Assembly (NCBI RefSeq): GCF_016925495.1
Contig: NZ_CP070491.1
Location: 3,038,001 to 3,102,000 of the forward strand
Direction of reading: 5' to 3'
DNA length: 64,000 nt
From: Methylococcus sp. EFPC2
GTDB taxonomy: Bacteria; Pseudomonadota; Gammaproteobacteria; Methylococcales; Methylococcaceae
The notes under the pieces were generated by a model. It saw only the letters and a list, made by a program, of their open reading frames with translations. It did not search any database and had not been told where the DNA came from. Each line of letters opens with the position of its first letter. Within the stretch, counting starts at the first letter, position 1. Shown piece by piece: positions 1 through 64,000 of the stretch. A program made the position numbers and the translations under genes.

Positions 1-3000
1 CCGGCGACGTTGACCGAGATGTAGCCGAAATCCAGCCCCTCGTCCAGCCAGGCCCGGCCTTGGCTGCATGCGGCGTGCAACACCCATTCTCCCAAGGGTA
101 CGATCAGGCCGGTTTCCTCGGCGATGCGGATGAATCGTCCAGGACCCACCAGGCCTTGCTCGGGATGGTTCCATCGCACCAAGGCTTCCAGCCCCTCGAG
201 ACGCCCGCTGCGCAAATCGATCTGGGGCTGGTAATGCAAGGTCAGCTCGTCCTGCTCGATGGCACGCCGCAACTGGCTTTCCAGCACCACATGCTCGAAT
301 GCCCGCGCGGTCAGTTCCTCGGCATAAAAACGGTAGGTGTTGCGGCCCTCCTCCTTGGCATGATACATCGCGGCGTCCGCATTGCGGAGCAACTGCGCCA
401 CCTGAACGCCGTCGCGCGGAAAGATACTGATCCCTATGCTGACGCCGATGAACAATTCGCGACCCTCGAACCAGAAGGGATGGCTCAGTGTCTGAATAAG
501 CTTATCGGCGAGCAGGGCGGCATCCTCCTCGTGTTTGAGCTCTTCCATGATGACGGTGAATTCGTCGCCGCCCAGCCGGGCCACGGTATCCTCGCGCCTC
601 ACCGCCGCTTGCAGGCGTTCCGAAACCTGGGCCAACAGGAAGTCGCCGGCGTTGTGACCCAGGCTGTCGTTGATGTGTTTGAACCGATCCAGGTCGAGAA
701 ACAGCACCGCGATGCTGTCGCGCGACCGCTCCGCGCGCTCCAGCGCGTGCTCCATACGGGCCGTGAGCAGGAGGCGGTTGGGCAACTGGGTCAGCGGATC
801 GTGATGCGCCAGGTGCTCCAACTGGGCCTGCGACTGCTTGAGCTGGCTGATGTCAGAAAATACGCCGACGTAATTGGCGATGTTGCCGTCGCAGTCCCTA
901 ACCACGTTGACACTCAGCCAAGCGGGATAGTCTTCCCCGCTCTTGTGCCGGTTCCACAGTTCGCCCTGCCAGGATCCGGAATCCCGTACGGACTCCCACA
1001 ACTGGCGATAAAAAGGCGCGTTCTGCCGTCCCGAATAAAGGGCCCGCGGATTGCGTCCGAGGATTTCGCCTTCGCTGTAACCGGTAATTTCGCAAAATGC
1101 GCGATTGACGGTGATGATCTTGAGCTCGGCATCGGTAACCAAGACGCCTTCCCGCGTACTCTCGATGACGGTAGCGGACAAGCGCAGCCTGTCCTCCGCT
1201 CGCCGCTGCTCCGTGATGTCGCGCGTGACTGCGAGCAGGGCCCGTACCTGAGTGCGGTCGGGTGAGTTCCACAAAGGCACCGAGTGGGTTTCGAGCTGGC
1301 GTCGGGTCCCTTTCATGCCGATGATCTCGAAGCGCAGCTGCCTCGACTCACCCGCGAATACGGCCTCTACCATCGCCTGGACGTGAGGGCGGTCTTTTTC
1401 TGCGACCATGCCGAAGAGTACGCGGCCCTGAGCTTCACTCAAGCTGCCGGCCTCGATCATGGCCAGGCCGGCCGGGTTCATGTCCAGCAACCTGCCGGTG
1501 TGATCCAGCAGTTTGATGCAATGAGGATTGTGGTTGATGATGGTCCGCAGGTAGTTCTCCTGCTCACGCAGGGTTTGCTCGAAGCGCTTGCGTTCGGTGA
1601 TATCCAAGGAGGTGGCGATGAGCGAAACGGGCTCTCCCTGCCCGTCGAAAGCGATACGCCCGCGCGTATCCATCACGCGAGTTTCGCCGTCGGGCAGGAG
1701 GACGCGAAACTCGATCCGGCAGGATCCTTCCGGGTGCACGATCGCTTCCTCGATTTGCCGAACCACTTTGTCGCGATCTTCCGGATGGATCGCCCGCAAC
1801 AGATTCTCCCGGGTGGGCGCTACCGAATTCGGCGGATAACCCAACAGCTTATAAGTTTCCACCGACCAGATCGCCTGTCCGCTGAACAGGTCGACCTCCC
1901 AGCTCCCGATATGCGCGATGCCCTGCGCTTCCTGCAATCGGTGTTCGCTCGTCCGCAGGCGCTGTTCGGCCTGATGGCGCTCGTGGATCTCCCGCTTGAG
2001 CCGGCGGTTGAAGGTCATGAGCAGGACGATGGTGATGGCGCCGACCGCCGCCAGACCCACGCCTGCGGCCGTGTATTTCCTGAAGGTGCTCAGCTCGATG
2101 CTGGGATTGGCTTCGTAAAGAAAGTTTTTCAGCGTGTAGTCGCGCTCGAGCTGGCCCTGGCGGACATAGGTGTCCGCGATGTGGCGCCAGCGGGCCTCAT
2201 GCATGTGACCGAGCTCGATGAACTCCGGCAACAGGAGTTCGCGCATGACTTGATATTCGAACCGCAAATGCGGCTCACTGCGGGTGGAGTCGAATTTTTG
2301 GATGACCGCGATCGCCTCGGCGGGGTGGGCCATCGCGTATTCCCAGCCGCGCAGGCTCGCCGCCCGGAAAGCGCGTGCCCGGCTGGGATGTTCGCGCAAC
2401 TCCCGTTCGCTGGTAAACAGGTTATCGCCGTAGAAGTCCACGCCGTAGTGTTCCGGATACAGCAGGGTGACGGGGAAACCGTTCTGGCGGAAGTAGAAGG
2501 GTTGATCGGTGCGGTAGCCGGCCAGGGCCTCCAACCGTCCCGCCATCAAGCCGTCCAGATCATCGGTTTGTTCCAGCAGCTTGAATTTGTCCAGCGAGCC
2601 GCTGGCGTTCAATAACATGGGGGTTATCGAAGGAGTGCTGCTACTGGTCATCACCCGCTTGCCTTCCAAGCGCTTGGGAGTGTTGATATTCGAATGCTGG
2701 GGCACGATCAGCACGTCGGGCGAGTGCTGGAAGATGACCGCCAGCACCACCACCGGCTTGCCCTGATTCCGGTCCAGAACCAGGCCGCTCGATCCGGTGG
2801 CGAAGTCGGCGCGCCCGCTGAGCACTTCGTCGACGAAGTCGACGTCCGGGCCACCTTCCCTGATCTCTACGTCCAGCCCGGCCTGCCGGTAATACCCCAG
2901 TTCCTGGGCCATGTAATATCCGGCGAACTGAAACGCGTGCCGCCACTTCAGTTGCAGCGTCACGTGCTCCTGAGCCATGGCCGGCGGGCAGGCCAGCCAT

Positions 3001-3029
3001 GTCAGTACGGCAACGACGAGCGTACGCAC
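1..3029 (-). CDS. Periplasmic binding domain - PAS(x3) - GGDEF - EAL receptor (3' end beyond window)
   Basis: A transmembrane cyclic-di-GMP signalling receptor, about 1009 residues in the window, cut before its C-terminus. I chose a GTG start at 3029 because it opens a clear signal peptide ([19 protein letters not shown]) and lies 8 nt after the stop of the upstream gene. An in-frame ATG at 2978 would remove the signal. After the signal comes an NMT1/THI5-like solute-binding domain (about 20-305, with [18 protein letters not shown]), a membrane helix (about 310-330), three PAS domains (about 355-725), a GGDEF domain with intact GGDEF near residue 820, and an EAL domain beginning GLEALVRW near 945. 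The last part of EAL is missing. Periplasmic ligand sensing controlling c-di-GMP turnover is family inference. It is the last gene of the tat/SAM-hydrolase run on this strand. Confidence 0.88.
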
Positions 3030-3037
3030 CCTCAAAG

Positions 3038-3781
3038 TCAACCGGACACTCCGCGTGCGGTATCGTCCAGGGTGAACATCGTCCCTGGTTTCAGCCCCAG
3101 AAGAACATCGGCCCTGCCCCGATTAACGGCGATTTCGACCAGGCCCATCGAATTGCAGTACCAGAAAGCCTTGCCTTCCGGGACGCCGCAGAAGGTAGGG
3201 GCTTGTGTGAGTCGGTAATTGTTCACGCATACGATTTGGCCCTCCAAAGCGGCCGAGTAACGCAGGCCGGTGAGCGCGTTGCCGTAATGATCGAGGTAAA
3301 CGATGCCGTAAAAATCGGCCGGCCAGGCCCGCAGGTCGGGACCGTTCCAGACCCTGAAAGCCCAGGCCCAGTCGTCCTGGGCGATGCGGGCGGCGATGGG
3401 AGCAAACAGATCGCGCCCGTGAAAACTGGCTGAAAGTTTGTCGGGTCGCCATTCTATGATGTGCCACCGGACATCGGTCGCCCGCGCGGCCACGCCGTTG
3501 AGCAAGCCGTTGTCAGGTCCCACGAAACGACGCCCATCGGCCTCGAGCACCACCGCGTGGCGGTCGCCCCCGACTCCTGGATCGACCACGCAGAGGAAGG
3601 TCGCGCCGCGGGGCTGCGTATGCGCCAAGGCGTCCAGGAGATAACCGGCGGGGAGTGGGTCGGCGGGTGCGTTGCTGAGCAGGTTCACGATATCCACACC
3701 GGAGGCCAGGCGCCGTAGCACGGCTTCGACCTGACCCAGGTAAGGCCCTTCCGCACCGAAATCGGTGTACAACAAGATCAT
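3038..3781 (-). CDS. SAM hydrolase, adenosine-forming (DUF62/SAM hydroxide adenosyltransferase)
   Basis: 247 residues, the usual length of the DUF62 family, which splits S-adenosylmethionine into adenosine and methionine using water. It begins [22 protein letters not shown], the N-terminal strand with the Asp that binds the ribose in this family and in the related fluorinase/chlorinase. [15 protein letters not shown] and [12 protein letters not shown] are the other characteristic blocks. The C-terminal barrel carries [14 protein letters not shown] and [18 protein letters not shown] read it as the hydrolase and not a halogenase because no halogenation or pathway genes surround it. It sits 18 nt downstream of tatC and 8 nt upstream of the receptor gene, so it is probably co-transcribed with tatABC. 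Confidence 0.88.
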
Positions 3782-3799
3782 GCCGAGCCGATTCGACCG

Positions 3800-4609
3800 T
3801 CAGAGATCGTCGGCGGGCGGGGCCAAACGTTCGATATGTTCCCTGTCTTGATCCAGAACTTGTTGCTCCGCCTCGGCGGCGCGCCGGGTAAAGAAACGCG
3901 AAAACAGCAAACCGAGCTCGAACAGCAGCCAAATGGGTATCGACAGCAAGGTTTGCGAAACGACGTCGGGCGGCGTCAGGAGCATACCGATGATAAAGGC
4001 TCCCACGATGACATAAGGCCTTTTTTCGGCCATATCCTCACGCGACACGATGCCCGACCAGACGAGCAGGATGGTCGCGATGGGAACCTCGAAAGAGATG
4101 CCGAAGGCGAAGAATATCGTCAGCACGAAATCCAGGTATTGGCTGATATCCGTCATGACCGTGACCCCCACGGGCGCCGCTGCGGTCATGAAGCCGAAGA
4201 TCAAGGGAAATACCACGTAATAGGCGAAGGCCATGCCCCCGTAGAACAGGAAGGTGCTGGCGACCAGCAGCGGCAGGATCAGGCGCCGCTCATGCCGGTA
4301 CAAACCCGGCGCGACGAAGGCCCAGCCTTGATAGAGGATATAGGGGATGGCCAGGAACACCGACACCATCGCCGTTAATTTGAACGGCGTGAGGAAAGGC
4401 GAGGCCACCTCGATGGCGATCATCTGCGAGCCGGCCGGCATGTGCTTTAGCAGGGGGCCGGCCAAATAGCTGTAAATGTCGTTTGCGTAATACGCCAGCC
4501 CGATGAACAGGATGAGTACCGCGACGATCGCCCTCAGCAGCCGGTCGCGCAGTTCGATCAGATGCGCGATGAAGGGCTGCTCCGCGACATCGATATCAGG
4601 CTTGGCCAT
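3800..4609 (-). CDS. tatC: Sec-independent protein translocase TatC
   Basis: 269 residues. Multi-spanning inner-membrane receptor of the twin-arginine translocase, which binds RR signal peptides and with TatA and TatB exports folded proteins. It shows the TatC N-terminus ([20 protein letters not shown]), the [34 protein letters not shown] block, and six predicted membrane segments. I start at ATG 4609, preceded by GGAGGG; a GTG lies 6 nt earlier. It overlaps tatB by 14 nt, typical of a translationally coupled tat operon. A likely local client is the formate dehydrogenase catalytic subunit at 31782-34979. Confidence 0.96.
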
Positions 4610-4892
4610 CACCACCCTCCGTGTCTTTCGGCGCGGCGCGGGCGATCTGCTTGAGCTCTATGCGTTCGCTCAATTCGTTTTCCAGATTGCGCTTTTGCCT
4701 GGCCATGGTTTGCTGGATGTCTTGCAGATCCAGCTCATGGTTGATTTCCTCCTTGACGGACGATACCACCGAACGGGCTTTTCTGATCCATAACGCGGCT
4801 TCGCGGGCCACGCGCGGCAGTCGTTCGGGACCGAACACCAAAAGCGCGATCAAGCCCACCAGCACCAATTCCCAGAAGCCGATATCAAACAT
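4596..4892 (-). CDS. tatB: Sec-independent protein translocase TatB
   Basis: 98 residues. It opens [20 protein letters not shown], the short N-terminal membrane helix with the conserved Glu, followed by the [18 protein letters not shown] amphipathic helix and a charged tail. FGPERLP distinguishes TatB from TatA, where the same place reads FGTKRLRGIGGDLG. With TatC it forms the signal-peptide-binding complex. Gene order is tatA-tatB-tatC; the gap to tatA is 14 nt and tatC overlaps by 14 nt. Confidence 0.95.
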
Positions 4893-4906
4893 GGAGGGCG
4901 GCTCGC

Positions 4907-5110
4907 TCAGGCCTCACTTTTGTTCTCGGGTTTGGCTTGGCCTTCGGTGGTGGTTTCGTCCTCACGCTTGCTCTCGCCGTCGCTCATGGCGCTGCGAAAG
5001 CTCTTGATGGCGCTGCCCAGATCACCGCCTATGCCGCGCAGACGTTTGGTGCCGAAAACGACCAGTACGATCAAAAAGATGAGTAGCAATTCCCAAACGC
5101 CTATGCCCAT
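4907..5110 (-). CDS. tatA: Sec-independent protein translocase TatA
   Basis: 67 residues. Pore-forming subunit of the twin-arginine translocase. The sequence begins MGIGVWELLLIFLIVLVVFG, a single N-terminal helix, then the hinge and amphipathic helix KRLRGIGGDLGSAIKSFRSAM and a short acidic/charged tail. A GGAGCATC stretch precedes the ATG. It is the first gene of the tat operon; the 112 nt upstream separate it from the DUF2726 gene on the same strand, so a promoter may lie there, but I cannot point to one confidently. Confidence 0.95.
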   Translation of the reverse strand: MGIGVWELLLIFLIVLVVFGTKRLRGIGGDLGSAIKSFRSAMSDGESKREDETTTEGQAKPENKSEA

Positions 5111-5222
5111 GATGATGCTCCGCTAGCAATGTTAAGTGATTTATGAAAAGACAGCTTGCGCCCGATTTAAGTGGCTAAAAATAACCCGAAACGGAGTCAC
5201 GCGATAGTTGATCGTGGCCGGT

Positions 5223-5789
5223 TCATATATCCATGTTATCTAGACTGGAGATGCGGGGCTCCTTGCGTCCGCTGGATTCGATCAGATAGAAGGGCTCCTG
5301 GGTCATAGCCTGGCGCAGTTTTTCGCGAACTTCGTCGGCGGCATACTCGGCCTTGACGTGGATAACCACGAGCGGCAGGGACACGGCCTCGCAGATCCGC
5401 TTGAGCGGATCGCCCTGCTCGGCCTGCCGGGCCGGGTTGGTTTTATCGTACAACACGATGGCACACAGCACTGCCAAGCTTTTCTTGTCGCACAGCACGA
5501 AATCGAAGTAGCGTCCCGCCAGCGGGTTAAAGCTCGAACGGCCATGGCCCCGACCGGCGATTTTCTTCGCCAGCACAATATCCGCCACCGGTATCTTGCC
5601 GAAAATTTCGTAATCGTTGCCCATGGCCTCCTTGAGCACCGGGTGGAATGCCCGGTCATCCGCCGAGAACAAATGGGCGCGCTTGTGGTAAGGGTTACGC
5701 ACGATGCGCGCGCCATGACGCGACCACGTTTTCAGCAACAAGGGCAGCAGGATCATTGCGGCAACGGCCGCGAAGATAAACCAGGTCAT
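5223..5789 (-). CDS. DUF2726 domain protein, membrane anchored
   Basis: 188 residues. An N-terminal membrane helix (about 2-20, MTWFIFAAVAAMILLPLLL) is followed by a soluble DUF2726 domain. The domain shows the family's pattern: an LFSADDRAFHPVLKEAMG start, FGKIPVADIV, FNPLAGRYFDFVLCDKKSLAVLCAIVL, and LPLVVIHVKAEYAADEVREKL. DUF2726 is distantly nuclease-like (YFDFVLCD resembles a PD-(D/E)XK core) but has no proven function, and I see no operon partner that assigns one. It precedes tatA by 112 nt. Confidence 0.75.
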   Translation of the reverse strand: MTWFIFAAVAAMILLPLLLKTWSRHGARIVRNPYHKRAHLFSADDRAFHPVLKEAMGNDYEIFGKIPVADIVLAKKIAGRGHGRSSFNPLAGRYFDFVLCDKKSLAVLCAIVLYDKTNPARQAEQGDPLKRICEAVSLPLVVIHVKAEYAADEVREKLRQAMTQEPFYLIESSGRKEPRISSLDNMDI

Positions 5790-5940
5790 TTAGGTCGACG
5801 CTCCAGCCAGCCCGAGGAACGGGCGGCACGGTGTAAGTGAGGGATCCGATAAGCAAAGATTCTGCCAGAAGGGCCGAGCGTTGGCTATGGCGTGCGCCCG
5901 ATAAGTCGGTATCGAGTCCCGGAAAGCCGAGCGTTCGGCC

Positions 5941-7059
5941 TCAGTCGTCGACCACGAACATTTTGTCGTGCTGGCCGGAGTATTTTTCGATGCCGCCTTC
6001 CTCGCCCAGCTTGATCATCAGGCGTACTTCGTTCTTGGAATCGGCCGAGTGGAGCGCGTCTTCGTAGGTGATCTTGCCTGCCTTGTACAGGTCGTATAGC
6101 GCCTGATCGAAGGTCAACATACCTTGTTCGCGCGATTGTTTCATCAACTCCTTGAGCTTGTGAACCTCGCCCTTGCGGATCAGGTCGGAGGCCAGCGGCG
6201 TATTGATGAGGATCTCGATCGCCGGATAACGCCCCTTGCCGTCGGCCCGCTTGATGAGCTGCTGAGCGACGATGGCCCGCATATTCAGGGACAGGTCCAT
6301 GAACAACTGGGGATGCATGTCCTCCGGGAAAAAGTGCAGGATGCGGTCCAGCGCCTGGTTGGCGTTGTTGGCGTGCAGCGTGCTGAGGCACAGATGGCCC
6401 GTCTCGGCGAAGGTGATGGCCTGCTGCATGGTTTCGCGGGTGCGGATTTCGCCGATCAGGATGACATTGGGAGCTTGTCGCAGCGTGTTTTTCAGCGCCA
6501 CCTCGTAGGATTCCGTGTCTATGCCCACCTCGCGCTGGCTGACGATACAGCCGGCGTGCGGATGCACGTATTCCAGTGGATCCTCGATGGTGATGATATG
6601 GCCGGAGGAATGCTCGTTGCGGTATTTGACCATGGCGGCCAGCGAGGTCGATTTACCGGTGCCGGTGGCGCCGACGAAGAGGATCAGACCACGCTTGGTC
6701 ATCGACAACTCGTTGAGGATGGGCGGCAGGTTCAAGTCCTCGACGGTGGGAATGTGGGTCTCGATGCGGCGCAGGACGACGCCGGGCGTGTCGCGCTGGA
6801 TGTAGGCGCTGACGCGGAAACGCCCCAAACCTTCGGCCGCGATGGCAAAATTGCATTCCTTGGTGTTTTCGAACTCGTCGATCTGGCGTTGACTCATGAT
6901 GCTGTAGATCAGCTGCTTGGCCTGATCGGCACTGAGCTTGGTGCTCGCAATCGGCTGTATGGCCCCGTCGACCTTGAGGCAGGGCTCCTTGCCGGGAATG
7001 ATGAACAGGTCCGACGCCTTCTTGTGCGCCATGAGCATGAGCAGGGATTGGAATTCCAT
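5941..7059 (-). CDS. pilU: Type IV pilus retraction ATPase PilU
   Basis: 372 residues. Cytoplasmic hexameric AAA-type ATPase, paralogue of PilT, supporting pilus retraction and twitching. It has Walker A (FVGATGTGKST), a His-rich loop around TGHLCLSTLHANNANQALDR, and a Walker B-type block (ILIGEIRTRETM). Two in-frame ATGs lie at 7065 and 7059. The GGAGA Shine-Dalgarno directly abuts the first and is 6 nt from the second, so I prefer 7059. It follows pilT by 18 nt on the same strand, the usual pilT-pilU pairing. Confidence 0.94.
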   Translation of the reverse strand: MEFQSLLMLMAHKKASDLFIIPGKEPCLKVDGAIQPIASTKLSADQAKQLIYSIMSQRQIDEFENTKECNFAIAAEGLGRFRVSAYIQRDTPGVVLRRIETHIPTVEDLNLPPILNELSMTKRGLILFVGATGTGKSTSLAAMVKYRNEHSSGHIITIEDPLEYVHPHAGCIVSQREVGIDTESYEVALKNTLRQAPNVILIGEIRTRETMQQAITFAETGHLCLSTLHANNANQALDRILHFFPEDMHPQLFMDLSLNMRAIVAQQLIKRADGKGRYPAIEILINTPLASDLIRKGEVHKLKELMKQSREQGMLTFDQALYDLYKAGKITYEDALHSADSKNEVRLMIKLGEEGGIEKYSGQHDKMFVVDD

Positions 7060-7077
7060 CGACATTCTCCGGTTGTA

Positions 7078-8112
7078 TCAGAAGGCGGCCTTGTTGACGG
7101 CCCGGGTGCGGGCGGTCTGACGCGCGACGACGCCTTTTTCGACGAGCTCGGTGAGGTGCTGATCCAGGGTTTGCATGCCGTCCTTGCGGCCGGTCTGTAT
7201 GGCGGAATACATCTGCGCGACCTTGTCTTCGCGTATCAGATTGCGGATGGCAGGCGTGCCGACCATGATCTCCCAGGCCGCGGTGCGGCCGCCGGCCACC
7301 TTTTTCAGCAGGGTCTGGGCGATGACGGCCTGCAGGGACTCCGACAGCATGGAACGTATCATGCTTTTTTCGGCGGCGGGGAACACGTCGATGATGCGGT
7401 CTATGGTCTTGGCCGCCGAGGTCGTGTGCAGGGTGCCGAATACGAGATGGCCGGTTTCCGCCGCGGTTAGCGCCAGGCGTATGGTTTCCAGGTCGCGCAT
7501 TTCGCCTACCAGGATGATATCGGGGTCTTCGCGCAGGGCCGACCGGAGCGCTTCGTTGAACCCCAGGGTGTCGCGATGAACCTCGCGCTGGTTGATCAGC
7601 GATTTCTTGCTCTGATGCACGAACTCGATGGGGTCCTCGATGGTGAGGATATGCGAATAGTCGTTGCTGTTGATGTAGTCGATCATCGCCGCCAGCGTGG
7701 TCGACTTGCCCGAACCGGTGGGGCCGGTCACCAGGATCAGGCCGCGCGGATGACGGGTGACATCCTGGAAGAACTGCGGGCAGTTCAACTCTTCCAAGGT
7801 CAGCACCTTGGACGGAATGGTACGGAATACCCCCGCCGCGCCGCGATCCTGGTTGAAGGCATTGACGCGAAAGCGCGCCACGCCGGGCAGGTCGAAGGAA
7901 AAGTCGGTTTCGAAGAACTCCTCGTAATCGCGGCGTTGCTTGTCGTTCATGATGTCGTAGATCAAGGCATGTACTTCCTTGTGCTCCAGCGGCGGCACGT
8001 TGATGCGCCGAATATCGCCGTCCACACGTATCATGGGCGGCAGGCCGGAAGAGAGATGCAAGTCGGAGGCCCCGTTCTTGACGGAAAAGGCGAGCAGTTC
8101 GGCGATATCCAT
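7078..8112 (-). CDS. pilT: Type IV pilus retraction ATPase PilT
   Basis: 344 residues from ATG 8112 (MDIAELLAFSVKNGASDLHL), exactly the usual PilT length. A longer open frame runs upstream but would cover the divergent yggS start region and adds no conserved sequence. Motifs: Walker A VTGPTGSGKSTT, Asp box ILTIEDPIEFVH, Walker B IILVGEMRDLETI, His box TGHLVFGTLHTTSA, and the AIRNLIREDK block of PilT. It powers pilus retraction at the inner membrane. It is divergent from yggS with an 82-nt shared upstream region and followed by pilU. Confidence 0.95.
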   Translation of the reverse strand: MDIAELLAFSVKNGASDLHLSSGLPPMIRVDGDIRRINVPPLEHKEVHALIYDIMNDKQRRDYEEFFETDFSFDLPGVARFRVNAFNQDRGAAGVFRTIPSKVLTLEELNCPQFFQDVTRHPRGLILVTGPTGSGKSTTLAAMIDYINSNDYSHILTIEDPIEFVHQSKKSLINQREVHRDTLGFNEALRSALREDPDIILVGEMRDLETIRLALTAAETGHLVFGTLHTTSAAKTIDRIIDVFPAAEKSMIRSMLSESLQAVIAQTLLKKVAGGRTAAWEIMVGTPAIRNLIREDKVAQMYSAIQTGRKDGMQTLDQHLTELVEKGVVARQTARTRAVNKAAF

Positions 8113-8194
8113 GGATGTTCTCGGGTCGTAGCTTGAAGGGTTGGGCCGGCGGCGGGTACTCTGCGCGTTAACCGCGGGAAGTATAGACAAAGGC

Positions 8195-8893
8195 ATGACA
8201 ACGACGACCACACTCGAGAGCCGGCTGGCCGCCGTGCGCCAACGCATCACCGACGCCGAAACCCGAGCCGGACGTCCGGCCGGCTCGGTCCGCCTGATCG
8301 CCGTCAGCAAGACTCATCCGGCGGAGGCGATCGCCGAGGCTTATCGCCTGGGACAGCGCGATTTCGGCGAAAACTATCTGCAGGAAGCCCTGGACAAACA
8401 AGCCGCGCTCGACGAACCGGGCATCGTCTGGCATTTCATAGGGCCCATCCAGTCCAACAAGACCCGCCCCATCGCCGAGCACTTCGATTGGGTGCATAGC
8501 GTCGACCGGCTCAAGGTGGCGGAACGCCTCGACGCGCAACGGCCGGCCGACAAGCCGCCCCTCAATATCTGCCTACAAGTCAATGTCAGCGGTGAAGCCA
8601 GCAAATCCGGGGTCGATTTCGCCGAGTTGCCGGCCCTGGCCCAATCCATTAGTGGCCTGCCCCACTTGCGTCTGCGCGGCCTGATGACCATTCCCGCCCC
8701 CACTGTAGATCCCGCAGCACAGCACGCTGCATTCCGGGCCCTACGGCAGGCGATGGAAGATCTGGCGCTCGACGATCTGGATACGCTGTCCATGGGCATG
8801 TCGGACGATCTCGAAGTCGCCGTCGCCGAAGGTGCGACCCTTGTGCGCATAGGTACCGCCATCTTCGGCGCCCGGGCCAGACCGCTGGGTTAA
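8195..8893 (+). CDS. yggS: YggS family pyridoxal phosphate homeostasis protein
   Basis: 232 residues from ATG 8195 (MTTTTTLESRLAAVR). COG0325 single-domain PLP-binding protein controlling free PLP and amino-acid homeostasis. The PLP lysine lies in RLIAVSKTHPAEAI. GQRDFGENYLQEALDK, WHFIGPIQSNK, the Ser-Gly-rich VNVSGEASKSG and LSMGMSDDLEVAVAEGATLVRIGTAIFG are diagnostic family blocks. It is followed after 21 nt by proC and then yggT, the widely conserved yggS-proC-yggT order. Confidence 0.95.
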   Translation: MTTTTTLESRLAAVRQRITDAETRAGRPAGSVRLIAVSKTHPAEAIAEAYRLGQRDFGENYLQEALDKQAALDEPGIVWHFIGPIQSNKTRPIAEHFDWVHSVDRLKVAERLDAQRPADKPPLNICLQVNVSGEASKSGVDFAELPALAQSISGLPHLRLRGLMTIPAPTVDPAAQHAAFRALRQAMEDLALDDLDTLSMGMSDDLEVAVAEGATLVRIGTAIFGARARPLG

Positions 8894-8914
8894 ACTATCC
8901 CCTTTTTCACGCTG

Positions 8915-9751
8915 ATGCTTATGAAACAACAGACGATAGGCTTTCTCGGCGCCGGCAATATGGCGAGCAGCCTGATTGCCGGCTTGGTGGCCGATGGCTA
9001 CGCAGCCAGCAACATCACGGCATCCGATTCCGACCCCGCCAAGCTGGCCGAACTGGCGCGGCGCTACGGCATCGCGACCACGGCCGACAATCGCGAACTG
9101 GTCGAGCGATCGCAGATTTTGGTTTTGGCGGTCAAACCTCAGGTCTTGCAGGTGGTGGCCAGGGAAATCGCGGATGCCGTACAGAAGAAGAAGCCGCTGG
9201 TAATTTCCCTGGCGGCCGGTATCGCCGAACGCGATATCGAGCGCTGGCTGGGCGGCGAGGTGGATTTGGTGCGGTGCATGCCCAACACTCCCGCGCTGGT
9301 CAAAACCGGGGCGACGGCCCTGCATGGCAGCGAGCGCATCAGCGCCGAACAACGCAGCCGCGCCGAAGCGGTGTTGCGGGCCGTGGGACTGGCCGTGTGG
9401 GTAGAGCGGGAAGAACTGCTCGACGCCGTGACCGCTCTGTCCGGCAGCGGTCCCGCCTATTACTTCCTGTTGATGGAAGCCATGGAAGAAGCGGCAATCC
9501 GCCTGGGCCTGGAAGCCGAGACGGCACGCTTGTTGACGCAACAAACCGCCTTGGGCGCGGCGCGTCTGGCGATCGAGTCCGACGAGTCGCCTGCCGAACT
9601 CCGGAAACGGGTGACCTCGCCTCACGGCACCACGGAAAAGGCCATCGCCAGCTTCGAAAGCGGCAATTTTCGCGGCTTGGTCTTGGCGGCCATGGAGGCG
9701 GCCCGCAACCGGGCCGGTGAGCTCAGCCGCGAACTGGGAGGTGACGCATGA
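8915..9751 (+). CDS. proC: Pyrroline-5-carboxylate reductase
   Basis: 278 residues. It catalyses the last step of proline synthesis, NAD(P)H-dependent reduction of 1-pyrroline-5-carboxylate. An N-terminal Rossmann fold (IGFLGAGNMASSLIAGL) is followed by LAVKPQ, SLAAGI, VRCMPNTPALV and the C-terminal signature block AVTALSGSGPAYYFLLMEAM. An ATG at 8921 (MKQQ) is an equally plausible start. The stop overlaps the yggT start by 4 nt, indicating translational coupling. Confidence 0.96.
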   Translation: MLMKQQTIGFLGAGNMASSLIAGLVADGYAASNITASDSDPAKLAELARRYGIATTADNRELVERSQILVLAVKPQVLQVVAREIADAVQKKKPLVISLAAGIAERDIERWLGGEVDLVRCMPNTPALVKTGATALHGSERISAEQRSRAEAVLRAVGLAVWVEREELLDAVTALSGSGPAYYFLLMEAMEEAAIRLGLEAETARLLTQQTALGAARLAIESDESPAELRKRVTSPHGTTEKAIASFESGNFRGLVLAAMEAARNRAGELSRELGGDA

Positions 9752-10323
9752 ATGCCGCGTACCTGGCCAGCCCGGCCATATTCCTGGTCGATACCTTATT
9801 CGGCCTCTACCTGTTCGCCTTGATGCTGCGCTTCCTCTTGCAGTGGGTCGAAGCGGATTTTTACAACCCGATCTCCCAGTTTCTGGTCAAGCTGACGCAT
9901 CCGCCCTTGCGACTGTTGCGCCGTTTCATTCCTTCGATCGGGCGCATCGATACGGCGGCCATCGTGTTGATGCTGGGCCTGCAAATACTGGCCGGCTACC
10001 TGTTATTCCTGCTGCAGGGAATTTCGACGAGTGCCCCGGCGCTGGTCGTATGGTCAGTCGAGCAACTGCTGGAAATGCTGATCGATATCTTCTTTTTCGC
10101 CATCATCATTCGCGCCTTGCTGAGCTGGTTCGGCAACCTTTCCTACAATCCCGCGGCCAACCTTCTGTTCGATCTCACCGAGCCCTTGTTGCGCAGTTGC
10201 CGGCGTCTTTTGCCGCCCTTCGGTGGCGTCGACCTTACACCGCTGGTCGCATTGGTCGCCATACAATTGATCAAAATGCTGGCCTTCCCGCCCCTGCAGC
10301 AACTCGCCGCGGCCTTGAACTAA
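9748..10323 (+). CDS. yggT: YggT family membrane protein
   Basis: 191 residues with two tandem YGGT domains, each made of two hydrophobic segments around a conserved basic patch (FLLQWVEADFYNPISQFLVKLTHPPLRLLRRFIP in the first, LLSWFGNLSYNPAANLLFDLTEPLLRSCRRLLP in the second). It is an inner-membrane protein of uncertain role, related to plastid CCB3 and linked to osmotolerance in some bacteria. The ATGA overlap with proC supports co-expression. This length is the two-repeat form usual in gammaproteobacteria. Confidence 0.92.
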   Translation: MNAAYLASPAIFLVDTLFGLYLFALMLRFLLQWVEADFYNPISQFLVKLTHPPLRLLRRFIPSIGRIDTAAIVLMLGLQILAGYLLFLLQGISTSAPALVVWSVEQLLEMLIDIFFFAIIIRALLSWFGNLSYNPAANLLFDLTEPLLRSCRRLLPPFGGVDLTPLVALVAIQLIKMLAFPPLQQLAAALN

Positions 10324-10446
10324 GCGCGCATGCCCCGACTGGAGGGCGGATAGACCCGACCGGGAATTGGTCTACACTGTTTCCTCGTAAGTCGCGCCGC
10401 CTCGAAGTCGGCGCTCGGTCGATGGCAAAGCAGTCGAGAACCATAC

Positions 10447-12417
10447 ATGAGCAGCACCGTAGAGCTCGAGGAAAAACTGAAAGATTACGGCCAGTGGCGG
10501 GAGCAGTTGATTCAAGGCATGGATCGCTACCAGTCCTGGCTGGAGTCCAATCAGCTATTGACCGATCAAGTTAGGGAAACCCTGCAAGGCATGGCCGAGA
10601 GCCTGCGCACCGAACGCTTGGTCGTGGCATTCGCGGCCGAGTTTTCCCGGGGCAAGACCGAACTGATCAACTCCCTGTTTTTCTCGGATACGGGTGTACG
10701 CCTACTACCGTCTTCGCCCGGGCGCACGACGATGTGCCCGACCGAAATTTTTTGGGATGCCGAAGGGGGCAGCTATATCCGCGTGCTGTCCATAGAGACG
10801 CGTCTGAGCGATGCCACCCTGGCCGAATACAAGCATCGTCCCGCCAGTTGGCTGGAGATCGAGCTCGATCACAACTCGCCCGTGCAAATGCAGGAAGCCT
10901 TTCAGGAGCTCGCGGCGACCAAGAAGGTGCCTTTGGAGGAGGCCCGGCGGCTCGGGCTCTACAGCGAGGACCTGCACCCCGGCCAGAGTCTTCCGCCCGA
11001 AATGGTGGAAATTCCCTGCTGGCGCCACGCCCTGATCAGCTTCCCCCATCATCTGCTCAAGCAGGGGCTGTGCATCCTCGATACGCCGGGCCTCAACGCC
11101 CTGGGTACCGAGCCCGAACTCACCCTCAACATGTTGCCGGGCGCGCAGGCCGTGGTATTCGTGCTGGCGGCGGACACCGGCGTGACCAAGAGCGATCTGG
11201 ACATGTGGCAGAACCACGTGCGCGGCTCGCGTCATAACCATCCCGGCGGACTCGCCGTCGTGATGAACAAGATCGACTCCATGTGGGGCGATTTGCAGGG
11301 CGAGGAAGCCATCGAAAAATCCTTGGCCACCCAGATCGCCAGCACGGCCAAGATACTCGAAGTCGACGAACATTCGATATTTCCGATATCGGCCAAACAA
11401 GCCCTGCTGGCCAAGGTGAAGGGCGACGAGGCATTGCTGGAGCGCAGCCGGCTCAAGACGGTCGAGGATTATCTGGCCAACCAGGTGGTGAAATCGCGCA
11501 AACAGATCTTGCACGACGCGGTGGCGCGGCACGTCGGCCAACTGGTCGATCAAAGCGCCACGGTGATCGAAGACGAAATGATAGACGCCAAGCGCCAGTT
11601 GCTGGACATGCGCAAGATCGATGTCAAGAACCAGACGATGACCCGCAAGCTGATGGAGGAAACACGGGATCAGCAGGCGCATTATCTGTCCAGCGTCGAC
11701 AGTTTTCAGGCAAGCCGGCGGGTCTTCATCGTGCAGGTCAAATTGCTGGTCGAAGCCTTGTCGTCCGACGCCATCGATCCCCTCGTGCGCGCCAAGCGCA
11801 AGGAAATGGCCGGCAGCCTCACCACGATGGGCATGAAAGCGGCCATGCGCAACATCCTGGATGAACTGCGCCTGATACTGGAGAAAGCGGCCGCCATCGC
11901 AGAGGAAAACCGGCGCTTGGTGAAGGCCATCTACGGCCGCTTCCAGGACGAACACGGCTTTACGGACATCGCTCCCGTCCTGTTCAGCTTCAAAAAATAC
12001 GAGCGGGAGCTGGACCGTATTTTTCAGGAAGGCGAGGACTTCAGAAACAGCACCGCTTCCACGTTAATGGAACAAAGCCTGGTCGTACAAAAGCTTTACG
12101 GCACCATCATCGCCAACGCACGCGAGTTGTTCGCCCAGGCCCACAGGGACGCCAAGGGCTGGAGCGCGGCCGCCTTGGCCCCGCTCATCCATAAGATCAA
12201 GGACCACAAGCGGGTGATCGAGAGCCGCTTGGAAGTGCTGCGCAAGGTGAACGAGTCGGCCGAATCGCTAGACAGCGAAATCGCGGAATTGGAGCGTAAG
12301 CTGGAGCCCTTGGAAGCCCAGTATCGTGAGCTCACCGAAATCCGGCGGATGCTGGATATGGAAGGGCATGCCACGCCCTTCGGCCAGACGCGGAGGAACG
12401 AACCTAAGGCAGCTTGA
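10447..12417 (+). CDS. Bacterial dynamin-like GTPase
   Basis: 656 residues. A dynamin-family GTPase domain (about 45-340) has G1 FSRGKTELIN near residue 67, a G2-type Thr in SSPGRTTMCPTEI, G3 ILDTPGLNAL, and G4 VVMNKIDSMWGD. It is followed by a long helical, coiled-coil-rich stalk (about 350-640, ending ELERKLEPLEAQYRELTEIRRML). Family members remodel membranes or, as with CrfC in E. coli, act in nucleoid positioning; the sequence does not separate these. No strong hydrophobic paddle is visible. It follows yggT after 123 nt and is convergent with trmB. Confidence 0.85.
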   Translation: MSSTVELEEKLKDYGQWREQLIQGMDRYQSWLESNQLLTDQVRETLQGMAESLRTERLVVAFAAEFSRGKTELINSLFFSDTGVRLLPSSPGRTTMCPTEIFWDAEGGSYIRVLSIETRLSDATLAEYKHRPASWLEIELDHNSPVQMQEAFQELAATKKVPLEEARRLGLYSEDLHPGQSLPPEMVEIPCWRHALISFPHHLLKQGLCILDTPGLNALGTEPELTLNMLPGAQAVVFVLAADTGVTKSDLDMWQNHVRGSRHNHPGGLAVVMNKIDSMWGDLQGEEAIEKSLATQIASTAKILEVDEHSIFPISAKQALLAKVKGDEALLERSRLKTVEDYLANQVVKSRKQILHDAVARHVGQLVDQSATVIEDEMIDAKRQLLDMRKIDVKNQTMTRKLMEETRDQQAHYLSSVDSFQASRRVFIVQVKLLVEALSSDAIDPLVRAKRKEMAGSLTTMGMKAAMRNILDELRLILEKAAAIAEENRRLVKAIYGRFQDEHGFTDIAPVLFSFKKYERELDRIFQEGEDFRNSTASTLMEQSLVVQKLYGTIIANARELFAQAHRDAKGWSAAALAPLIHKIKDHKRVIESRLEVLRKVNESAESLDSEIAELERKLEPLEAQYRELTEIRRMLDMEGHATPFGQTRRNEPKAA

Positions 12418-12461
12418 CGGCCTTTGTCACTCGGGCGACGGACTGGACACGGGTCCGCCGC

Positions 12462-13157
12462 TTACAATCGGACGAAAAGTAGATCCCAGACCCCATGCCC
12501 TAGCCCGTGTCCGCGCGATTCGAACTTGGTCAGCGGGCGATAATCCGGGCGCGGGCTGTACTGGCCTTGCCCCGCGAGATTGCGCAGAGCCGGATTTTCC
12601 CCCAGCACGTCCAGCATCTGCACCGCATAATCCTCCCAGTCGGTCGCACAGTGGAATAGGCCCCCCGCTTCGAGTTTTTGGCTGGCGAGCGCCACGAATT
12701 CGGTATTGATCAACCGCCGCTTGTGATGCCTCTTCTTGGGCCAAGGATCGGGAAAAAACACCTGCAGACCCGCCAGGCTGGCATCCGCGATGACCCGGTT
12801 CATGACTTCGACGGCGTCGGCGCAAAAAATTCGCACATTGTTCAACTGCCGTTCATGCAATTGCAGCAATAGATGGCCCACCCCCGGCCGGTGGACCTCC
12901 ACGCCGATGAAATCCCGCTCGGGCGCCTCGGCGGCCATGCGGGCCAGGCTTTCGCCATTACCGAAGCCGATTTCCAGGGTCAATGGGGCGGCTCTCCCAA
13001 ACGTTTTCAATGGATCGAGCGCTTGCTGGGCATCGAGCCCGTAGTGTGGCCAAAGCTCGCGCAATGCCTGCTCTTGGGCCTGCGTGAGCCGGCCCTGGCG
13101 CAATACGAAGCTCTTGATTCTTGTATGCAATTCGCTGGGGGTATCGTTCAGAGTCAT
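12462..13157 (-). CDS. trmB: tRNA (guanine-46-N7)-methyltransferase
   Basis: 231 residues. SAM-dependent Rossmann methyltransferase that makes m7G46 in tRNA. The SAM motif is TLEIGFGNGESLARMA, followed by FIGVEVHRPGVGHLL, the catalytic-site block VFFPDPWPKKRHHKRRLI and the C-terminal TKFESRGHGLGHGVWDLLF, all typical of TrmB. Start at ATG 13157. Convergent with the dynamin-like gene (44-nt gap). The N-terminal RIKSFVLRQGRLTQAQ is also a TrmB hallmark. Confidence 0.95.
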   Translation of the reverse strand: MTLNDTPSELHTRIKSFVLRQGRLTQAQEQALRELWPHYGLDAQQALDPLKTFGRAAPLTLEIGFGNGESLARMAAEAPERDFIGVEVHRPGVGHLLLQLHERQLNNVRIFCADAVEVMNRVIADASLAGLQVFFPDPWPKKRHHKRRLINTEFVALASQKLEAGGLFHCATDWEDYAVQMLDVLGENPALRNLAGQGQYSPRPDYRPLTKFESRGHGLGHGVWDLLFVRL

Positions 13158-13253
13158 GGTGGGCTCGTGATTCCAAAATAGGTTCGAGTGGATCGGGAGC
13201 GACGGCGCGCGGCTTATCCGGAAAGCGGGCCGCCGGTTGAGGGGTATGCGTAT

Positions 13254-14408
13254 TTATTTCTGGGAGTAGAGCCAGTGCCGCATGCGCGCGATGCCTTCGG
13301 CCAGACGATCAACCGATGCGGTGTAGGCGAAGCGCAGGTGGCGCCGCGCCTCATGGCTGCCGAAATCTCGGCCCGGTGTGACGGCCACATGGGCGTCTTC
13401 GAGCAGACGCCAGGCCAGTTCGAAACTGTCGTCGCTCCAGCGGCTGCAGTCGGCGTAGACATAGAACGCCCCCTCGGGACGAACCGGGATGTCGAACCCC
13501 AGACCGCTGAGCTCGTGCAGGAGAAAATCACGCCGCACCGCAAACTCGCGTCGCCGGCCTTCCAACTCGTCCAGATTGGCGGGGCTGAAGGCGGCCAGCG
13601 CCGCCATCTGCGAATGCGTCGGAGCCGAAATGAACAGGTTTTGCGCCAGCCGCTCTGCCGCGTCCACGAAGTCGTCAGGCACGATCGCCCATCCCAAGCG
13701 CCAGCCCGTCATGCCGAAATATTTCGAAAAACTGTTGACCACGAAAGCCCGATCGGAAAACTCCAGGGCGCTATGCGCCCGTTCGCCGTAGACCAAGCCG
13801 TGATAAATCTCGTCGGATAGCCAGAACGCATCCCGTTCGTCGAGCAATCCGGCGATTTCGCGCAGACTTGCTCCGCTCGCCAGCGTGCCCGTCGGATTCG
13901 AGGGGGAGGCCATGACGACACCGCGGGTTGTCGGCGCCCAGTGCCGGCTCAGCAAGCGGGCATCGAACTGGAAATTCGACGCCGCCCCTACCGGTACCAG
14001 CCGCGGTTCACCACCGAACAGTCGCACGAAGTTGGGGTAACAGGGATAGCCCGGATCGGACAAGAGCACTTCATCACCCCGCTCCAGCAGCCCCGCCAGG
14101 ATCAGGGTAAAGGCACCGGAAGCGCCCGGCGTCACGAAGATGCGCCGGGCAGGCAGATGTACGCCGTAGCGATCGGCATAAAACCGGGCGATGGCGGCAC
14201 GCAAATCGGGCAATCCGGCGGCGGGCGTATATTTCACCTCGCCGCCGCGGATGGACTCGATTCCAGCGCTCACCACCTCGGCTGGCGTAGGGAAGTCCGG
14301 CTCTCCGATTTCCATGTGGACCACGTCGGCACCTTCGGCTTCCAAAGCCTTGGCGCGGCGCAACAATTCCATGACGTAGAAAGGCTGTATCTTATCGAGC
14401 TGGCTCAC
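13254..14408 (-). CDS. Class I/II PLP-dependent aminotransferase
   Basis: 384 residues from a GTG start (SQLDKIQPFYVMELLRRAKALE); no clear Shine-Dalgarno is visible. Fold-type I aminotransferase: substrate-side MEIGEPDFPTP, PLP-site MASPSNPTGTLASG, LSDEIYHGLVYG, and the PLP lysine in VVNSFSKYFGMTGWRLGWAIVP. The C-terminal arginine that binds the substrate carboxylate is in LRFAYTASVDRL. The family (aspartate/alanine/aromatic-like) cannot be resolved to one substrate here. It lies on the same strand as trmB, with 96 nt between them. Confidence 0.88.
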   Translation of the reverse strand: MSQLDKIQPFYVMELLRRAKALEAEGADVVHMEIGEPDFPTPAEVVSAGIESIRGGEVKYTPAAGLPDLRAAIARFYADRYGVHLPARRIFVTPGASGAFTLILAGLLERGDEVLLSDPGYPCYPNFVRLFGGEPRLVPVGAASNFQFDARLLSRHWAPTTRGVVMASPSNPTGTLASGASLREIAGLLDERDAFWLSDEIYHGLVYGERAHSALEFSDRAFVVNSFSKYFGMTGWRLGWAIVPDDFVDAAERLAQNLFISAPTHSQMAALAAFSPANLDELEGRRREFAVRRDFLLHELSGLGFDIPVRPEGAFYVYADCSRWSDDSFELAWRLLEDAHVAVTPGRDFGSHEARRHLRFAYTASVDRLAEGIARMRHWLYSQK

Positions 14409-14453
14409 GCGGGCAATTTTTGACGGGGTTGCTGCAGGAGATCGGTACGGGGG

Positions 14454-15206
14454 CTACTTGGACAGCAAGATCAATTCGTCACGATCGTCGTCCAAGGTGA
14501 AGCGGTATCGGTTCAGAAAGCTCATGCCCAACAATCTAACGTCGCCGAGTCGCCGGTCGGGTACGAACACGACGGGAACGTCGGCGGATGATACCTGATC
14601 CAGGCGAACGGCGTTCAGTGTGCCGGTTTTCACCTTCACGACGCCATTGGCCGTCCGGCTGCTGCCAGATTGAAGGTGCTCGACAGCAAAGCCCAAAGCC
14701 GGCGCCAGGGATTCGGGCAACACGATGCTGCTGGCGCCGGTATCCACGATCAGCGATGTCTCCACGGCGATGCCGTTAGGACCGGTCAGATAAGCGGTTA
14801 CCCGATGATGCACCCCTTCGCGGGTCGTGTGTATGGTGGGAGAAATCGAGTTCTTGCTGCGAGGCTGCTTGATGCCCGTGATGCGCACCCGTTCGATCTT
14901 GCCGCCGGCGCCACCGACGATCAGATAATTGTAAGCCTCCAACCACTTTTGCAGTGTCTCCCGCACGTCGCCTTCCGCGGCCGGCATGGCCTCATCCCGC
15001 ACGTGATCCAGTCCTTCGACGGCAAACCCTTGCCGCTGCGCATAAGCCGACAACTGCGCGCGCAAGCCGGCTTCTCCCATCACCATTGGGCTTGTGCCTA
15101 GCAACAAAAAGATCGCGGCGAACACGCGCATGGTTTTTTCCATCCAGATACCGTATCGAGTCGGTTTATGGGCGAAATGCAAACACGACTCCCTAAAGTG
15201 GTGCAT
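14454..15206 (-). CDS. Retropepsin-like aspartic protease, exported
   Basis: About 250 residues. The single-domain aspartic protease motif is LIVDTGASSIVLPESLA, with the partner hydrophobic-hydrophobic-Gly block DVRLLGMSFLNRYRFTLDD near the C-terminus, so it should act as a homodimer. I chose ATG 15206 because a strong GGAGAAGG lies 5 nt upstream. Internal ATGs at 15143 and 15131 would give a shorter, more ordinary signal peptide (MRVFAAIFLLLGTSPMVMG). An N-terminal hydrophobic segment indicates export. No neighbouring gene indicates a substrate. Confidence 0.75.
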   Translation of the reverse strand: MHHFRESCLHFAHKPTRYGIWMEKTMRVFAAIFLLLGTSPMVMGEAGLRAQLSAYAQRQGFAVEGLDHVRDEAMPAAEGDVRETLQKWLEAYNYLIVGGAGGKIERVRITGIKQPRSKNSISPTIHTTREGVHHRVTAYLTGPNGIAVETSLIVDTGASSIVLPESLAPALGFAVEHLQSGSSRTANGVVKVKTGTLNAVRLDQVSSADVPVVFVPDRRLGDVRLLGMSFLNRYRFTLDDDRDELILLSK

Positions 15207-15669
15207 AAGCCTTCTCCAGGAGCGCGGAATTAGCGCGTTTTTTACACTATACACGGCACATTTTTTTACGTTTTTGATAAACAACCTATTTGTTAGCACG
15301 GCGCGTTTCGTGCTTATAAGCTTTTGCACGGCCTTCGCAGCGTGTCCCACGACGTGCTGTGCCTAACGGCGTTCCCTACGCCGCACGGCCGCACTTGCGG
15401 GACGGTTATTGCCTTCGGCGCCCCAGCCGTCCCCCGTCGACTCGCTCCAGCGACCTTAGAGCCGTCGCCTCCGCATCGCTCCGAGATGACTCTACGGCCT
15501 GTTCGGGATGCCTTGCAGGTCACCTACGGACGCAATAAAGCCTGCGCCCTGCGGTGCCCCGCCCGGCCCTGGGCCTTCTGGGGGGCATGGAAAACATCCC
15601 GGTCTACCCGCTGCGCGGCTGACCTTTGTTTTCCAGCGAGGCCGAGCTAGTCGATGAGGAGGCAGTGCC
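15207..15669. other. Intergenic tract, 463 nt, AT-rich near the protease and GC-rich near the small ORF
   Basis: The protease-proximal 100 nt are AT-rich (runs of A and T around 15240-15290) and should hold the promoter of the minus-strand protease; a TATAGT-like hexamer occurs on the minus strand but with no matching -35. The remainder to 15669 is GC-rich, has no convincing codon bias in any frame and shows no domain I recognise. It may be gene remnant. It ends with the GAGGAGG Shine-Dalgarno of the next gene. Confidence 0.5.
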
Positions 15670-15894
15670 ATGAAACGCATCATGAACAAGCTATTGAGAA
15701 AACTATGGGGAGCAACAAGCGCTCAAGCCTACCCGAAGGTAGTTTTCCCATTTCATCCCGCCCTGGCTCCGGCCTATGTAAGGCAACGGGAGCGGCCGAT
15801 GTCCCTGCGCCGGAACTGGTTCGAAGGCGACGCGAACACGCGTAGCCTGGAAGCCGAGCGTTTGCTGCAGCGCCTGAGGGATGCCGGTTACTGA
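15670..15894 (+). CDS. Small basic protein, unknown function
   Basis: 74 residues (MKRIMNKLLRKLWGATSAQA...). I do not recognise the family. A strong Shine-Dalgarno (GAGGAGG) 7 nt before the ATG supports translation. The first 20 residues form a basic amphipathic stretch. The middle (YPKVVFPFHPALAPAYV) is Pro/aromatic-rich, and the C-terminal 25 residues (ANTRSLEAERLLQRLRDAGY) look like a helix. It stands alone between divergent and convergent neighbours. Confidence 0.55.
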   Translation: MKRIMNKLLRKLWGATSAQAYPKVVFPFHPALAPAYVRQRERPMSLRRNWFEGDANTRSLEAERLLQRLRDAGY

Positions 15895-16083
15895 ACGTCG
15901 ATGCCGCCGACCGGCCCGACGATACACGGATGGCCCCGCCGGGCCGCATCGGTCGGTAACGCCTTAGGGTGTAGACCATGTCGCGATCACGGTGGCCAGC
16001 CCACAGATCGAGGCCGGATGAGGGGTTCTCCGCGATTCGTCGACCACGCCAACCGGCATCGGCAGGGGCCCGCAACGCGCCGC

Positions 16084-17127
16084 TCAAGCCCGGACCCTGG
16101 CCAGCGCTTCCCCCGCTCGCAGCCGGCCGATGGCGCGGGCGGAGTCGAAATCGTGGCTGTGGAACAAACGCAGCACCTCGTCCGCGCCGGCTGGATCGCA
16201 GGCGACCAGTAACCCACCGCTCGTCTGGGGATCGCAAAGCAGCTTGCGCTGCCAGTCGGACAAGCCGTCTTCGAACACCACCTCCGCCCCGTAGCTGTCC
16301 CAGTTGCGGGTGGCAGCTCCGGTGGCGTAACCCTGCCTGGACAGTTCCGCCGCGATCCCGATGAGGGGAAGGTCACTGAACGCGACATCCGCACCCAGAC
16401 CCGATCCGCGGCAGATTTCCAGCAGATGCCCCAGAAGACCGAAGCCGGTCACGTCGGTCATGGCATGCACGTCGTCCAACTCGCCCAAGGCCGCGCCCAC
16501 GCTGTTCAAGCGGGTGGTGTGTTCCATCATCAGCCGGTAGCCGGCGGCGTCCAACTGGCCTTTTTTCAGGGCGGCGCTCAGCACACCCACTCCCAGCGGC
16601 TTGCCCAGGATCAGCACGTCGCCGTCTTGTGCCCGGTCGTTGCGTTTCACCTTGTCCGGATGCACCAGCCCGAGGGCGACCAGACCATAGATGGGCTCGG
16701 GCGAGTCGATGCTATGCCCTCCCGCGATGGGTATGCCCGCCGCGGCACATACCGAGGCGCCACCGGCCAGGATGGCTTGCACGGTTTCCACCGGGAGCTT
16801 GTCGACCGGCATACCGACCACGGCCAGGGCCAGGATGGGTTTGCCACCCATGGCGTAGACATCGGACAGCGCGTTGGTGGCCGCGATACGGCCGAACTCG
16901 TAAGCGTCGTCGACGATGGGCATGAAAAAATCGGTGGTGGCGACTATGGCCTGATGCGCGTTAAGCCGGTAAACCGCGGCGTCATCGCTCGTCTCAGTCC
17001 CGACCAGCAAGTCGGGAAACGGCGCGGCGAGGGGCAATTTTGCCAGCATTTGCGTCAGCACGGCCGGGGCGATCTTACAACCGCAGCCTCCGCCGTGGGA
17101 CAGCGTCGTCAATCGGATTTCGCTCAT
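16084..17127 (-). CDS. selD: Selenide, water dikinase (selenophosphate synthetase)
   Basis: 347 residues, identical to the E. coli SelD length. It makes selenophosphate from selenide and ATP, the selenium donor for tRNA-Sec. The N-terminal active-site loop SHGGGCGCKIAPAVLTQML has cysteine at the position that is selenocysteine in some organisms, so no recoding is needed. TSDDAAVY, TTDFFMPIVDDAYEFGRIAATNALSDVYAMGG and the C-terminal DPQTSGGLLVAC are diagnostic. AGGAG lies 6-7 nt before the ATG. It is 7.5 kb from selABC but on the same strand. Confidence 0.96.
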   Translation of the reverse strand: MSEIRLTTLSHGGGCGCKIAPAVLTQMLAKLPLAAPFPDLLVGTETSDDAAVYRLNAHQAIVATTDFFMPIVDDAYEFGRIAATNALSDVYAMGGKPILALAVVGMPVDKLPVETVQAILAGGASVCAAAGIPIAGGHSIDSPEPIYGLVALGLVHPDKVKRNDRAQDGDVLILGKPLGVGVLSAALKKGQLDAAGYRLMMEHTTRLNSVGAALGELDDVHAMTDVTGFGLLGHLLEICRGSGLGADVAFSDLPLIGIAAELSRQGYATGAATRNWDSYGAEVVFEDGLSDWQRKLLCDPQTSGGLLVACDPAGADEVLRLFHSHDFDSARAIGRLRAGEALARVRA

Positions 17128-17255
17128 TCATTACTCCTGGTCAGGGGAACTCTCGCATACGGGGCGGACTAGCCGCGCGGCGGTTTCGCGTTCGATCCGA
17201 CCGGTATGCGCAGAGCTATAGTCGAGGCATGGCGCGCAAGCCTACCCCGAACGCT

Positions 17256-18113
17256 TCAATATCGATAATCGCTGGCGAGTATGCTGCCATCGCGGCCGTA
17301 AAAACCGTGTTCGTCCACCGCTCGCTGAAGCAGGGAATAGCCTGTGGTGCGACCCGGCACCCAGTGCCCCAGTCCTTCCTGCTTCAGCCGGGGATGAGCT
17401 GCGGGTTTTTCGCCGGGCAGGGCGAGCAACAGATCGACGAAGCGCATGATCTGGAATACCGGTGCGCCGGGGCTCGCGGTGAAGTTGCAATGATCGTAGG
17501 GGTCGGTCCGCGCCAGCACGCGGGTGCTGCCCGGCGTCAGAACGGCGTCGTTGGCGAAGCTCGAATGGTTGCCCTCTATCATGCAGGCGGCATCGATTTC
17601 ACCCGCCATCAAGGCGGCGGCGGCCTCGCGCTCCCCGTCGACGTGGTTGCCGTGCTTGCCGCTGTTCACATCGAAACGCCGAACGTTGAAGTCGCGGCCG
17701 GCTCGCAGGCCGAGCAGTCTGAGATGGGCGAGAGGAATCAGCGAGGCCTGGGGAGAATCGACGGCGCCGAATCCTATGGTTTTCCCCCGTAAATCGGCGG
17801 GCGAGTCGACCTCATCGTCGGCGCGGACCACGATCACCGAGCGCAAATCGCGATCGCAATCGCGCATGGCCACCACGGAAACGGCTAGTCCTCGCGCCTT
17901 GGCGATGCGATCGGCCCTAAGCCAGGCCAGGGGCGAGTTCCAGGCAAGATGAAGAGTGCCATCGAATTGCGCCTCCACCTGATGCTCGTAGTTGGAAAAA
18001 AGGACGTAGTCGAAAGGCAGCCCGTGATCGACGAAATACGCTCTGTAGCCTTCCCAAATGGTCACCACTTCGGGCGTATGGGCAACCGCACCCACGATCA
18101 ATTTTTCAGCCAT
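17256..18113 (-). CDS. PhnD-like phosphate/phosphonate-type binding protein, no signal peptide
   Basis: 285 residues from ATG 18113, fixed by GGAGGGG 7 nt upstream. Two-lobed periplasmic-binding-protein fold of the COG3221 kind: VGAVAHTPEVVTIWEGYRAYF, LHLAWNSPLAWLRA, SVIVVRADDEVDSPADLRGKTIGFGAVDSPQASLIPL, and AALMAGEIDAACMIEG. The start gives no signal peptide and no membrane anchor, and no ABC permease or ATPase is adjacent, so a classical uptake role is doubtful. It ends 128 nt upstream of selD on the same strand; a role in selenium or oxyanion handling would be speculation. Confidence 0.7.
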   Translation of the reverse strand: MAEKLIVGAVAHTPEVVTIWEGYRAYFVDHGLPFDYVLFSNYEHQVEAQFDGTLHLAWNSPLAWLRADRIAKARGLAVSVVAMRDCDRDLRSVIVVRADDEVDSPADLRGKTIGFGAVDSPQASLIPLAHLRLLGLRAGRDFNVRRFDVNSGKHGNHVDGEREAAAALMAGEIDAACMIEGNHSSFANDAVLTPGSTRVLARTDPYDHCNFTASPGAPVFQIMRFVDLLLALPGEKPAAHPRLKQEGLGHWVPGRTTGYSLLQRAVDEHGFYGRDGSILASDYRY

Positions 18114-18487
18114 GACTTGCCCCTCCGAAAAACGGCAGGCCGCAGCACTCTGCCGATGAAGTCGAACAACACGTCGGATACCGGCGCTAGCGCCGGAGCG
18201 GCGCGGGCATCGCGGCAGGCACTCGATGGGTCGTCGAGCGGCCGCATTGTGACACGAAGCCGGTGCGGCCGCAGCCGCCCTTTTTCGACCCGGGCCTATG
18301 GCGCGGTGGCATCTGCAGGCTGCCCCTTCATGCCGGGACAAGCGCAGCAGGCGCCAGTCGACAGGCCGTCCGGCAGACAGACTGAAGCATACGAAAAATC
18401 GTGATGTGGAGCGTAGAAGGACAACCGGGCATGATACGCCTCTTGTCCAACCACACTTCAACTCTTCAGCTCCGACTAGAGGTCATC
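18114..18487. other. Divergent intergenic region, 374 nt
   Basis: It separates the PhnD-like gene (minus) from the Old Yellow Enzyme gene (plus) and must hold both promoters. I see no convincing -35/-10 pair, palindromic operator or small ORF with a ribosome site. The only clear signals are the GGAGGGG of the minus gene at its left end and GAGGTC before the plus gene at its right end. Confidence 0.5.
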
Positions 18488-19564
18488 ATGACGAAGGATT
18501 TGTTCACCCCGCTGCAACTCGGCCGCCTGCAACTTCCCAACCGTATCCTCATGGCTCCGCTGACGCGCAATCGCGCCGCCCGGCCCGGCAATGTGCCGCA
18601 TGCGCTCAACGCCCTTTATTACGCCCAACGCGCGACCGCCGGCCTCATCATCACCGAAGCCTCGCCCATCTCGCCGACCGCTCACGGCTACCCTGCCACG
18701 CCCGGCATCCACGGCGCGGAACAGGTCGCCGGCTGGCGCCTGGTCACCGACGCGGTGCACGAGAAAGGCGGCCGCATCTACATCCAGTTATGGCACGTCG
18801 GCCGCATTTCTCATCCCTCGCTGCAACCCGATGGCGCATTGCCGGTGGCCCCTTCGGCCATCAGGCCCGAGGGCCAAGCATTCACCTATGAGGGACTCCA
18901 GGACTTCGTGACCCCCAGAGCCCTGGAAACGAGCGAAATTCCCGCCCTGCTCGAAGACTACCGAAATGCCGCGAAAAACGCTTTTTCAGCCGGCTTTGAC
19001 GGTGTGGAAATTCATGGGGCCAACGGCTATTTGCTCGATCAGTTTCTGCGCGACCGCTCCAACCACCGCACCGATGCCTATGGGGGGACTATCGAGAACC
19101 GTAGCCGGTTGTTGCGGGAAGTGACCGCGGCGGTCAGCGAAGAGATCGGCCCCGACCGAGTCGGCGTGCGGATTTCGCCCATCAACCCCTTCAACGACAT
19201 CGCCGACTCGAACCCGCAGGCCTTGTTCGAACACGTCGCGGAAGAACTCAGCCCATTAGGCCTCGCCTACCTGCATGTCATGGAAGGTGGCATCGGTGCC
19301 GGGGAATCGGGGCCCACATTCGACTTCGCCGCGCTACGCCGCAAATTTAACGGTAACTACGTGGCCAACGCCGGCTACGACAAGGTGCGCGCCAACGCGG
19401 CGATCGCGGACGGCAAGGCCGATGCCATCGCCTTCGGCGTGCCCTACATCGCCAACCCCGATCTGGTCGAACGCTACGCCCGAAACGCCGCTCTCAACGA
19501 ACCCGATCCCAACACTTTCTATGGCGGGGACGAAAAGGGATATACCGATTATCCGACGTTGTGA
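18488..19564 (+). CDS. Old Yellow Enzyme family flavin oxidoreductase (NemA-like)
   Basis: 358 residues from ATG 18488 (MTKDLFTPLQLGRLQLPNRI). FMN-dependent TIM-barrel ene-reductase that reduces activated C=C bonds of enones, maleimides or nitro compounds with NADPH. Family blocks are ILMAPLTRNRA, QLWHVGRISHPSLQPDG, the substrate-anchoring His/Asn pair in EIHGANGYLLDQFLRDRSN, RTDAYGGTIENRSRLLREV, and phosphate-binding VANAGYD and FGVPYIANPDL. It is full length and stands alone downstream of a 374-nt divergent region. Confidence 0.92.
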   Translation: MTKDLFTPLQLGRLQLPNRILMAPLTRNRAARPGNVPHALNALYYAQRATAGLIITEASPISPTAHGYPATPGIHGAEQVAGWRLVTDAVHEKGGRIYIQLWHVGRISHPSLQPDGALPVAPSAIRPEGQAFTYEGLQDFVTPRALETSEIPALLEDYRNAAKNAFSAGFDGVEIHGANGYLLDQFLRDRSNHRTDAYGGTIENRSRLLREVTAAVSEEIGPDRVGVRISPINPFNDIADSNPQALFEHVAEELSPLGLAYLHVMEGGIGAGESGPTFDFAALRRKFNGNYVANAGYDKVRANAAIADGKADAIAFGVPYIANPDLVERYARNAALNEPDPNTFYGGDEKGYTDYPTL

Positions 19565-19878
19565 GGGTCCGGCGCTAAGCTCATTCATATCCTGCAGGCT
19601 GGGGTGAACCAAGGGAGTCCCGGCGAATCCGGACAAAGCTGGAATTCGCGGGCGCTCATTCCAGCCTGCATGCATTGCTCGGCACTTCCGACGGGCCCAA
19701 TCAATAGGGGTCCGAGATTTTCACCCCCGCGTAAGCAGGTGTCGCAATCGAGCGGAGGGTGACCGAAGCTCGCAACAAGGGCTCAGACGCCATCGTCAAT
19801 ATCCGACTCCTGGCCAGCCAGATAATGGACGCCGCGGCGTAGATCACGGTTTACGGAACGGCGGTCACACTGCCCCCT
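19565..19878. other. Intergenic tract between convergent genes, 314 nt
   Basis: It lies between the stops of the Old Yellow Enzyme gene (plus) and the GGDEF-EAL gene (minus). Its first third holds a dispersed palindromic repeat (annotated separately). The rest is GC-rich without a credible ORF or hairpin-plus-T terminator that I can see. Confidence 0.5.
19593..19670. repeat. Dispersed palindromic repeat, copy 1 (AGGCTGG/GCTGGAATTC family)
   Basis: A 10-bp perfect terminal inverted repeat, TGCAGGCTGG at 19593-19602 and CCAGCCTGCA at 19661-19670, encloses 58 nt that include GCTGGAATTC. A related element at 28281-28352 shares the AGGCTGGG start, the internal GCTGGAATTC and the mirrored end, so this is a repeated intergenic family and not a chance hairpin. 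It could also act as a transcript end between the convergent genes. Confidence 0.6.
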
Positions 19879-22701
19879 TCAGAACTCGAACGCCAGCGCA
19901 TGCTCCCCAGCGGCAGTTTCGAGTCGCGCGGGACCCGGCCGCCCGATGAAATAGCCTTGCAGGAAATCAACGCCGAGGTCGCGCAATAAAGCCAGGGTTT
20001 CGCCGTCCTCCACGCCTTCGGCGATGACCTTTTGATCGTAGCCATGCGCGAGCGCGGTCAGGGCGGTGACGAACGCCCGGTCGCCCTTGTCGGTCGCCAG
20101 CTTGCTGATGAATGAGCGGTCGATTTTCACGTATTTGATCGGCAGATGCTTCAGGTAGAAGAATGAGGCGAAGCCCGCGCCAAAGTCGTCCAGGGCAAAG
20201 GCAAAACCGATGTGGTTGAGGTCGTCCATGATCTTTTGCGCCGCCTTCAGATCGGCGATGGCCGCCGTTTCGGTAATTTCGAAATGGACACGGGACGGAT
20301 CCAACTCGCCGTCTCGCACCGCGTCCTTGAATCCCTGGGCCCAGCGCGGGTCGTCCAGAGCGGCGGCGGACAAGTTGACGGAAAGGCGGGCGCTTTGATC
20401 GTTTTTCAGGATCCGGAGCGCTTCCGCCGTCACGAAACTGTCGATCGCGTACATGAGCTGGGAGCGCATGGCGGCGTCCAGGAACTCGCCGGGGAAGGCT
20501 ATGCGGCCATCGTCCAGTCTCAGTCGTATCAAGGCTTCGTGATATACGACGTCCCCGCTCACGGCACGCACGACGGGTTGAAAATGCAGTATTGCGCCGC
20601 CGACTTCGGCCAGACACTTGGTGATGACGCTGCGCCAATAAACGCGCTGTTCGGTTTCGCTCCGCTCGCCCTCCGAATAGGAAAAGATGTGCCAGCGGCA
20701 GCGCCCTGTCCGCTTCGCCTGGTACATGGCGATATCGACGTTCGCCATGATTTCCTCGACCGAATTCCCGTGCTGGGGAATCAGCGCGATGCCGATGCTG
20801 GCCGAGACGCGGTAGCTCCGTCCTTCGAAATGGAAAGGCATTCCGTCGAGCTGCCGGGTGATGTGTTCGGCGTATCGTTCGGCGCCGACCCGATCACTCT
20901 CTCTGAGCAGAACGGCAAACTCGTCCCCCCCCAAGCGCGCAAGCACATCGGTTTTCCGCGAGCATGTCCGCAACTGATCGGCAAAAAGCGTCAGCAAGGC
21001 ATCGCCCGCCGGGTGCCCGCTGCTGTCATTGATGTCCTTGAAATGGTCGAGGTCGAACAGCAATAGCGCCGAATGCGAACCGCGCTGCGCGAGCAGGAAA
21101 CTCTGCTCGACTTCCTCGCGGAATCGCGCCCGATTAACCAGACCGGTCAGGGAATCGTGGCTGGCCAGCCACCTCATGCGGGACTCGGCTTCGATGCGAT
21201 CGGTCACGTCCAGCCCGACCGATAGCACGGCCACGCCATCCGCGTGCTCCTGGCGCAACCGGGTATGCACCCAGACCACATGGCGCATACGCCCGTCGGC
21301 GCACAGGAGTACCGATTCGTGTTCGAGCCGGCGTTGCAGATGGTCGACCAGGGTTTCGAGCTGTTGGCGAAGCTCGGCATCCTGGTGGTCGACTTCGATC
21401 AGGTCGACGAAGCGCTTGCCGCTCAGTTCGCCGGTGCTCAGGCCCATGAGTTGGGCGGTGAATTCATTGACCGTATCGACATGGCCTGCCCCCGTCTGGG
21501 TCAGGATGAGAACCTGGGCGGTGTCGAACAATCCCTGTACGAAATCCCTTTCCGCGGTCAGCGCGTGGTGGGTTTGTTCCAGTTGGTACGATAGGCGGAC
21601 GGAGGCCTCCGTCAGGATGTCGATTTCATCCCGCAGCCGCGCCGAAGGCGCATGTTGATTCAAGCGCCGGCGAGTATCGCCGTAGCCTCCCTGGGCCAAC
21701 AGAGGCAAGGCTTCAGCGAGCCGTTTTAGATGGAGCAAAGGCAGGCGCACCAAGAGCAGCAGCAGCAACTCGGCGACAACCAGGGCGGCGCCCGTAACCC
21801 ATAGGCCTTCCTGTATACCGCGCCGGACTTCCGCCGCCTCGACGCTGACGTCGGCGATGAAGAGCAAAACGCCCTCACCGCCGCCCGTCAACTCCGCCAG
21901 CGGGATGGCATGCAAGCTATAGTCCTTGCCCTGCCAGGACAGCCAGCTCTGCTTGCTCAGGGCGCGTGGGCCGCGGAATCGTTCATCGAGGTGCTGCATC
22001 AGCTCGGTGAGCGTCTGGGCGCTGGACAAGGCCGCCGTGCGCAGTTGCCAGTGCTTGAGTTCGGCGGGCGCGGTGGGCTCGGCCGGCACGAGGATGGCGA
22101 GATCGGTATTCGTGAGGGCGCGAAAATCGATGACCAGATCGGCGATGCGCTGGCTCAACTGGATGATGCCGTGATTGCGGCGGTTTTGCAGGACGGGAAC
22201 GAACACATGCAGGGTGCAGACCGGCTCGCAGCCAAACACCGAGACCGGCCGTTCGTTTTCGCGCACGTCCTTGAGCGCCGCTTGCTGGCGTTCGTGCGAC
22301 AGATCGGGGATGACCGTCGGGCTCCATTGCCAGAGGGATTCGCCTTCCGGAGTAAAAAACCCCATGCGCTCGACATCCAATTCGTAGCGCATGCTGGCAT
22401 AGCGGGACTGCTGCTTGCCGAATTCCGCCTTGCCCCCCTTGGTCGATAGCTGCTCGAAATCGCCCAAGGCGGCCAGCACGAGGCCGAGGCGCTCCAGTCG
22501 ATCCGTCGATCGTTCGATCATGCCCTTGAATTGCGAGCGCAAGGTGCTCAACCTGATGTCTTGCTGCGTTCTGAACTGGCTCTTCAGATGCACATAATTG
22601 AGCACGGCGAACGTGGCGCTTAGCCCGATCAATAAGAGGCTGAGGGCCAACAATCCCTTCCAGTGCAGGCTGAAAAACCGTGTGCTTCCCCCGCCGCGCA
22701 T
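19879..22701 (-). CDS. Membrane sensor - PAS - GGDEF - EAL protein
   Basis: 940 residues from ATG 22701, 15 nt after the porin stop; an upstream in-frame start would overlap the porin gene. Two membrane helices (about 8-36 and 305-325) flank a periplasmic sensor region. A PAS domain follows (about 395-510), then GGDEF (about 520-690, intact [12 protein letters not shown]) and EAL (about 700-935). EAL retains YHEALIRL, NLS, EITET, a variant DDFGAGFAS loop, VKID and AEGVE, so both cyclase and phosphodiesterase activities look possible. It is the third gene of an operon with a PstS-like protein and a porin, suggesting that it reads a periplasmic or outer-membrane signal. Confidence 0.9.
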   Translation of the reverse strand: MRGGGSTRFFSLHWKGLLALSLLLIGLSATFAVLNYVHLKSQFRTQQDIRLSTLRSQFKGMIERSTDRLERLGLVLAALGDFEQLSTKGGKAEFGKQQSRYASMRYELDVERMGFFTPEGESLWQWSPTVIPDLSHERQQAALKDVRENERPVSVFGCEPVCTLHVFVPVLQNRRNHGIIQLSQRIADLVIDFRALTNTDLAILVPAEPTAPAELKHWQLRTAALSSAQTLTELMQHLDERFRGPRALSKQSWLSWQGKDYSLHAIPLAELTGGGEGVLLFIADVSVEAAEVRRGIQEGLWVTGAALVVAELLLLLLVRLPLLHLKRLAEALPLLAQGGYGDTRRRLNQHAPSARLRDEIDILTEASVRLSYQLEQTHHALTAERDFVQGLFDTAQVLILTQTGAGHVDTVNEFTAQLMGLSTGELSGKRFVDLIEVDHQDAELRQQLETLVDHLQRRLEHESVLLCADGRMRHVVWVHTRLRQEHADGVAVLSVGLDVTDRIEAESRMRWLASHDSLTGLVNRARFREEVEQSFLLAQRGSHSALLLFDLDHFKDINDSSGHPAGDALLTLFADQLRTCSRKTDVLARLGGDEFAVLLRESDRVGAERYAEHITRQLDGMPFHFEGRSYRVSASIGIALIPQHGNSVEEIMANVDIAMYQAKRTGRCRWHIFSYSEGERSETEQRVYWRSVITKCLAEVGGAILHFQPVVRAVSGDVVYHEALIRLRLDDGRIAFPGEFLDAAMRSQLMYAIDSFVTAEALRILKNDQSARLSVNLSAAALDDPRWAQGFKDAVRDGELDPSRVHFEITETAAIADLKAAQKIMDDLNHIGFAFALDDFGAGFASFFYLKHLPIKYVKIDRSFISKLATDKGDRAFVTALTALAHGYDQKVIAEGVEDGETLALLRDLGVDFLQGYFIGRPGPARLETAAGEHALAFEF

Positions 22702-22718
22702 CGCCGCGTCCGCCAGCG

Positions 22719-23939
22719 TCAGAAACGGTAGGACATCATGAGGGTCAGCATGTCCCAATCCGCCGATCCGCCGCCGCGGGCGAGCGACGGATTGTCTTCG
22801 GTCGACAACCAGGCCGTGCCGTCGATGTGGTGGTATTCGGCGGCGATCAGCCAGTCGCGCACGAACTCCCAGCGCGCGCCGACCGTCACGTCCTTCGCGT
22901 AAAAGCGGTGCCGTGGCAGGCCTGTCAGCGCGGAGCCGGTCTTGCCGTTCGGATCGTCTCGGTTGACATGGAATTCATCGTAGCGGAGCACCGCCGTCCA
23001 GTTGGACGCCACGCGGTATTCGCCCTGGACGTAAAAACTTTCGGTCGTGTTGCTCAGCGGAGTCGGCACGAAACCGCTGCGCCGGCTATCGATCCAGCCG
23101 TACTCCGAGGTCAGGGAAAACAGTTCGCCGTTGTACTGCATGGAGAACAGGGGATATATCACGGCGATTTTTCCCGATGGAACCGCCGCCGACCCGGACT
23201 TGAACTCGATATCGAGATCGACCGCGGTAAACATCAGCCGTCCCCGTCCGCCCATCCACTCGTAGACGGCCCGGCCGATCAAGGCCGGACGCCCTGTCAA
23301 TGAACCGGTGGCGTTGGGCAATCCGGTCAGAAATGTCGTAGCGCCGCCGGTATCGTATTGGGGCTCTGCGACCATGAGCTCCGCGCCGAAGCTGTGTTCC
23401 CCAAAACTGTAACGGCCGTAGAGTTCGCCGCCATCCGCGGCGATCATCGCCTGGCGCAAACCCAAGGTATCGAAATAGACCGACTGCGGCAGCAACACGG
23501 TCGGCCGGGTCCAGATGACATCCCGCGTGTCGTTATAAAGCCCGAAAGGCACCTTGACTCGGCCGGCGCGGACACCGGCCGTCGCGGACGAATCCAGGAA
23601 CGGGAGGCTATAGTCAAGCTGGGCAAAATCCAGACGCAAGCCCTGCGTATCGGAGTTACCCGCCCGGCGATAAAGCCCTTGGGCCGACATTCTGAGGTTC
23701 GGCAACAAGCGGGCCGATGCGTTTACCCCCACCTCGGTAAAATCGACACTGCCCTTGCGGCTTTCGCCGAATAGCTGATTTTTCGTGGTGTATACAAAGC
23801 CCTGGCTGACGAAACCGTGCAACTGGCGATCGGTGGATCCCAAATCCAGCGCCGGGAGGTCGGTCGAGCCGGCGAACAGCACGGTTCCGATGACACGAAC
23901 CCAGGCAGTAAAGCGACACCCTTTATTCCGTCTGCCCAC
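22719..23939 (-). CDS. Outer-membrane beta-barrel porin
   Basis: About 406 residues. I prefer GTG 23939 because GGGGAGAGAGA precedes it; the ATG at 23963 overlaps the upstream gene by 14 nt and has no ribosome site. After a signal peptide the mature protein has alternating hydrophobic/polar strands (LHGFVSQGFVYTTKNQ, GVRAGRVKVPFGLYND, FYVQGEYRVASNWTAVLRYDEFHV) and ends in YRF, the C-terminal aromatic typical of BAM substrates. The GRVKVPFGLYN segment recalls phosphate-selective-porin-like barrels. It lies between a PstS-like protein and a GGDEF-EAL sensor. Confidence 0.78.
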   Translation of the reverse strand: MGRRNKGCRFTAWVRVIGTVLFAGSTDLPALDLGSTDRQLHGFVSQGFVYTTKNQLFGESRKGSVDFTEVGVNASARLLPNLRMSAQGLYRRAGNSDTQGLRLDFAQLDYSLPFLDSSATAGVRAGRVKVPFGLYNDTRDVIWTRPTVLLPQSVYFDTLGLRQAMIAADGGELYGRYSFGEHSFGAELMVAEPQYDTGGATTFLTGLPNATGSLTGRPALIGRAVYEWMGGRGRLMFTAVDLDIEFKSGSAAVPSGKIAVIYPLFSMQYNGELFSLTSEYGWIDSRRSGFVPTPLSNTTESFYVQGEYRVASNWTAVLRYDEFHVNRDDPNGKTGSALTGLPRHRFYAKDVTVGARWEFVRDWLIAAEYHHIDGTAWLSTEDNPSLARGGGSADWDMLTLMMSYRF

Positions 23940-23949
23940 TCTCTCTCCC

Positions 23950-24342
23950 CTAATTCTTCTCATTTTTTTCTATGTAGCCGATGCTACCCGGCATGGCTTC
24001 AAGCTTGCGGCGCATTTCGTCCATGTTTTCGACAACGGTCGGCGCCAAACCCGTACCCGAGTAAATCAAGCGATCCCACGCCGAGCGGAGTTGAAACGGA
24101 TACACGCCCAGCACTTCCTTCGCGAATCGGATATGCAAAGGATGATTCTCCGGGAGGACCATGACATGGATCGGCGAGCCGTTGGGCCAGGTCGTCAGAC
24201 GCATGAAGAAAACTTCCCTCAGCGCCTCGTTGGAAAGACCTGCGGCCCTGCCCGCCGCGTCGTAGACCTGCACACGGGATTCACCCGCCCAGGCATGCCC
24301 TGGCGCAACGGTCCAGTATAAGAGCAATAGCAAACGCAACAT
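23950..24342 (-). CDS. Small PstS-like periplasmic protein
   Basis: 130 residues. It has a signal peptide (MLRLLLLLYWTVAPGHAWA) and a short domain resembling one lobe of phosphate-binding PstS-like proteins (LSNEALREVFFMRLTTWPNGSPIHVMVLPENHPLHIRFAKEVLG, then PGSIGYIEKN). It is much shorter than full PstS (about 320 residues), so it probably is not a transport receptor. It is the first gene of the operon with the porin and the GGDEF-EAL protein. A role as periplasmic ligand sensor for that pair is inference. Confidence 0.72.
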   Translation of the reverse strand: MLRLLLLLYWTVAPGHAWAGESRVQVYDAAGRAAGLSNEALREVFFMRLTTWPNGSPIHVMVLPENHPLHIRFAKEVLGVYPFQLRSAWDRLIYSGTGLAPTVVENMDEMRRKLEAMPGSIGYIEKNEKN

Positions 24343-24579
24343 TAGAAATTAATAAAGCGCTCAAAAATCGACGGCATGGGCTCGTATACGCGGGAACCTA
24401 GGATCATGCGCGCAGGAACCTGATTCGACACGGCGACGAATAGGCTGTCGCCATTGGTGCGACGGGTAGCCGCAGGTTCGGTGGTTCGTTTTCGCGGCTC
24501 ATCGTTAGGAAAGCATGGTATGTGGTCGCCCTAAGTCTTCGACGATAGTGGAGCTGGCCGTCGCCGCACCGGCAGAATA

Positions 24580-24675
24580 TGGCGGAAGAGAACAGGAGTC
24601 GAACCTGCCCGAGGCCGTCTCACGGCCTCAACCGGTTTTGAAGACCGGCCGCCCCACCGGGGACGATGCTCTTCC
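24580..24675 (-). tRNA. selC: tRNA-Sec (anticodon TCA)
   Basis: 96 nt on the minus strand including encoded CCA (TGG at 24580-24582 on the plus strand). The 5' end GGAAGAGC pairs with the 3' GCTCTTCC-type end over the long acceptor stem. The anticodon loop reads CTTCAAA with anticodon TCA, the long extra arm is a GAGGCCGTGAGACGGCCTC hairpin, and the T-loop GGTTCGACTCC is canonical. Its unusual length and UGA anticodon mark it as selenocysteine tRNA. It lies just downstream of selB. Confidence 0.97.
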
Positions 24676-24733
24676 GAAAAGCGGCGGCATTGTATCCAAA
24701 TCCGGCCACGGCACGGAGGCTACCGCCGCCGGA

Positions 24734-26806
24734 TCACAATTGTAGACCGTGATTTCGCAAGCGATGGGCATCGCCCAGCCGGCGGGTCAGGCCGATGCGG
24801 TCGAAATACTCCAGAATATGGATGGCCAGCTTGCGGCCGGTGGCTATGCGGTCGCGAAATTCGGCGGCCGCCACCGCGCCGTCGGGCGCTTGCCGGGCGA
24901 GGTCACGAACGATGTCCGCGAGTTGGGCGACGGCCGTACGGTCGAAATAGTGATCGTGGGCGACCTTATACACTTGGCCCATGCACGCGACCTGGATCAG
25001 CAGCTTGCGCACCGCCGCTTCTTCCAGGGCTTCCGCACGGGCGATGTCGCGCACCCGCGGTGGCTGGAAAGGCTGCTCCAGCAGCAAGGGAGCGATGCGT
25101 TGCCACAGCGCCTCATCGCTTTCCGACAGCGTGATCCGGTGCCCTGGCAGATGCCACCAGGAACCGTCCCGCGCGCACTCCCCATCTTCCAGCAATTCGG
25201 CCAACACCTGGGCGAAAGCCGCCCGATCCAGGCGTGGCGCTGCACGCAGGCGAAGTTGCTCGGCATTGAGGCCCAGGGAGTCGGGAACGTCCTCGTGTTC
25301 TTTCCGCAGCGTCTCGATGACGGCCTGACGCAATGCAGCCCAGTGGTCCGGCGCGAAGGCGAGCGGCTTCGTGCCCTCAACCAAGCTCAGCTCCAGATTC
25401 TGGCGGAGGCCGGCCATTTCTGCGGCTGTCAGATTGGCGTTGGCGGCAAAGGCCCGCAGATCCACTCCGTTGGGCGATGCGGCGAGCAAAGCCTGCAGTT
25501 GCAATTTGGGCGCCGGCAGTTCCCAGGTCGAGAGGATATCCAGGCGCTGGACCGAGCGTCGGCCGCGCTGGGGCGGTTGGGCATCCAGCACCCAACCGCC
25601 GGCGAGCGTATGCAGCGCCGACGCGTCGCGCAGGACGAAACGGTCGCCGTGGACGGCGCAGGTGGGTTTGTCGAGCACCAGTTGCGCGAGGGCGCTGTCG
25701 CCGGGTTGCAATGGCTCGTCCCGCAACAAGGCTACCCGCCCGGTGGCATGGAAAGCACCCAGATGTACGTGTACGGGCGTCCAGTGTTTCAAGGAGTGGG
25801 CTTCGCCGGCCAGGAGCTTGAGCCGCACGTCCAGGCGTGTTGTAGGTAGATGGAGTTCCGGCGCCAGCACCCAATCACCCCGTTGCACCTGCTGTTTGTC
25901 CACGTCGGCCAGATTGAGCGCGCAACGCTGGCCGACCAGCCCCATTTCGGCCGGACGGTTCTGGGCGTGAATGCCGCGCACCCGCACCGGTCGGCCCGAG
26001 GGCGACAGCAGGAGCTTGTCGCCCACAGCCACTCGTCCCGAAAAGACCGTGCCGGTCACCACCGTGCCCGCACCGGCTACGGTGAAGCACCGGTCTATGG
26101 CGAACCGGAAGCAGCCTCCCCGGGTGGTCGATGCCGGTGAATTAAGCCCCTCTCCTTCTGAGAGAGGGGTTGGGGTGAGGGCATCTGCGCTTGATGTACG
26201 TGATGAAATCGTTGAAATATCAAGCGCTTTAACCCTCACCCTGCCCTCTCCCAAGGGGAGAGGGTTCCTTATTTCAATAGCACTCCGACCGGTCCGCTCC
26301 CCTAAATTCTGGGCAGCGGTTTCGAGGTGCGCGCGCAGTTCGGCCATCCCTGAGCCCGTGACGGCGGAGACCGGAAAAACCGGGCTACCGGCGAGCTCGG
26401 TACCTTCCAGCAGCACGCAAATTTCCTCGGCGACTTCGGCGATCCGGTCCGCTTCGACGAGATCGGTCTTGGTCAACGCCACCGCGCCGCGCCGGATGCC
26501 AAGCAGATCAAGAATTTGCAGATGCTCCAGGGTCTGCGGCATGGGGCCGTCGTCCGCGGCCACGACCAGCAGAGCGAAGTCGATGCCGGTCACTCCAGCC
26601 AGCATGTTGTGGATGAAGCGCTCGTGGCCGGGTACGTCCACGAAGCCGAGGATGTCGCCGTTGGCCAGCGGCGTATAGGCATAACCCAGATCGATGGTGA
26701 TGCCGCGCGCTTTTTCTTCCGCAAGGCGATCCGCGTCCACCCCGGTGAGCGCCTTGACCAGGGCGGTCTTGCCGTGGTCTATGTGGCCGGCGGTGCCGAC
26801 GATCAT
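24734..26806 (-). CDS. selB: Selenocysteine-specific elongation factor SelB, with in-frame insertion
   Basis: 690 residues; E. coli SelB is about 614. EF-Tu-like GTPase domain: GHIDHGKT (7-14), DVPGHE (57-62), TKTD (112-115). It delivers Sec-tRNA to UGA codons by binding the SECIS hairpin with its C-terminal winged helices (about 490-690, with [20 protein letters not shown] and [22 protein letters not shown]). Residues about 177-227, between domain I and [18 protein letters not shown] of domain II, are encoded by a REP-like palindrome pair and have no counterpart in the family. selA ends 2 nt before its start, and selC follows. Confidence 0.94.
26141..26278. repeat. Paired REP-like palindromes inserted inside selB
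   Basis: Left hairpin CCCCTCTC...GAGAGGGG (26147-26169) and right hairpin CCCTCTCCC...GGGAGAGGG (26244-26264) face each other. They are joined by a larger imperfect inverted repeat, GGTGAGGG...GCGCTTGAT (about 26174-26195) against ATCAAGCGC...CCCTCACC (about 26219-26240). The GAGAGGG/GGTGAGGG vocabulary matches the outer repeat at 48.66 kb. The element reads through in the selB frame without a stop, adding about 46 codons. This is a composite (BIME-like) repeat in a coding gene. Confidence 0.8.
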
Positions 26807-26807
26807 G

Positions 26808-28196
26808 TCAGAGTTCCAGTTGGGCCAGTTGCGCGACGAATCCCGACTCGTCCTCCAGGCAGCGCAGATCGAAGCGTAAGGCGCCGTCTTCCAGCCGGCC
26901 GATGACGGGAACGGGCAGGTCGCGGAAGGCGTTCGCCAGACGACTCAGCGCCCGTCCGCCGCCTTTCCCTTTGGGCACGAGTACCAGGCAGGCGCTGGGC
27001 AGGCGATCCACGGGCAGGGAACCGCTGCCGATCTGGCTGCGGCACGACTCGATGCTGACGACCGCATGGTCGCTCAGGGCGGTTTGCATAGCCGGCAGGA
27101 TGCGCCGGGCCAGCGCGAGTATGTCATCTTCGCTCCGTGTCAGCAGGCGCAGGGTGGGCAGTCGTCGGCTCAAGAGCTCGGGGCTGCGATAGAGTTTGAG
27201 CGTAGCTTCCAGCGCGGCGAGGGTCATTTTGTCCACCCGCAGGGCGCGCTTGAGCGGATTGCGCTTGAGCTTGGCGATCAGCTCCTTGCGGCCGACCAGG
27301 ATGCCGGCCTGCGGTCCGCCCAGCAGTTTGTCGCCGCTGAATGAAACCAGGTCGGTGCCTTTGGCCAGAGCCTGTTGCGGAGTCGGCTCTTTCGGTAGGC
27401 CATAGGAGCTCAGGTCGATCAGGGTGCCGCTGCCCAAGTCCTCGACGAAGGGCAGGCCATGCTCGCGGGCCAGTTCTGCCAACTGGTCTTCCGGCACCGT
27501 GGCAGTGAAACCCTCGATGGCGTAATTGCTGCGATGTACCTTCATGATCAGGGCGGTACGTGGATTCACGGCTTCCACGTAGTCCTTACGGTGGGTGCGG
27601 TTGGTGGTGCCGACCTCCCGCAGCTTCGCCCCGGCCCGGGACATGATGTCTGGAATGCGGAAGGCGCCGCCGATCTCGATCAATTCGCCGCGGGAGACGA
27701 TCACCTCCTTCCGTATCGCCAGGGTATTCAACAGCAGGAAAACCGCCGCGGCATTGTTGTTGACCACCGTCGCCGCCTCGGCCCCGGTCAGTTCGCGGAT
27801 CAAGCCGTCGATGTGGTCGTCGCGGTCGCCGCGTTTGGCGTTATCGAGGTCGTATTCCAGATTGGAAGGCCGGGCCAGCACCGCCAGCACCGCCTCGACG
27901 GCCTCGTCCGCCAGCAAAGCCCGCCCCAGATTGGTGTGCAGCACGGTGCCGGTGAGGTTGAATACCGGGCGTAGATTGGGGCTGAATTCGGTTTCCAGGC
28001 GCTTGCGGCAGTCGGTTACGATCCGCGCCGGGTCCACGTCCGGCGTGGGCTGCGTTTTCAGTGTCTCGCGCAGTTCCCCCAACTCGGCCCGCAAGGCGGC
28101 CACGACGGCACTGTGGCCGTAACGTTCCTTCAAATCCGCGACTTCGGGACGGTTCAGGAGGCTGTCTACGGAAGGCGGGCGGGCGGGATGATTCAT
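26808..28196 (-). CDS. selA: L-seryl-tRNA(Sec) selenium transferase
   Basis: 462 residues, the usual SelA length. Homodecameric PLP enzyme that converts Ser-tRNA-Sec to selenocysteinyl-tRNA with selenophosphate. The N-terminal [56 protein letters not shown] and [17 protein letters not shown] blocks and the PLP lysine in [17 protein letters not shown] are all present. It is followed immediately by selB. Upstream, 162 nt carrying a dispersed repeat separate it from fdhE. Confidence 0.96.
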
Positions 28197-28280
28197 GGCG
28201 TCGTGTCGGAGGGCTGGCGATTGAGCGCCGGAATTTTAGGGGGTAGCAGCGCTCAGTGGGAACGAATGTGAACTCCTGAT

Positions 28281-28352
28281 GTAGGCTGGGTTGAGGAACG
28301 AAACCCAGCGAATTCAGATAATGGCTGGAATTCCTGCGTCATCCCAGCCTAC
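28281..28352. repeat. Dispersed palindromic repeat, copy 2
   Basis: Terminal inverted repeat GTAGGCTGGG (28281-28290) and CCCAGCCTAC (28343-28352), with an inner hairpin GCTGGGTT...AAACCCAGC in the left half and GCTGGAATTC in the right half. It is related to the copy at 19593-19670. It fills the gap between fdhE (stop at 28359) and selA (start at 28196), so in the transcript it could be a processing or attenuating hairpin. Confidence 0.65.
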
Positions 28353-28358
28353 TCAAAC

Positions 28359-29237
28359 TCAACCGCCGGGTATCAGCAGAGGATTGAAACCCAGGCGCTG
28401 ATAACCTTCCTCGGCCATCAGGACGTCCAGCGCCAGGGTGGCCAGGTCGTCGGCGAATGGGTCGACCTGGGGCTCCTTTTCCCGGTTCACGAGCTTCACA
28501 TAGGTCTTGCACTGGCCGCAGGCTTCGGCCTGCACCGCTTCGCCTGTGCCTTCGAGCCCGAAGTAGGCCACCTCCTTGCTGGAGCCACAGTTTATGCAAT
28601 GGATGCGGGGCCGGTTCCACTCCGTCGCACACAGGTCGCAGACCAGATAGCGCAAGCCCTGGACCGCACCACCGGTTTGCAGCACGCTCGCCACCGGTAA
28701 GGAACCGCAGACCGGGCAGAGATGCCCGGCTTCTGTCGCGCCTATCTTTCCCGCGTCCAGACGCGAGGCCAGCACCGTCCAATTCACCTGCAGGGCGGCG
28801 GCCACGAAGGGCGCGAGCCCGACATCGAGCCGGTCGAAATCGGCGGCCAACAGATCATCGGCCCAGGACTCCAATTGCTCATCCGTCGCCTGCTTTAGGC
28901 GGTCGCGTACCGAACCCAGCGGCCCACCCCCGGAGCTCAGATCCTCGACGATGGAACGCAGCGCATCACGCCAGGCCGGATCGCGTCGCCAACTCGAAAT
29001 ATCCAGCGGCGGCCGGCCTGCACAGGAATCCGGCAGCAGCGCAGGAGAAAAGCGAGCCGACAGATGGTGCAGGCTATCGGCCAGATCGGCCATCAGATTC
29101 AGATAACCGACCAGCGAGGCCTGACTTAAGGCCAGTTGACGGAAACGGGCGGCGCGATGGTGGAACAGGGTTTGCGGGTTGGGGACGCGGATGTATGGGG
29201 CTTCGGTTTGGGCGGCGGTCAGCGGGGGGAGTTCCAT
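28359..29237 (-). CDS. fdhE: Formate dehydrogenase accessory protein FdhE
   Basis: 292 residues. Cytoplasmic rubredoxin-like factor needed to mature and check the redox state of the exported formate dehydrogenase. Four CxxC zinc/iron motifs appear in order: LCPVCGSLPV, VCDLCATEW, CINCGSSKEVAYFG and EACGQCKTYVK. DLLAADFDRLDVGLAPFVAAALQV is the usual linker. It lies downstream of fdhABI on the same strand but separated from them by two HicAB-type modules. Confidence 0.95.
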   Translation of the reverse strand: MELPPLTAAQTEAPYIRVPNPQTLFHHRAARFRQLALSQASLVGYLNLMADLADSLHHLSARFSPALLPDSCAGRPPLDISSWRRDPAWRDALRSIVEDLSSGGGPLGSVRDRLKQATDEQLESWADDLLAADFDRLDVGLAPFVAAALQVNWTVLASRLDAGKIGATEAGHLCPVCGSLPVASVLQTGGAVQGLRYLVCDLCATEWNRPRIHCINCGSSKEVAYFGLEGTGEAVQAEACGQCKTYVKLVNREKEPQVDPFADDLATLALDVLMAEEGYQRLGFNPLLIPGG

Positions 29238-29305
29238 TGAAAATCGTCGGTGCGGGTCAAGTTATCGGCGCACATCCTCGCTGGAGTATCCCCAGCGCGG
29301 ACATT

Positions 29306-29530
29306 TCATTTTTCCAGAAACGCTTCGGGTTCGATTCCGGCTTGCTTCAATATCGCGCGGAGCGTGCCTTCGGGCATATCACCCGGATGATTGGGGATGG
29401 TGGTGTAGCGCCCAGTCGAGCGATTGAACCAGATTTCGTGGCTCCCGGCGGCTTGTCGGTCGAACTCGAAGCCCATTTGTGTTAGCCGGCGCACGATATC
29501 TCGGTAGCGGAAGCCAGCCAACCGCCCCAT
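29306..29530 (-). CDS. HicA/YcfA-type mRNA interferase toxin
   Basis: 74 residues of the HicA (YcfA) dsRBD-like fold: the start FRYRDIVRRLTQMGFEFDRQ leads to the catalytic-His block AGSHEIWF and then TTIPNHPGDMPEGTLRAILKQAGI, the typical second half. It directly abuts the preceding hicB (TGA at 29531-29533, ATG at 29530). Gene order here is antitoxin first, the reverse of the usual hicA-hicB and of the neighbouring pair. Confidence 0.82.
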   Translation of the reverse strand: MGRLAGFRYRDIVRRLTQMGFEFDRQAAGSHEIWFNRSTGRYTTIPNHPGDMPEGTLRAILKQAGIEPEAFLEK

Positions 29531-29761
29531 TCATCCACCGATGACCAGTGGATAATCGAAAGACTCTCCGACCTCTTGCAGTTTGAGTTCTTGCTGTCGT
29601 TTTTCCTGGGATTCCAGCAGCTTCTTCGCTACATCACGGGCGATTTCCAAGGTTTCCTGTAACGTTCGTCCTTGTGCGACCAACCCCTGAACTTCGTCGC
29701 TCGTTGCCAGGTACAAACCTTCGGGCAATCGTTCTATATGCAGGTTGACGAGCATTTCCAT
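29531..29761 (-). CDS. HicB-type antitoxin
   Basis: 76 residues (MEMLVNLHIERLPEGLYLATSDEVQGLVAQGRTLQETLEIARDV...). The N-terminal partial RNase H-like HicB fold (GLYLATSDEVQGLVAQG) is followed by a helical tail rich in Gln/Glu/Lys and no clear DNA-binding domain. GAGG lies 7 nt before the ATG; a second ATG two codons in is possible. It is paired with the toxin gene that starts at its stop. Confidence 0.8.
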   Translation of the reverse strand: MEMLVNLHIERLPEGLYLATSDEVQGLVAQGRTLQETLEIARDVAKKLLESQEKRQQELKLQEVGESFDYPLVIGG

Positions 29762-29854
29762 CGTTTGCCTCTATCGGTTTCTATGAGCTTACGGGCACTG
29801 CTTAACATCAAGTTGAGCAAAGTATCGAGTTGTTATTAACAGGGGTTCAAGGCT

Positions 29855-30073
29855 CTACGCGGCAATCTCGACAACTTCGCTCGAAGAATGCGGAACCGGC
29901 GTATCCAACCCATCTTCCTTCAGGCCTTCGATATGAAACTCGATGGCCTCCCGTATCAGCTCGATGACTTCTTCCCGCGATGGCGCCACTGCAACGCAAC
30001 CGGGCAGGTCGGGAACATAGGCACCGTAACTGGTGGGGCCTTCTTCGATTACAACCAGATACTGCATGGTCAT
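29855..30073 (-). CDS. HicB-type antitoxin, second pair
   Basis: 72 residues (MTMQYLVVIEEGPTSYGAYVPDLPGCVAVAPSREEVIELIREAIEFHIEGL...). This is the compact HicB domain: YVPDLPGCVA is the family hallmark, and REEVIELIREAIEFHIEGLKEDG is the following helix pair. No helix-turn-helix is visible, so autoregulation would need the toxin or another factor. It starts 3 nt after the stop of the adjoining hicA. Confidence 0.88.
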   Translation of the reverse strand: MTMQYLVVIEEGPTSYGAYVPDLPGCVAVAPSREEVIELIREAIEFHIEGLKEDGLDTPVPHSSSEVVEIAA

Positions 30074-30076
30074 GGC

Positions 30077-30265
30077 TTATTTCAAACCTGCTTGCTTGAG
30101 TACGCTGTTCACCGTGGCCGGCGGCACGTCAATGCTCGGCTTTCCGGATATCGTAACGGTACCCGGTTTAGTAGCGTGATGAAACCACCTATGGCTGCCG
30201 CATTGTCCAACCTGTATCCTGCCGTCCGCTTCGATCAGCGCGATCAGATCCTTGACCTTCGTCAC
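30077..30265 (-). CDS. HicA-type mRNA interferase toxin, second pair
   Basis: 62 residues from a GTG start. HicA fold with the catalytic histidine in GQCGSHRWFHHATKPGTVTI and the C-terminal PPATVNSVLKQAGL. Its GTG lies only 3 nt after the fdhI stop, so it must be transcribed with fdhABI unless an internal promoter lies in fdhI. The order is the normal toxin-antitoxin one. As an mRNA interferase on the formate dehydrogenase transcript, it could influence that message. Confidence 0.87.
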   Translation of the reverse strand: MTKVKDLIALIEADGRIQVGQCGSHRWFHHATKPGTVTISGKPSIDVPPATVNSVLKQAGLK

Positions 30266-30268
30266 CGG

Positions 30269-30910
30269 TCAGTGCTCTTCTCCCCTCATCACCCGCTTAT
30301 ACCACCCCGGATGATGCTTGGCCGCCCAAGCTCTGGTGACCGTGCCGCGTATCATCGCGCCTAATGTCCCGCGCACCCAGAAGGCGGCGTAGACGTGGAC
30401 GATGATGCCCGAAATCATCACGAAGGCGCAGACGGCGTGCAGCAGAGCGGCGATGCGGACGGTGTCGATGGCGAAGTTCTGGGCGAACCAGGGCCGCCAG
30501 ATGACGATGCCGGTGACCAACAGGGTTGGGATGGTGGCGATCATGGTCCAGAACAGCATCTTCTGACCGGCGTTGTAGCGGTCCACTTCCGGCAGGCGGT
30601 CTTCGCGGTTTTTCACCACGTCTACGATGCGGCTCAGCCAGATGATGTCGTTCCGGCTCAACAGGTTGTGGTGCAAAAAACGCAGTGCCAGACCGGCGAA
30701 TGAGACGAACATCAGCACGCCGATGTAGGGGTGCAATATGCGCGTCCAGGTGCCGCCGCCGAAGAACTGGCTGAACCAGAACATGGACGGATGAAACAAG
30801 GCCAACCCGGAGAATGTCAGCAGGATGAAAGTGATGGCCGTGATCCAGTGGTTGAGCCTATCCATGGGCCCATAGCGCTGGATCAGCCTGGAAGAATGCT
30901 GGCCGTTCAT
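30269..30910 (-). CDS. fdhI: Formate dehydrogenase gamma subunit, cytochrome b556
   Basis: 213 residues from ATG 30910 ([22 protein letters not shown]). Inner-membrane di-heme cytochrome b anchoring the enzyme and passing electrons to quinone. Four membrane helices; candidate heme histidines are in [28 protein letters not shown] and [11 protein letters not shown]. The start overlaps the fdhB stop (ATGA), and the Glu codons at the fdhB end (GAGGAGGAAAAGG) supply its Shine-Dalgarno. It is homologous to FdnI/FdoI. Confidence 0.95.
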
Positions 30911-31779
30911 ACCTTTTCCTCCTCTTCTTCCTCTTCGGCTTCGTTGGGGCCGATGGTGACATAGTGGAAGAAGCCGGCCAGGGCGGTGAAGAACATCGCA
31001 GCGGTGGCCAGTGGCTTGAAGATGCCCTTCCACAGTCCGACCGTCGGACTTATCGTCGGGTCTTTCGGCAGGTCGTTGTACAGCTCCGGCTTGTCCGCGT
31101 GGTGCAGCACGTACATGACATGAGTCCCGCCCACGCCGGCCGGATCGTAGAGCCCGGCGTTCTCGAATCCGCGTTCCTTCAGGTCGACGATGCGTTCGTT
31201 GGCGTGCTCTATCATGTCCTCCTTGCTGCCGAACACCAGGGCTTGGGTCGGGCAGGCCTTGATGCAGGCCGGCTCCAGTCCCACGGCGACGCGGTCCGAG
31301 CACAGGGTGCACTTGTACACCTTGCTGTCCTTGCCCGACAGACGCGGGATGTTGAACGGGCAGCCGGCGATGCAGTAGCCGCAGCCTATGCAAGCCTCTT
31401 CGTGGAAATCGACGATGCCGTTGTTGTACTGGATGATCGCGCCGGGCGAAGGACAGGCCTTGAGGCAGCCGGGATCGGCGCAGTGCATGCAGCCGTCCTT
31501 GCGGATCAGCCATTCCAGGTTGCCGTTCTCCTCGGTTTCGGCGAAGCGCATCAGCGTCCAGGAATTGGCCGTGAGATCGTGAGGGTTCTGGTACGAGCCC
31601 TCGTTGATGCCGACCTCCTCGCGCAAATCGTTCCATTCCTGGCAGGCCGACTGGCAGGCCTTGCAGCCTATGCACTTGGTGACGTCGATCAGCTTGGCCA
31701 CCTCCGTCATCTGCCGCTGCTGCGGGCTGGGTGTGGTGGTGGCGGAGCGCCGGAGGATGTCCAGGGATTGCAATGCCAT
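30907..31779 (-). CDS. fdhB: Formate dehydrogenase beta subunit, four [4Fe-4S] clusters
   Basis: 290 residues from ATG 31779. Electron-transfer subunit of the FdnH/FdoH type. Four ferredoxin-like cysteine groups are visible: [50 protein letters not shown] and [21 protein letters not shown]. One C-terminal membrane helix ([21 protein letters not shown]) anchors it on the periplasmic side. The tail is [11 protein letters not shown], unusually acidic. It starts 3 nt after the fdhA stop with GGAGG overlapping that stop. Confidence 0.95.
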
Positions 31780-31781
31780 GT

Positions 31782-34700
31782 CTAAACCTCCGTGCTGCCT
31801 TTGAGGATGCGCGCCAGCCAAGATGAGCGCTTGCCGCCCTGGTCATCGTCGAGCTTCGCCTCCGGCCGCTTGCGTTCCTCATGCTCCTCGCCCGGTTTGT
31901 GGGTGTGGGGCGAGAGTTCGCTCAAGTCCTTTTCCACGCTGACCAGGAAAGCCTTGAACTCCGGCGTCTGCGTGTTGGCGTCGCCAAGGAAGGGGGTCAG
32001 GGTGTTGGCGATGTAGCCCTTGCGGGTCGCGCCGGTGAAGCCCCAGTGGATGGGGATGCCGACCTGGTGCACGATCTGCCCGGCCACCCTCAGTGCCTTG
32101 ATGCGCTTGGTCACCACCGCCACCGCCTTGATCTGTCCGCGCTTGGAGCGCACCACGACTTTTTCGCCGTTGAAGATACCCAGCTGCGCCGCCAGCGCCT
32201 CGCCGATCTCGACGAACTGTTCCGGCTGCAGCGAAGCATTGATCTTCGAGTGCTTGGTCCAGAAGTGGAAATGCTCGGTGAGGCGGTAAGTGGTCGCCAC
32301 GTAAGGGAACTCTTCCTTGTCGCCGAGCATGGCCTTGTCGTTGGCGAACACGCGGGCCGCCGGGTTGCTGATCACCTTGGCATGCAGCGGGTTGGTGCCC
32401 AGCGGCGTCTCGAACGGCTCATAATGCTCGGGGAACGGTCCTTCGGCCATCAGTTCGCGCGCGAACAAACGGCCGACGCCCTCGTTGGTCATGATGAAGG
32501 GCGACACGCCGCTATCCGGCGCGGCATCGGCCTTGAAGTCCGGCACGTCCAGCCCGGTCCAACGGCTGCCGTCCCATTCGATCAGCTTGCGCTTCTCGTC
32601 CCAGGGCTTGCCGGCGGGATCGCAGGAGGCCCGGTTGTAGAGGATGCGGCGGTTCGCCGGCCAGGCCCAGGCCCAGTTGGGAGCTAGCCCTAACCCGGTC
32701 GGGTCGGTGGTGTCGCGGCGCGCCATCTGGTTGCCGGCTTCGGTCCAGGAGCCGCAGAAGATCCAGGTGCCGCTGGCGGTGCTGCCATCGTCCGTCAACT
32801 GGGCGAAACTGGATAATTGCTGACCGGCCTTGATCAGCACCTTGGCCGGGTCTTTCGGATCGACGATGTCCTTGACGGCATAGCCGTTCATCTCCTTCGC
32901 CAGCTCGTCCGGCCCCGGCTCTTCGGCCTGGCGGTAGGGCCAGTGCAGATTGAGGATGGGATCGGGGAAAGCGCCGCCCTCGTGCCGGTAAAGCTCGCGC
33001 AGTTTGAGGAACAGCTCGGCCATGATGGCGATGTCGGTGCGGCATTCGCCCGGCGGCTCGGCGCCTTTCCAGTGCCATTGCAGCCAGCGCGAGCTGTTGA
33101 CCAGCGCACCTTCCTCTTCGGCGAAACAGGTCGTCGGCAGGCGGAACACTTCGGTCTGGATGTCGGCCGGCTGCACGTCGTTGTACTCGCCGTGGTTCTG
33201 CCAGAACTCCGAGGTTTCCGTGGACAGCGGGTCCATGACCACCAGGAACTTCAGGCGCGACAGGGCCGATGAGATCTTCGCCTTGTTGGGGAAGGAGGCC
33301 AGCGGGTTGAAGCCCTGGCAGAAATAGCCCGTCAGCTTGCCCTGCGCCATCAGGTCGAAGGCGCGCAGGCCGTCGTAAACCTGATCGACCTTGGGCATCC
33401 AGTCGTAGCAGTAGTCGTTCTCCTTGGTCGCCACCTTGCCGTACCAGGCTTTCAACAGGCTGGTGTGGAACTTGGGATAGTTCGACCAGTAGTTGACCTG
33501 CCCCGGCCGCAGAGGCTTGAGCGTGCGCTTGTCCAGGTAGGCGGCGCGCGTGGCGTCCTCGTCTCGGGCGATGCTCATGTAGCCCGGCAACTGGTCGGAC
33601 AACAGCCCCAGATCGGTCAGCCCCTGGATGTTGGAATGGCCGCGCAAGGCATTCACGCCCCCGCCCGCCAGGCCGATATTGCCGAGCAGTAATTGCAGGA
33701 TCGCCAGGGTGCGGATGTTCTGGGAGCCGATGGAATGCTGGGTCCAGCCGAGCGCGTAAAGGCTGGTCAGGGTGCGATCCGGCGCCGCGGCCGAGGCGAT
33801 CATCTCGCAAACCTTTAGGTAAAGATCCTGCGGCGTGCCGGTGATGTCGCTAACCGTCTCTACCGTGTAGCGCGAGACGTGTTTCTTCAACAGATTCAGC
33901 ACGCAACGGGGATGCTGGAGGGTCTCGTCGACCTTGGCATAGCCCTGCTCGTCCAGTTCGTAGGCCCAGGTGCTCTTGTCGTAGCGGCGTGCTTTCTCGT
34001 CGTAGCCGGTGAACAAGCCCTCGTCGAAGCCGAAATCCTCGCGCACGATGAAGCCGGCGTTGGTATACGCCTTCACATACTCGTGCTGGATCACGTCCTT
34101 TTCGAACAGATAGCGCAGCACACCGCTCAGGAAAGCGATGTCGGTGCCCGCGCGTATCGGCGCGTAAAAGTCCGCCACCGAGGCCGTGCGGTTGAACCGC
34201 GGATCGACCACGATGAGCTTGGCCTTGTTATGGGCCTTCGCCTCGACCACCCATTTGAAGCCTACCGGATGCGCTTCGGCGGGATTGCCGCCCATCACCA
34301 GAATGACGTCCGCATTCTTGATGTCCATCCAGGTATTCGTCATGGCGCCGCGACCGAATGTCGGAGCAAGACTTGCCACCGTCGGTGCGTGTCAGACGCG
34401 TGCCTGGTTGTCGAGTGCTACTAGGCCTAAGCTGCGGAGAACCTTGTGGGTGAGATAACCGGCTTCGTTGGAGGCCGCCGATGCCGCCAGGAAGCCGACC
34501 GTGGGCCAGCGGTTGACCGTCTGCCCCTTGTCGTTCTTGGCGACGAAGTGGCTGTCGCGGTCTTCCTTGACGAGCTTGGCGATGCGATCCAAGGCCCAGT
34601 CCCAGGTGACACGCGTCCAGTTCGTAGAGCCCGGCGCCCGGTACTCCGGAAACTTGATGCGCGTCTCGCTGTGCACGAAGCCCAAAAGGCCCGCGCCCTT

Positions 34701-34979
34701 GGGGCACAGGCTGCCGCGGCTGACCGGATGATCGGGGTCGCCCTCGATGTGGATGATTTCGGACTTGGCGTTCTTCGCCTTGTCGCCGAGGCTGTAAAGG
34801 ATGATGCCGCAGGCTACCGAACAATACGGACAGGTATTGCGGGTTTCCGTGGTGCGCGCGAGCTTGAACGTGCGCACTTCCGCCAGCGCTTCCGTGGGCG
34901 AAAAACCCAAGGCCGTCAGCGTGGAACCCCCGAGCGATGCGGCACTCAGTTTGAAAAACTGGCGCCGGTTGACTTGCAT
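31782..34979 (-). CDS. fdhA: Formate dehydrogenase alpha subunit, selenocysteine-containing (read through UGA)
   Basis: 1065 residues if the in-frame TGA at 34392-34394 is read as selenocysteine; the two open frames on either side are in phase. Start at ATG 34979 with GGAGGTG upstream. The Tat signal is [18 protein letters not shown]; the [4Fe-4S] site is CPYCSVACG with LCPKGAG. The Mo/W-bis-MGD site is RV[22 protein letters not shown], the FdnG/FdoG active site where Sec binds the metal. Downstream are [18 protein letters not shown] and molydopterin-binding blocks. It oxidises formate in the periplasm and passes electrons through fdhB and fdhI to quinone. Confidence 0.96.
34344..34391 (-). 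promoter_or_regulatory. SECIS element directly after the fdhA UGA
   Basis: The 48 nt after the UGA fold into a bacterial SECIS. The apical stem-loop GCA-AGUCU-UGC (34366-34376) matches the E. coli fdhF/fdnG apex GCA-GGUCU-GC, keeping the GUCU loop recognised by SelB. It sits at the usual distance (about 15 nt) from the UGA, with a lower stem CGACGG/UCGGUCG. This supports decoding over termination. Confidence 0.85.
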
Positions 34980-35197
34980 GGCGAAGCACCTCCGGGCGGG
35001 CGACAAAAATTCGACTGTGAAGTGACGCATGCTGGCATGGATCGCGGCAGCCTGCAATCCGGTGCATGGCGTCGGAAAACCGCGGCGACCCTTGCGATCC
35101 ATCCGCAGGGCGCCGAACGGCGCGGCGCTATCGTCTATATTGGGTATGACTTTTCCCAACGCAGCGTCCACGTCCCCCTTAGCACTCGAACGTTTCG

Positions 35198-37345
35198 ATG
35201 CCGCACTCCCAACACCTGCCCAATCGCAGACTCAGCTCCTCCGTCCCGCGGTCGATACTCGCCCTAATCCTCATCGCTGCGGCCCTGTCCTTCGCGTCGG
35301 AGCTTCGGCATGCACGCAACGCGGCCACGCTGAACATCGAGCACTTGCTCGATACCGTGGAACTCAGCGCGTCCCTGGCGGCCGAATCCGGCGACCGGGA
35401 GCTGGGTATCCAGGTTTTAGAGCGTCTGCTAAACAGCGGCCTCGTCGTCCATGCCGGCTTGGATGACAACGGCAAGCTCCACCTACACCGCAGCGCAGAC
35501 CGCCTGTCGAGCACCGATACCATCGTCCGCTTGCTGAACTCGAAAGACCGGAGCCCAGCAGGCATCGGCCGTCTGACGGTGCGGCCCTCGCTGGCCTGGG
35601 TGATTCGTGAAGCACTGCCCGGCGCATTGCTCGGCGCCATCTCCGCGACCGTATTCATCGTCACGACGGCCTGGCTCGTGCTCCGCATCGTCCGTTCATC
35701 CCTGCAATCGATTTCGAACACCCTGCGGTCCATGGCCGTCGACGACTGGCCATGCCCGCCGCCGCCGGCGAGTCATCGCGGCGCCGAAGCGAGCAAGCTG
35801 CTCGAGGCCATTGGCGGGCTACTGGACCTGGTCCAACGACGACTCCAGAAACAGCCCGTCCTGCTGGGCTTTTCCTTGAATCTTGCGCGTGAGGCAGCCT
35901 ATCTGATAGGCCCGCAAGGACAATTTCAGTATGTCAACGACGAGGCCTGCCGGCTGCTGGGCTACACGCGGGAAGAGTTGCTCGCCCGTGGCATTCGCGA
36001 CATCGCCCCCGACTATCCCGCGGAGCGCTGGGCCTCGCATTGGAGCGAGCTGCAAACCCGCGGCGCCCTGGTTTTCGAGACCCGCCATCGGGCCAAGGAC
36101 GGACATATATTTCCCGTCGAGGTCGCCGCCAGTTACTTGGAACACGAAGGCCTGACTTACAATCTGGCGCTGGCACGCGACATCACCGAACGCAAGGCCG
36201 AGGAGAAAGCGCTGATGCACTATGCGGCGATCATCGCCTCGTCGGACGACGCCATCATCGGTAAAACCCTGGATGGCATCGTAACCAGCTGGAACGCCGG
36301 GGCTGAGCGCATGTTCGGTTACCGCGCGGCGGAAGCCCAGGGGCGTCACATCACCTTCTTGATACCCGCCCCCTATTGGGACGAGGAAAAAGCCATACTG
36401 GGCGAAATCAGCCGTGGACGTTCCGTAAACCATTACGAAACCGTGCGCAGTACCAAAGACGGCCACCTGATCGATGTTTCCGTCACCGTCTCCCCTTTGC
36501 GGGATGGGCAGGGCAAAGTCGTCGGCGCCGCCAAGATCGTCCGCGACATCACCGAGCGCAAGAAGTCCGAGGAAGAGTTGCGCAAGCACCGGGAACACCT
36601 GGAAGAACTGGTGGCCCGGCGCACCGCAGCGCTGGAGGCCGCCAACCGTGAGCTCGAGGCCTTTTCTTATTCGGTGTCCCACGATTTGCGCACGCCGTTG
36701 CGAGCCATCGACGGGTTCTCCCGCATGCTGGCGAAGAAATACGAGGCCCAGCTGGACCCGGAAGCTCAGCGCCTGATCAAGGTGGTGAGGGGAAGCGCGG
36801 CGCGGATGTCGCAATTGATCGACGATATCCTGGCCTTTTCCCGCGCTGGAAGACTGGAGCTACGCCTTGCGCCGGTCGACATGGCGCAGTTGGTCCGCAC
36901 GGTCTGGCTGGACCTGGAGCCCTTGCGGGCGGATCGCGATATTTGCCTGGAGATCCGGCCTTTGCCACCGGCCCTGGGCGATCCCACCTTATTGCGCCAG
37001 GTGTGGACCAATCTGCTGGCCAACGCCGTCAAGTTCACCCTGTCCCGCGCGACGGCCCACATTACCGTTGGCGGCACGACCGACGGCGCGACCCATTTGT
37101 ATCATGTGCAAGACGACGGGGTCGGCTTCGAGCCCGCCTACGTACACAAGCTGTTCGGCGTGTTCCAGCGTCTGCACGGCGTCGAAGAGTTCGAAGGCAC
37201 CGGCATCGGCCTGGCCATCGTCAAGCGCGTCGTCACCCGCCACGGCGGCCGGGTCTGGGCCGAGGGAAATCCGGGCCAGGGCGCCACGTTCAAGTTCGCC
37301 TTGCCGGCGCGGCCGCCCGCAAACGCCGACTTCGAGACGCCGTAG
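35198..37345 (+). CDS. Membrane PAS-PAS sensor histidine kinase
   Basis: 715 residues. An N-terminal membrane helix (about 19-35), a short periplasmic region (36-140) and a second helix (about 145-170) are followed by PAS 1 (about 225-330), PAS 2 (about 340-455), HisKA with the phospho-acceptor in FSYSVSHDLRTPLRAIDGFS, and HATPase_c with NLLANAVKFT, DDGVGFEP and GTGIGLAIVKRV. The H-box type and short coiled coil are those of phytochrome-like kinases that work with stand-alone CheY-like regulators, as the next gene is. It is divergent from fdhA, with 218 nt between the starts; no evidence ties it to formate. Confidence 0.92.
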   Translation: MPHSQHLPNRRLSSSVPRSILALILIAAALSFASELRHARNAATLNIEHLLDTVELSASLAAESGDRELGIQVLERLLNSGLVVHAGLDDNGKLHLHRSADRLSSTDTIVRLLNSKDRSPAGIGRLTVRPSLAWVIREALPGALLGAISATVFIVTTAWLVLRIVRSSLQSISNTLRSMAVDDWPCPPPPASHRGAEASKLLEAIGGLLDLVQRRLQKQPVLLGFSLNLAREAAYLIGPQGQFQYVNDEACRLLGYTREELLARGIRDIAPDYPAERWASHWSELQTRGALVFETRHRAKDGHIFPVEVAASYLEHEGLTYNLALARDITERKAEEKALMHYAAIIASSDDAIIGKTLDGIVTSWNAGAERMFGYRAAEAQGRHITFLIPAPYWDEEKAILGEISRGRSVNHYETVRSTKDGHLIDVSVTVSPLRDGQGKVVGAAKIVRDITERKKSEEELRKHREHLEELVARRTAALEAANRELEAFSYSVSHDLRTPLRAIDGFSRMLAKKYEAQLDPEAQRLIKVVRGSAARMSQLIDDILAFSRAGRLELRLAPVDMAQLVRTVWLDLEPLRADRDICLEIRPLPPALGDPTLLRQVWTNLLANAVKFTLSRATAHITVGGTTDGATHLYHVQDDGVGFEPAYVHKLFGVFQRLHGVEEFEGTGIGLAIVKRVVTRHGGRVWAEGNPGQGATFKFALPARPPANADFETP

Positions 37346-37537
37346 GCCGAAGCGCTGCTCTATATCCGGCCTCATCATTACCGGAGAGTCCCCGCCGGAA
37401 AAAACCAGCGTCCGTCGCGGCGGCTCATCGCCGATGCGGACTATACTTGCGTCCTGCACCTAATCCTGACCCGGTCAGGGCCGGCCGGTCCCAAGCGCGA
37501 AGCTCCCATACACCTCGCTGCCGGAAGGAGTCTGATC

Positions 37538-37981
37538 ATGTCCGTACATGACGAAGTGGAAATCCTGCTGGTGGAAGACAATCCCACCGACGCCGAATTG
37601 ACGATAGAAGCCCTGCGGGAAGGCGGCCTGGCCAACTACCTTATCTGGGTGAAGGACGGGGCCGAGGCCCTGGACTTCGTGTTCGGGCGGGGAGCCTATG
37701 CCGGCCGCAGCCTGGACGCGGCGCCCAAAGTGATCATGCTCGACCTGCGCCTGCCCAAGGTCGATGGCCTGGAGGTTTTGAAAGTGCTCAAAACCGACCC
37801 GAACACCCGAACCATCCCGGTGGTGGTGCTGACATCTTCCAAAGAGGACCGCGACGTGGCCAAAAGCTACCAATTGGGTGTCAACAGTTTCGTGAGCAAG
37901 CCGGTGGAATTCGACGAGTTCGCCAAGGTCGTGGCACACCTCGGGCTTTATTGGCTCCTGGTCAATCGCTCGCTGAAATAA
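37538..37981 (+). CDS. Single-domain response regulator (Rcp1-like)
   Basis: 147 residues, receiver domain only. Acidic pocket [10 protein letters not shown]; phospho-Asp in [16 protein letters not shown] near residue 68; Thr/Ser in [12 protein letters not shown]; Lys in SKPVEF. The insertion [17 protein letters not shown] is typical of Rcp1-type regulators partnered with phytochrome-like kinases. AAGGAG lies 7 nt before ATG. It sits 192 nt after the kinase and 62 nt before a REC-GGDEF-EAL gene, so it may relay or compete for phosphate in that set. Confidence 0.93.
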
Positions 37982-38043
37982 GGGCTCACCTAAACATCCC
38001 CTACGTGACCATCGACTGCAACCGCTCCGCGTGCGTTGACCCC

Positions 38044-41000
38044 ATGCACGCCGAAATCCGCATCCTGATGCTGGAGGACACTCCGGAGGACGCGGAACTC
38101 ATAGAGATGGCCCTACGCGAGGAAGGCATCGCGTTCGTTGCGCAGCGCGTGCAGACCCGAGCATCCTTCGTCCTCGCACTGGAGGAATTCCGTCCCGACA
38201 TCGTGCTCTCCGATTATCGGCTGCCCGCTTTCGACGGACGGGCGGCCCTGGACATCCTGCGGGAGCGGCATGCCGAAATACCGGTGGTCATGGTGACCGG
38301 CGCGATGGGCGACGAGATGGCGGTGGAATTGCTCAGGGCAGGCGCCAGGGACTATGTGCTCAAGGATCGCCTCGCGCGCCTGCCGGCGGCGGTGCTGAGA
38401 GCCCTGGACGAAGAGCGGGAAAGCCGAAACCGGAAAGCGGCGGAAAGAGCCCTCAGGGACAGCGAGGAGAAATTCCGCGCGATGAGCGCCTCGGCCCAGG
38501 ATGCGATCGTCTTGATGGACCACGAAGGCAAGGTCTCGTTTTGGAACGCGGCGGCGGAAAAAATCTTCGGTTACTCGCAGCAGGAAATACTGGGGCAGGA
38601 CTTGCACAGGCTGCTGTCGCCCCGGCGTTACCGCCCGGCCGTTCAGGAAAGTTTTTCACACTCCAAGGGCGCCGATATCGAAGCGCTGGCCGGCAAGACC
38701 GTGGAGTTGTTCGCCTTGAAAAAAGACGGCAGCGAGTTTTCGGTCGAGCTCTCCCTGTCGGCCATCCGGCTGGAAGACCATTGGAACGCGATCGGCATCG
38801 TCCGGGATATCACCGCGCGCAAGCAGGCGGAGCGGGAGCTGCATGCGCGCGAACAGGAGTTCCGCGCGCTGGCGGAGAACTCGCCCGACGATATCGCGCG
38901 CTACGACCGCCAGTGTCGCCATGTCTACGTCAACCCCGCTCTGGAAAAAACCTCGGGGCTGCCCGCGCGGGCCCTTTTGGGCAGGACGCCACGGGAAACC
39001 GCGCCCGATTCGGCGGAAATGGCAACTTACCAGAGCAAGATCATCGAAGTGCTGGAGCGGGGCACCGGCGCGGAGTTGGAACTAAGCTGGGGTGGCCGGG
39101 GGACGGGAAAACCGGCTTTCAGTGCCATCCGCTTCGTCCCGGAATTCGACGGCAAGGGGAAGGTCGCCAGCGTACTGGCGATAGGACGGGACATCTCGGC
39201 CCTGAAAGAAACCGAACGGCAGCTTCGCACCGTGGTGGAAAACCTGCCTGACATGATCGTCCGCTTCGACCGGGAATGCCGCTACACCTATGTGAGCTCC
39301 AACCTGTTGAAGACCTTCGGCTTGTCGAGGAAGTCCATCGTCGGCAAGACGATCGACGAAGTTCACCCATTCGCCACCGGCGACGGCCCGACTCCAAGCC
39401 AGGCGAGCCGAGTCGCCCAGGCTTTCGAGCAGGGCACGCCCAGTGCCTGCGAAACCACTTTGACGACTCCGCAAGGCCCTCGTTATTTCGACCTGCGCCA
39501 CATCCCCGAACTCGACGAAAACGGCTCTGTCGTCAGTGTATTGGGCATCGTGCGCGACATCACCGAGCGCAAGCAGGCCGACGAAAAGCTGCGTCAAGCC
39601 CAACGTGCGTTCGATCATACGACCGAGGGCGTGATGATCACCGACGCCGACGCCAATATCGTGGCGGTGAACCGGGCCTTTACCTCCATCACCGGCTACC
39701 GCGAAGAAGACGTTATGGGCCGAAATCCCCGCCTGCTGGCATCCGGACAGCAAGACGCGCAGTTTTACCAGAACATGTGGGCCTCGCTGCTGCAGACCGG
39801 CATGTGGTATGGCGAAGTATGGAATCGCCGCAAGAATGGCGAGATATACCCGGAATGGCTCACCATCGGCGCGGTATCGGACGACGAGGGCCGCGTAACC
39901 CATTACGTAGCGGTATTCAGCGACACCACCTCGGTGAAACGGTCGCAGGAGGCGCTGGACTTCCTCGCCCACCACGACTCCCTTACCAAGCTGCCCAACC
40001 GCCTGCTCTGCAGAAGCCGCCTCGAACACGCCCTGCTCCGCGCCAAGCGGGAAGAAGCGGCGGTGGCGGTGTTGTTCGTCGATCTGGACCGGTTTAAAAG
40101 CGTCAACGACTCGCTGGGGCATCCCATCGGCGACGACCTCCTCTGCACCGTGTCCCAGCGCATGAGCAGACGCCTACGCACGGAGGACACCCTGGCACGC
40201 ATGGGTGGCGACGAATTCGTCGTTTTGCTGGAGCACGAAGTGTCCACCCACGGTATCGCGGTGGTTGCCCGCAAGCTGATGGACTTGTTCGTCAACCCCA
40301 TGCAGGTAGGCGAACACGAGCTGTACATCACCGCCAGCATCGGCATTGCCCTTTATCCGAACGACGGCGGCGATGCGGATACTTTGCTGCGCAACGCCGA
40401 TCTGGCCATGTACCAGGCCAAGGCCCAGGGCCGCAACACCTTCCAGTTCTATTCCCCGGCACTGACCACGAATGCCAACGAACGGCTAAAACTGGAAAAT
40501 GCCTTGCGCCGCGCGCTGGATCAAGATGAACTCAGCCTGGCCTATCAACCGCAGGTGGATTTAAACAACGGCGCCCTCCTGGGAGTGGAAGCCTTGCTGC
40601 GCTGGCGGCATGCGGAGTTCGGATGGATACCGCCCTCGCGCTTCATTCCCGTCGCCGAAGAAATGGGCGTGATCGGCCGGATCGGCGCCTGGGTCCTGCG
40701 CGAAGCCTGCCGCCAGATGATGCTCTGGCTTCATGCGGGACTCGATGTTCCCCGCGTCGCCGTCAACCTCTCGGTCCAGCAACTGGAGCGGGAGTCTCTG
40801 CCGCTCGTCGTGCGCGAGGTGCTGGACGAGGCGGGGCTGGAGGCGGAACGCCTGGAACTGGAAGTCACCGAATCCATGATCATGCGCCAGCCGGACAGAG
40901 CGCTCTCCGTCCTGGACGGCCTCAGGCGGCTGGGCGTCAAGCTGGCGGTGGACGACTTCGGCACCGGTTATTCCTCCCTGAGCTACCTCAAGAAGCTGCC

Positions 41001-41280
41001 CCTGCACCGCTTGAAAATCGACCAATCCTTCGTCCGCGACCTGGGCCAGGATCCCAACGACGAAGCCATCGTCCGCGCCATCATCAGCATGGGGCACAGC
41101 CTGGGTCTCGAAGTGCTCGCCGAAGGCGTGGAAACCGAGGAACAGCATCGCTGGCTCTTGAGCGGAGGCTGCCATTTCGGACAAGGCTATCTGTTCGGTA
41201 AACCGGTGCCGGGGGAAGAAATCACCAAGACCTGGCTGGCCGAACTACGGCCGCGGCCAGCTCCGTCCGGCGCATCCTGA
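38044..41280 (+). CDS. REC - PAS(x4) - GGDEF - EAL regulator
   Basis: 1078 residues from ATG 38044. An upstream TTG in the same frame would overlap the preceding gene and adds no conserved residues. The receiver domain (1-125) has [10 protein letters not shown] and phospho-Asp in [13 protein letters not shown]. Four PAS domains follow (about 144-640), then GGDEF (about 645-800, intact [12 protein letters not shown]) and EAL (about 815-1065, with [31 protein letters not shown] and AEGVE). All catalytic motifs are present, so cyclase and phosphodiesterase functions are both possible. It probably is the c-di-GMP output of the kinase two genes upstream. Confidence 0.92.
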
Positions 41281-41329
41281 CCACACGGTGGGCGAGCCCA
41301 CCCTTTAACCGGCGCGAGGCCCCAACGAC

Positions 41330-41806
41330 ATGCCCCCAGAACGACCCGAGCATACCCATACCCCCGCATTCAGACTCGCCGTCGAAAGCGACATCCCCGC
41401 CTTGATGGCGCTGCTGAAAACGCTATTCGCCATCGAGGCGGACTTCCAGGCCGATGCCGTCAAGCAGCGGCGCGGCCTGGAACTGCTCCTGCAAACGCCC
41501 GGCGGCAAAATCTGGGTGGCCGAAGCCGACCGGCGGGTGATCGGCATGTGCACCCTGCAAGTGCTGATTTCCACCGCCGAAGGCGGCCCGGTGGGTCTGA
41601 TCGAGGACGTCGTGGTGGCGGAAGACTGGCGCGGGCGGGGCGTGGGAAAAGGCCTCTTGCACACCGCCGAGCGCTGGGCCCTGGAGAACGGCCTGAGCCG
41701 GCTGCAATTGCTGGCCGACCGCAACAATGCGCCCGCCCTATCCTTTTATCGTCGACTGTCCTGGCAAGGCACGGAACTGGTAGCCCTGCGCAAGCGCCCG
41801 GCCTGA
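41330..41806 (+). CDS. GNAT family N-acetyltransferase
   Basis: 158 residues. Acetyl-CoA-dependent GNAT fold: start FRLAVESDIPALMALLKTLF, strand VIGMCTLQVL, IEDVVVAEDWRGRGVGKGLLHTAERWA with the R-G-x-G-x-G pyrophosphate loop, and C-terminal LQLLADRNNAPALSFYRRLSW, all canonical. The substrate is unknown. It lies 49 nt after the REC-GGDEF-EAL gene on the same strand and converges on the alpha-E gene. Confidence 0.88.
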   Translation: MPPERPEHTHTPAFRLAVESDIPALMALLKTLFAIEADFQADAVKQRRGLELLLQTPGGKIWVAEADRRVIGMCTLQVLISTAEGGPVGLIEDVVVAEDWRGRGVGKGLLHTAERWALENGLSRLQLLADRNNAPALSFYRRLSWQGTELVALRKRPA

Positions 41807-41830
41807 ACGCCTCCGGTCGGGCTGCCACGT

Positions 41831-42763
41831 TCAGGCCAAGCCGAAATACGTGGCTCCTATCGATTCGTTGAGCTTGCCCAGATCGATCTGCAGTTCGTCG
41901 ACGAATTGCATGAACTCGGCCTGTTCGAATGTTTCCGGGTGCGTCTGCTCAATGATCTGCTTCAGCGAGCGGACGACGGCGAGCGGGGCCTGATGGTTGG
42001 GCAACCGCCTCAGGCAGTCGCCGAGCCGGCACAAGGCGGCGTAAAAGGCGCGCGGAAACTCGCCGTCCTGCAACAAATACTGCAACACCTCCTCGCGCCG
42101 CACCGCCACCTGCTTGTGGCGCCGGTACATCTGATAGGCGCTGAGCGACCTCAGCACGCTCATCCAGAGGATGTTCTCGAAGGGCTTCAGCGCATCCGGA
42201 TCTTGCGAACTGCCCGCCGCGCGCACGTCCAGGATGCGGGTGACCATATCGGCCCGCTCCAGCTTGCAGCCCAGTTGCATGAACAGATAGCCGGCATCGT
42301 GGCTCATGCAGCCGTCGAAGATGCCGGCGATCTGCTGCACACCCAGGACGATATCCTTCAACAGGCTGTGGCGCGTCTTGGGGGTGTGCCCGTTGGTCAA
42401 TTGCACCTTGGCCTTGAGATACAGGTCGTTGATCTGTTCCCAGGCTTCGCGCGGAATGATGTCGCGGATGGTGCGGGCGTTCTCGCGCGCATAACGGATG
42501 GACGACAGGATGGAGCCCGGATTGTTCTCGTCCGCCAGCATGAACTTCACCACGCGGGCCTCGGTGGTATCGTCATACAGACGGTTGAAGATCTCCTCGT
42601 TGCCGGTAATGGCGATGAGCGAGGACCAGCAGGGCCTGGCGTGCTTGGGCAGATCCAGCACCAGGCTGACGCTGACGTTGACCAGGCGCGCGGTGTTTTC
42701 CGCGCGCTCCAGGTAGCGGGCCAGCCAGTAAAGATTCTCGGCGACTCTCGACAACATGGCCAT
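41831..42763 (-). CDS. Alpha-E domain protein (DUF403)
   Basis: 310 residues from ATG 42763 (MAMLSRVAENLYWLARYLERAENTARLV), the hallmark opening of the all-helical alpha-E family. ARENARTIRDIIPREAWEQINDLYL and YLFMQLGCKLERADMVTRILDVRA follow. It is linked in many genomes to circularly permuted ATP-grasp and transglutaminase-like proteins and to the proteasome homologue Anbu, an arrangement proposed to make and process a peptide-like tag or product. It begins 1 nt after the stop of the ATP-grasp gene. Confidence 0.92.
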   Translation of the reverse strand: MAMLSRVAENLYWLARYLERAENTARLVNVSVSLVLDLPKHARPCWSSLIAITGNEEIFNRLYDDTTEARVVKFMLADENNPGSILSSIRYARENARTIRDIIPREAWEQINDLYLKAKVQLTNGHTPKTRHSLLKDIVLGVQQIAGIFDGCMSHDAGYLFMQLGCKLERADMVTRILDVRAAGSSQDPDALKPFENILWMSVLRSLSAYQMYRRHKQVAVRREEVLQYLLQDGEFPRAFYAALCRLGDCLRRLPNHQAPLAVVRSLKQIIEQTHPETFEQAEFMQFVDELQIDLGKLNESIGATYFGLA

Positions 42764-42764
42764 G

Positions 42765-44216
42765 TCAAACGCCCTCCCAATCCACGATCCAGGTATCCTT
42801 GCTCCCACCCCCTTGCGAGGAATTCACCACGGTCGAGCCCTTGCGCAAGGCGACCCGCGTCAGCCCACCCTGAGTCACATAGGTTTCCCGCCCCGAGAGG
42901 ATGAAGGGCCTCAAATCCAGGTGGCGCGGCTCGACGGCGCCGTCTATCAGGGTCGGCGCGGTGGACAGGGTCAGCAAGGGCTGAGCCATGTAGTTGCGGG
43001 GATCCTTGCGGATGAGTTCGGCGAATTCGTCCAGTTCCTTCTGCTCCGCCTTGGGGCCGATCAGCATGCCATAACCGCCGGATTCGTTGGCCGGCTTCAC
43101 CACCAGCTTGTCCAGATTGGCCAGCACGTACTCGCGTTCCTCCGGATTGACGCAGCGGTAGGACGGCACGTTGGGCAAGATGGCTTCTTCGTTCAGGTAA
43201 TAGCGGATGATGTCCGGCACGTAGGTGTAGACCACCTTGTCGTCGGCCACGCCGGCACCCGGCGCGTTGGCGAGGGCCACCTTGCCCTTGCGCCAGGCGC
43301 GCAGCAGGCCGGGCACGCCCAGCACCGAATCGGGCAGGAAGGCCTCCGGATCCAGGAACAAGTCGTCGACGCGGCGGTAGATCACGTCGACCGGAGTCAG
43401 CCCTTCGATGGTGCGCATGTAGACGGCATCGTCGTCGTCCACGATCAGATCCTTGCCCTCCACCAGTTCCACGCCCATCTGCTGGGCCAGGTAGGAGTGC
43501 TCGAAATAGGCCGAGTTATAGATGCCCGGCGTCAGCACCACGATGTTGGGCCGGATTTTGTCGGGCGCCAGGGAGGCCAGGCACTGGAAGAGCTGAGCGG
43601 GATAATCGTCCACCGGCACGATGGAATAATCCTCGAACAGTTCCGGCAGCACGCGTTTCATCACCAGGCGGTTTTCCAGCATGTAGGAAACACCCGAGGG
43701 CACGCGCAGATTGTCTTCCAGGACATAGACGGTGCCGTCCGCATCGCGCACCAGATCGGAGCCGCAGATATGCGCCCAGACGCCCTGGGGCGGGTCTATG
43801 CCCACGCACTCGGGGCGAAAGTTCTTGGAGTCGGTCAGAAGGTGGGCGGGGAAGACCCCGTCCTTGACGATCTTCTGTTCGTGGTAGAGGTCGTCGATGA
43901 AGCGGTTCAGCGCCGTCACGCGCTGCTTGAGGCCCGCCTCGATACGCCGCCACTCTTTCAGGGTGATGATGCGGGGAATGATGTCGAAGGGCCAGGCCCG
44001 GTCGATGGAGCCTTCGTCGTCCGAATAAACCGTGAAGGTAATGCCCATGCCGAGGATAGCGGCGTCCGCCGCGGCCTTGCGTTCCCCCAGCTCGTTTTCG
44101 CTGAGCTGATCCAGATGCCGCATGAGCGGCGCGGCACCGGGACGCGGCGCGCCCTCCTGCGTGATGAGTTCGTCGTAATATCCATTGACGGGATAATCCT
44201 GCCAGGTGATGGTCAT
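42765..44216 (-). CDS. Circularly permuted ATP-grasp type 2 protein (DUF404/DUF407)
   Basis: 483 residues from ATG 44216, with GAGGAG 6 nt upstream. Permuted ATP-grasp fold expected to form an amide bond with ATP. Features: [58 protein letters not shown] (metal and ATP site), [37 protein letters not shown], and [17 protein letters not shown]. It is the first gene of a two-gene operon with the alpha-E protein, divergent from Anbu. The actual substrate is unknown for this family. Confidence 0.92.
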
Positions 44217-44283
44217 AAAGGCTCCTCGATCTTCTACTGCCATCGAGCAAGATGCAGGCCAGAGGAATCGATGCCGTTTCCCG

Positions 44284-44314
44284 CAGGATCATGGCCGTAG
44301 CCTGCATGATCCTG
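44284..44314. promoter_or_regulatory. Operator-like inverted repeat in the Anbu/ATP-grasp divergent region
   Basis: Perfect 10-bp arms CAGGATCATG (44284-44293) and CATGATCCTG (44305-44314) around an 11-nt spacer, in the 249-nt gap between the ATP-grasp start (44216) and the Anbu start (44466). A third GATCATG occurs 17 nt further right (44331-44337). Arm length, symmetry and position suit a dimeric regulator controlling both directions. No protein is known to me for it. Confidence 0.4.
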
Positions 44315-44465
44315 GTGCATATACGAGATCATGATGGTGCACGGCGCCATCGATTGCACAGGCACAGGCGCCCTCCTCAGGATGCGTCGCGCGCGGTTGA
44401 GAAATCCACGGGCTTCGCTCAAGATTCCCGGCTCACAGCCCTGACATCACCCCACAAGGCACGAC

Positions 44466-45206
44466 ATGACGTATTGCTTAGCGATCAAGGTAAACGACGG
44501 CCTGGTATTTGCTTCGGATTCCCGTACCCACGCCGGCGTCGATTACGCCAGCATCTACAGCAAGATGCATCGGTTCGAACTGCACAGCGACCGCTTCATC
44601 GTGCTGTTGGGTGCGGGCAGCCTGGCGACGACGCAGGCGGTGGTGAATTTCATCCGGCGCGATTTGGAAAACCCGGGGGCCTATGCCTCGCTGAACACCA
44701 TGTCGTATCTGTTCGACGCCGCGGCCTACGTCGGCGAGATCAGTGTGAGGGTACAGGATCAGCACATACCGGCGATGCAGCGCAGCGGATTCAGCGCGGA
44801 GGCGAGCTTCATCCTCGGCGGACAGATACAGGGGCAGCAGCACGAGATCTACCTGATCTATCCGCAGGGCAACTACATCACGGCCTCGCCCGACACGCCC
44901 TACCTGCAGATCGGCGAAACCAAATACGGCAAGCCGATCCTGGATCGCATGGCGTTGCCCACGACATCGCTGGAGGATGCGTCGCGCTGCGCGGTGGTTT
45001 CATTGGACTCGACCATGCGCAGCAACCTCTCGGTCGGCCCGCCCGTGGAACTGGCCTTGTACCGGCGGGACAGCTATGCGATGGGGCATTACCTGAGCCT
45101 GAACACCGATTGCCCGTTCTACGGCGAGATACGGACGCAATGGAACGAAGGCCTGCGCAACGCCTTCAACCTGTTGCCCCGTTTCGACTGGGAGTCGGAA
45201 CCCTAG
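44466..45206 (+). CDS. Anbu, bacterial proteasome-type Ntn hydrolase
   Basis: 246 residues. Ancestral beta-subunit-like peptidase (COG3484). After Met removal Thr1 (MTYCLAIKVNDGLVFASDSRT) is the nucleophile, with Asp17 in SDSR and Lys32 in SIYSKM completing the proteasome-type active site. Ntn folds of this kind assemble into rings or helical turns. It is the first gene of a two-gene run with the transglutaminase and divergent from the ATP-grasp/alpha-E pair, the known Anbu gene set. Its physiological substrate is not established. Confidence 0.93.
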   Translation: MTYCLAIKVNDGLVFASDSRTHAGVDYASIYSKMHRFELHSDRFIVLLGAGSLATTQAVVNFIRRDLENPGAYASLNTMSYLFDAAAYVGEISVRVQDQHIPAMQRSGFSAEASFILGGQIQGQQHEIYLIYPQGNYITASPDTPYLQIGETKYGKPILDRMALPTTSLEDASRCAVVSLDSTMRSNLSVGPPVELALYRRDSYAMGHYLSLNTDCPFYGEIRTQWNEGLRNAFNLLPRFDWESEP

Positions 45207-45331
45207 GATCGGTGATCGGCCTGGGTCGATCCTGAGCAAGCCGAAGGACGACCGCCATAACCCGCAGGGCACGGCGCCACCGTGCCGGATGAGTCCGTGT
45301 AACCCATAGCGCCCGAGTGCGAGAGGAAGCC

Positions 45332-48300
45332 ATGACCATCCGCGTCGCGATCCACCATCAAACCGTCTACCGCTACGACAGCCCCGTCATGCTGTCGCCG
45401 CATGTGTTCCGGCTCAGGCCGGCCGCGCACAGCCGCACGCCGGTCGAGGCCTACGCGCTGAAAATCGAGCCGGCCGAGCACTTCATCAACTGGCAGCAGG
45501 ACCCGTTCGGCAACTACCTGGCCCGGGTGGTCTTTCCCAAACCGACTCGGGAACTCAGCGTCGAAGTGAATCTGGTGGCCGACATGACGGTCATCAATCC
45601 CTTCGATTTCTTCCTGGACGAAAGCGCCGAGCACGTTCCGTTCGACTACGACGAGCGGCTCGGGCGCGAATTGGCGCCCTACCTGGAAGTGCGAGAGAGC
45701 GGCCCCCGCCTGACGGACTGGCTGGCCCGCGTCGATACGTCGGAACAGCACACGGTCGACTTTCTCGTCGCACTGAACCGCAGGCTGCGCGAGGACATCG
45801 ATTATTCGATCCGCATGGAGCCCGGCGTGCAGACCTGCGAAGAAACCCTGGAACGCAAGCTCGGTTCCTGCCGCGACTCCGCCTGGCTGCTGGTGCAGAT
45901 CGCGCGTCATCTGGGCCTCGCCGCGCGCTTCGTCTCGGGCTACCTGGTGCAACTCACCGCCGACCTGAAATCGCTCGACGGCCCGAGCGGACCGGAACAG
46001 GACTTCACCGACCTGCATGCCTGGACCGAGATCTACGTGCCCGGCGCCGGCTGGATAGGCCTGGACCCCACCTCCGGCCTGTTCGCCGGCGAGGGCCATA
46101 TCCCGCTGGCCTGTACCCCCGATCCGGTCAGTGCGGCGCCGGTCACCGGCGGCTTCGTCGGCAAGGCGGAATGCGAATTCGGCCATGCCAACCTCGTGCG
46201 CCGCATCCACGAAGACCCGCGCGTCACCAAGCCCTACAGCGAAGAACAATGGGCGGCCATAAACGTACTCGGCGAACGGGTGGACCACGTGCTGAGCGAA
46301 GGCGACGTGCGCCTCACGCTGGGCGGCGAACCCACCTTCGTCTCCATCGACGACATGGACAGCCCGCAGTGGAACACCGCCGCCGACGGCCCGCACAAGC
46401 GCGAACGCGCCGGCGAGCTGATCCGCCGCCTGCGCAACCGCTTCGGCCCCGGCGGGGTGCTGCATTACGGACAGGGTAAATGGTATCCGGGCGAGCCCTT
46501 GCCTCGCTGGAGCCTGGGCTGCTTCTGGCGCGGCGACGGCGTGGCCATCTGGCGCGACGACCGCCTGCTGGCGGACGAAACGCAAGACTACGGCGTCGAC
46601 GAAAACCACGCGCGCAATTTCGCGCACAAGCTCGCCCTGCGCCTGGGATTGAGCCCGGCCTTCATACTGCCGGGCTATGAGGACAGCTTTTACTATTTGT
46701 GGAAGGAAGGCGCGCTGCCGCTCAACGTCGATCCGCTCGAGGCCAACCTTAAAGACGCACAGGAGCGGCGCCGCCTGGCCCGTCTGCTGGACCGCGGCCT
46801 CAACCGTCCCGCCGGTTACGCCCTGCCGCTGACCTGGAACTACGGCGGCGAGCGTTGGCAAAGCAGCGCCTGGCATTTCCGCCGCGAGGTGATGTATCTG
46901 CTGCCCGGCGACTCCCCCATGGGCTACCGACTGCCGCTGGACTCCATCCCTCACGTCGAGCGCGAACATCATCAGGAGCGCAGCCTGTTCGAGGAGCGCC
47001 CCGCACTCGGCAACGACGTCGGCGAAGTGATGCGGCGCTACAGTTTCCGCGCCGATCACGCCGAGCCGCATCCGGAGATCCAGGCGCAGGAACCGGGCGA
47101 CGTGCGCGGCACACCGCCCGGCTTCGCCCATACCGCGCTCTGCCTGGAGCCGCGCGAAGGGCGTTTGCACGTCTTCCTGCCGCCGCTGACGGATCTGGAA
47201 CACTATCTGGCCCTGGTCGCCGTGGTCGAGGCAACGGCCGCCGAAACCGGCGTCCCCGTGGTGCTGGAAGGCTACGAGCCGCCGCGCGATCCGCGCCTGA
47301 CCCGCTTGCTGGTCACGCCCGATCCCGGCGTGATCGAGGTCAACATCCACCCGTCCGCCGGCTGGCGCGAACTGGTCGACAAGACCCAGGCGCTCTACGA
47401 CGAAGCCCGCCTGGCCCGTTTGAGCACGGAAAAATTCATGCTCGACGGCCGCCATACCGGTACCGGCGGCGGCAACCACATCACCCTCGGCGGCCCCACG
47501 CCGGCGGATAGCCCGCTGCTGCGCCGCCCCGACCTGCTGCGCAGCCTCATCACCTACTGGCAGCACCATCCCGGCCTGTCCTATCTGTTCTCCGGCATGT
47601 TCATAGGCCCCACCAGCCAGGCGCCGCGCGTGGACGAAGGCCGCGACCAGGCCTTGTACGAGTTGGAACTGGCCTTCCGCCAGATACCGAAGGGCGCCCC
47701 CCCGGCGCCCTGGCTGATCGATCGTTTATTGCGAAATCTGTTGATCGACGTGACCGGCAACACCCATCGCGCCGAGTTCTGCATCGACAAGCTCTATTCG
47801 CCGGACAGCGCCACCGGCCGGCTGGGCCTGCTCGAACTGCGCGCCTTCGAGATGCCGCCGCACGCCCACATGAGCCTGGTGCAGGCGCTGCTGCTGCGCA
47901 CGCTGGTCGCCCGCTTCTGGGATCAGCCCTACGAGCACGATCTGGTGCGCTGGAATACCGAACTGCACGACCGCTTCATGCTGCCGCATTACGTCGCCGC
48001 CGACTTGCGCGAAGTGGTCGAGGAACTCAATCAGGCCGGCTACGCCTTCGACTACGCCTGGCTGGCCCCCTTCCTGGAATTCCGCTTCCCGCACTACGGC
48101 CGGGTGCAATATCAAAACGTCGAGCTGGAACTGCGCTTCGCCATCGAACCCTGGCACGTGCTGGGCGAGGAAGTATCCAGCGGCGGAACGGCGCGCTTCG
48201 TCGACTCTTCGGTCGAGCGTCTGCAATTGAAAGTCACCGGCCTGACCGACTCGCGCTACCGCGTCACCTGCAACGGGCGCCCCGTGCCCCTGCGCAACAC

Positions 48301-48640
48301 CGGCACCCGCGGCGAATACGTGGGCGGCGTGCGCTACCGCGCCTGGCAACCGCCCTCGGCCCTGCATCCCACCATAGGCGTGCACGCGCCGCTGGTGTTC
48401 GACCTCGTGGACTTGTGGAACAAGCGCTCCATCGGCGGATGCACCTACCACGTGGCCCATCCCGGCGGTCGCCATTACGAGACCTTCCCGGTCAACGCCA
48501 ACGAAGCCGAAGCCCGCCGCATCGCCCGCTTCTGGCCCTTCGGCCACACCGGCGGCGAATTCGACGCGCAAGCCCTGCAAGCCGACCCGGGCAACAGCCC
48601 CGAATATCCCTATACCCTGGATTTGCGGCTGACGTCTTAA
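45332..48640 (+). CDS. Transglutaminase-like protein with DUF2126 C-terminal region
   Basis: 1102 residues from ATG 45332 with GAGAGGAA upstream; a GTG 15 nt earlier is less likely. The N-terminal 290 residues form a bacterial transglutaminase/cysteine-protease fold with Cys180 (GSCRDSAW), His229 (DLHAWTEIYVP) and Asp245 (GLDPTSG). The remaining 800 residues are DUF2126 (LGGEPTFVSIDDMDSPQWNT, GPHKRERAGELIRRLRNRF, PGVIEVNIHPSAGWREL, HITLGGPTPADSPLLRRPDLLRSL). It is cytoplasmic by sequence. In the Anbu set it is the candidate hydrolase or transferase acting on products of the ATP-grasp/alpha-E pair. Confidence 0.93.
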   Translation: MTIRVAIHHQTVYRYDSPVMLSPHVFRLRPAAHSRTPVEAYALKIEPAEHFINWQQDPFGNYLARVVFPKPTRELSVEVNLVADMTVINPFDFFLDESAEHVPFDYDERLGRELAPYLEVRESGPRLTDWLARVDTSEQHTVDFLVALNRRLREDIDYSIRMEPGVQTCEETLERKLGSCRDSAWLLVQIARHLGLAARFVSGYLVQLTADLKSLDGPSGPEQDFTDLHAWTEIYVPGAGWIGLDPTSGLFAGEGHIPLACTPDPVSAAPVTGGFVGKAECEFGHANLVRRIHEDPRVTKPYSEEQWAAINVLGERVDHVLSEGDVRLTLGGEPTFVSIDDMDSPQWNTAADGPHKRERAGELIRRLRNRFGPGGVLHYGQGKWYPGEPLPRWSLGCFWRGDGVAIWRDDRLLADETQDYGVDENHARNFAHKLALRLGLSPAFILPGYEDSFYYLWKEGALPLNVDPLEANLKDAQERRRLARLLDRGLNRPAGYALPLTWNYGGERWQSSAWHFRREVMYLLPGDSPMGYRLPLDSIPHVEREHHQERSLFEERPALGNDVGEVMRRYSFRADHAEPHPEIQAQEPGDVRGTPPGFAHTALCLEPREGRLHVFLPPLTDLEHYLALVAVVEATAAETGVPVVLEGYEPPRDPRLTRLLVTPDPGVIEVNIHPSAGWRELVDKTQALYDEARLARLSTEKFMLDGRHTGTGGGNHITLGGPTPADSPLLRRPDLLRSLITYWQHHPGLSYLFSGMFIGPTSQAPRVDEGRDQALYELELAFRQIPKGAPPAPWLIDRLLRNLLIDVTGNTHRAEFCIDKLYSPDSATGRLGLLELRAFEMPPHAHMSLVQALLLRTLVARFWDQPYEHDLVRWNTELHDRFMLPHYVAADLREVVEELNQAGYAFDYAWLAPFLEFRFPHYGRVQYQNVELELRFAIEPWHVLGEEVSSGGTARFVDSSVERLQLKVTGLTDSRYRVTCNGRPVPLRNTGTRGEYVGGVRYRAWQPPSALHPTIGVHAPLVFDLVDLWNKRSIGGCTYHVAHPGGRHYETFPVNANEAEARRIARFWPFGHTGGEFDAQALQADPGNSPEYPYTLDLRLTS

Positions 48641-48655
48641 ATAAGCATTGTTGTG

Positions 48656-48846
48656 CGGACCCTCTCCCACCGGACAATGCCGTTAAGTTAAGCCGTCATT
48701 CCGGCAGGGACTGCCGGAATCCAGGTTACAAGGATGTAAAACGCCTCAGCCATCCGTGGCCTCTGGACCCCGGCATTCCCTGCCGGGGTGACGATGCGCC
48801 TTTTAACTAAACGGCATTATCCCACCGGGATAGGGTTGGGTGAGGG
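48656..48846. repeat. REP-like outer repeat interrupted by a smaller element
   Basis: The left part GACCCTCTCCCACCGG (48658-48673) and right part CCCACCGGGATAGGGTTGGG followed by TGAGGG (48821-48846) together make one palindromic repeat of the same CCCTCTCCC/GGGTTGGGTGAGGG vocabulary as the insertion inside selB. A 146-nt element (48674-48819) splits it. The outer element is therefore older than the inner one. Confidence 0.7.
48674..48819. mobile_element. MITE-like miniature inverted-repeat element with 9-bp target duplication
   Basis: About 146 nt. Terminal inverted repeats AATGCCGTTAAGTTAA (48676-48691) and TTAACTAAACGGCATT (48803-48818) match at 15 of 16 positions. The flanks repeat TCCCACCGG at 48665-48673 and 48820-48828, a target-site duplication. 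Inside is another palindromic motif, GTCATTCCGGCAGGGACTGC...CCGGAATCCAG on the left mirrored by CCCCGGCATTCCCTGCCGGGG and TGACGATG on the right. There is no coding capacity, so it would need a transposase in trans. Confidence 0.78.
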
Positions 48847-49105
48847 CGATCAAAATCAGTCGCTCGTTATTGCCCTTGCCAAACCGACAAAACCGCGCAC
48901 AAAATCCCACCCACAAACCACGCCAAGGATCGATAAGGAGGATCAAATGGGCGTTGCATACTCGCTACGCCCCCCGGCCGACACAGACTATCCCCCACAC
49001 CAGCACTAGACAGAATCTGTATAGTTCGATGAACGCAGATTCCGTGTGATGAACTGTATAAAGTGAGCCGCTGCCACCCGGCGATCTCGGCGTAGTCGCG
49101 GCTTA

Positions 49106-49202
49106 GTCCAACAGACATTTATCCGTCATGCGTGCCTGTACCCGAGCGATTCACCCAAGGTATCTCACCTGCGCACGACGGATAAATGCTTAGACGTTAG
49201 GT
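49106..49202 (+). other. attC-like integron recombination site
   Basis: 97 nt. It begins with GTCCAAC (49106-49112), a fit to the inverse core RYYYAAC, and ends with GTTAGGT (49196-49202), a fit to the core GTTRRRY. Between them are imperfectly paired arms, CATTTATCCGTCATGCG (49116-49132) and CGCACGACGGATAAATG (49172-49188), with one mismatch and extra unpaired bases on one side, as in folded attC. The next gene starts 17 nt after it. No integrase is in the window. Confidence 0.7.
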
Positions 49203-49218
49203 TCCAGAAGGAAGACGG

Positions 49219-50268
49219 ATGATATCACTTGACAAATATGAGAAGCTCATTCAGGAAATCAAAGAACTGACAAGGCAGCGAGTCGAGAGGAACATCTTCT
49301 CTATTGGTGGGAGAGGTCACTATGAGAACCCAATAACAGATCTATTAGCATTCTTCATCAATCCAAATGAAGAGCATGGTTTCGGGGTTTTGTTTATGAA
49401 GTCGCTATTCGAATCGGCACACGTAACCCCACCACTTCTACAACTGTCTTCGCCACCAGGCAGAGAGCAGTACACTGATCAAGGAAACAGGCTTGATCTG
49501 ATCCTAGAAGGTGACGATTGGCTGTTGGTAGTCGAGAACAAGGTATGGCACCAGGCTATCAATCCTTTTGATGAGTATGCTCAATACGCACGAGCATCCT
49601 ACAGAAAGAAAACCAGATACTTCATCTTGCTTTCAGTCCGGGAAGAGAAACCACCGACTGGGTGGCATACCGTCACTTGGCGAACATACGTCGATCAAGT
49701 CAAGAAGAATGCTGGGGAATACCTCACAACAGCAGGTAATGTTAAATGGCATGTCATTATGCGGGAGTTTCTCCTTAACATTGAAAGTGAGTGCGGAGAC
49801 GAGAGTATGAGCGACGCTAGAATTGAGTTCGTCAGGAGCAATTACGAAGCGATTCAAGAAATGGAAGAAATGCTCAAAGAGTACATCTCTCATATGACAA
49901 ATCGCGGACTCGAGGCGATCAGGACGGCTTCAGGTCAAAAGGAAGATATTGCGTCCAGCAAGCAACATAACTGGGGAGAAGAGGGAATCGCTCTGCGGCT
50001 CCTTTCGAGGGCTTGGGGGGCAAAGACCAACATCACGTTGTTGCTGAAAAAGGATGGTTCCCTGACGATTCAATTCTACGTTTACGATGTTGCTGACGAA
50101 AAGGCAATCGACCTGCGGGAGCACATCGATGAAACAAAGTACAAGAAGCTCTGGACAGAAGCGAAGACCATTAGGTGCTTCGGTTTCTATGAAGAGTGCA
50201 ACCACGACAAGGTATTCCAAGAGGTCATAGACGTTGCCAAGAGACTGAATGAATTCTATGCCTCTTAA
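49219..50268 (+). CDS. PD-(D/E)XK nuclease superfamily protein (cassette gene)
   Basis: 349 residues with AGAAGGAAG before ATG. The N-terminal 190 residues match the PD-(D/E)XK family (PF14281-like): ENPITDLLAFFINPNEEHGFG, then NRLDLILEGDDWLLVVENKVWHQ with the catalytic Asp and E-x-K, and ARASYRKKTRYFILLS. The C-terminal half, beginning near residue 210 (SNYEAIQEMEEMLKEYISHM), is unassigned. Base composition is clearly AT-richer and codon use differs from all neighbours, indicating transfer. An attC-like site lies before it and a GCCTAAC inverse core 7 nt after its stop, so it looks like an integron cassette. A defence role is plausible but unproven. Confidence 0.8.
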   Translation: MISLDKYEKLIQEIKELTRQRVERNIFSIGGRGHYENPITDLLAFFINPNEEHGFGVLFMKSLFESAHVTPPLLQLSSPPGREQYTDQGNRLDLILEGDDWLLVVENKVWHQAINPFDEYAQYARASYRKKTRYFILLSVREEKPPTGWHTVTWRTYVDQVKKNAGEYLTTAGNVKWHVIMREFLLNIESECGDESMSDARIEFVRSNYEAIQEMEEMLKEYISHMTNRGLEAIRTASGQKEDIASSKQHNWGEEGIALRLLSRAWGAKTNITLLLKKDGSLTIQFYVYDVADEKAIDLREHIDETKYKKLWTEAKTIRCFGFYEECNHDKVFQEVIDVAKRLNEFYAS

Positions 50269-50275
50269 TCGAGGA

Positions 50276-50282
50276 GCCTAAC
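50276..50282 (+). other. Inverse core (R'') of a truncated second attC
   Basis: GCCTAAC directly after the nuclease stop, followed by AAGGGCGTGGAGC, is the classic opening of an attC. No GTTRRRY partner or return arm follows before the REP/RAYT sequences begin near 50310, so the right half appears lost to the REP/RAYT insertion. Confidence 0.5.
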
Positions 50283-50322
50283 AAGGGCGTGGAGCTAACT
50301 GCTTACAGCATCCATCGCGAAC

Positions 50323-50350
50323 GATGCGCCTCGCTATCGCTCAGCACATC
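50323..50350. repeat. REP sequence 1
   Basis: Imperfect palindrome GATGCGC...GCACATC, the same unit as at 50569 and 51162. It lies after the stop of the broken RAYT copy. Confidence 0.7.
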
Positions 50351-50358
50351 CTACAGCA

Positions 50359-50506
50359 TCATTCTGGATACTCAGTCGGTCGAATATCGAAACGCCCGGA
50401 GTGTCCCCAACTTATGGGATAAATCTCCTGCTCCACAAAGCGATGAAAACTCGAGTGCGGCCATTCGGCTACCACTTGCACATACCCATGCTTGACCGGA
50501 GTCCAA
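50359..50506 (-). pseudogene. Truncated second RAYT transposase (C-terminal fragment only)
   Basis: The minus strand encodes TPVKHGYVQVVAEWPHSSFH and continues to IRPTEYPE before TGA at 50359-50361. This parallels the last 47 residues of the intact RAYT at 50605 with about eight changes. Similarity stops abruptly near 50506, so the catalytic N-terminal two thirds are absent. It is a decayed or partly duplicated copy, flanked by REP units. Confidence 0.8.
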
Positions 50507-50532
50507 CGCGATAAGATGCATTAGGATTATAG

Positions 50533-50558
50533 GATGCGCTGACGTAAGGAAGCGCATC
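50533..50558. repeat. REP sequence 2
   Basis: Hairpin GATGCGC (50533-50539) and GCGCATC (50552-50558) around a 12-nt loop; shorter variant of the neighbouring units, lying between the broken and intact RAYT copies. Confidence 0.65.
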
Positions 50559-50568
50559 TATCGCGAAC

Positions 50569-50596
50569 GATGCGCTTCGCTATCGCTCAGCACATC
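50569..50596. repeat. REP sequence 3
   Basis: GATGCGCTTCGCTATCGCTC followed by AGCACATC; nearly identical to REP 1. It lies 9 nt before the RAYT gene's 3' end. Confidence 0.7.
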
Positions 50597-50604
50597 CTAC
50601 AGCA

Positions 50605-51144
50605 TCATTCTGGATACTCAGTCGGTCGAATTCCGAAACGTCCGGAGTGTCCCCAATTTATGGGATAAATACCCAGCGCCACAAAGCGATGAAAGCTTGA
50701 GTACGGCCATTCGGCCACCTTTTGCACATACCCGTGCTTGACCGGATTCCAGTGTATGTAGTCAAAATGGGCATTAAAGTCATCTTGGCTGATTAAAAGA
50801 TGAGCCCAAAACCGGCGTTGCCACACGCCACGCTCCCTCCGCTTTGCCCGACTTGCGGAAACCCGTTCGCCTGCGGGTAATGCACGGGAAAACCGGCTCT
50901 TGATCAAACTCCAGCGTGTCGAATAGTCCGCATCGCCCGGCGGTAGCGTCCAGATGCAATGCAAATGGTCCGGCATGACGATTATCGCTTCCATCGTGAA
51001 AGGCCTGCGGCGCTTGACATAACGAAATGCCTCGCGCAGCAGGTCTATCCGCTCGACCAAGAGATTGTTATCCCGCCGCTCCGCCAAATTAACCGTATAA
51101 AACCAGGTTGATCCGGGTATATAGAAGCGGCGATAGTCGGTCAT
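50605..51144 (-). CDS. REP-associated tyrosine transposase (RAYT, Y1 family)
   Basis: 179 residues. Single-strand HuH-type endonuclease/transposase domesticated to move or process REP sequences. YRRFYIPGSTWFYTVNLAER opens the domain; the metal-binding pair is in IIVMPDHLHCIWTLP, and the nucleophilic Tyr lies in HFDYIHWNPVKHG. REP units lie at both ends (50569-50596 and 51162-51189), the standard RAYT arrangement. It is full length with no frameshift. Confidence 0.92.
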   Translation of the reverse strand: MTDYRRFYIPGSTWFYTVNLAERRDNNLLVERIDLLREAFRYVKRRRPFTMEAIIVMPDHLHCIWTLPPGDADYSTRWSLIKSRFSRALPAGERVSASRAKRRERGVWQRRFWAHLLISQDDFNAHFDYIHWNPVKHGYVQKVAEWPYSSFHRFVALGIYPINWGHSGRFGIRPTEYPE

Positions 51145-51161
51145 GCAATATCCCTCGACAT

Positions 51162-51189
51162 GATGCGCTTCGCTGTCGCTCAGCGCATC
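51162..51189. repeat. REP sequence 4
   Basis: GATGCGCTTCGCTGTCGCTC followed by AGCGCATC, with perfect GATGCGC/GCGCATC arms. It lies 17 nt upstream of the RAYT start on its strand, between it and the next gene. Confidence 0.7.
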
Positions 51190-51198
51190 CTATAACGC

Positions 51199-51852
51199 TC
51201 AGTTCACGCTCTGGTGGAGACGAGCGTCATAGGGCGAGCCGAGCGCGGGGGCGATTTTCGTGCGGTAATCCAGCGTCGATTTCGCGCCTTGATAGGCATC
51301 GAAAGCGGCCCGATTGGCCCATATCTCGATCAGGGTAAAGTGGTTGCCGCGGTTCAACTGCTGTCCGACGATAGTCTGTACGTGGCCGTTTAGGGTGGCA
51401 TTCGCCGCGCCGAGCGCCTTGAGCGCTTCCGCCGTGGAGTCCTTGTATTCCGGCGTGACGTCGACATGCGTCACCACCCATACCGCTTTCGCCGGAACCG
51501 GCTTCTTGGGACTCTCCCAGATCACGCCGTTCCGCCGTGTATCTGACGGAGCGGCCGCGGGCTGCGCGGCGGAGGATGTTTCGGCCGGTTCGCCTTCGGC
51601 GCCCAAAGCCTTATAGACCAGCAGCCGCTCTTCACGCCCGATTTCTTTCAGAACTTTCGCCTCGGCAACGCCATGACCTTTGGCGCTGGCCAGGGCTTCC
51701 GCCTTTAAGGCGCTGGCCACGTTAGCCTTGGCTTGCGGCAAGGCTTCGTAATAAACAACATTGAACTTGGAGGGTTCTTCCGCACTCGCCCCGTGGACGA
51801 AAACCAGATTGGCGAACAAGGTGGCGAAAAGCAGATGAAATGCACCGCGCAT
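51199..51852 (-). CDS. Exported antibiotic biosynthesis monooxygenase (ABM)-like protein
   Basis: 217 residues from ATG 51852 with AAGGAG 8 nt upstream. A signal peptide (MRGAFHLLFATLFANLVFVHGASA) is followed by two ferredoxin-like alpha/beta-barrel halves. The first (FNVVYYEALPQAKANVASALKAEALA) and second (VWVVTHVDVTPEYKDSTAEALKALGAANA, then FTLIEIWANRAAFDAYQGAKSTLDY) are joined by a Pro/Ala linker. The second half fits the ABM domain used by cofactor-free quinol-type oxygenases. Substrate unknown. It is isolated between a RAYT unit and the MgtE gene. Confidence 0.75.
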   Translation of the reverse strand: MRGAFHLLFATLFANLVFVHGASAEEPSKFNVVYYEALPQAKANVASALKAEALASAKGHGVAEAKVLKEIGREERLLVYKALGAEGEPAETSSAAQPAAAPSDTRRNGVIWESPKKPVPAKAVWVVTHVDVTPEYKDSTAEALKALGAANATLNGHVQTIVGQQLNRGNHFTLIEIWANRAAFDAYQGAKSTLDYRTKIAPALGSPYDARLHQSVN

Positions 51853-51899
51853 ACTTAGCTCCTTCTTGAGGGATAAAAGACGGACCATTGTTCCGGCGC

Positions 51900-51997
51900 A
51901 TCTCGGCATCAACAAGACGGAAAACTCACAACCTTATATGCAGTTTGCCGCGGCATAGCTTTCCGCCGATTCCCTTGCGGTCGCGCGATGCCGAGAT
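51900..51997. repeat. Spaced 11-bp inverted repeat
   Basis: ATCTCGGCATC at 51900-51910 and GATGCCGAGAT at 51987-51997 are perfect inverse copies 76 nt apart in the 255-nt gap upstream of the ABM-like gene. No coding sequence between. It could be the ends of a small element or a regulatory loop; nothing else in the gap is recognisable. Confidence 0.4.
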
Positions 51998-52107
51998 AGC
52001 CCAAGAAAGTGGTGGCGAACGAACCGAAGCGCGACCTAGAACGGCGTCTTTCACCTAGTCCACTCATGGACCGAGCGAGATACCATCCTTACGCTCCAGG
52101 CCATTGC

Positions 52108-53238
52108 TCAAAGAATCAGCACACTCACGAGACTGAGATAGATCAGAAGGCTGAGTACGTCCTGAATGATCGTGGCGACGGGGCCGCTGCCATACGCGGG
52201 ATCCTTGCCCAAACGGGACAGAATCGAGGGCAGCAACAGGCCGATACCGGTGGCGACGCTGCTGGCGAAGACGAGGGCAACCGATACCGCGAACGCCAGC
52301 GTGGCGTTGTAGGCGATCCAAATGACCGGAAAAACCGAGGCGGCCAAGGCGAGCCCTAGGTAGAAGCCGGTTTTGAGCTCGCCTTTCAACAACTCCGTAA
52401 TCGGCGTGCCGCTGAACGAGAGCCCCCGCACCGCGATGGCCTCGGACTGGGTACCTATGGCGTCGGCCAGGTAGACGATAGCGGGTATGAAAAACGCCAC
52501 CGCCACATCGGCCCTCAGCGTGGCTTCGAACGCGGCCATGAGCCCGGTCGCCAGCATGCAGCCCACCGTTCCGACCATGAGCCAGGGCAAACGGGCGATC
52601 ACCCGGCGCAGCGGCTCCCCCTCGATGGCCGACAAGGCCTGCTCCGAACTGCTCCAGATGCCCACCATGCGATCCATGTCTTCGATGTGTTCCTCCCGCA
52701 GGATTTTGAATACGGTATGCGCCGGAACGGCGCCGAGCAGGATGCCCTCACCGTCCGCCACCGGCACGGCGGGAACGCGGTGAGCCAGCGCCACCTCGGC
52801 GACGCGTTCCGGCGGGTCGGTCAGGGCAACGCTGGCGATGTCGCCATTCACGAGTTCGTTGATAAGGGTTCGGGGACTGGCCGCCAGCAGTTTGGACAAG
52901 GGCACCACGCCTCGCAGTTTGTGGGAGCCATCGGTGACGAACAGTAATTCGACGGCGTCGAAGGCGCCGGGCTGGCTGCACAGGCGCTGACGGACGTCCT
53001 CGACTGTCTGGTCTCCAGCGGCGGTGGGTACCGGGCCCTGCATGTAGTTTTCCGCCCGATCCGCGGTCTTGTTCGCCCGTCGTCCCAGCGGCCTCGGTTC
53101 GCCAGTTTCCCGGATTATCTCCTCGATCCTTTCCCGGAGGAGGACCATGACCTCGGTAGCAAGAACGCCCAGCCGCCGGGCCGCAGGCATCGCCTGTTCG
53201 ATGAGGACTTGCGCGATTTTTTCCATGATCTCCGCCAT
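52108..53238 (-). CDS. MgtE-type divalent cation transporter
   Basis: 376 residues from ATG 53238 with AAGGTG upstream. It lacks the usual full MgtE N domain: the first 70 residues are a helical segment. Two CBS domains follow (about 75-205, AVELLFVTDGSHKLRGVVPLSKLL, VAEVALAHRVPAVPVADGEGILLGAV), then the five-helix channel domain (about 215-376) with RLPWLMVGTVGCMLATG, VAFFIPAIVYLADAIGTQSEAIAVRGL and YGSGPVATIIQDVLSLLIYL, the conserved pore signature. Mg2+ or Co2+ passage is the family role. It follows the DUF190 gene by 49 nt. Confidence 0.88.
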   Translation of the reverse strand: MAEIMEKIAQVLIEQAMPAARRLGVLATEVMVLLRERIEEIIRETGEPRPLGRRANKTADRAENYMQGPVPTAAGDQTVEDVRQRLCSQPGAFDAVELLFVTDGSHKLRGVVPLSKLLAASPRTLINELVNGDIASVALTDPPERVAEVALAHRVPAVPVADGEGILLGAVPAHTVFKILREEHIEDMDRMVGIWSSSEQALSAIEGEPLRRVIARLPWLMVGTVGCMLATGLMAAFEATLRADVAVAFFIPAIVYLADAIGTQSEAIAVRGLSFSGTPITELLKGELKTGFYLGLALAASVFPVIWIAYNATLAFAVSVALVFASSVATGIGLLLPSILSRLGKDPAYGSGPVATIIQDVLSLLIYLSLVSVLIL

Positions 53239-53287
53239 GTTGTGCACCTTTTGCTTGGGCCTAGAGGAAACGGGGGGATGAATTTGT

Positions 53288-53602
53288 TCAAGGACCTCCG
53301 AAATAGCCGGTCGCCGGCCAGGTGACGACATGGGTAAGCCCCAGCTCCGTTTCGAGTTTGGCGATGACGTCCCGGACTCTTCCCGGGTGATCATAGAATT
53401 CGACCACCAAGGGCAAGTCCAGCGACAAATCCAGCAGGGCCGCCGTGCGTAATTTTCCGTCCGGACCAAAACCGGCTATCCCTTGCAGCACGGTGACGCC
53501 GGAAACCTTCTCTTCGTCATGCAAAAACGTGATGAGCCTGGCGAGCAGATGTTCGCCCTCGCGCAGATAGATTCGCGCCACCGTAACCGATTGAGTTGCC
53601 AT
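53288..53602 (-). CDS. DUF190 family protein
   Basis: 104 residues from ATG 53602 (MATQSVTVARIYLREGEHLLARLITFLHDEEKVSGVTVLQGIAGFG). DUF190 is a PII-like ferredoxin-fold domain, often encoded beside ion channels such as CrcB or, as here, MgtE-type transporters. LDLSLDLPLVVEFYDHPGRV continues the fold. A nucleotide- or ion-responsive accessory role for the following transporter is inference from context. Confidence 0.85.
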   Translation of the reverse strand: MATQSVTVARIYLREGEHLLARLITFLHDEEKVSGVTVLQGIAGFGPDGKLRTAALLDLSLDLPLVVEFYDHPGRVRDVIAKLETELGLTHVVTWPATGYFGGP

Positions 53603-53672
53603 AAGCTTTACACCCTCGTAAGCAAACCAGACTGCCGTTGCGCCTTCGCTCGGCACATTTCTTATTCCCCGC

Positions 53673-54032
53673 TTAATCGCTGCCGCCGTGATAAATCGTT
53701 TCGACCAGGCGCTTAAACCAGAACGGGCGCGCGATGACGACACACAAGGCTAAGGTACCCGTCACGGGCACCGGTGCGATATCAAGCAGCAGCAGAAGCA
53801 GCAAGGAGAGCAGGCACTTGATCCGGGCGGCTGCCGTCTCGAAGTTGGTCGGCTCGCGCTCGAGCGATGACTCGCCGTGCCCACGGTAAAGCTCCCGCAC
53901 CACCCGGTAAAACCAAGCCGGTCGCCATATCACGATGCCGATGCCGATCAGGCAGGTCAACGACAGGGGGCCGAAACCGATGAAGAACAGTATCAGTATG
54001 ACCAGGAAACACTTGAGCTGCGTGCCGTTCAT
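53673..54032 (-). CDS. Membrane protein with internal tandem duplication, unknown function
   Basis: 119 residues. I do not recognise the family. The two halves are clearly copies. Residues about 6-50 contain KCFLVILILFFIGFGPLSLT and IVIWRPAWFYRVVRELYRGH. Residues about 71-116 contain KCLLSLLLLLLLDIAPVPVT and VVIARPFWFKRLVETIYHGG. Each half has two hydrophobic segments followed by a conserved R-P-x-W-F-x-R/K-x-V-E-x-x-Y motif. It precedes the DUF190-mgtE pair by 70 nt on the same strand and may belong to that unit. Confidence 0.7.
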   Translation of the reverse strand: MNGTQLKCFLVILILFFIGFGPLSLTCLIGIGIVIWRPAWFYRVVRELYRGHGESSLEREPTNFETAAARIKCLLSLLLLLLLDIAPVPVTGTLALCVVIARPFWFKRLVETIYHGGSD

Positions 54033-54383
54033 CGGGCTCGGCGTCCACGGCAGCGATCCACGGACTCAGTTCCGGCCGCTGGCGGGCGGCGCCGACATGG
54101 TTCCAAGCATGATCATCAGTTTGGTTTGAGACGACATTACCTACTCCGATAGCTCAGGATGCGCGGCATGACCGAGCCGGACGCGCAGGCTGGTCGATCG
54201 GACCGATTCCGCGAGACGGGGGCCCGGGCCGGATGTTAAAGCGATAGCCGCTCTCTTCCAACTTTCGCCTGGCCCGATCCCTTACCGGCCGGCTCCGCTT
54301 GGCCCTCTTCGCCGCTTATCGACAAGACACGAGCCCTGCGCGGAAACGGCCCGCTTGTCGCACATCCTGCAAAACCTTCATTC

Positions 54384-54399
54384 TGTCGGTTTCCTCACA
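54384..54399 (+). promoter_or_regulatory. NifA-type upstream activator sequence TGT-N10-ACA
   Basis: TGTCGGTTTCCTCACA is an exact TGT-N10-ACA. Its centre lies about 50 nt before the -24 element of the following sigma-54-type promoter (about -78 from the expected start), within the usual range for NifA sites. A TGT-N10-ACA alone is a weak pattern; the combination with the promoter and the nifLA genes nearby gives it weight. Confidence 0.6.
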
Positions 54400-54442
54400 A
54401 AGCTCCAACGCCCATAGCCACGCATTTTCAATAACTTACGAA

Positions 54443-54458
54443 TGGCTCATTAATTGCT
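54443..54458 (+). promoter_or_regulatory. Sigma-54 (RpoN) promoter
   Basis: TGGCTCATTAATTGCT matches TGGCAC-N5-TTGCW at all but one position, with GG (54444-54445) and GC (54456-54457) separated by exactly 10 nt. Transcription should start near 54469, leading into the small ORF at 54491 and the TPR-like gene at 54622. Confidence 0.7.
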
Positions 54459-54490
54459 GAGCTATTAATAACCTTTGAAAATTTGTGCCC

Positions 54491-54625
54491 ATGCCCAAGC
54501 TCATTGACAGCAATCCGGCCACAAGCGCGACGCCAAACCGCCCGGCTGGCGAAATGTCCGCGGTCCGGGACGGCTATGGCCGGAATTGGCGCAAGCGTGG
54601 CCTCGCCGACAGGAGCCGCGTATGA
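54491..54625 (+). CDS. 44-residue ORF translationally coupled to the TPR-like gene
   Basis: MPKLIDSNPATSATPNRPAG continuing to RNWRKRGLADRSRV. I do not recognise it. Support: it is the first ATG frame after the sigma-54-type promoter, its TGA overlaps the ATG of the next gene (ATGA at 54622-54625), and its C-terminus is strongly basic. Against: no clear Shine-Dalgarno before its ATG. It may be a leader peptide or a genuine small nitrogen-regulated protein. Confidence 0.45.
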   Translation: MPKLIDSNPATSATPNRPAGEMSAVRDGYGRNWRKRGLADRSRV

Positions 54626-55140
54626 ACGCGATCACCGTGCCCGACGAATCCGTGCTTTTCGGCACATCCATCGAGCCGGAGACCAATCGACGCCTGCAGT
54701 TGGCGGTGAGCACGCGTCACCACAACCGCTTTCTGGCCGAACAAATGTTATGGGAGGCGAGGGCTGAAGACCCCGGTTGCCTGCCGGTCTACTTCGCCCT
54801 TTACAAGTTTTATGCGAACGTCAAACGCCTGGCGGATGCGGAGCGCGCCGCCCGCCTGGCCCTGGCCATGGCGGCCTGGCAAGGCGGCTTTCCCGCCGAC
54901 TGGACAGCGCTCGGAGCATCCGCGTCTCGCTTCGACCCTTATGCGAGCGAGGCCGGACGCTATTACCTCCACTCGCTGAAAGCCCTGGCTTTCGTCAGGC
55001 TGCGGCGCGGTGCGACGGCGGAAGCCGGCGAGATATTGCTTCACCTCCAGCGATTGGACCCGGAAGACCGCTCGGGAGCCTCGGTCATACGGGCGCTGGC
55101 GGAATCCTGCGGGGCGAATTTAGAGCGCCCCTCCCCATGA
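54622..55140 (+). CDS. TPR-like helical protein under probable NifA/RpoN control
   Basis: 172 residues from ATG 54622 with AGGAG 7 nt upstream. Helical-repeat protein: HHNRFLAEQMLWEARAEDPG, LPVYFALYKFYANVKRLADAERAARLALAMA and AGRYYLHSLKALAFVRLRRGATAEAGEILLHLQRLDPEDRSGASVIRALAE fit two to three tetratricopeptide-like hairpins ending in the LDPEDR spacing typical of TPRs. No signal peptide or enzyme motif. The upstream NifA-type site and sigma-54-type promoter, and nifLA 1.9 kb away, suggest a scaffold or assembly role under nitrogen-fixing conditions (inference). Confidence 0.75.
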   Translation: MNAITVPDESVLFGTSIEPETNRRLQLAVSTRHHNRFLAEQMLWEARAEDPGCLPVYFALYKFYANVKRLADAERAARLALAMAAWQGGFPADWTALGASASRFDPYASEAGRYYLHSLKALAFVRLRRGATAEAGEILLHLQRLDPEDRSGASVIRALAESCGANLERPSP

Positions 55141-55223
55141 CCATTGAATATCCCTGTTAACTAACGATTTTCGTCCGCGAAGGTTTCCTCATTCCCGCTC
55201 ATCTCCCTCGGGAGAAGAGTCGA

Positions 55224-55301
55224 CCTTCCCCCGTTGGGGGAAGGTTCGGGGATGAGGTTTTTTTTCGCCTCATCGATGAGTTCCCCCCGGTGGGGGTAGC
55301 C
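55224..55301. repeat. GC-rich palindromic repeats in the 3' gap, possible bidirectional terminator
   Basis: CCTTCCCCC-GTT-GGGGGAAGG (55224-55244) is followed by a T8 run (55258-55265), then the palindrome CTCATCGATGAG (55269-55280) and a C6/G5 hairpin (55283-55295). It lies between the convergent TPR-like and HPPD-like genes. The first hairpin resembles the REP vocabulary elsewhere in the window; the T run 13 nt after the stem makes it an imperfect terminator for the TPR-like transcript. Confidence 0.55.
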
Positions 55302-55305
55302 ACCA

Positions 55306-56565
55306 TTACGACGCGACCGTCCCCTGCCCGAGGTCGCTCGCCTTCGCTTGCAGGGCATTGAGCTCTTCCTCGACGCCGGCGGCGTGGGTCAGCTCGGCCA
55401 CGTTGCGCCGGGTGAAAAAGCCCTCGAAATTGCCGTAACGCTGCACGTATTCGATGATGAGGGAGGAATGCTCCGACGCGCTGGAGAATATCTGCTTGAG
55501 CCCTTCCTCCTTGGAGCCGATGACATCCAGCAGAAATTTCTTGCCCTGGCCCGCGATCTGCCGCACCACGTATTCGATGTTTTCCGCGCCGTCGCGCTCG
55601 CCGTCGCGCACGGCCAGGGCTAGGTGGTGCAGGCGCGGGCCGTAGTTGCGCACGAAATTCTCGGTGGGCGAAGGCAGGCCGTCGAGGTGATTGACGAAAT
55701 AAGGCGTGTTGTTGGCGGTGAACACCTTGGCCGGGCTGAGCAATTCGTTGCCGGCGTGGACACTCTTGGTGACGTTGGTGGAGGAGTTCTGGTCCTTGAT
55801 GTCGAAGGATCCCCAGTAGTAATAGCTGGACCAGGACAGCCATTCGAGCAGGGCGACCTCGCGGTTCTGGCTGTAGACGCGCGTGGCCAGGTGGTCGATG
55901 GGCAGAATCAGATCGTCCAGTCCCAAACGGCTCTGCAAGGCCTTGGCGGCGAGGTAGGCGTCCTGCACGTCCGCGCGGATGCTGCTCAGGCCCAAGGCAT
56001 AGACGCGCAGGTCCTCCGGCAAGCGTTCCATGTAGGCGACGATGTTGTGGGTATAGGGCGAAGGCTTGCTGACCGCGAAATTGCCCGGCATCTCCAGCTT
56101 GCGCAGATCGTCCTGGGAAAAGAAACGGAATTCGCGGGTCTTCTGCAGCTCCACCACGCCGTGCAGATCGGTGACCCTCAGCACTTCGCCGATGTAGCGG
56201 CTGTTGGGTTTGGTCGCGCCGATGGGGAAGGCCTCGTTGAGGCTGCGAAAGATGTCGCGTCGGTCGGGGTATTTGACATCGCGTATCAGGATGTCCGGAT
56301 GGTCCATGCTCGCCCGCAGGACATGCGTGGAGTGCGACTCGGCCTCCAGCGTGACCAGGTAGTGGTAGGGCGTCATCAGGCACAGCTCGGCGACATAGTC
56401 GATGCCGTGCCCCGGATCGACCGCGATGATCATGGCCTCGATCTCGCGAATCATCTCGGTCAGGCCCAGGCGGTCCCTCTCTTCCATCAAGCGGGGCAGA
56501 TAGGCCTCGAAAAACTCCGAATTCTTCTTGTCCCCATGTCGATCAAAAGCCATGGAATCCGGCAT
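55306..56565 (-). CDS. HPPD-like VOC-fold dioxygenase, probably nitrogen regulated
   Basis: 419 residues with AGGAGG 9 nt before ATG. The C-terminal half has the vicinal-oxygen-chelate layout of 4-hydroxyphenylpyruvate dioxygenase: metal ligand His225 in LPIDHLATRVYS, His314 in RLHHLALAV, and Glu372 in LIIEYVQRYGNFEGFF. A GLKQIF strand precedes the Glu, and FDIKDQNS matches the FDIKGE region. The N-terminal 200 residues (DYVAELCLMTPYHYLVTLEA, RYIGEVLRVTDLHGVVELQ) are less familiar. An iron-dependent oxygenase is likely; the substrate is unknown and true HPPD activity doubtful. It is divergent from nifL, with a sigma-54-type promoter of its own. Confidence 0.6.
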   Translation of the reverse strand: MPDSMAFDRHGDKKNSEFFEAYLPRLMEERDRLGLTEMIREIEAMIIAVDPGHGIDYVAELCLMTPYHYLVTLEAESHSTHVLRASMDHPDILIRDVKYPDRRDIFRSLNEAFPIGATKPNSRYIGEVLRVTDLHGVVELQKTREFRFFSQDDLRKLEMPGNFAVSKPSPYTHNIVAYMERLPEDLRVYALGLSSIRADVQDAYLAAKALQSRLGLDDLILPIDHLATRVYSQNREVALLEWLSWSSYYYWGSFDIKDQNSSTNVTKSVHAGNELLSPAKVFTANNTPYFVNHLDGLPSPTENFVRNYGPRLHHLALAVRDGERDGAENIEYVVRQIAGQGKKFLLDVIGSKEEGLKQIFSSASEHSSLIIEYVQRYGNFEGFFTRRNVAELTHAAGVEEELNALQAKASDLGQGTVAS

Positions 56566-56709
56566 GCCGGCGACCCTCCTGGATCCGAGATGAACTGTCA
56601 GTGGCCGGGGCGATGTGCGAGATCGAGCCCGGATGGCTCCCAGCCGGTCGGCAGTTTCCCGCGCTTACGGGATGCATCGAACGAGCGTCGGCTGAATGAT
56701 GGAAACACA

Positions 56710-56725
56710 AGCAATTCGGGTGCCG
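56710..56725 (-). promoter_or_regulatory. Sigma-54 promoter for the HPPD-like gene
   Basis: On the minus strand CGGCACCCGAATTGCT fits TGGCAC-N5-TTGCW with one mismatch, and GG/GC are exactly 10 nt apart. The expected start is near 56699, giving a leader of about 134 nt before ATG 56565. The NtrC-like site at 56824-56840 lies about 133 nt upstream of that start. Confidence 0.6.
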
Positions 56726-56823
56726 GAACGGCAGGATATCCCCTGGCCCCTCGCCGCGGCCATTCCCCAGGATCGAAGGCGAACGGTCGCACGGCCATGC
56801 GCCCAGCCCGAACGTGGGCGCAT

Positions 56824-56840
56824 TGCCCCAAAATGGTTCA
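56824..56840. promoter_or_regulatory. NtrC-like binding site between two divergent sigma-54 promoters
   Basis: TGCCCCAAAATGGTTCA matches the palindromic NtrC consensus TGCACCA-N3-TGGTGCA at all but two fixed positions. It lies about -133 for the HPPD-like gene and about -200 for nifLA, both normal enhancer distances, so one site could serve both. Confidence 0.6.
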
Positions 56841-57002
56841 AATGAGGCGAGCCGCCCGCGGGCTGCGCACCGTTAACGGGATGGGCCTAGCCGCAACGGC
56901 CGCCGAACACGGCTTTTCCGCAACTTGGCACGTCCTCACGGTTAAGCCGACTCCTGTTCAGGCCTGTCCCGCCACCACCGTCTCGTGATAATGCCAATCT
57001 GC

Positions 57003-57018
57003 AGGCACCATCCTTGCT
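57003..57018 (+). promoter_or_regulatory. Sigma-54 promoter of nifLA
   Basis: AGGCACCATCCTTGCT fits TGGCAC-N5-TTGCW with one mismatch; GG (57004-57005) and GC (57016-57017) are 10 nt apart. It is 33 nt before the nifL ATG. NtrC-activated sigma-54 transcription of nifLA is the arrangement known from Klebsiella. Confidence 0.75.
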
Positions 57019-57051
57019 TGCAGACAACGAGACCCTCCCCACCGCCGAGCG

Positions 57052-58653
57052 ATGCCTATGCCGCAGATCCCCGAGCAACCCCAGGATACCCTTGCGACCG
57101 AAGAAGGTCCCAGCCCATCCGAACCCGCGCTATCGGCCGAGTTGCTTGCCGAAGCCGTGCGTCAGGCCCCGGTCGCCATCTCCATCACCGATGCCCACGC
57201 CAACATCATTTATGTGAATCCCAGCTTCACGGAAACGACCGGCTATGCACCGGAACAGAGCATCGGGCGCAACGAATCCATGTTGTCGGACAAGCGCACG
57301 CCCAAGCAGGTTTACGAGGAACTGTGGGGACGCCTGCAGGCCCAGCAGCCTTGGCATGGCTGCCTGGTGAACCGGCATCGCGATGGCGGCCGGTATTTGG
57401 CCGACCTCACCATCGCCCCGATTCTGGACAAGAATCAACGCACCACTCATTACATCGGCATGCACCGCGACATCACCGAAGTGTTCCGCCTGGAACAGCA
57501 GGTCTTGAACCAGAAGGTGCTGATCGAAACCGTGGTGGACTCGATGCCGGTCGCCACGTTGCTGCTGGACGAGGCGAAGAACGTCTTGCTGGACAACCGC
57601 ATGTACAAGGCGCTGGTTTCGGACCTGCGTCTGGAGCAGCCCACCCGGCTGATCATCGACGCCTTGCGTAAAGACATGGGCGAGGAATGGAACAAGCTCA
57701 AGCATTCGGGCCTGACCTTCCGCAACCGGGAGTTGCGCATCGACCTGGGCGGCAGCCGCATGCCCAAATGGTATGCCTGCTCGGGAGCCTGGTTCAGCCG
57801 GGGCGACGACAGCGTCGACGGATTTTTCGAAGAAAAGCGGCAGACCTATCTGCTGCTGATCCTCAACGACGTCACCCAGCAAAAGAAACACGAGGAAGAG
57901 ATGCGCATCAACGCGATGCGCGCGCTGATGTCGGAAGAAGAACGAATACAAAGTCTCCGGGAAACCCTCTCCGCCGCGATCCATCACATCCAGGCCCCCC
58001 TCAATCTGCTCACTGCGGCCAAGACCCTGCTGGCGCGGCGCGGCCAGGACCAGAGCAACCAAGCCCTGAACGACATCCTCGAACAAATCCTCAGCAGCGG
58101 GGAAAACTCCGTCCGGCGCTTGAAAAACTGCCTGCCCGACGTCGACGCCGCGCGGATGACGCCGGTCAACCTGAACCAGTTGCTGCACGAAACCATAATC
58201 CTGCTGACCGATCGCCTTCTGGCCAGCGGCATCGTGGTCGACTGGAAACCCAGCCCCGTCCTGCCCAGCTTGACGGGCATGGAACACCGGCTGCGCACTC
58301 TGTTCAAGCAGATCATCGAAAACGCCATCGACGCGATGAACCAGGGTGGATGTGTAATCCGCGAGCTGCGCATCGCCACCTGGTCCGACGACCAGTTGGT
58401 GCACGTCCGCTTCGAAGACACCGGCCCCGGCATACCCGACGACTTGCGCACCAAGGTCTTCGAGCCCTTTTTCTCCACCAAGACAGGCGGCGCCCGGCCG
58501 CATACCGGCATGGGCCTGGCATTGGCCCAGGAAGTGATCAACCAGCATCAAGGGCTGATCCGCATCGATCCCGGCTATCGTGACGGTTGTCGAATCGACG
58601 TGCAATTCAACCTCCGCTCCGCCCACGCAAAGAGACCCTACGCCCATGGTTGA
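57052..58653 (+). CDS. nifL: Nitrogen fixation anti-activator NifL
   Basis: 533 residues. It binds and inhibits NifA in response to oxygen/redox, ADP and fixed nitrogen. PAS 1 (about 35-150; [21 protein letters not shown], the FAD-binding redox sensor in Azotobacter NifL) is followed by a second PAS-like region (about 155-285), a degenerate H-box ([20 protein letters not shown]) and a HATPase-like domain ([36 protein letters not shown]). GHKL motifs are intact, as in NifL, which binds ADP without kinase activity. It overlaps nifA by 8 nt. No nif structural gene is in the window. Confidence 0.94.
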
Positions 58654-60175
58654 TCGCGTCACACTGATCGAGCGAGAGCTGAATGCCCTCTATCAGGTCA
58701 GCCGCATACTGAGCAGCACCCTGCCGCTCAAGGACAAGCTGCAAGCCGTGCTGGAAATCCTCCACGACCAGGCCGGCATGCGCTCCGGCATGCTGGCCCT
58801 GCGCGAGCAGGAAACCGACGCCCTGGTGGTGTGCGCGGTGCGCCGCGAGGACGGCGGAGTGGTCACGGAACCGGTGCGCTACGAACCCGGCGAGGGCCTC
58901 ATGGGCATCATCCTGGATGCCGGCCGCACCGTGGTGGTGGAGCGCATCGCCGACGAGCCGCGCTTTCTCGGCCGGCTCGCGCTCTACGATCCGGCCCTGC
59001 CATTCATCGGTTCGCCCATACGCGTGGGCGCGGACGAATTGCTCGGTGTGCTGGCCGCCCAGCCGGTGGACGCGGAACTCCTGGACGAGCGCGGCCGCTT
59101 CATGGAAATGGTCGCCAACCTCATCGCGCAAAGCGTCGGCCTGCTGCGCGGCATGGAGCAGAAACAGCGCGATCTGACTGCCGAGCGCGACCAGCTCAAG
59201 CAAAGCCTGCGCAAGAACTACGGCTTCGACAACATCATCGGCCATACGTCGGCCATGTTGCGGGTCTTCGAAGTGGTGCGCCAGGTGGCCAAATGGAACA
59301 GCACCGTGCTGATACGCGGCGAATCCGGCACCGGCAAGGAAGTCATCGCCAACGCCATCCACTATCACTCCGCCTGCGCCGGCGGCCCTTTCGTCAAGCT
59401 CAACTGCGCCGCCCTGCCGGACAATTTGCTGGAATCGGAACTGTTCGGCCACGAAAAGGGCGCCTTCTCCGGCGCCATCAGCCAGCGCAAGGGGCGTTTC
59501 GAGCTGGCCCATCACGGCACCATCTTCCTCGACGAAATCGGCGAGATTTCCCCGTCCTTCCAGGCCAAACTGTTGCGGGTGATACAGGAAGGAGAATTCG
59601 AGCGGGTGGGCGGGACCCATACGCTCAAGGTGCAGGTGCGCATCGTCGCCGCCACCAACCGCGACCTGGAAGAAGAAGTCGAGGAGGGCCGTTTCCGCGA
59701 GGACTTGTATTACCGGCTGAACGTCATGCCCATCAACATGCCGCCCCTGCGCGAACGCCTGGAGGATATCCCGGAACTCGCACAGTTCCTGCTCGACCGC
59801 ATCTCCAAGCAGCAGGGCGGACGCCCTCTGGAAATCAAGGAGAGCGGCATCCGCCTGCTGATGCGCCACGACTGGCCGGGCAACGTGCGGGAATTGGAAA
59901 ACACCCTGGAGCGCGCCGCCATCATGAGTGCCGACGGCATCATCGACCGTCAAACCATCGCCCTGACCGGCCTGGAGGACGAAGCGATCCTGGCTTCGCC
60001 CACCACGCCCAAACCCGAGTTCGACACCGAGGGGATGGACGAACGGGAGCAGGTCATCGCCGCCCTCGAACAAGCCGGCTGGGTGCAAGCCAAGGCCGCC
60101 CGGCTCCTCAACATGACGCCGCGCCAGATCGCCTACCGGGTCCGCATCCTCAACATCAAGATGAAGCACATTTGA
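58646..60175 (+). CDS. nifA: Nif-specific sigma-54 activator NifA
   Basis: 509 residues from ATG 58646, inside the nifL end. GAF domain (about 20-165), AAA+ domain (about 205-445; Walker [12 protein letters not shown], Walker [11 protein letters not shown], arginine-finger block [13 protein letters not shown]) and Fis-type helix-turn-helix ([33 protein letters not shown]). The sigma-54 contact loop reads GAFSGA where GAFTGA is usual. The Cys-rich interdomain linker of oxygen-sensitive rhizobial NifA is absent, consistent with control by NifL. It binds TGT-N10-ACA sites such as that at 54384. Confidence 0.96.
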
Positions 60176-60390
60176 AACCTAGCCGTCCAAACAGCCTTGC
60201 TCGAAGCAGAGCATCGGGAAAGGCTGGGGGACAAAGGAATTCCGGCAACTTCCTTGATCGGTTTTGCATAAGGGGGACACGCGAGAACCGCGCCCCGCAG
60301 TCCTGTCGTTGAGGCCGGACGGCTGCGGGTTCACCCCGCGCGGACGCGAGGCTAATCGGCCTCAATCACAGCCAGGATTACACGGACAAC
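60176..60390. other. Intergenic tract, 215 nt
   Basis: It follows nifA. No ORF with a ribosome site or hairpin-plus-T terminator is evident on the plus strand, so where the nifLA transcript ends is unclear; it may run into the bidirectional hairpin at 60391. Confidence 0.45.
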
Positions 60391-60423
60391 AAAAAAGCCT
60401 TACGGTCTCTACCGTAAGGCTTT
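60391..60423 (-). terminator. Intrinsic terminator after tRNA-Phe
   Basis: A perfect stem AAGCCTTACGGT (60395-60406) and ACCGTAAGGCTT (60411-60422) with a 4-nt loop, followed on the minus strand by a run of six T. It is 9 nt beyond the tRNA-Phe 3' end. On the plus strand the stem is followed by TTGTTTTG, so it may also stop the nifLA transcript. Confidence 0.85.
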
Positions 60424-60431
60424 GTTTTGTA

Positions 60432-60507
<76 letters not shown>

Positions 60508-60575
60508 AAGTAGTGCTGGTGATCGCATTATTAGACCATCGTACGACCTTGCGGTCAACACTATTTCCGCAATCT

Positions 60576-61478
60576 TCAGGACGGATAAGCGCTTCCCATG
60601 AGCAGAGTCACGCGCCGATTGCGTGCCCGGCCCTCCGCGGTGGCGTTGTCGCCGAGCGGGCGGGTGTCGGCCAAACCGATAGCCCGCAAGCGTTCGGCGG
60701 GCAGACCGTGGGCGACCAGATAACGCGTGACCGCGGAGGCGCGTGCACTGGAGAGCTCCCAGTTGCTGGGAAAGCGGTTATTGGCAATGGGGGTGGGGTC
60801 TGTGTGGCCCTCGATGAACAGGATGTCCTCGCGGCCTGCGAGTATGCCGTTGATCCGGTCGAGCAGGGCATAACCTTCCTGCCGAAGTTCGGCGCTGCCC
60901 GGGTCGAAAAGGATGGCGTCGCTGATTTCCACACGAATCTGCCGACCTTCATGGACGACTTCCACCTGCCGGTTTTCGCGTTCCCGCTCCAGCGCCTTCG
61001 CCATGAGCCGGGCCGTTTGCTCGGAGCCCAGTTGCGCCGCGCCCGCCACCGCCTTGTCGGTCAGACTAGCGGGTTCTTTCTGCTCGACCGCGTAGCCGCT
61101 AGTCTGCGGTCCATCCGAGCTGCCGCGCACGCCCGACATGGCCAGCGCCTGGGATTTCATGGCCGCGACGGCCTGCTGGGTTGCCGGCGGAGCCGCCGTC
61201 GCGCCGGCTGTATTTTCCCCTTGGCCTTTAGTTTGAGCCGCGGCGGCTTTGGCCTGAACCGCGACGGCCGGTTTGTGCGGTTTGGCCGATGACGGACTCA
61301 TGGCTTTTTGGTAGGCGAACAGCAGCACGAAGAAGGTGAACAGTATGGTCATCACGTCGAGATAACTCAGCACCCAGCCGCCGTTGCTTTCCTGGTTTCC
61401 CGGCGTGGCGGACGACCTCCAGGGATCGGCGGGCGCCGGCGGGATACGGACGGGTGTGGTTTTGTATCTGGGGGACAT
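60576..61478 (-). CDS. motB: MotB-like stator/OmpA-domain protein
   Basis: 300 residues. An N-terminal cytoplasmic segment, one membrane helix with the proton-carrying Asp (SYLDVMTILFTFFVLLFAY), an Ala/Gln-rich periplasmic linker, then an OmpA/MotB peptidoglycan-binding domain (about 180-295: AILFDPGSAELRQEGYALLD, IEGHTDPTPI, NWELSSARASAVTRYL, GRARNRRVTLLM). It forms the ion-driven stator with the MotA-like protein 22 nt upstream. No flagellar gene is in the window, so a flagellar or other role is not decided. Confidence 0.88.
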   Translation of the reverse strand: MSPRYKTTPVRIPPAPADPWRSSATPGNQESNGGWVLSYLDVMTILFTFFVLLFAYQKAMSPSSAKPHKPAVAVQAKAAAAQTKGQGENTAGATAAPPATQQAVAAMKSQALAMSGVRGSSDGPQTSGYAVEQKEPASLTDKAVAGAAQLGSEQTARLMAKALERERENRQVEVVHEGRQIRVEISDAILFDPGSAELRQEGYALLDRINGILAGREDILFIEGHTDPTPIANNRFPSNWELSSARASAVTRYLVAHGLPAERLRAIGLADTRPLGDNATAEGRARNRRVTLLMGSAYPS

Positions 61479-61499
61479 GGGCCCGCTCCACCTGGCAAA

Positions 61500-62312
61500 T
61501 CAGGAATGGCTACCCGCTTCTAGCAAGCGGGGTTCTGGTTCCCGCTCCGGCGCATCGGCTTGGTTGCGGAAGGCGGCGAGATGCTCCCGTATCAGCTTGG
61601 GGTGGCATTGCTCGTGCATCATCATGACCATCTCCTGCTGGGCATGCAGCCAGGCCAGCCGTTCTCTGGAGCGCAGTTCGAGGCGTGTGACGACGGGCTT
61701 CAAGATCAGATTTGCCAGCAGCAGGCCATAAACGGTGGTCAGCATCGCAAACCCCATGTCGGCACCCAGCCGCCGCAGGTTGTTCATTTCCAGCCCATAC
61801 AGCATGGCTATCAGCCCAAACAGCGTTCCCACCATGCCGAAAGCGGGGGCGTAACCCATCATGGTCTGAAATACCTGGATTTCGGTGTGATCGCGCTCGC
61901 GCTGGGCGCCGATGCTCCAATCCATCACGCGCTGGATATCGGCTATGGGTGTGCGGTCCAGCACCAGTTGCGCGCCGGACTTCAGGAAGGGGTTGCCGAT
62001 GCGGCGCAAAGCCAGTTCGGCGTATTTGACGTTGGACTGGCGGTGGAATTCGCAGGCCTTGAGGAAAAGCTCGATGTCGACTTCGTCATCGGCATCGACG
62101 CGGCCGGGCGCCAGTTTTTCGGGAAGCTTGCACACCAATGTCCATACCGATCCGAACGACTGCCCCAGTGCCGTGGCGAGATAAACGCCCACGAGCACGA
62201 CCAGCAGGCCGGGAAGGTTAAAGACATGGCCACTGGGATCGAAGCGCCATACCAGCGTGAAAAACGCGGCAAGGGCAAGCACCGTGACAGCTAGGCGAGT
62301 ATGTCGTTTCAT
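61500..62312 (-). CDS. motA: MotA-like stator protein
   Basis: 270 residues from ATG 62312; a GTG 9 nt earlier is possible. Four membrane helices: LAVTVLALAAFFTLVW, NLPGLLVVLVGVYLATAL, and after the cytoplasmic loop MMGYAPAFGMVGTLFGLIAMLY and MGFAMLTTVYGLLLANLILKPV, with the conserved Pro/Gly/Thr of MotA/PomA in the last two. The loop (FLKACEFHRQSNVKYAELAL, RERDHTEIQVFQTM) is the torque-generating region. First gene of the pair with motB. Confidence 0.88.
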   Translation of the reverse strand: MKRHTRLAVTVLALAAFFTLVWRFDPSGHVFNLPGLLVVLVGVYLATALGQSFGSVWTLVCKLPEKLAPGRVDADDEVDIELFLKACEFHRQSNVKYAELALRRIGNPFLKSGAQLVLDRTPIADIQRVMDWSIGAQRERDHTEIQVFQTMMGYAPAFGMVGTLFGLIAMLYGLEMNNLRRLGADMGFAMLTTVYGLLLANLILKPVVTRLELRSRERLAWLHAQQEMVMMMHEQCHPKLIREHLAAFRNQADAPEREPEPRLLEAGSHS

Positions 62313-62461
62313 GATCGGCACCGGTTGACGAAGACTGATACCGATCTACAGCATATTCCGTTCCACGCCTTAAATTATTGATCTTTCAACCACTCTCAGC
62401 CATACATGCGGCACAATCCCGCTGATTGCCGGCAAAAGCCTGCCGGAATTTTGACGTCAGC

Positions 62462-62644
62462 TCAATCGGAGCTCGAGCCGAACAGCTTGTTCAACAGGTA
62501 GCGGCTGACGATGAAGCCGAGCATGAAACCGCCGCTGAAAAATTCCGAGCCATGATGGCCCATGGTCTGGGCGAGGTATTTCCCGCTGAAGAATCCGATC
62601 ACCAGAGCCAGCCCGATGTGGGCACGTTTGTAGAATTCGCTCAT
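62462..62644 (-). CDS. Small membrane protein, unknown function
   Basis: 60 residues (MSEFYKRAHIGLALVIGFFS...). Two hydrophobic stretches, about 9-26 and 38-52, joined by a Gly/His-rich turn (AQTMGHHGSEFFSGG); a two-helix hairpin is likely. Purine-rich GGGAGCAGGGG precedes the ATG. It ends the hemE-nudix run, 15 nt after the NUDIX gene. Not a family I recognise. Confidence 0.65.
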   Translation of the reverse strand: MSEFYKRAHIGLALVIGFFSGKYLAQTMGHHGSEFFSGGFMLGFIVSRYLLNKLFGSSSD

Positions 62645-62659
62645 CCCCTGCTCCCGGCG

Positions 62660-63223
62660 TTATTCAGTCTTCGGAAACAGATCGGGGCGGACCAAGGCCA
62701 GCCTGAGCAAGCCGGCCGCGCTGATGGCGTCGGTGATTTTGCCGTCCAGCACCATGCGCACGGCGTCGGCCAGCGGCAGTTTTTTTACCGTGATGTCTTC
62801 CGTATCCTCGAACTCGGTTTCACCCTCAACCAGCCCCTCCGCCAGGAAGACATAGCCTTCCTCGTCGGTGACCGAATTGGACGTATGCAGGCGCATGAAC
62901 ACGCTCCAGCGCTCCGCGCTCAGGCCGGTTTCTTCTTTCAGCTCGCACTGGGCGGTGACCAGGATGTCTTCTCCCGGCGGGGAACCGCCCATGGGGATCT
63001 CCCAGAAATAGGCATCCGGCACGTAGCGGTATTGGCCGACCAGCCAGGTGTTGCCGGCCTCGTCCAGGGGAATGATGCCTATCGCCTGATTCTTGAAGTG
63101 TATGCGGCCGTAGAGGCTCAGACCGCCGGAGGGATTGCGAACCCGGTCTTCGTCTATGTGTATCCAGGGGTTATCGTAAACCTCCCGCCGGCTCAGCAAT
63201 TTCCAGGGATTTTCCGGCTTCAT
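62660..63223 (-). CDS. NUDIX hydrolase, ADP-ribose pyrophosphatase-like
   Basis: 187 residues. N-terminal WKLLSRREVYDNPWIHIDEDRVRNPSG and YRYVPDAYFWEIPMGGSPPGED place it near NudF/ADP-sugar pyrophosphatases. The NUDIX box reads G-x5-E-x7-CELKEETGL: the usual Arg of REU is Cys, while the metal-binding EExxE-type acids (ELKEE) are kept. It starts 7 nt after the hemE stop and is probably co-transcribed. Exact nucleotide substrate is unknown. Confidence 0.85.
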   Translation of the reverse strand: MKPENPWKLLSRREVYDNPWIHIDEDRVRNPSGGLSLYGRIHFKNQAIGIIPLDEAGNTWLVGQYRYVPDAYFWEIPMGGSPPGEDILVTAQCELKEETGLSAERWSVFMRLHTSNSVTDEEGYVFLAEGLVEGETEFEDTEDITVKKLPLADAVRMVLDGKITDAISAAGLLRLALVRPDLFPKTE

Positions 63224-63229
63224 GGCCGC

Positions 63230-64000
63230 TCAACCGGCGGAATGGTAGACCGGGCTGAGTTCGTGCACGGCCTTGATCATCGCACCGACGTGTTCCGGGT
63301 CGATATCGGGATGCACGCCGTGGCCCAGATTGAAAACATGGCCACTGCCACGACCGAATTCCGCCAGTATCTTGCCGACCTCGGCGCGTATGCTCTCCGG
63401 CGAAGCATATAGTGCCACGGGATCGAGATTGCCCTGCAGTGCCACCTTATCCCCAACCCGCCGGCGCGCTTCGCCGATGGGCGTCTGCCAGTCCAACCCG
63501 AGAGCGTCGTAGCCGGTTTCAGCCATAGCCTCCAGCCACAAGCCGCCGCCCTTGGTGAACAGGACGGCCGGGACGGTCCGCCCGCCGCGGTCTAGCTGTT
63601 CCAGTACGCGGCGGGCGTAGGCCAGCGAAAATTCCGCGTATTGCCCGGTGGTCAGCGAGCCGCCCCAGGTATCGAACAACATGATGGCATCGACGCCGGC
63701 CTCGATTTGCGCGTTCAAATAGGCCGCGACGGCATCGGCCAAAACACCCAACAACTGGTGCAGCAGTGCCGGCTGATCGTACGCCAGCGCCTTGACCTTG
63801 CGGAATTCCCGGCTGCTCTGGCCTTCGACCATGTAGGTGGCCAGAGTCCAGGGACTGCCGGAAAAGCCTATCAACGGCACCTTGCCGCGCAGATGTGACT
63901 GGATCAGCCGCACGGTGTCCGGCACGTAACGCAGCTTGCCATAGGGGTCGGGTACGGCGAGTTTGCGGATGTCGTCGGCGTCGCGTAGTGGGCGTTCGAA
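63230..64000 (-). CDS. hemE: Uroporphyrinogen decarboxylase (5' part beyond window)
   Basis: The last 256 residues of HemE, which decarboxylates the four acetates of uroporphyrinogen III in heme synthesis. The open frame continues to the window edge ([20 protein letters not shown]), so the annotated Met within it is internal. Family blocks are [80 protein letters not shown] and [19 protein letters not shown]. About 100 N-terminal residues lie outside. Confidence 0.97.

Follow-up and report, generated by a model that had tools for sequence, protein, structure and literature searches.

Anbu is a relative of the proteasome which was proposed to stand close to the proteasome ancestor and for which no function has been confirmed (PMC5666114, PMC6376114); in one of these two reports, none of the Anbu proteins tested cleaved the substrates tried. 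Induction of the P. putida Anbu operon under nitrogen limitation was described there (PMC5666114, PMC6376114), and two further data sets report PP_2685 and PP_2688 at log2 values of 4.44 and 3.99 on nitrate as compared to ammonium (PMC8050072 Table 2) and PP2685-2687 as 11.1-, 6.6- and 7.1-fold up under nitrogen limitation (PMC3325844 Table 2). PP_2685-2688 were written of as likely NtrB/NtrC-controlled (PMC7801951). In Table 2 of that report, loss of rpoN leaves PP_2686-2688 induced 14.2-, 16.0- and 19.6-fold, levels similar to those of the wild type, in which PP_2685 (Anbu) rises only 1.12-fold. As far as this table goes, the rpoN-mutant data stand against sigma-54 dependence of this sister operon; urtA-D, which were also assigned to NtrB/NtrC, are induced in the rpoN mutant too (PMC7801951), and because the urt genes behave likewise, the data set is possibly unreliable with regard to the loss of sigma-54. 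For B. cenocepacia H111, an ntrC mutant was reported in which I35_5080, 5081, 5082 and 5083 stand at log2 -8.2, -9.4, -9.4 and -6.0, and these genes, described as DUF404/DUF407 (5080), DUF403 (5081) and transglutaminase proteins (5082 and 5083), were listed as targets shared by sigma-54 and NtrC (PMC5491218). Going by the available parts of these reports, control of an Anbu-type cluster by NtrC and sigma-54 (Burkholderia) and its induction by nitrogen limitation (Pseudomonas) are already published. The available part of a Caulobacter NtrC paper holds nothing on the cluster (PMC10274813), the word 'dioxygenase' is absent from the available text of the two Anbu papers (PMC5666114, PMC6376114), and a literature search by title and start of the abstract found no paper joining an oxygenase to Anbu or nifL; likewise, no transcript data were found for the oxygenase gene described in the following.

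The window, meaning the whole stretch of 64,000 nucleotides from Methylococcus sp. EFPC2 that was analysed, holds a cluster of this type and, next to nifLA, a gene for a putative oxygenase. In window coordinates, the features are:

41831-42757, minus strand: alpha-E protein (PF04168, 298 bits)
42765-44216, minus strand: circularly permuted (CP) ATP-grasp type 2 (PF14403, 559 bits; PDB 3n6x, E 2e-163)
44261-44246, minus strand: sigma-54 site TGGCCTGCATCTTGCT of the ATP-grasp/alpha-E operon (10/12)
44303-44341, no strand: two NtrC-like sites, TGCATGATCCTGGTGCA (44303, 12/14) and GAGATCATGATGGTGCA (44325, 10/14), 22 bp apart
44466-45206, plus strand: Anbu proteasome-type protein (PDB 5loy, 5lox, 5nyj and 5nyf, E down to 1.6e-82; PF00227)
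45332-48640, plus strand: transglutaminase plus DUF2126, putative amidoligase (PF09899, 1350 bits; PF01841, PF08379)
55306-56565, minus strand: HPPD-fold putative Fe(II) oxygenase by predicted fold, 419 aa, triad H225/H314/E372
56725-56710, minus strand: sigma-54 -24/-12 site CGGCACCCGAATTGCT, facing the HPPD-fold gene (10/12, exact GG-N10-GC)
56824-56840, no strand: NtrC-like palindrome TGCCCCAAAATGGTTCA, candidate shared enhancer (12/14 of TGCACCA-N3-TGGTGCA)
57003-57018, plus strand: sigma-54 -24/-12 site AGGCACCATCCTTGCT, facing nifL(A) (10/12, exact GG-N10-GC)
57052-58653, plus strand: nifL (TIGR02938, 705 bits, cut-off 242)
58646-60175, plus strand: nifA (ATG 58646, scanned as ORF 58580-60175; TIGR01817, 670 bits, cut-off 529)

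Anbu, CP ATP-grasp, alpha-E and transglutaminase genes lie together at 41831-48640 and form an Anbu gene cluster, from which the oxygenase gene is 7-14 kb away (about 12 kb from the ATP-grasp/alpha-E operon). An IS200/Y1-like transposase gene (50605-51144, minus strand) is located between the two and is a possible agent of local rearrangement; elsewhere in the window, a selenocysteine tRNA gene (24580-24675, minus strand) was predicted by ARAGORN. DUF403, DUF404/407 and the large transglutaminase we take to be alpha-E, ATP-grasp and the DUF2126 fusion, respectively. With names equated in this way, the window cluster resembles I35_5080-83 of B. cenocepacia H111 in its ATP-grasp, alpha-E, transglutaminase and DUF2126-fusion genes, which were named as targets of NtrC and sigma-54 in that organism, and differs from it in the oxygenase, which is not mentioned in the available part of the respective report (PMC5491218). 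P. putida PP_2685-PP_2688 likewise comprise a proteasome-like beta subunit, a transglutaminase, a conserved hypothetical and an ATP-grasp protein; the differences, as far as the available text goes, are that no oxygenase is mentioned there, that induction of PP_2686-2688 persists in the rpoN mutant, and that the window adds an HPPD-fold partner, preceded by a separate sigma-54 site, and has the large DUF2126 protein beside Anbu.

The original prediction had labelled the gene to the left of nifL as HPPD-like, which was borne out at the level of the predicted fold. The window protein is reached by none of the Pfam and NCBIfam models, gave no match to TIGR01263 (HPPD) and stays short of the cut-off of that family; among 76 family members, 34 weakly match Glyoxalase_4 (best E 0.0047) and five match the HPPD model at E 1 or better (best 0.018). 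Sequence searches of the PDB yielded no oxygenase relative at E 0.001. The structure model calculated from the 76 sequences (pLDDT 83, pTM 0.85; a 12-sequence alignment gave an unusable model with pLDDT 45) was found to match hydroxymandelate synthase with Z 26.9 over 307 residues at 13% identity and human HPPD with Z 26.7 over 320 residues at 17% identity, Foldseek being in agreement, and by this model the protein is predicted to adopt the two-module VOC fold. H225, H314 and E372 are invariant in the 76 sequences. H314 and E372 were placed on the second His and the Glu of the HPPD metal site by local hhalign, with 1.6% probability and E 0.032 and with both profiles shallow, while H225 was placed as the first metal His by the IDHL motif only. 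The likeness to the two-module VOC oxygenases HPPD and hydroxymandelate synthase consists in the fold over most of the length, the His-His-Glu triad and the QIF and E-x-x-Q-R motifs; the difference consists in scores below the HPPD and VOC family cut-offs and in His313, which the window protein possesses where HPPD has a Gln before the second metal His and which hints at a substrate other than 4-hydroxyphenylpyruvate. True HPPD as the identity of the protein was rejected on grounds of the family cut-offs and of its coexistence with true HPPD: the latter was found in four of 38 family genomes (G004-G007), G004 and G005 of which also hold a full-length oxygenase copy, and gave no match in the window genome. 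The protein might also be a DUF1338/HglS-type enzyme; no structure of this type is among the 50 structural matches listed. Taken from the model, the window protein likely works as an HPPD-fold oxygenase without being filed as HPPD.

For the 486-bp gap between oxygenase gene and nifL (56566-57051), divergent sigma-54 sites with an NtrC-like palindrome in between had been predicted, and scoring recovered all three. The consensus strings used were TGGCACG-N4-TTGCW for sigma-54, TGCACC-N5-GGTGCA for NtrC and TGT-N10-ACA for NifA. GG-N10-GC in its sigma-54 context is present at 56725 (minus strand), 57003 (plus strand) and, upstream of the ATP-grasp gene, at 44261 (minus strand). TGCCCCAAAATGGTTCA scores 10/12 on the NtrC string, with a mismatch at one position per arm, and its match of 15/17 as first stated is consistent with the 12/14 of the longer form given above. 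Its centre is at enhancer distance from both promoters, i.e., about 108 bp from the -24 element of the oxygenase promoter by coordinates and 171 bp from that of the nifL promoter, and the window genome encodes both ntrC (732 bits) and rpoN (501 bits) above the curated cut-offs. From the position of the sites, transcripts would start at about 56699 for the oxygenase, with a leader of about 134 nt, and at about 57029 for nifLA. The oxygenase leader exceeds what is usual, as 160 bp separate the start codon from the sigma-54 site in the window and 41 of 49 sites in relatives lie 48-80 bp from the start codon. NifA control of the gap was rejected, given that the TGT-N10-ACA type of site is absent there. 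When the gap was shuffled 6000 times with dinucleotides preserved, any such sigma-54 site was seen in 311 cases, one per strand in four and an NtrC-like site in 215; the trio in its order, with a sigma-54 site on each strand and the NtrC-like site between them, was seen in none. Across the 64-kb window, 10 core sigma-54 sites of at least 10/12 compare to 6.7 +/- 2.0 expected from 30 Markov sequences, and eight NtrC sites of at least 10/12 compare to 3.9 +/- 1.9. Single sites this good are not rare in the window, being mildly enriched, and it is the ordered combination that is rare. Site statistics confined to the window carry little weight, so that the case was built on relatives. A further sigma-54-like site (TGGCTCATTAATTGCT, 10/12) is located at 54443-54458 on the plus strand, upstream of a small plus-strand ORF (54586/54625-55140) without a family match, which is convergent with the oxygenase gene.

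In relatives, a sigma-54 site was counted within 350 bp upstream at a score of at least 9/12 with GG and GC in place, or at least 10/12 without. By this measure, a site precedes the oxygenase gene in 41 of 90 cases and the ATP-grasp gene in 50 of 76, as compared to 36 of 332 for the remaining genes of these loci (p 3e-12 and 4e-22, respectively); regions with less than 120 bp of upstream sequence, or lacking a match close to the start, were left out of the counts. After removal of duplicates, 34 of 70 oxygenase genes compare to 4.7 by shuffling and 39 of 60 ATP-grasp genes to 4.0, while alpha-E, which is usually operon-internal, stays at background (3 of 36 versus 3.0 by shuffling); related sequences stay partly dependent even after this step. 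Divergent oxygenase/ATP-grasp pairs possess sites facing both genes in 17 of 20 cases, and where the oxygenase gene is located downstream in a chain that ATP-grasp heads (n = 18), its own site was found in two cases and a site at the head in 15. By this pattern, the predicted sigma-54 sites track the transcription unit. Of the 80 named loci (the best 80 of 269 confirmed relatives), 57 have a site either directly before the oxygenase gene or at the chain head, and in the other 23 neither was found. The closest family relative (L010, 83% identical) has a -24/-12 element without G at -13, and in the Methylobacter-type relatives L124, L127, L129, L130 and L137 two overlapping sigma-54 sites 5 bp apart were seen upstream of the oxygenase gene. 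Separate transglutaminase genes have upstream sigma-54 sites in 13 of 36 cases (p 2e-4) and may be part of the regulon. In family genomes lacking the oxygenase (21), the ATP-grasp upstream region carries a sigma-54 site in all 17 examined, several of which come from one genus, and an NtrC-like site of at least 11/14 in seven of these 17, as compared to about 1% of shuffled stretches of the same length.

The activator site was approached by an unbiased scan of all 6-base inverted repeats with spacers of 3-9 in 90 regions upstream of sigma-54 sites, leaving out regions that lack such a site, are shorter than 220 bp or contain Ns, in addition to those excluded from the counts above. The top repeat, GCACCA-N3-TGGTGC, was present in 31 of 90 regions, the maximum for any repeat in 12 shuffled sets being seven; it is the core of the NtrC palindrome, recovered de novo. 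In 70 non-redundant regions, the NtrC motif at 11/14 or better was found 21 times versus 0.5 by shuffling, and permuted half-sites in the same regions gave 0.6 (maximum 5). Sites of this quality are present in five of 25 deduplicated regions on the oxygenase side versus 16 of 45 on the ATP-grasp side, the oxygenase side being the weaker, and eight oxygenase-side NtrC sites in relatives lie 88-146 bp from -24. Comparison of upstream regions across relatives and scoring of the gap against shuffled sequence both turned out in favour of the predicted sites, which recur far beyond chance, and nitrogen control of the HPPD-like gene through sigma-54 and NtrC is very probable. That part of the postulated nitrogen-network link is supported; the tie to nifLA, which had been postulated along with it, is not.

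The identity of nifL and nifA as originally read was corroborated by their TIGR02938 and TIGR01817 matches, and the nifL promoter of the window is of a type common in the family: of the 25 nifL genes in the family, 22 (window included) are preceded by a sigma-54 site, and NtrC-like sites of at least 9/12 are present in 10 of those 22 as compared to 1.8 expected. In contrast, the upstream neighbour varies (resembling rnfA by eye in two of 12 loci examined, a DUF190 gene in three of 25), and the oxygenase gene holds this position in the window only and in no other family genome. Among the 38 family genomes searched, the oxygenase gene was matched in 17 (fragmented in one, G006) and nifL in 25; apart from the window genome, where the two are adjacent, eight genomes hold both genes far apart or on separate contigs, and in eight of the 17 nifL was not found, several of these assemblies being incomplete. 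Beside the oxygenase gene of the 80 named relatives (best 80 of 269; 56 with at least 12 kb of flank), nifL or nifA was found in none; recurrent linkage to nif genes was seen in neither set (0/80 named, 0/8 family). The window has a DUF190 gene as well (67% identical), located beyond the oxygenase gene, which was first read as interposition of the oxygenase between DUF190 gene and nifL; this reading is weak because the orientation of the window DUF190 copy with respect to nifL is the opposite one. On a second contig of 90 kb, the C-terminal half of a histidine kinase (C2:54954-55709) is 50% identical to NifL, and a sigma-54 activator domain (C2:45887-46387) is located about 9 kb from it. Two nitrogen-regulated units thus seem to have been brought together beside nifLA in a lineage-specific manner (no further strain of this species or genus was among the genomes compared), and nitrogen control of the oxygenase gene looks old, its place beside nifLA new.

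The neighbourhood which does recur is that of the Anbu cluster. Profile search of named genomes confirmed 269 oxygenase relatives, and the best 80 of these, a set that leans to close ones, include Gammaproteobacteria, Methylophilaceae and Zetaproteobacteria among others by record title. Near the oxygenase gene, a CP ATP-grasp, alpha-E, Anbu or DUF2126 gene was found in 60 of these 80 loci, and in 45 of 56 when only loci with 12 kb of flank or more are counted; no cluster gene was found in the covered flanks of 20 of the 80, or 11 of the 56 with full flanks. In a class sample of 321 genomes with the oxygenase gene in 25 and alpha-E in 90, alpha-E was present in 23 of 25 genomes with the oxygenase versus 67 of 296 without (p 4e-12); the cluster is common without the oxygenase, as 67 of the 90 alpha-E genomes have no oxygenase gene. 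By recurrent neighbourhood and co-occurrence alike, the oxygenase qualifies as a partner of the Anbu gene cluster. A phylum sample of 398 genomes holds the oxygenase gene in seven, window genome included, and plasmid records gave no match. Family genome G006 contains a broken oxygenase gene copy (G006:C90:70584-70984, L234). In its assembly, which is 93% complete, neither Anbu nor alpha-E was found, which suggests that the oxygenase and the Anbu/alpha-E system were lost together. The oxygenase gene is best placed with the nitrogen-starvation-induced Anbu cluster and not with the nif genes.

Other explanations have to be weighed against this assignment. The oxygenase might be a nitrogen-fixation accessory, co-regulated with nifLA and serving nitrogenase or its regulation, as the single intergenic region with a promoter directed at each gene and the family-wide conservation of the nifL promoter sites would allow; given that nifL or nifA is near the gene in none of the 80 named loci (best 80 of 269), that nifL was not found in eight of 17 family genomes with the gene and stands apart from it in eight others, and that the gap lacks a NifA-type site, this is very unlikely. 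Chance or relic matches, with ordinary promoters in use, would be in line with the mild enrichment of single matches this good across the window, with the long leader, with the 23 of 80 relatives without a site (best 80 of 269) and, as far as the available data go, with the P. putida operon still being induced in an rpoN mutant (PMC7801951). Against this stand the ordered trio, which was never obtained in 6000 gap shuffles, and the strong enrichment and position clustering of the sites in relatives, which render such an explanation highly improbable.

Sigma-54 dependence could also hold with an enhancer-binding protein other than NtrC. The sigma-54 activator domain is strongly matched 20 times in the genome, and the NtrC motif reaches 11/14 or better in just five of 25 deduplicated oxygenase-side regions. 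The unbiased scan returned the NtrC motif as its top palindrome, however, and the ATP-grasp/alpha-E/transglutaminase cluster of B. cenocepacia is NtrC-dependent in the data available from that report (PMC5491218), and a different activator is considered unlikely. The reading preferred here, a two-way sigma-54/NtrC region with the oxygenase in an NtrC-controlled Anbu regulon and a lineage-specific adjacency to nifLA, is held with good confidence.

Sequence comparison, which yielded the sites, their conservation, the gene neighbourhood, the co-occurrence and, by modelling, the predicted fold, points to the following course of events. When fixed nitrogen becomes short, phosphorylated NtrC would bind to the palindrome at 56824-56840 and by looping open sigma-54 polymerase at the minus-strand oxygenase promoter; from the same site, it would probably, or perhaps, also activate the plus-strand nifLA promoter, so that one site would serve both. 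Induction of the ATP-grasp/alpha-E operon, via its own sigma-54 promoter and tandem NtrC-like sites, would run in parallel. The oxygenase would thereby act as a member of the NtrC-controlled Anbu regulon, to the genes of which it is usually a near neighbour, divergent partner or operon member in relatives, and the enzyme may oxidise what the Anbu/amidoligase system produces, be it a small molecule or a peptide. The new part, as far as searched, is the predicted HPPD-fold partner with its invariant His-His-Glu triad.

A conserved and apparently co-regulated oxygenase narrows what the Anbu pathway can be. It moreover provides a handle for finding the metabolite: it is a putative Fe(II) enzyme, its active site is predicted, its gene has a promoter of its own and the inducing condition is defined. 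A wider interpretation, according to which this HPPD-fold oxygenase family, as yet undescribed, is a dedicated further component of the Anbu system in methylotrophs and in sulfur- and iron-oxidisers, belongs to an oxidative starvation pathway and shares its enhancer with nifLA in the organism studied here, is put forward tentatively and remains somewhat doubtful. If true, it would make the Anbu system an oxidative nitrogen-starvation pathway for a metabolite or peptide, and not only a protease.
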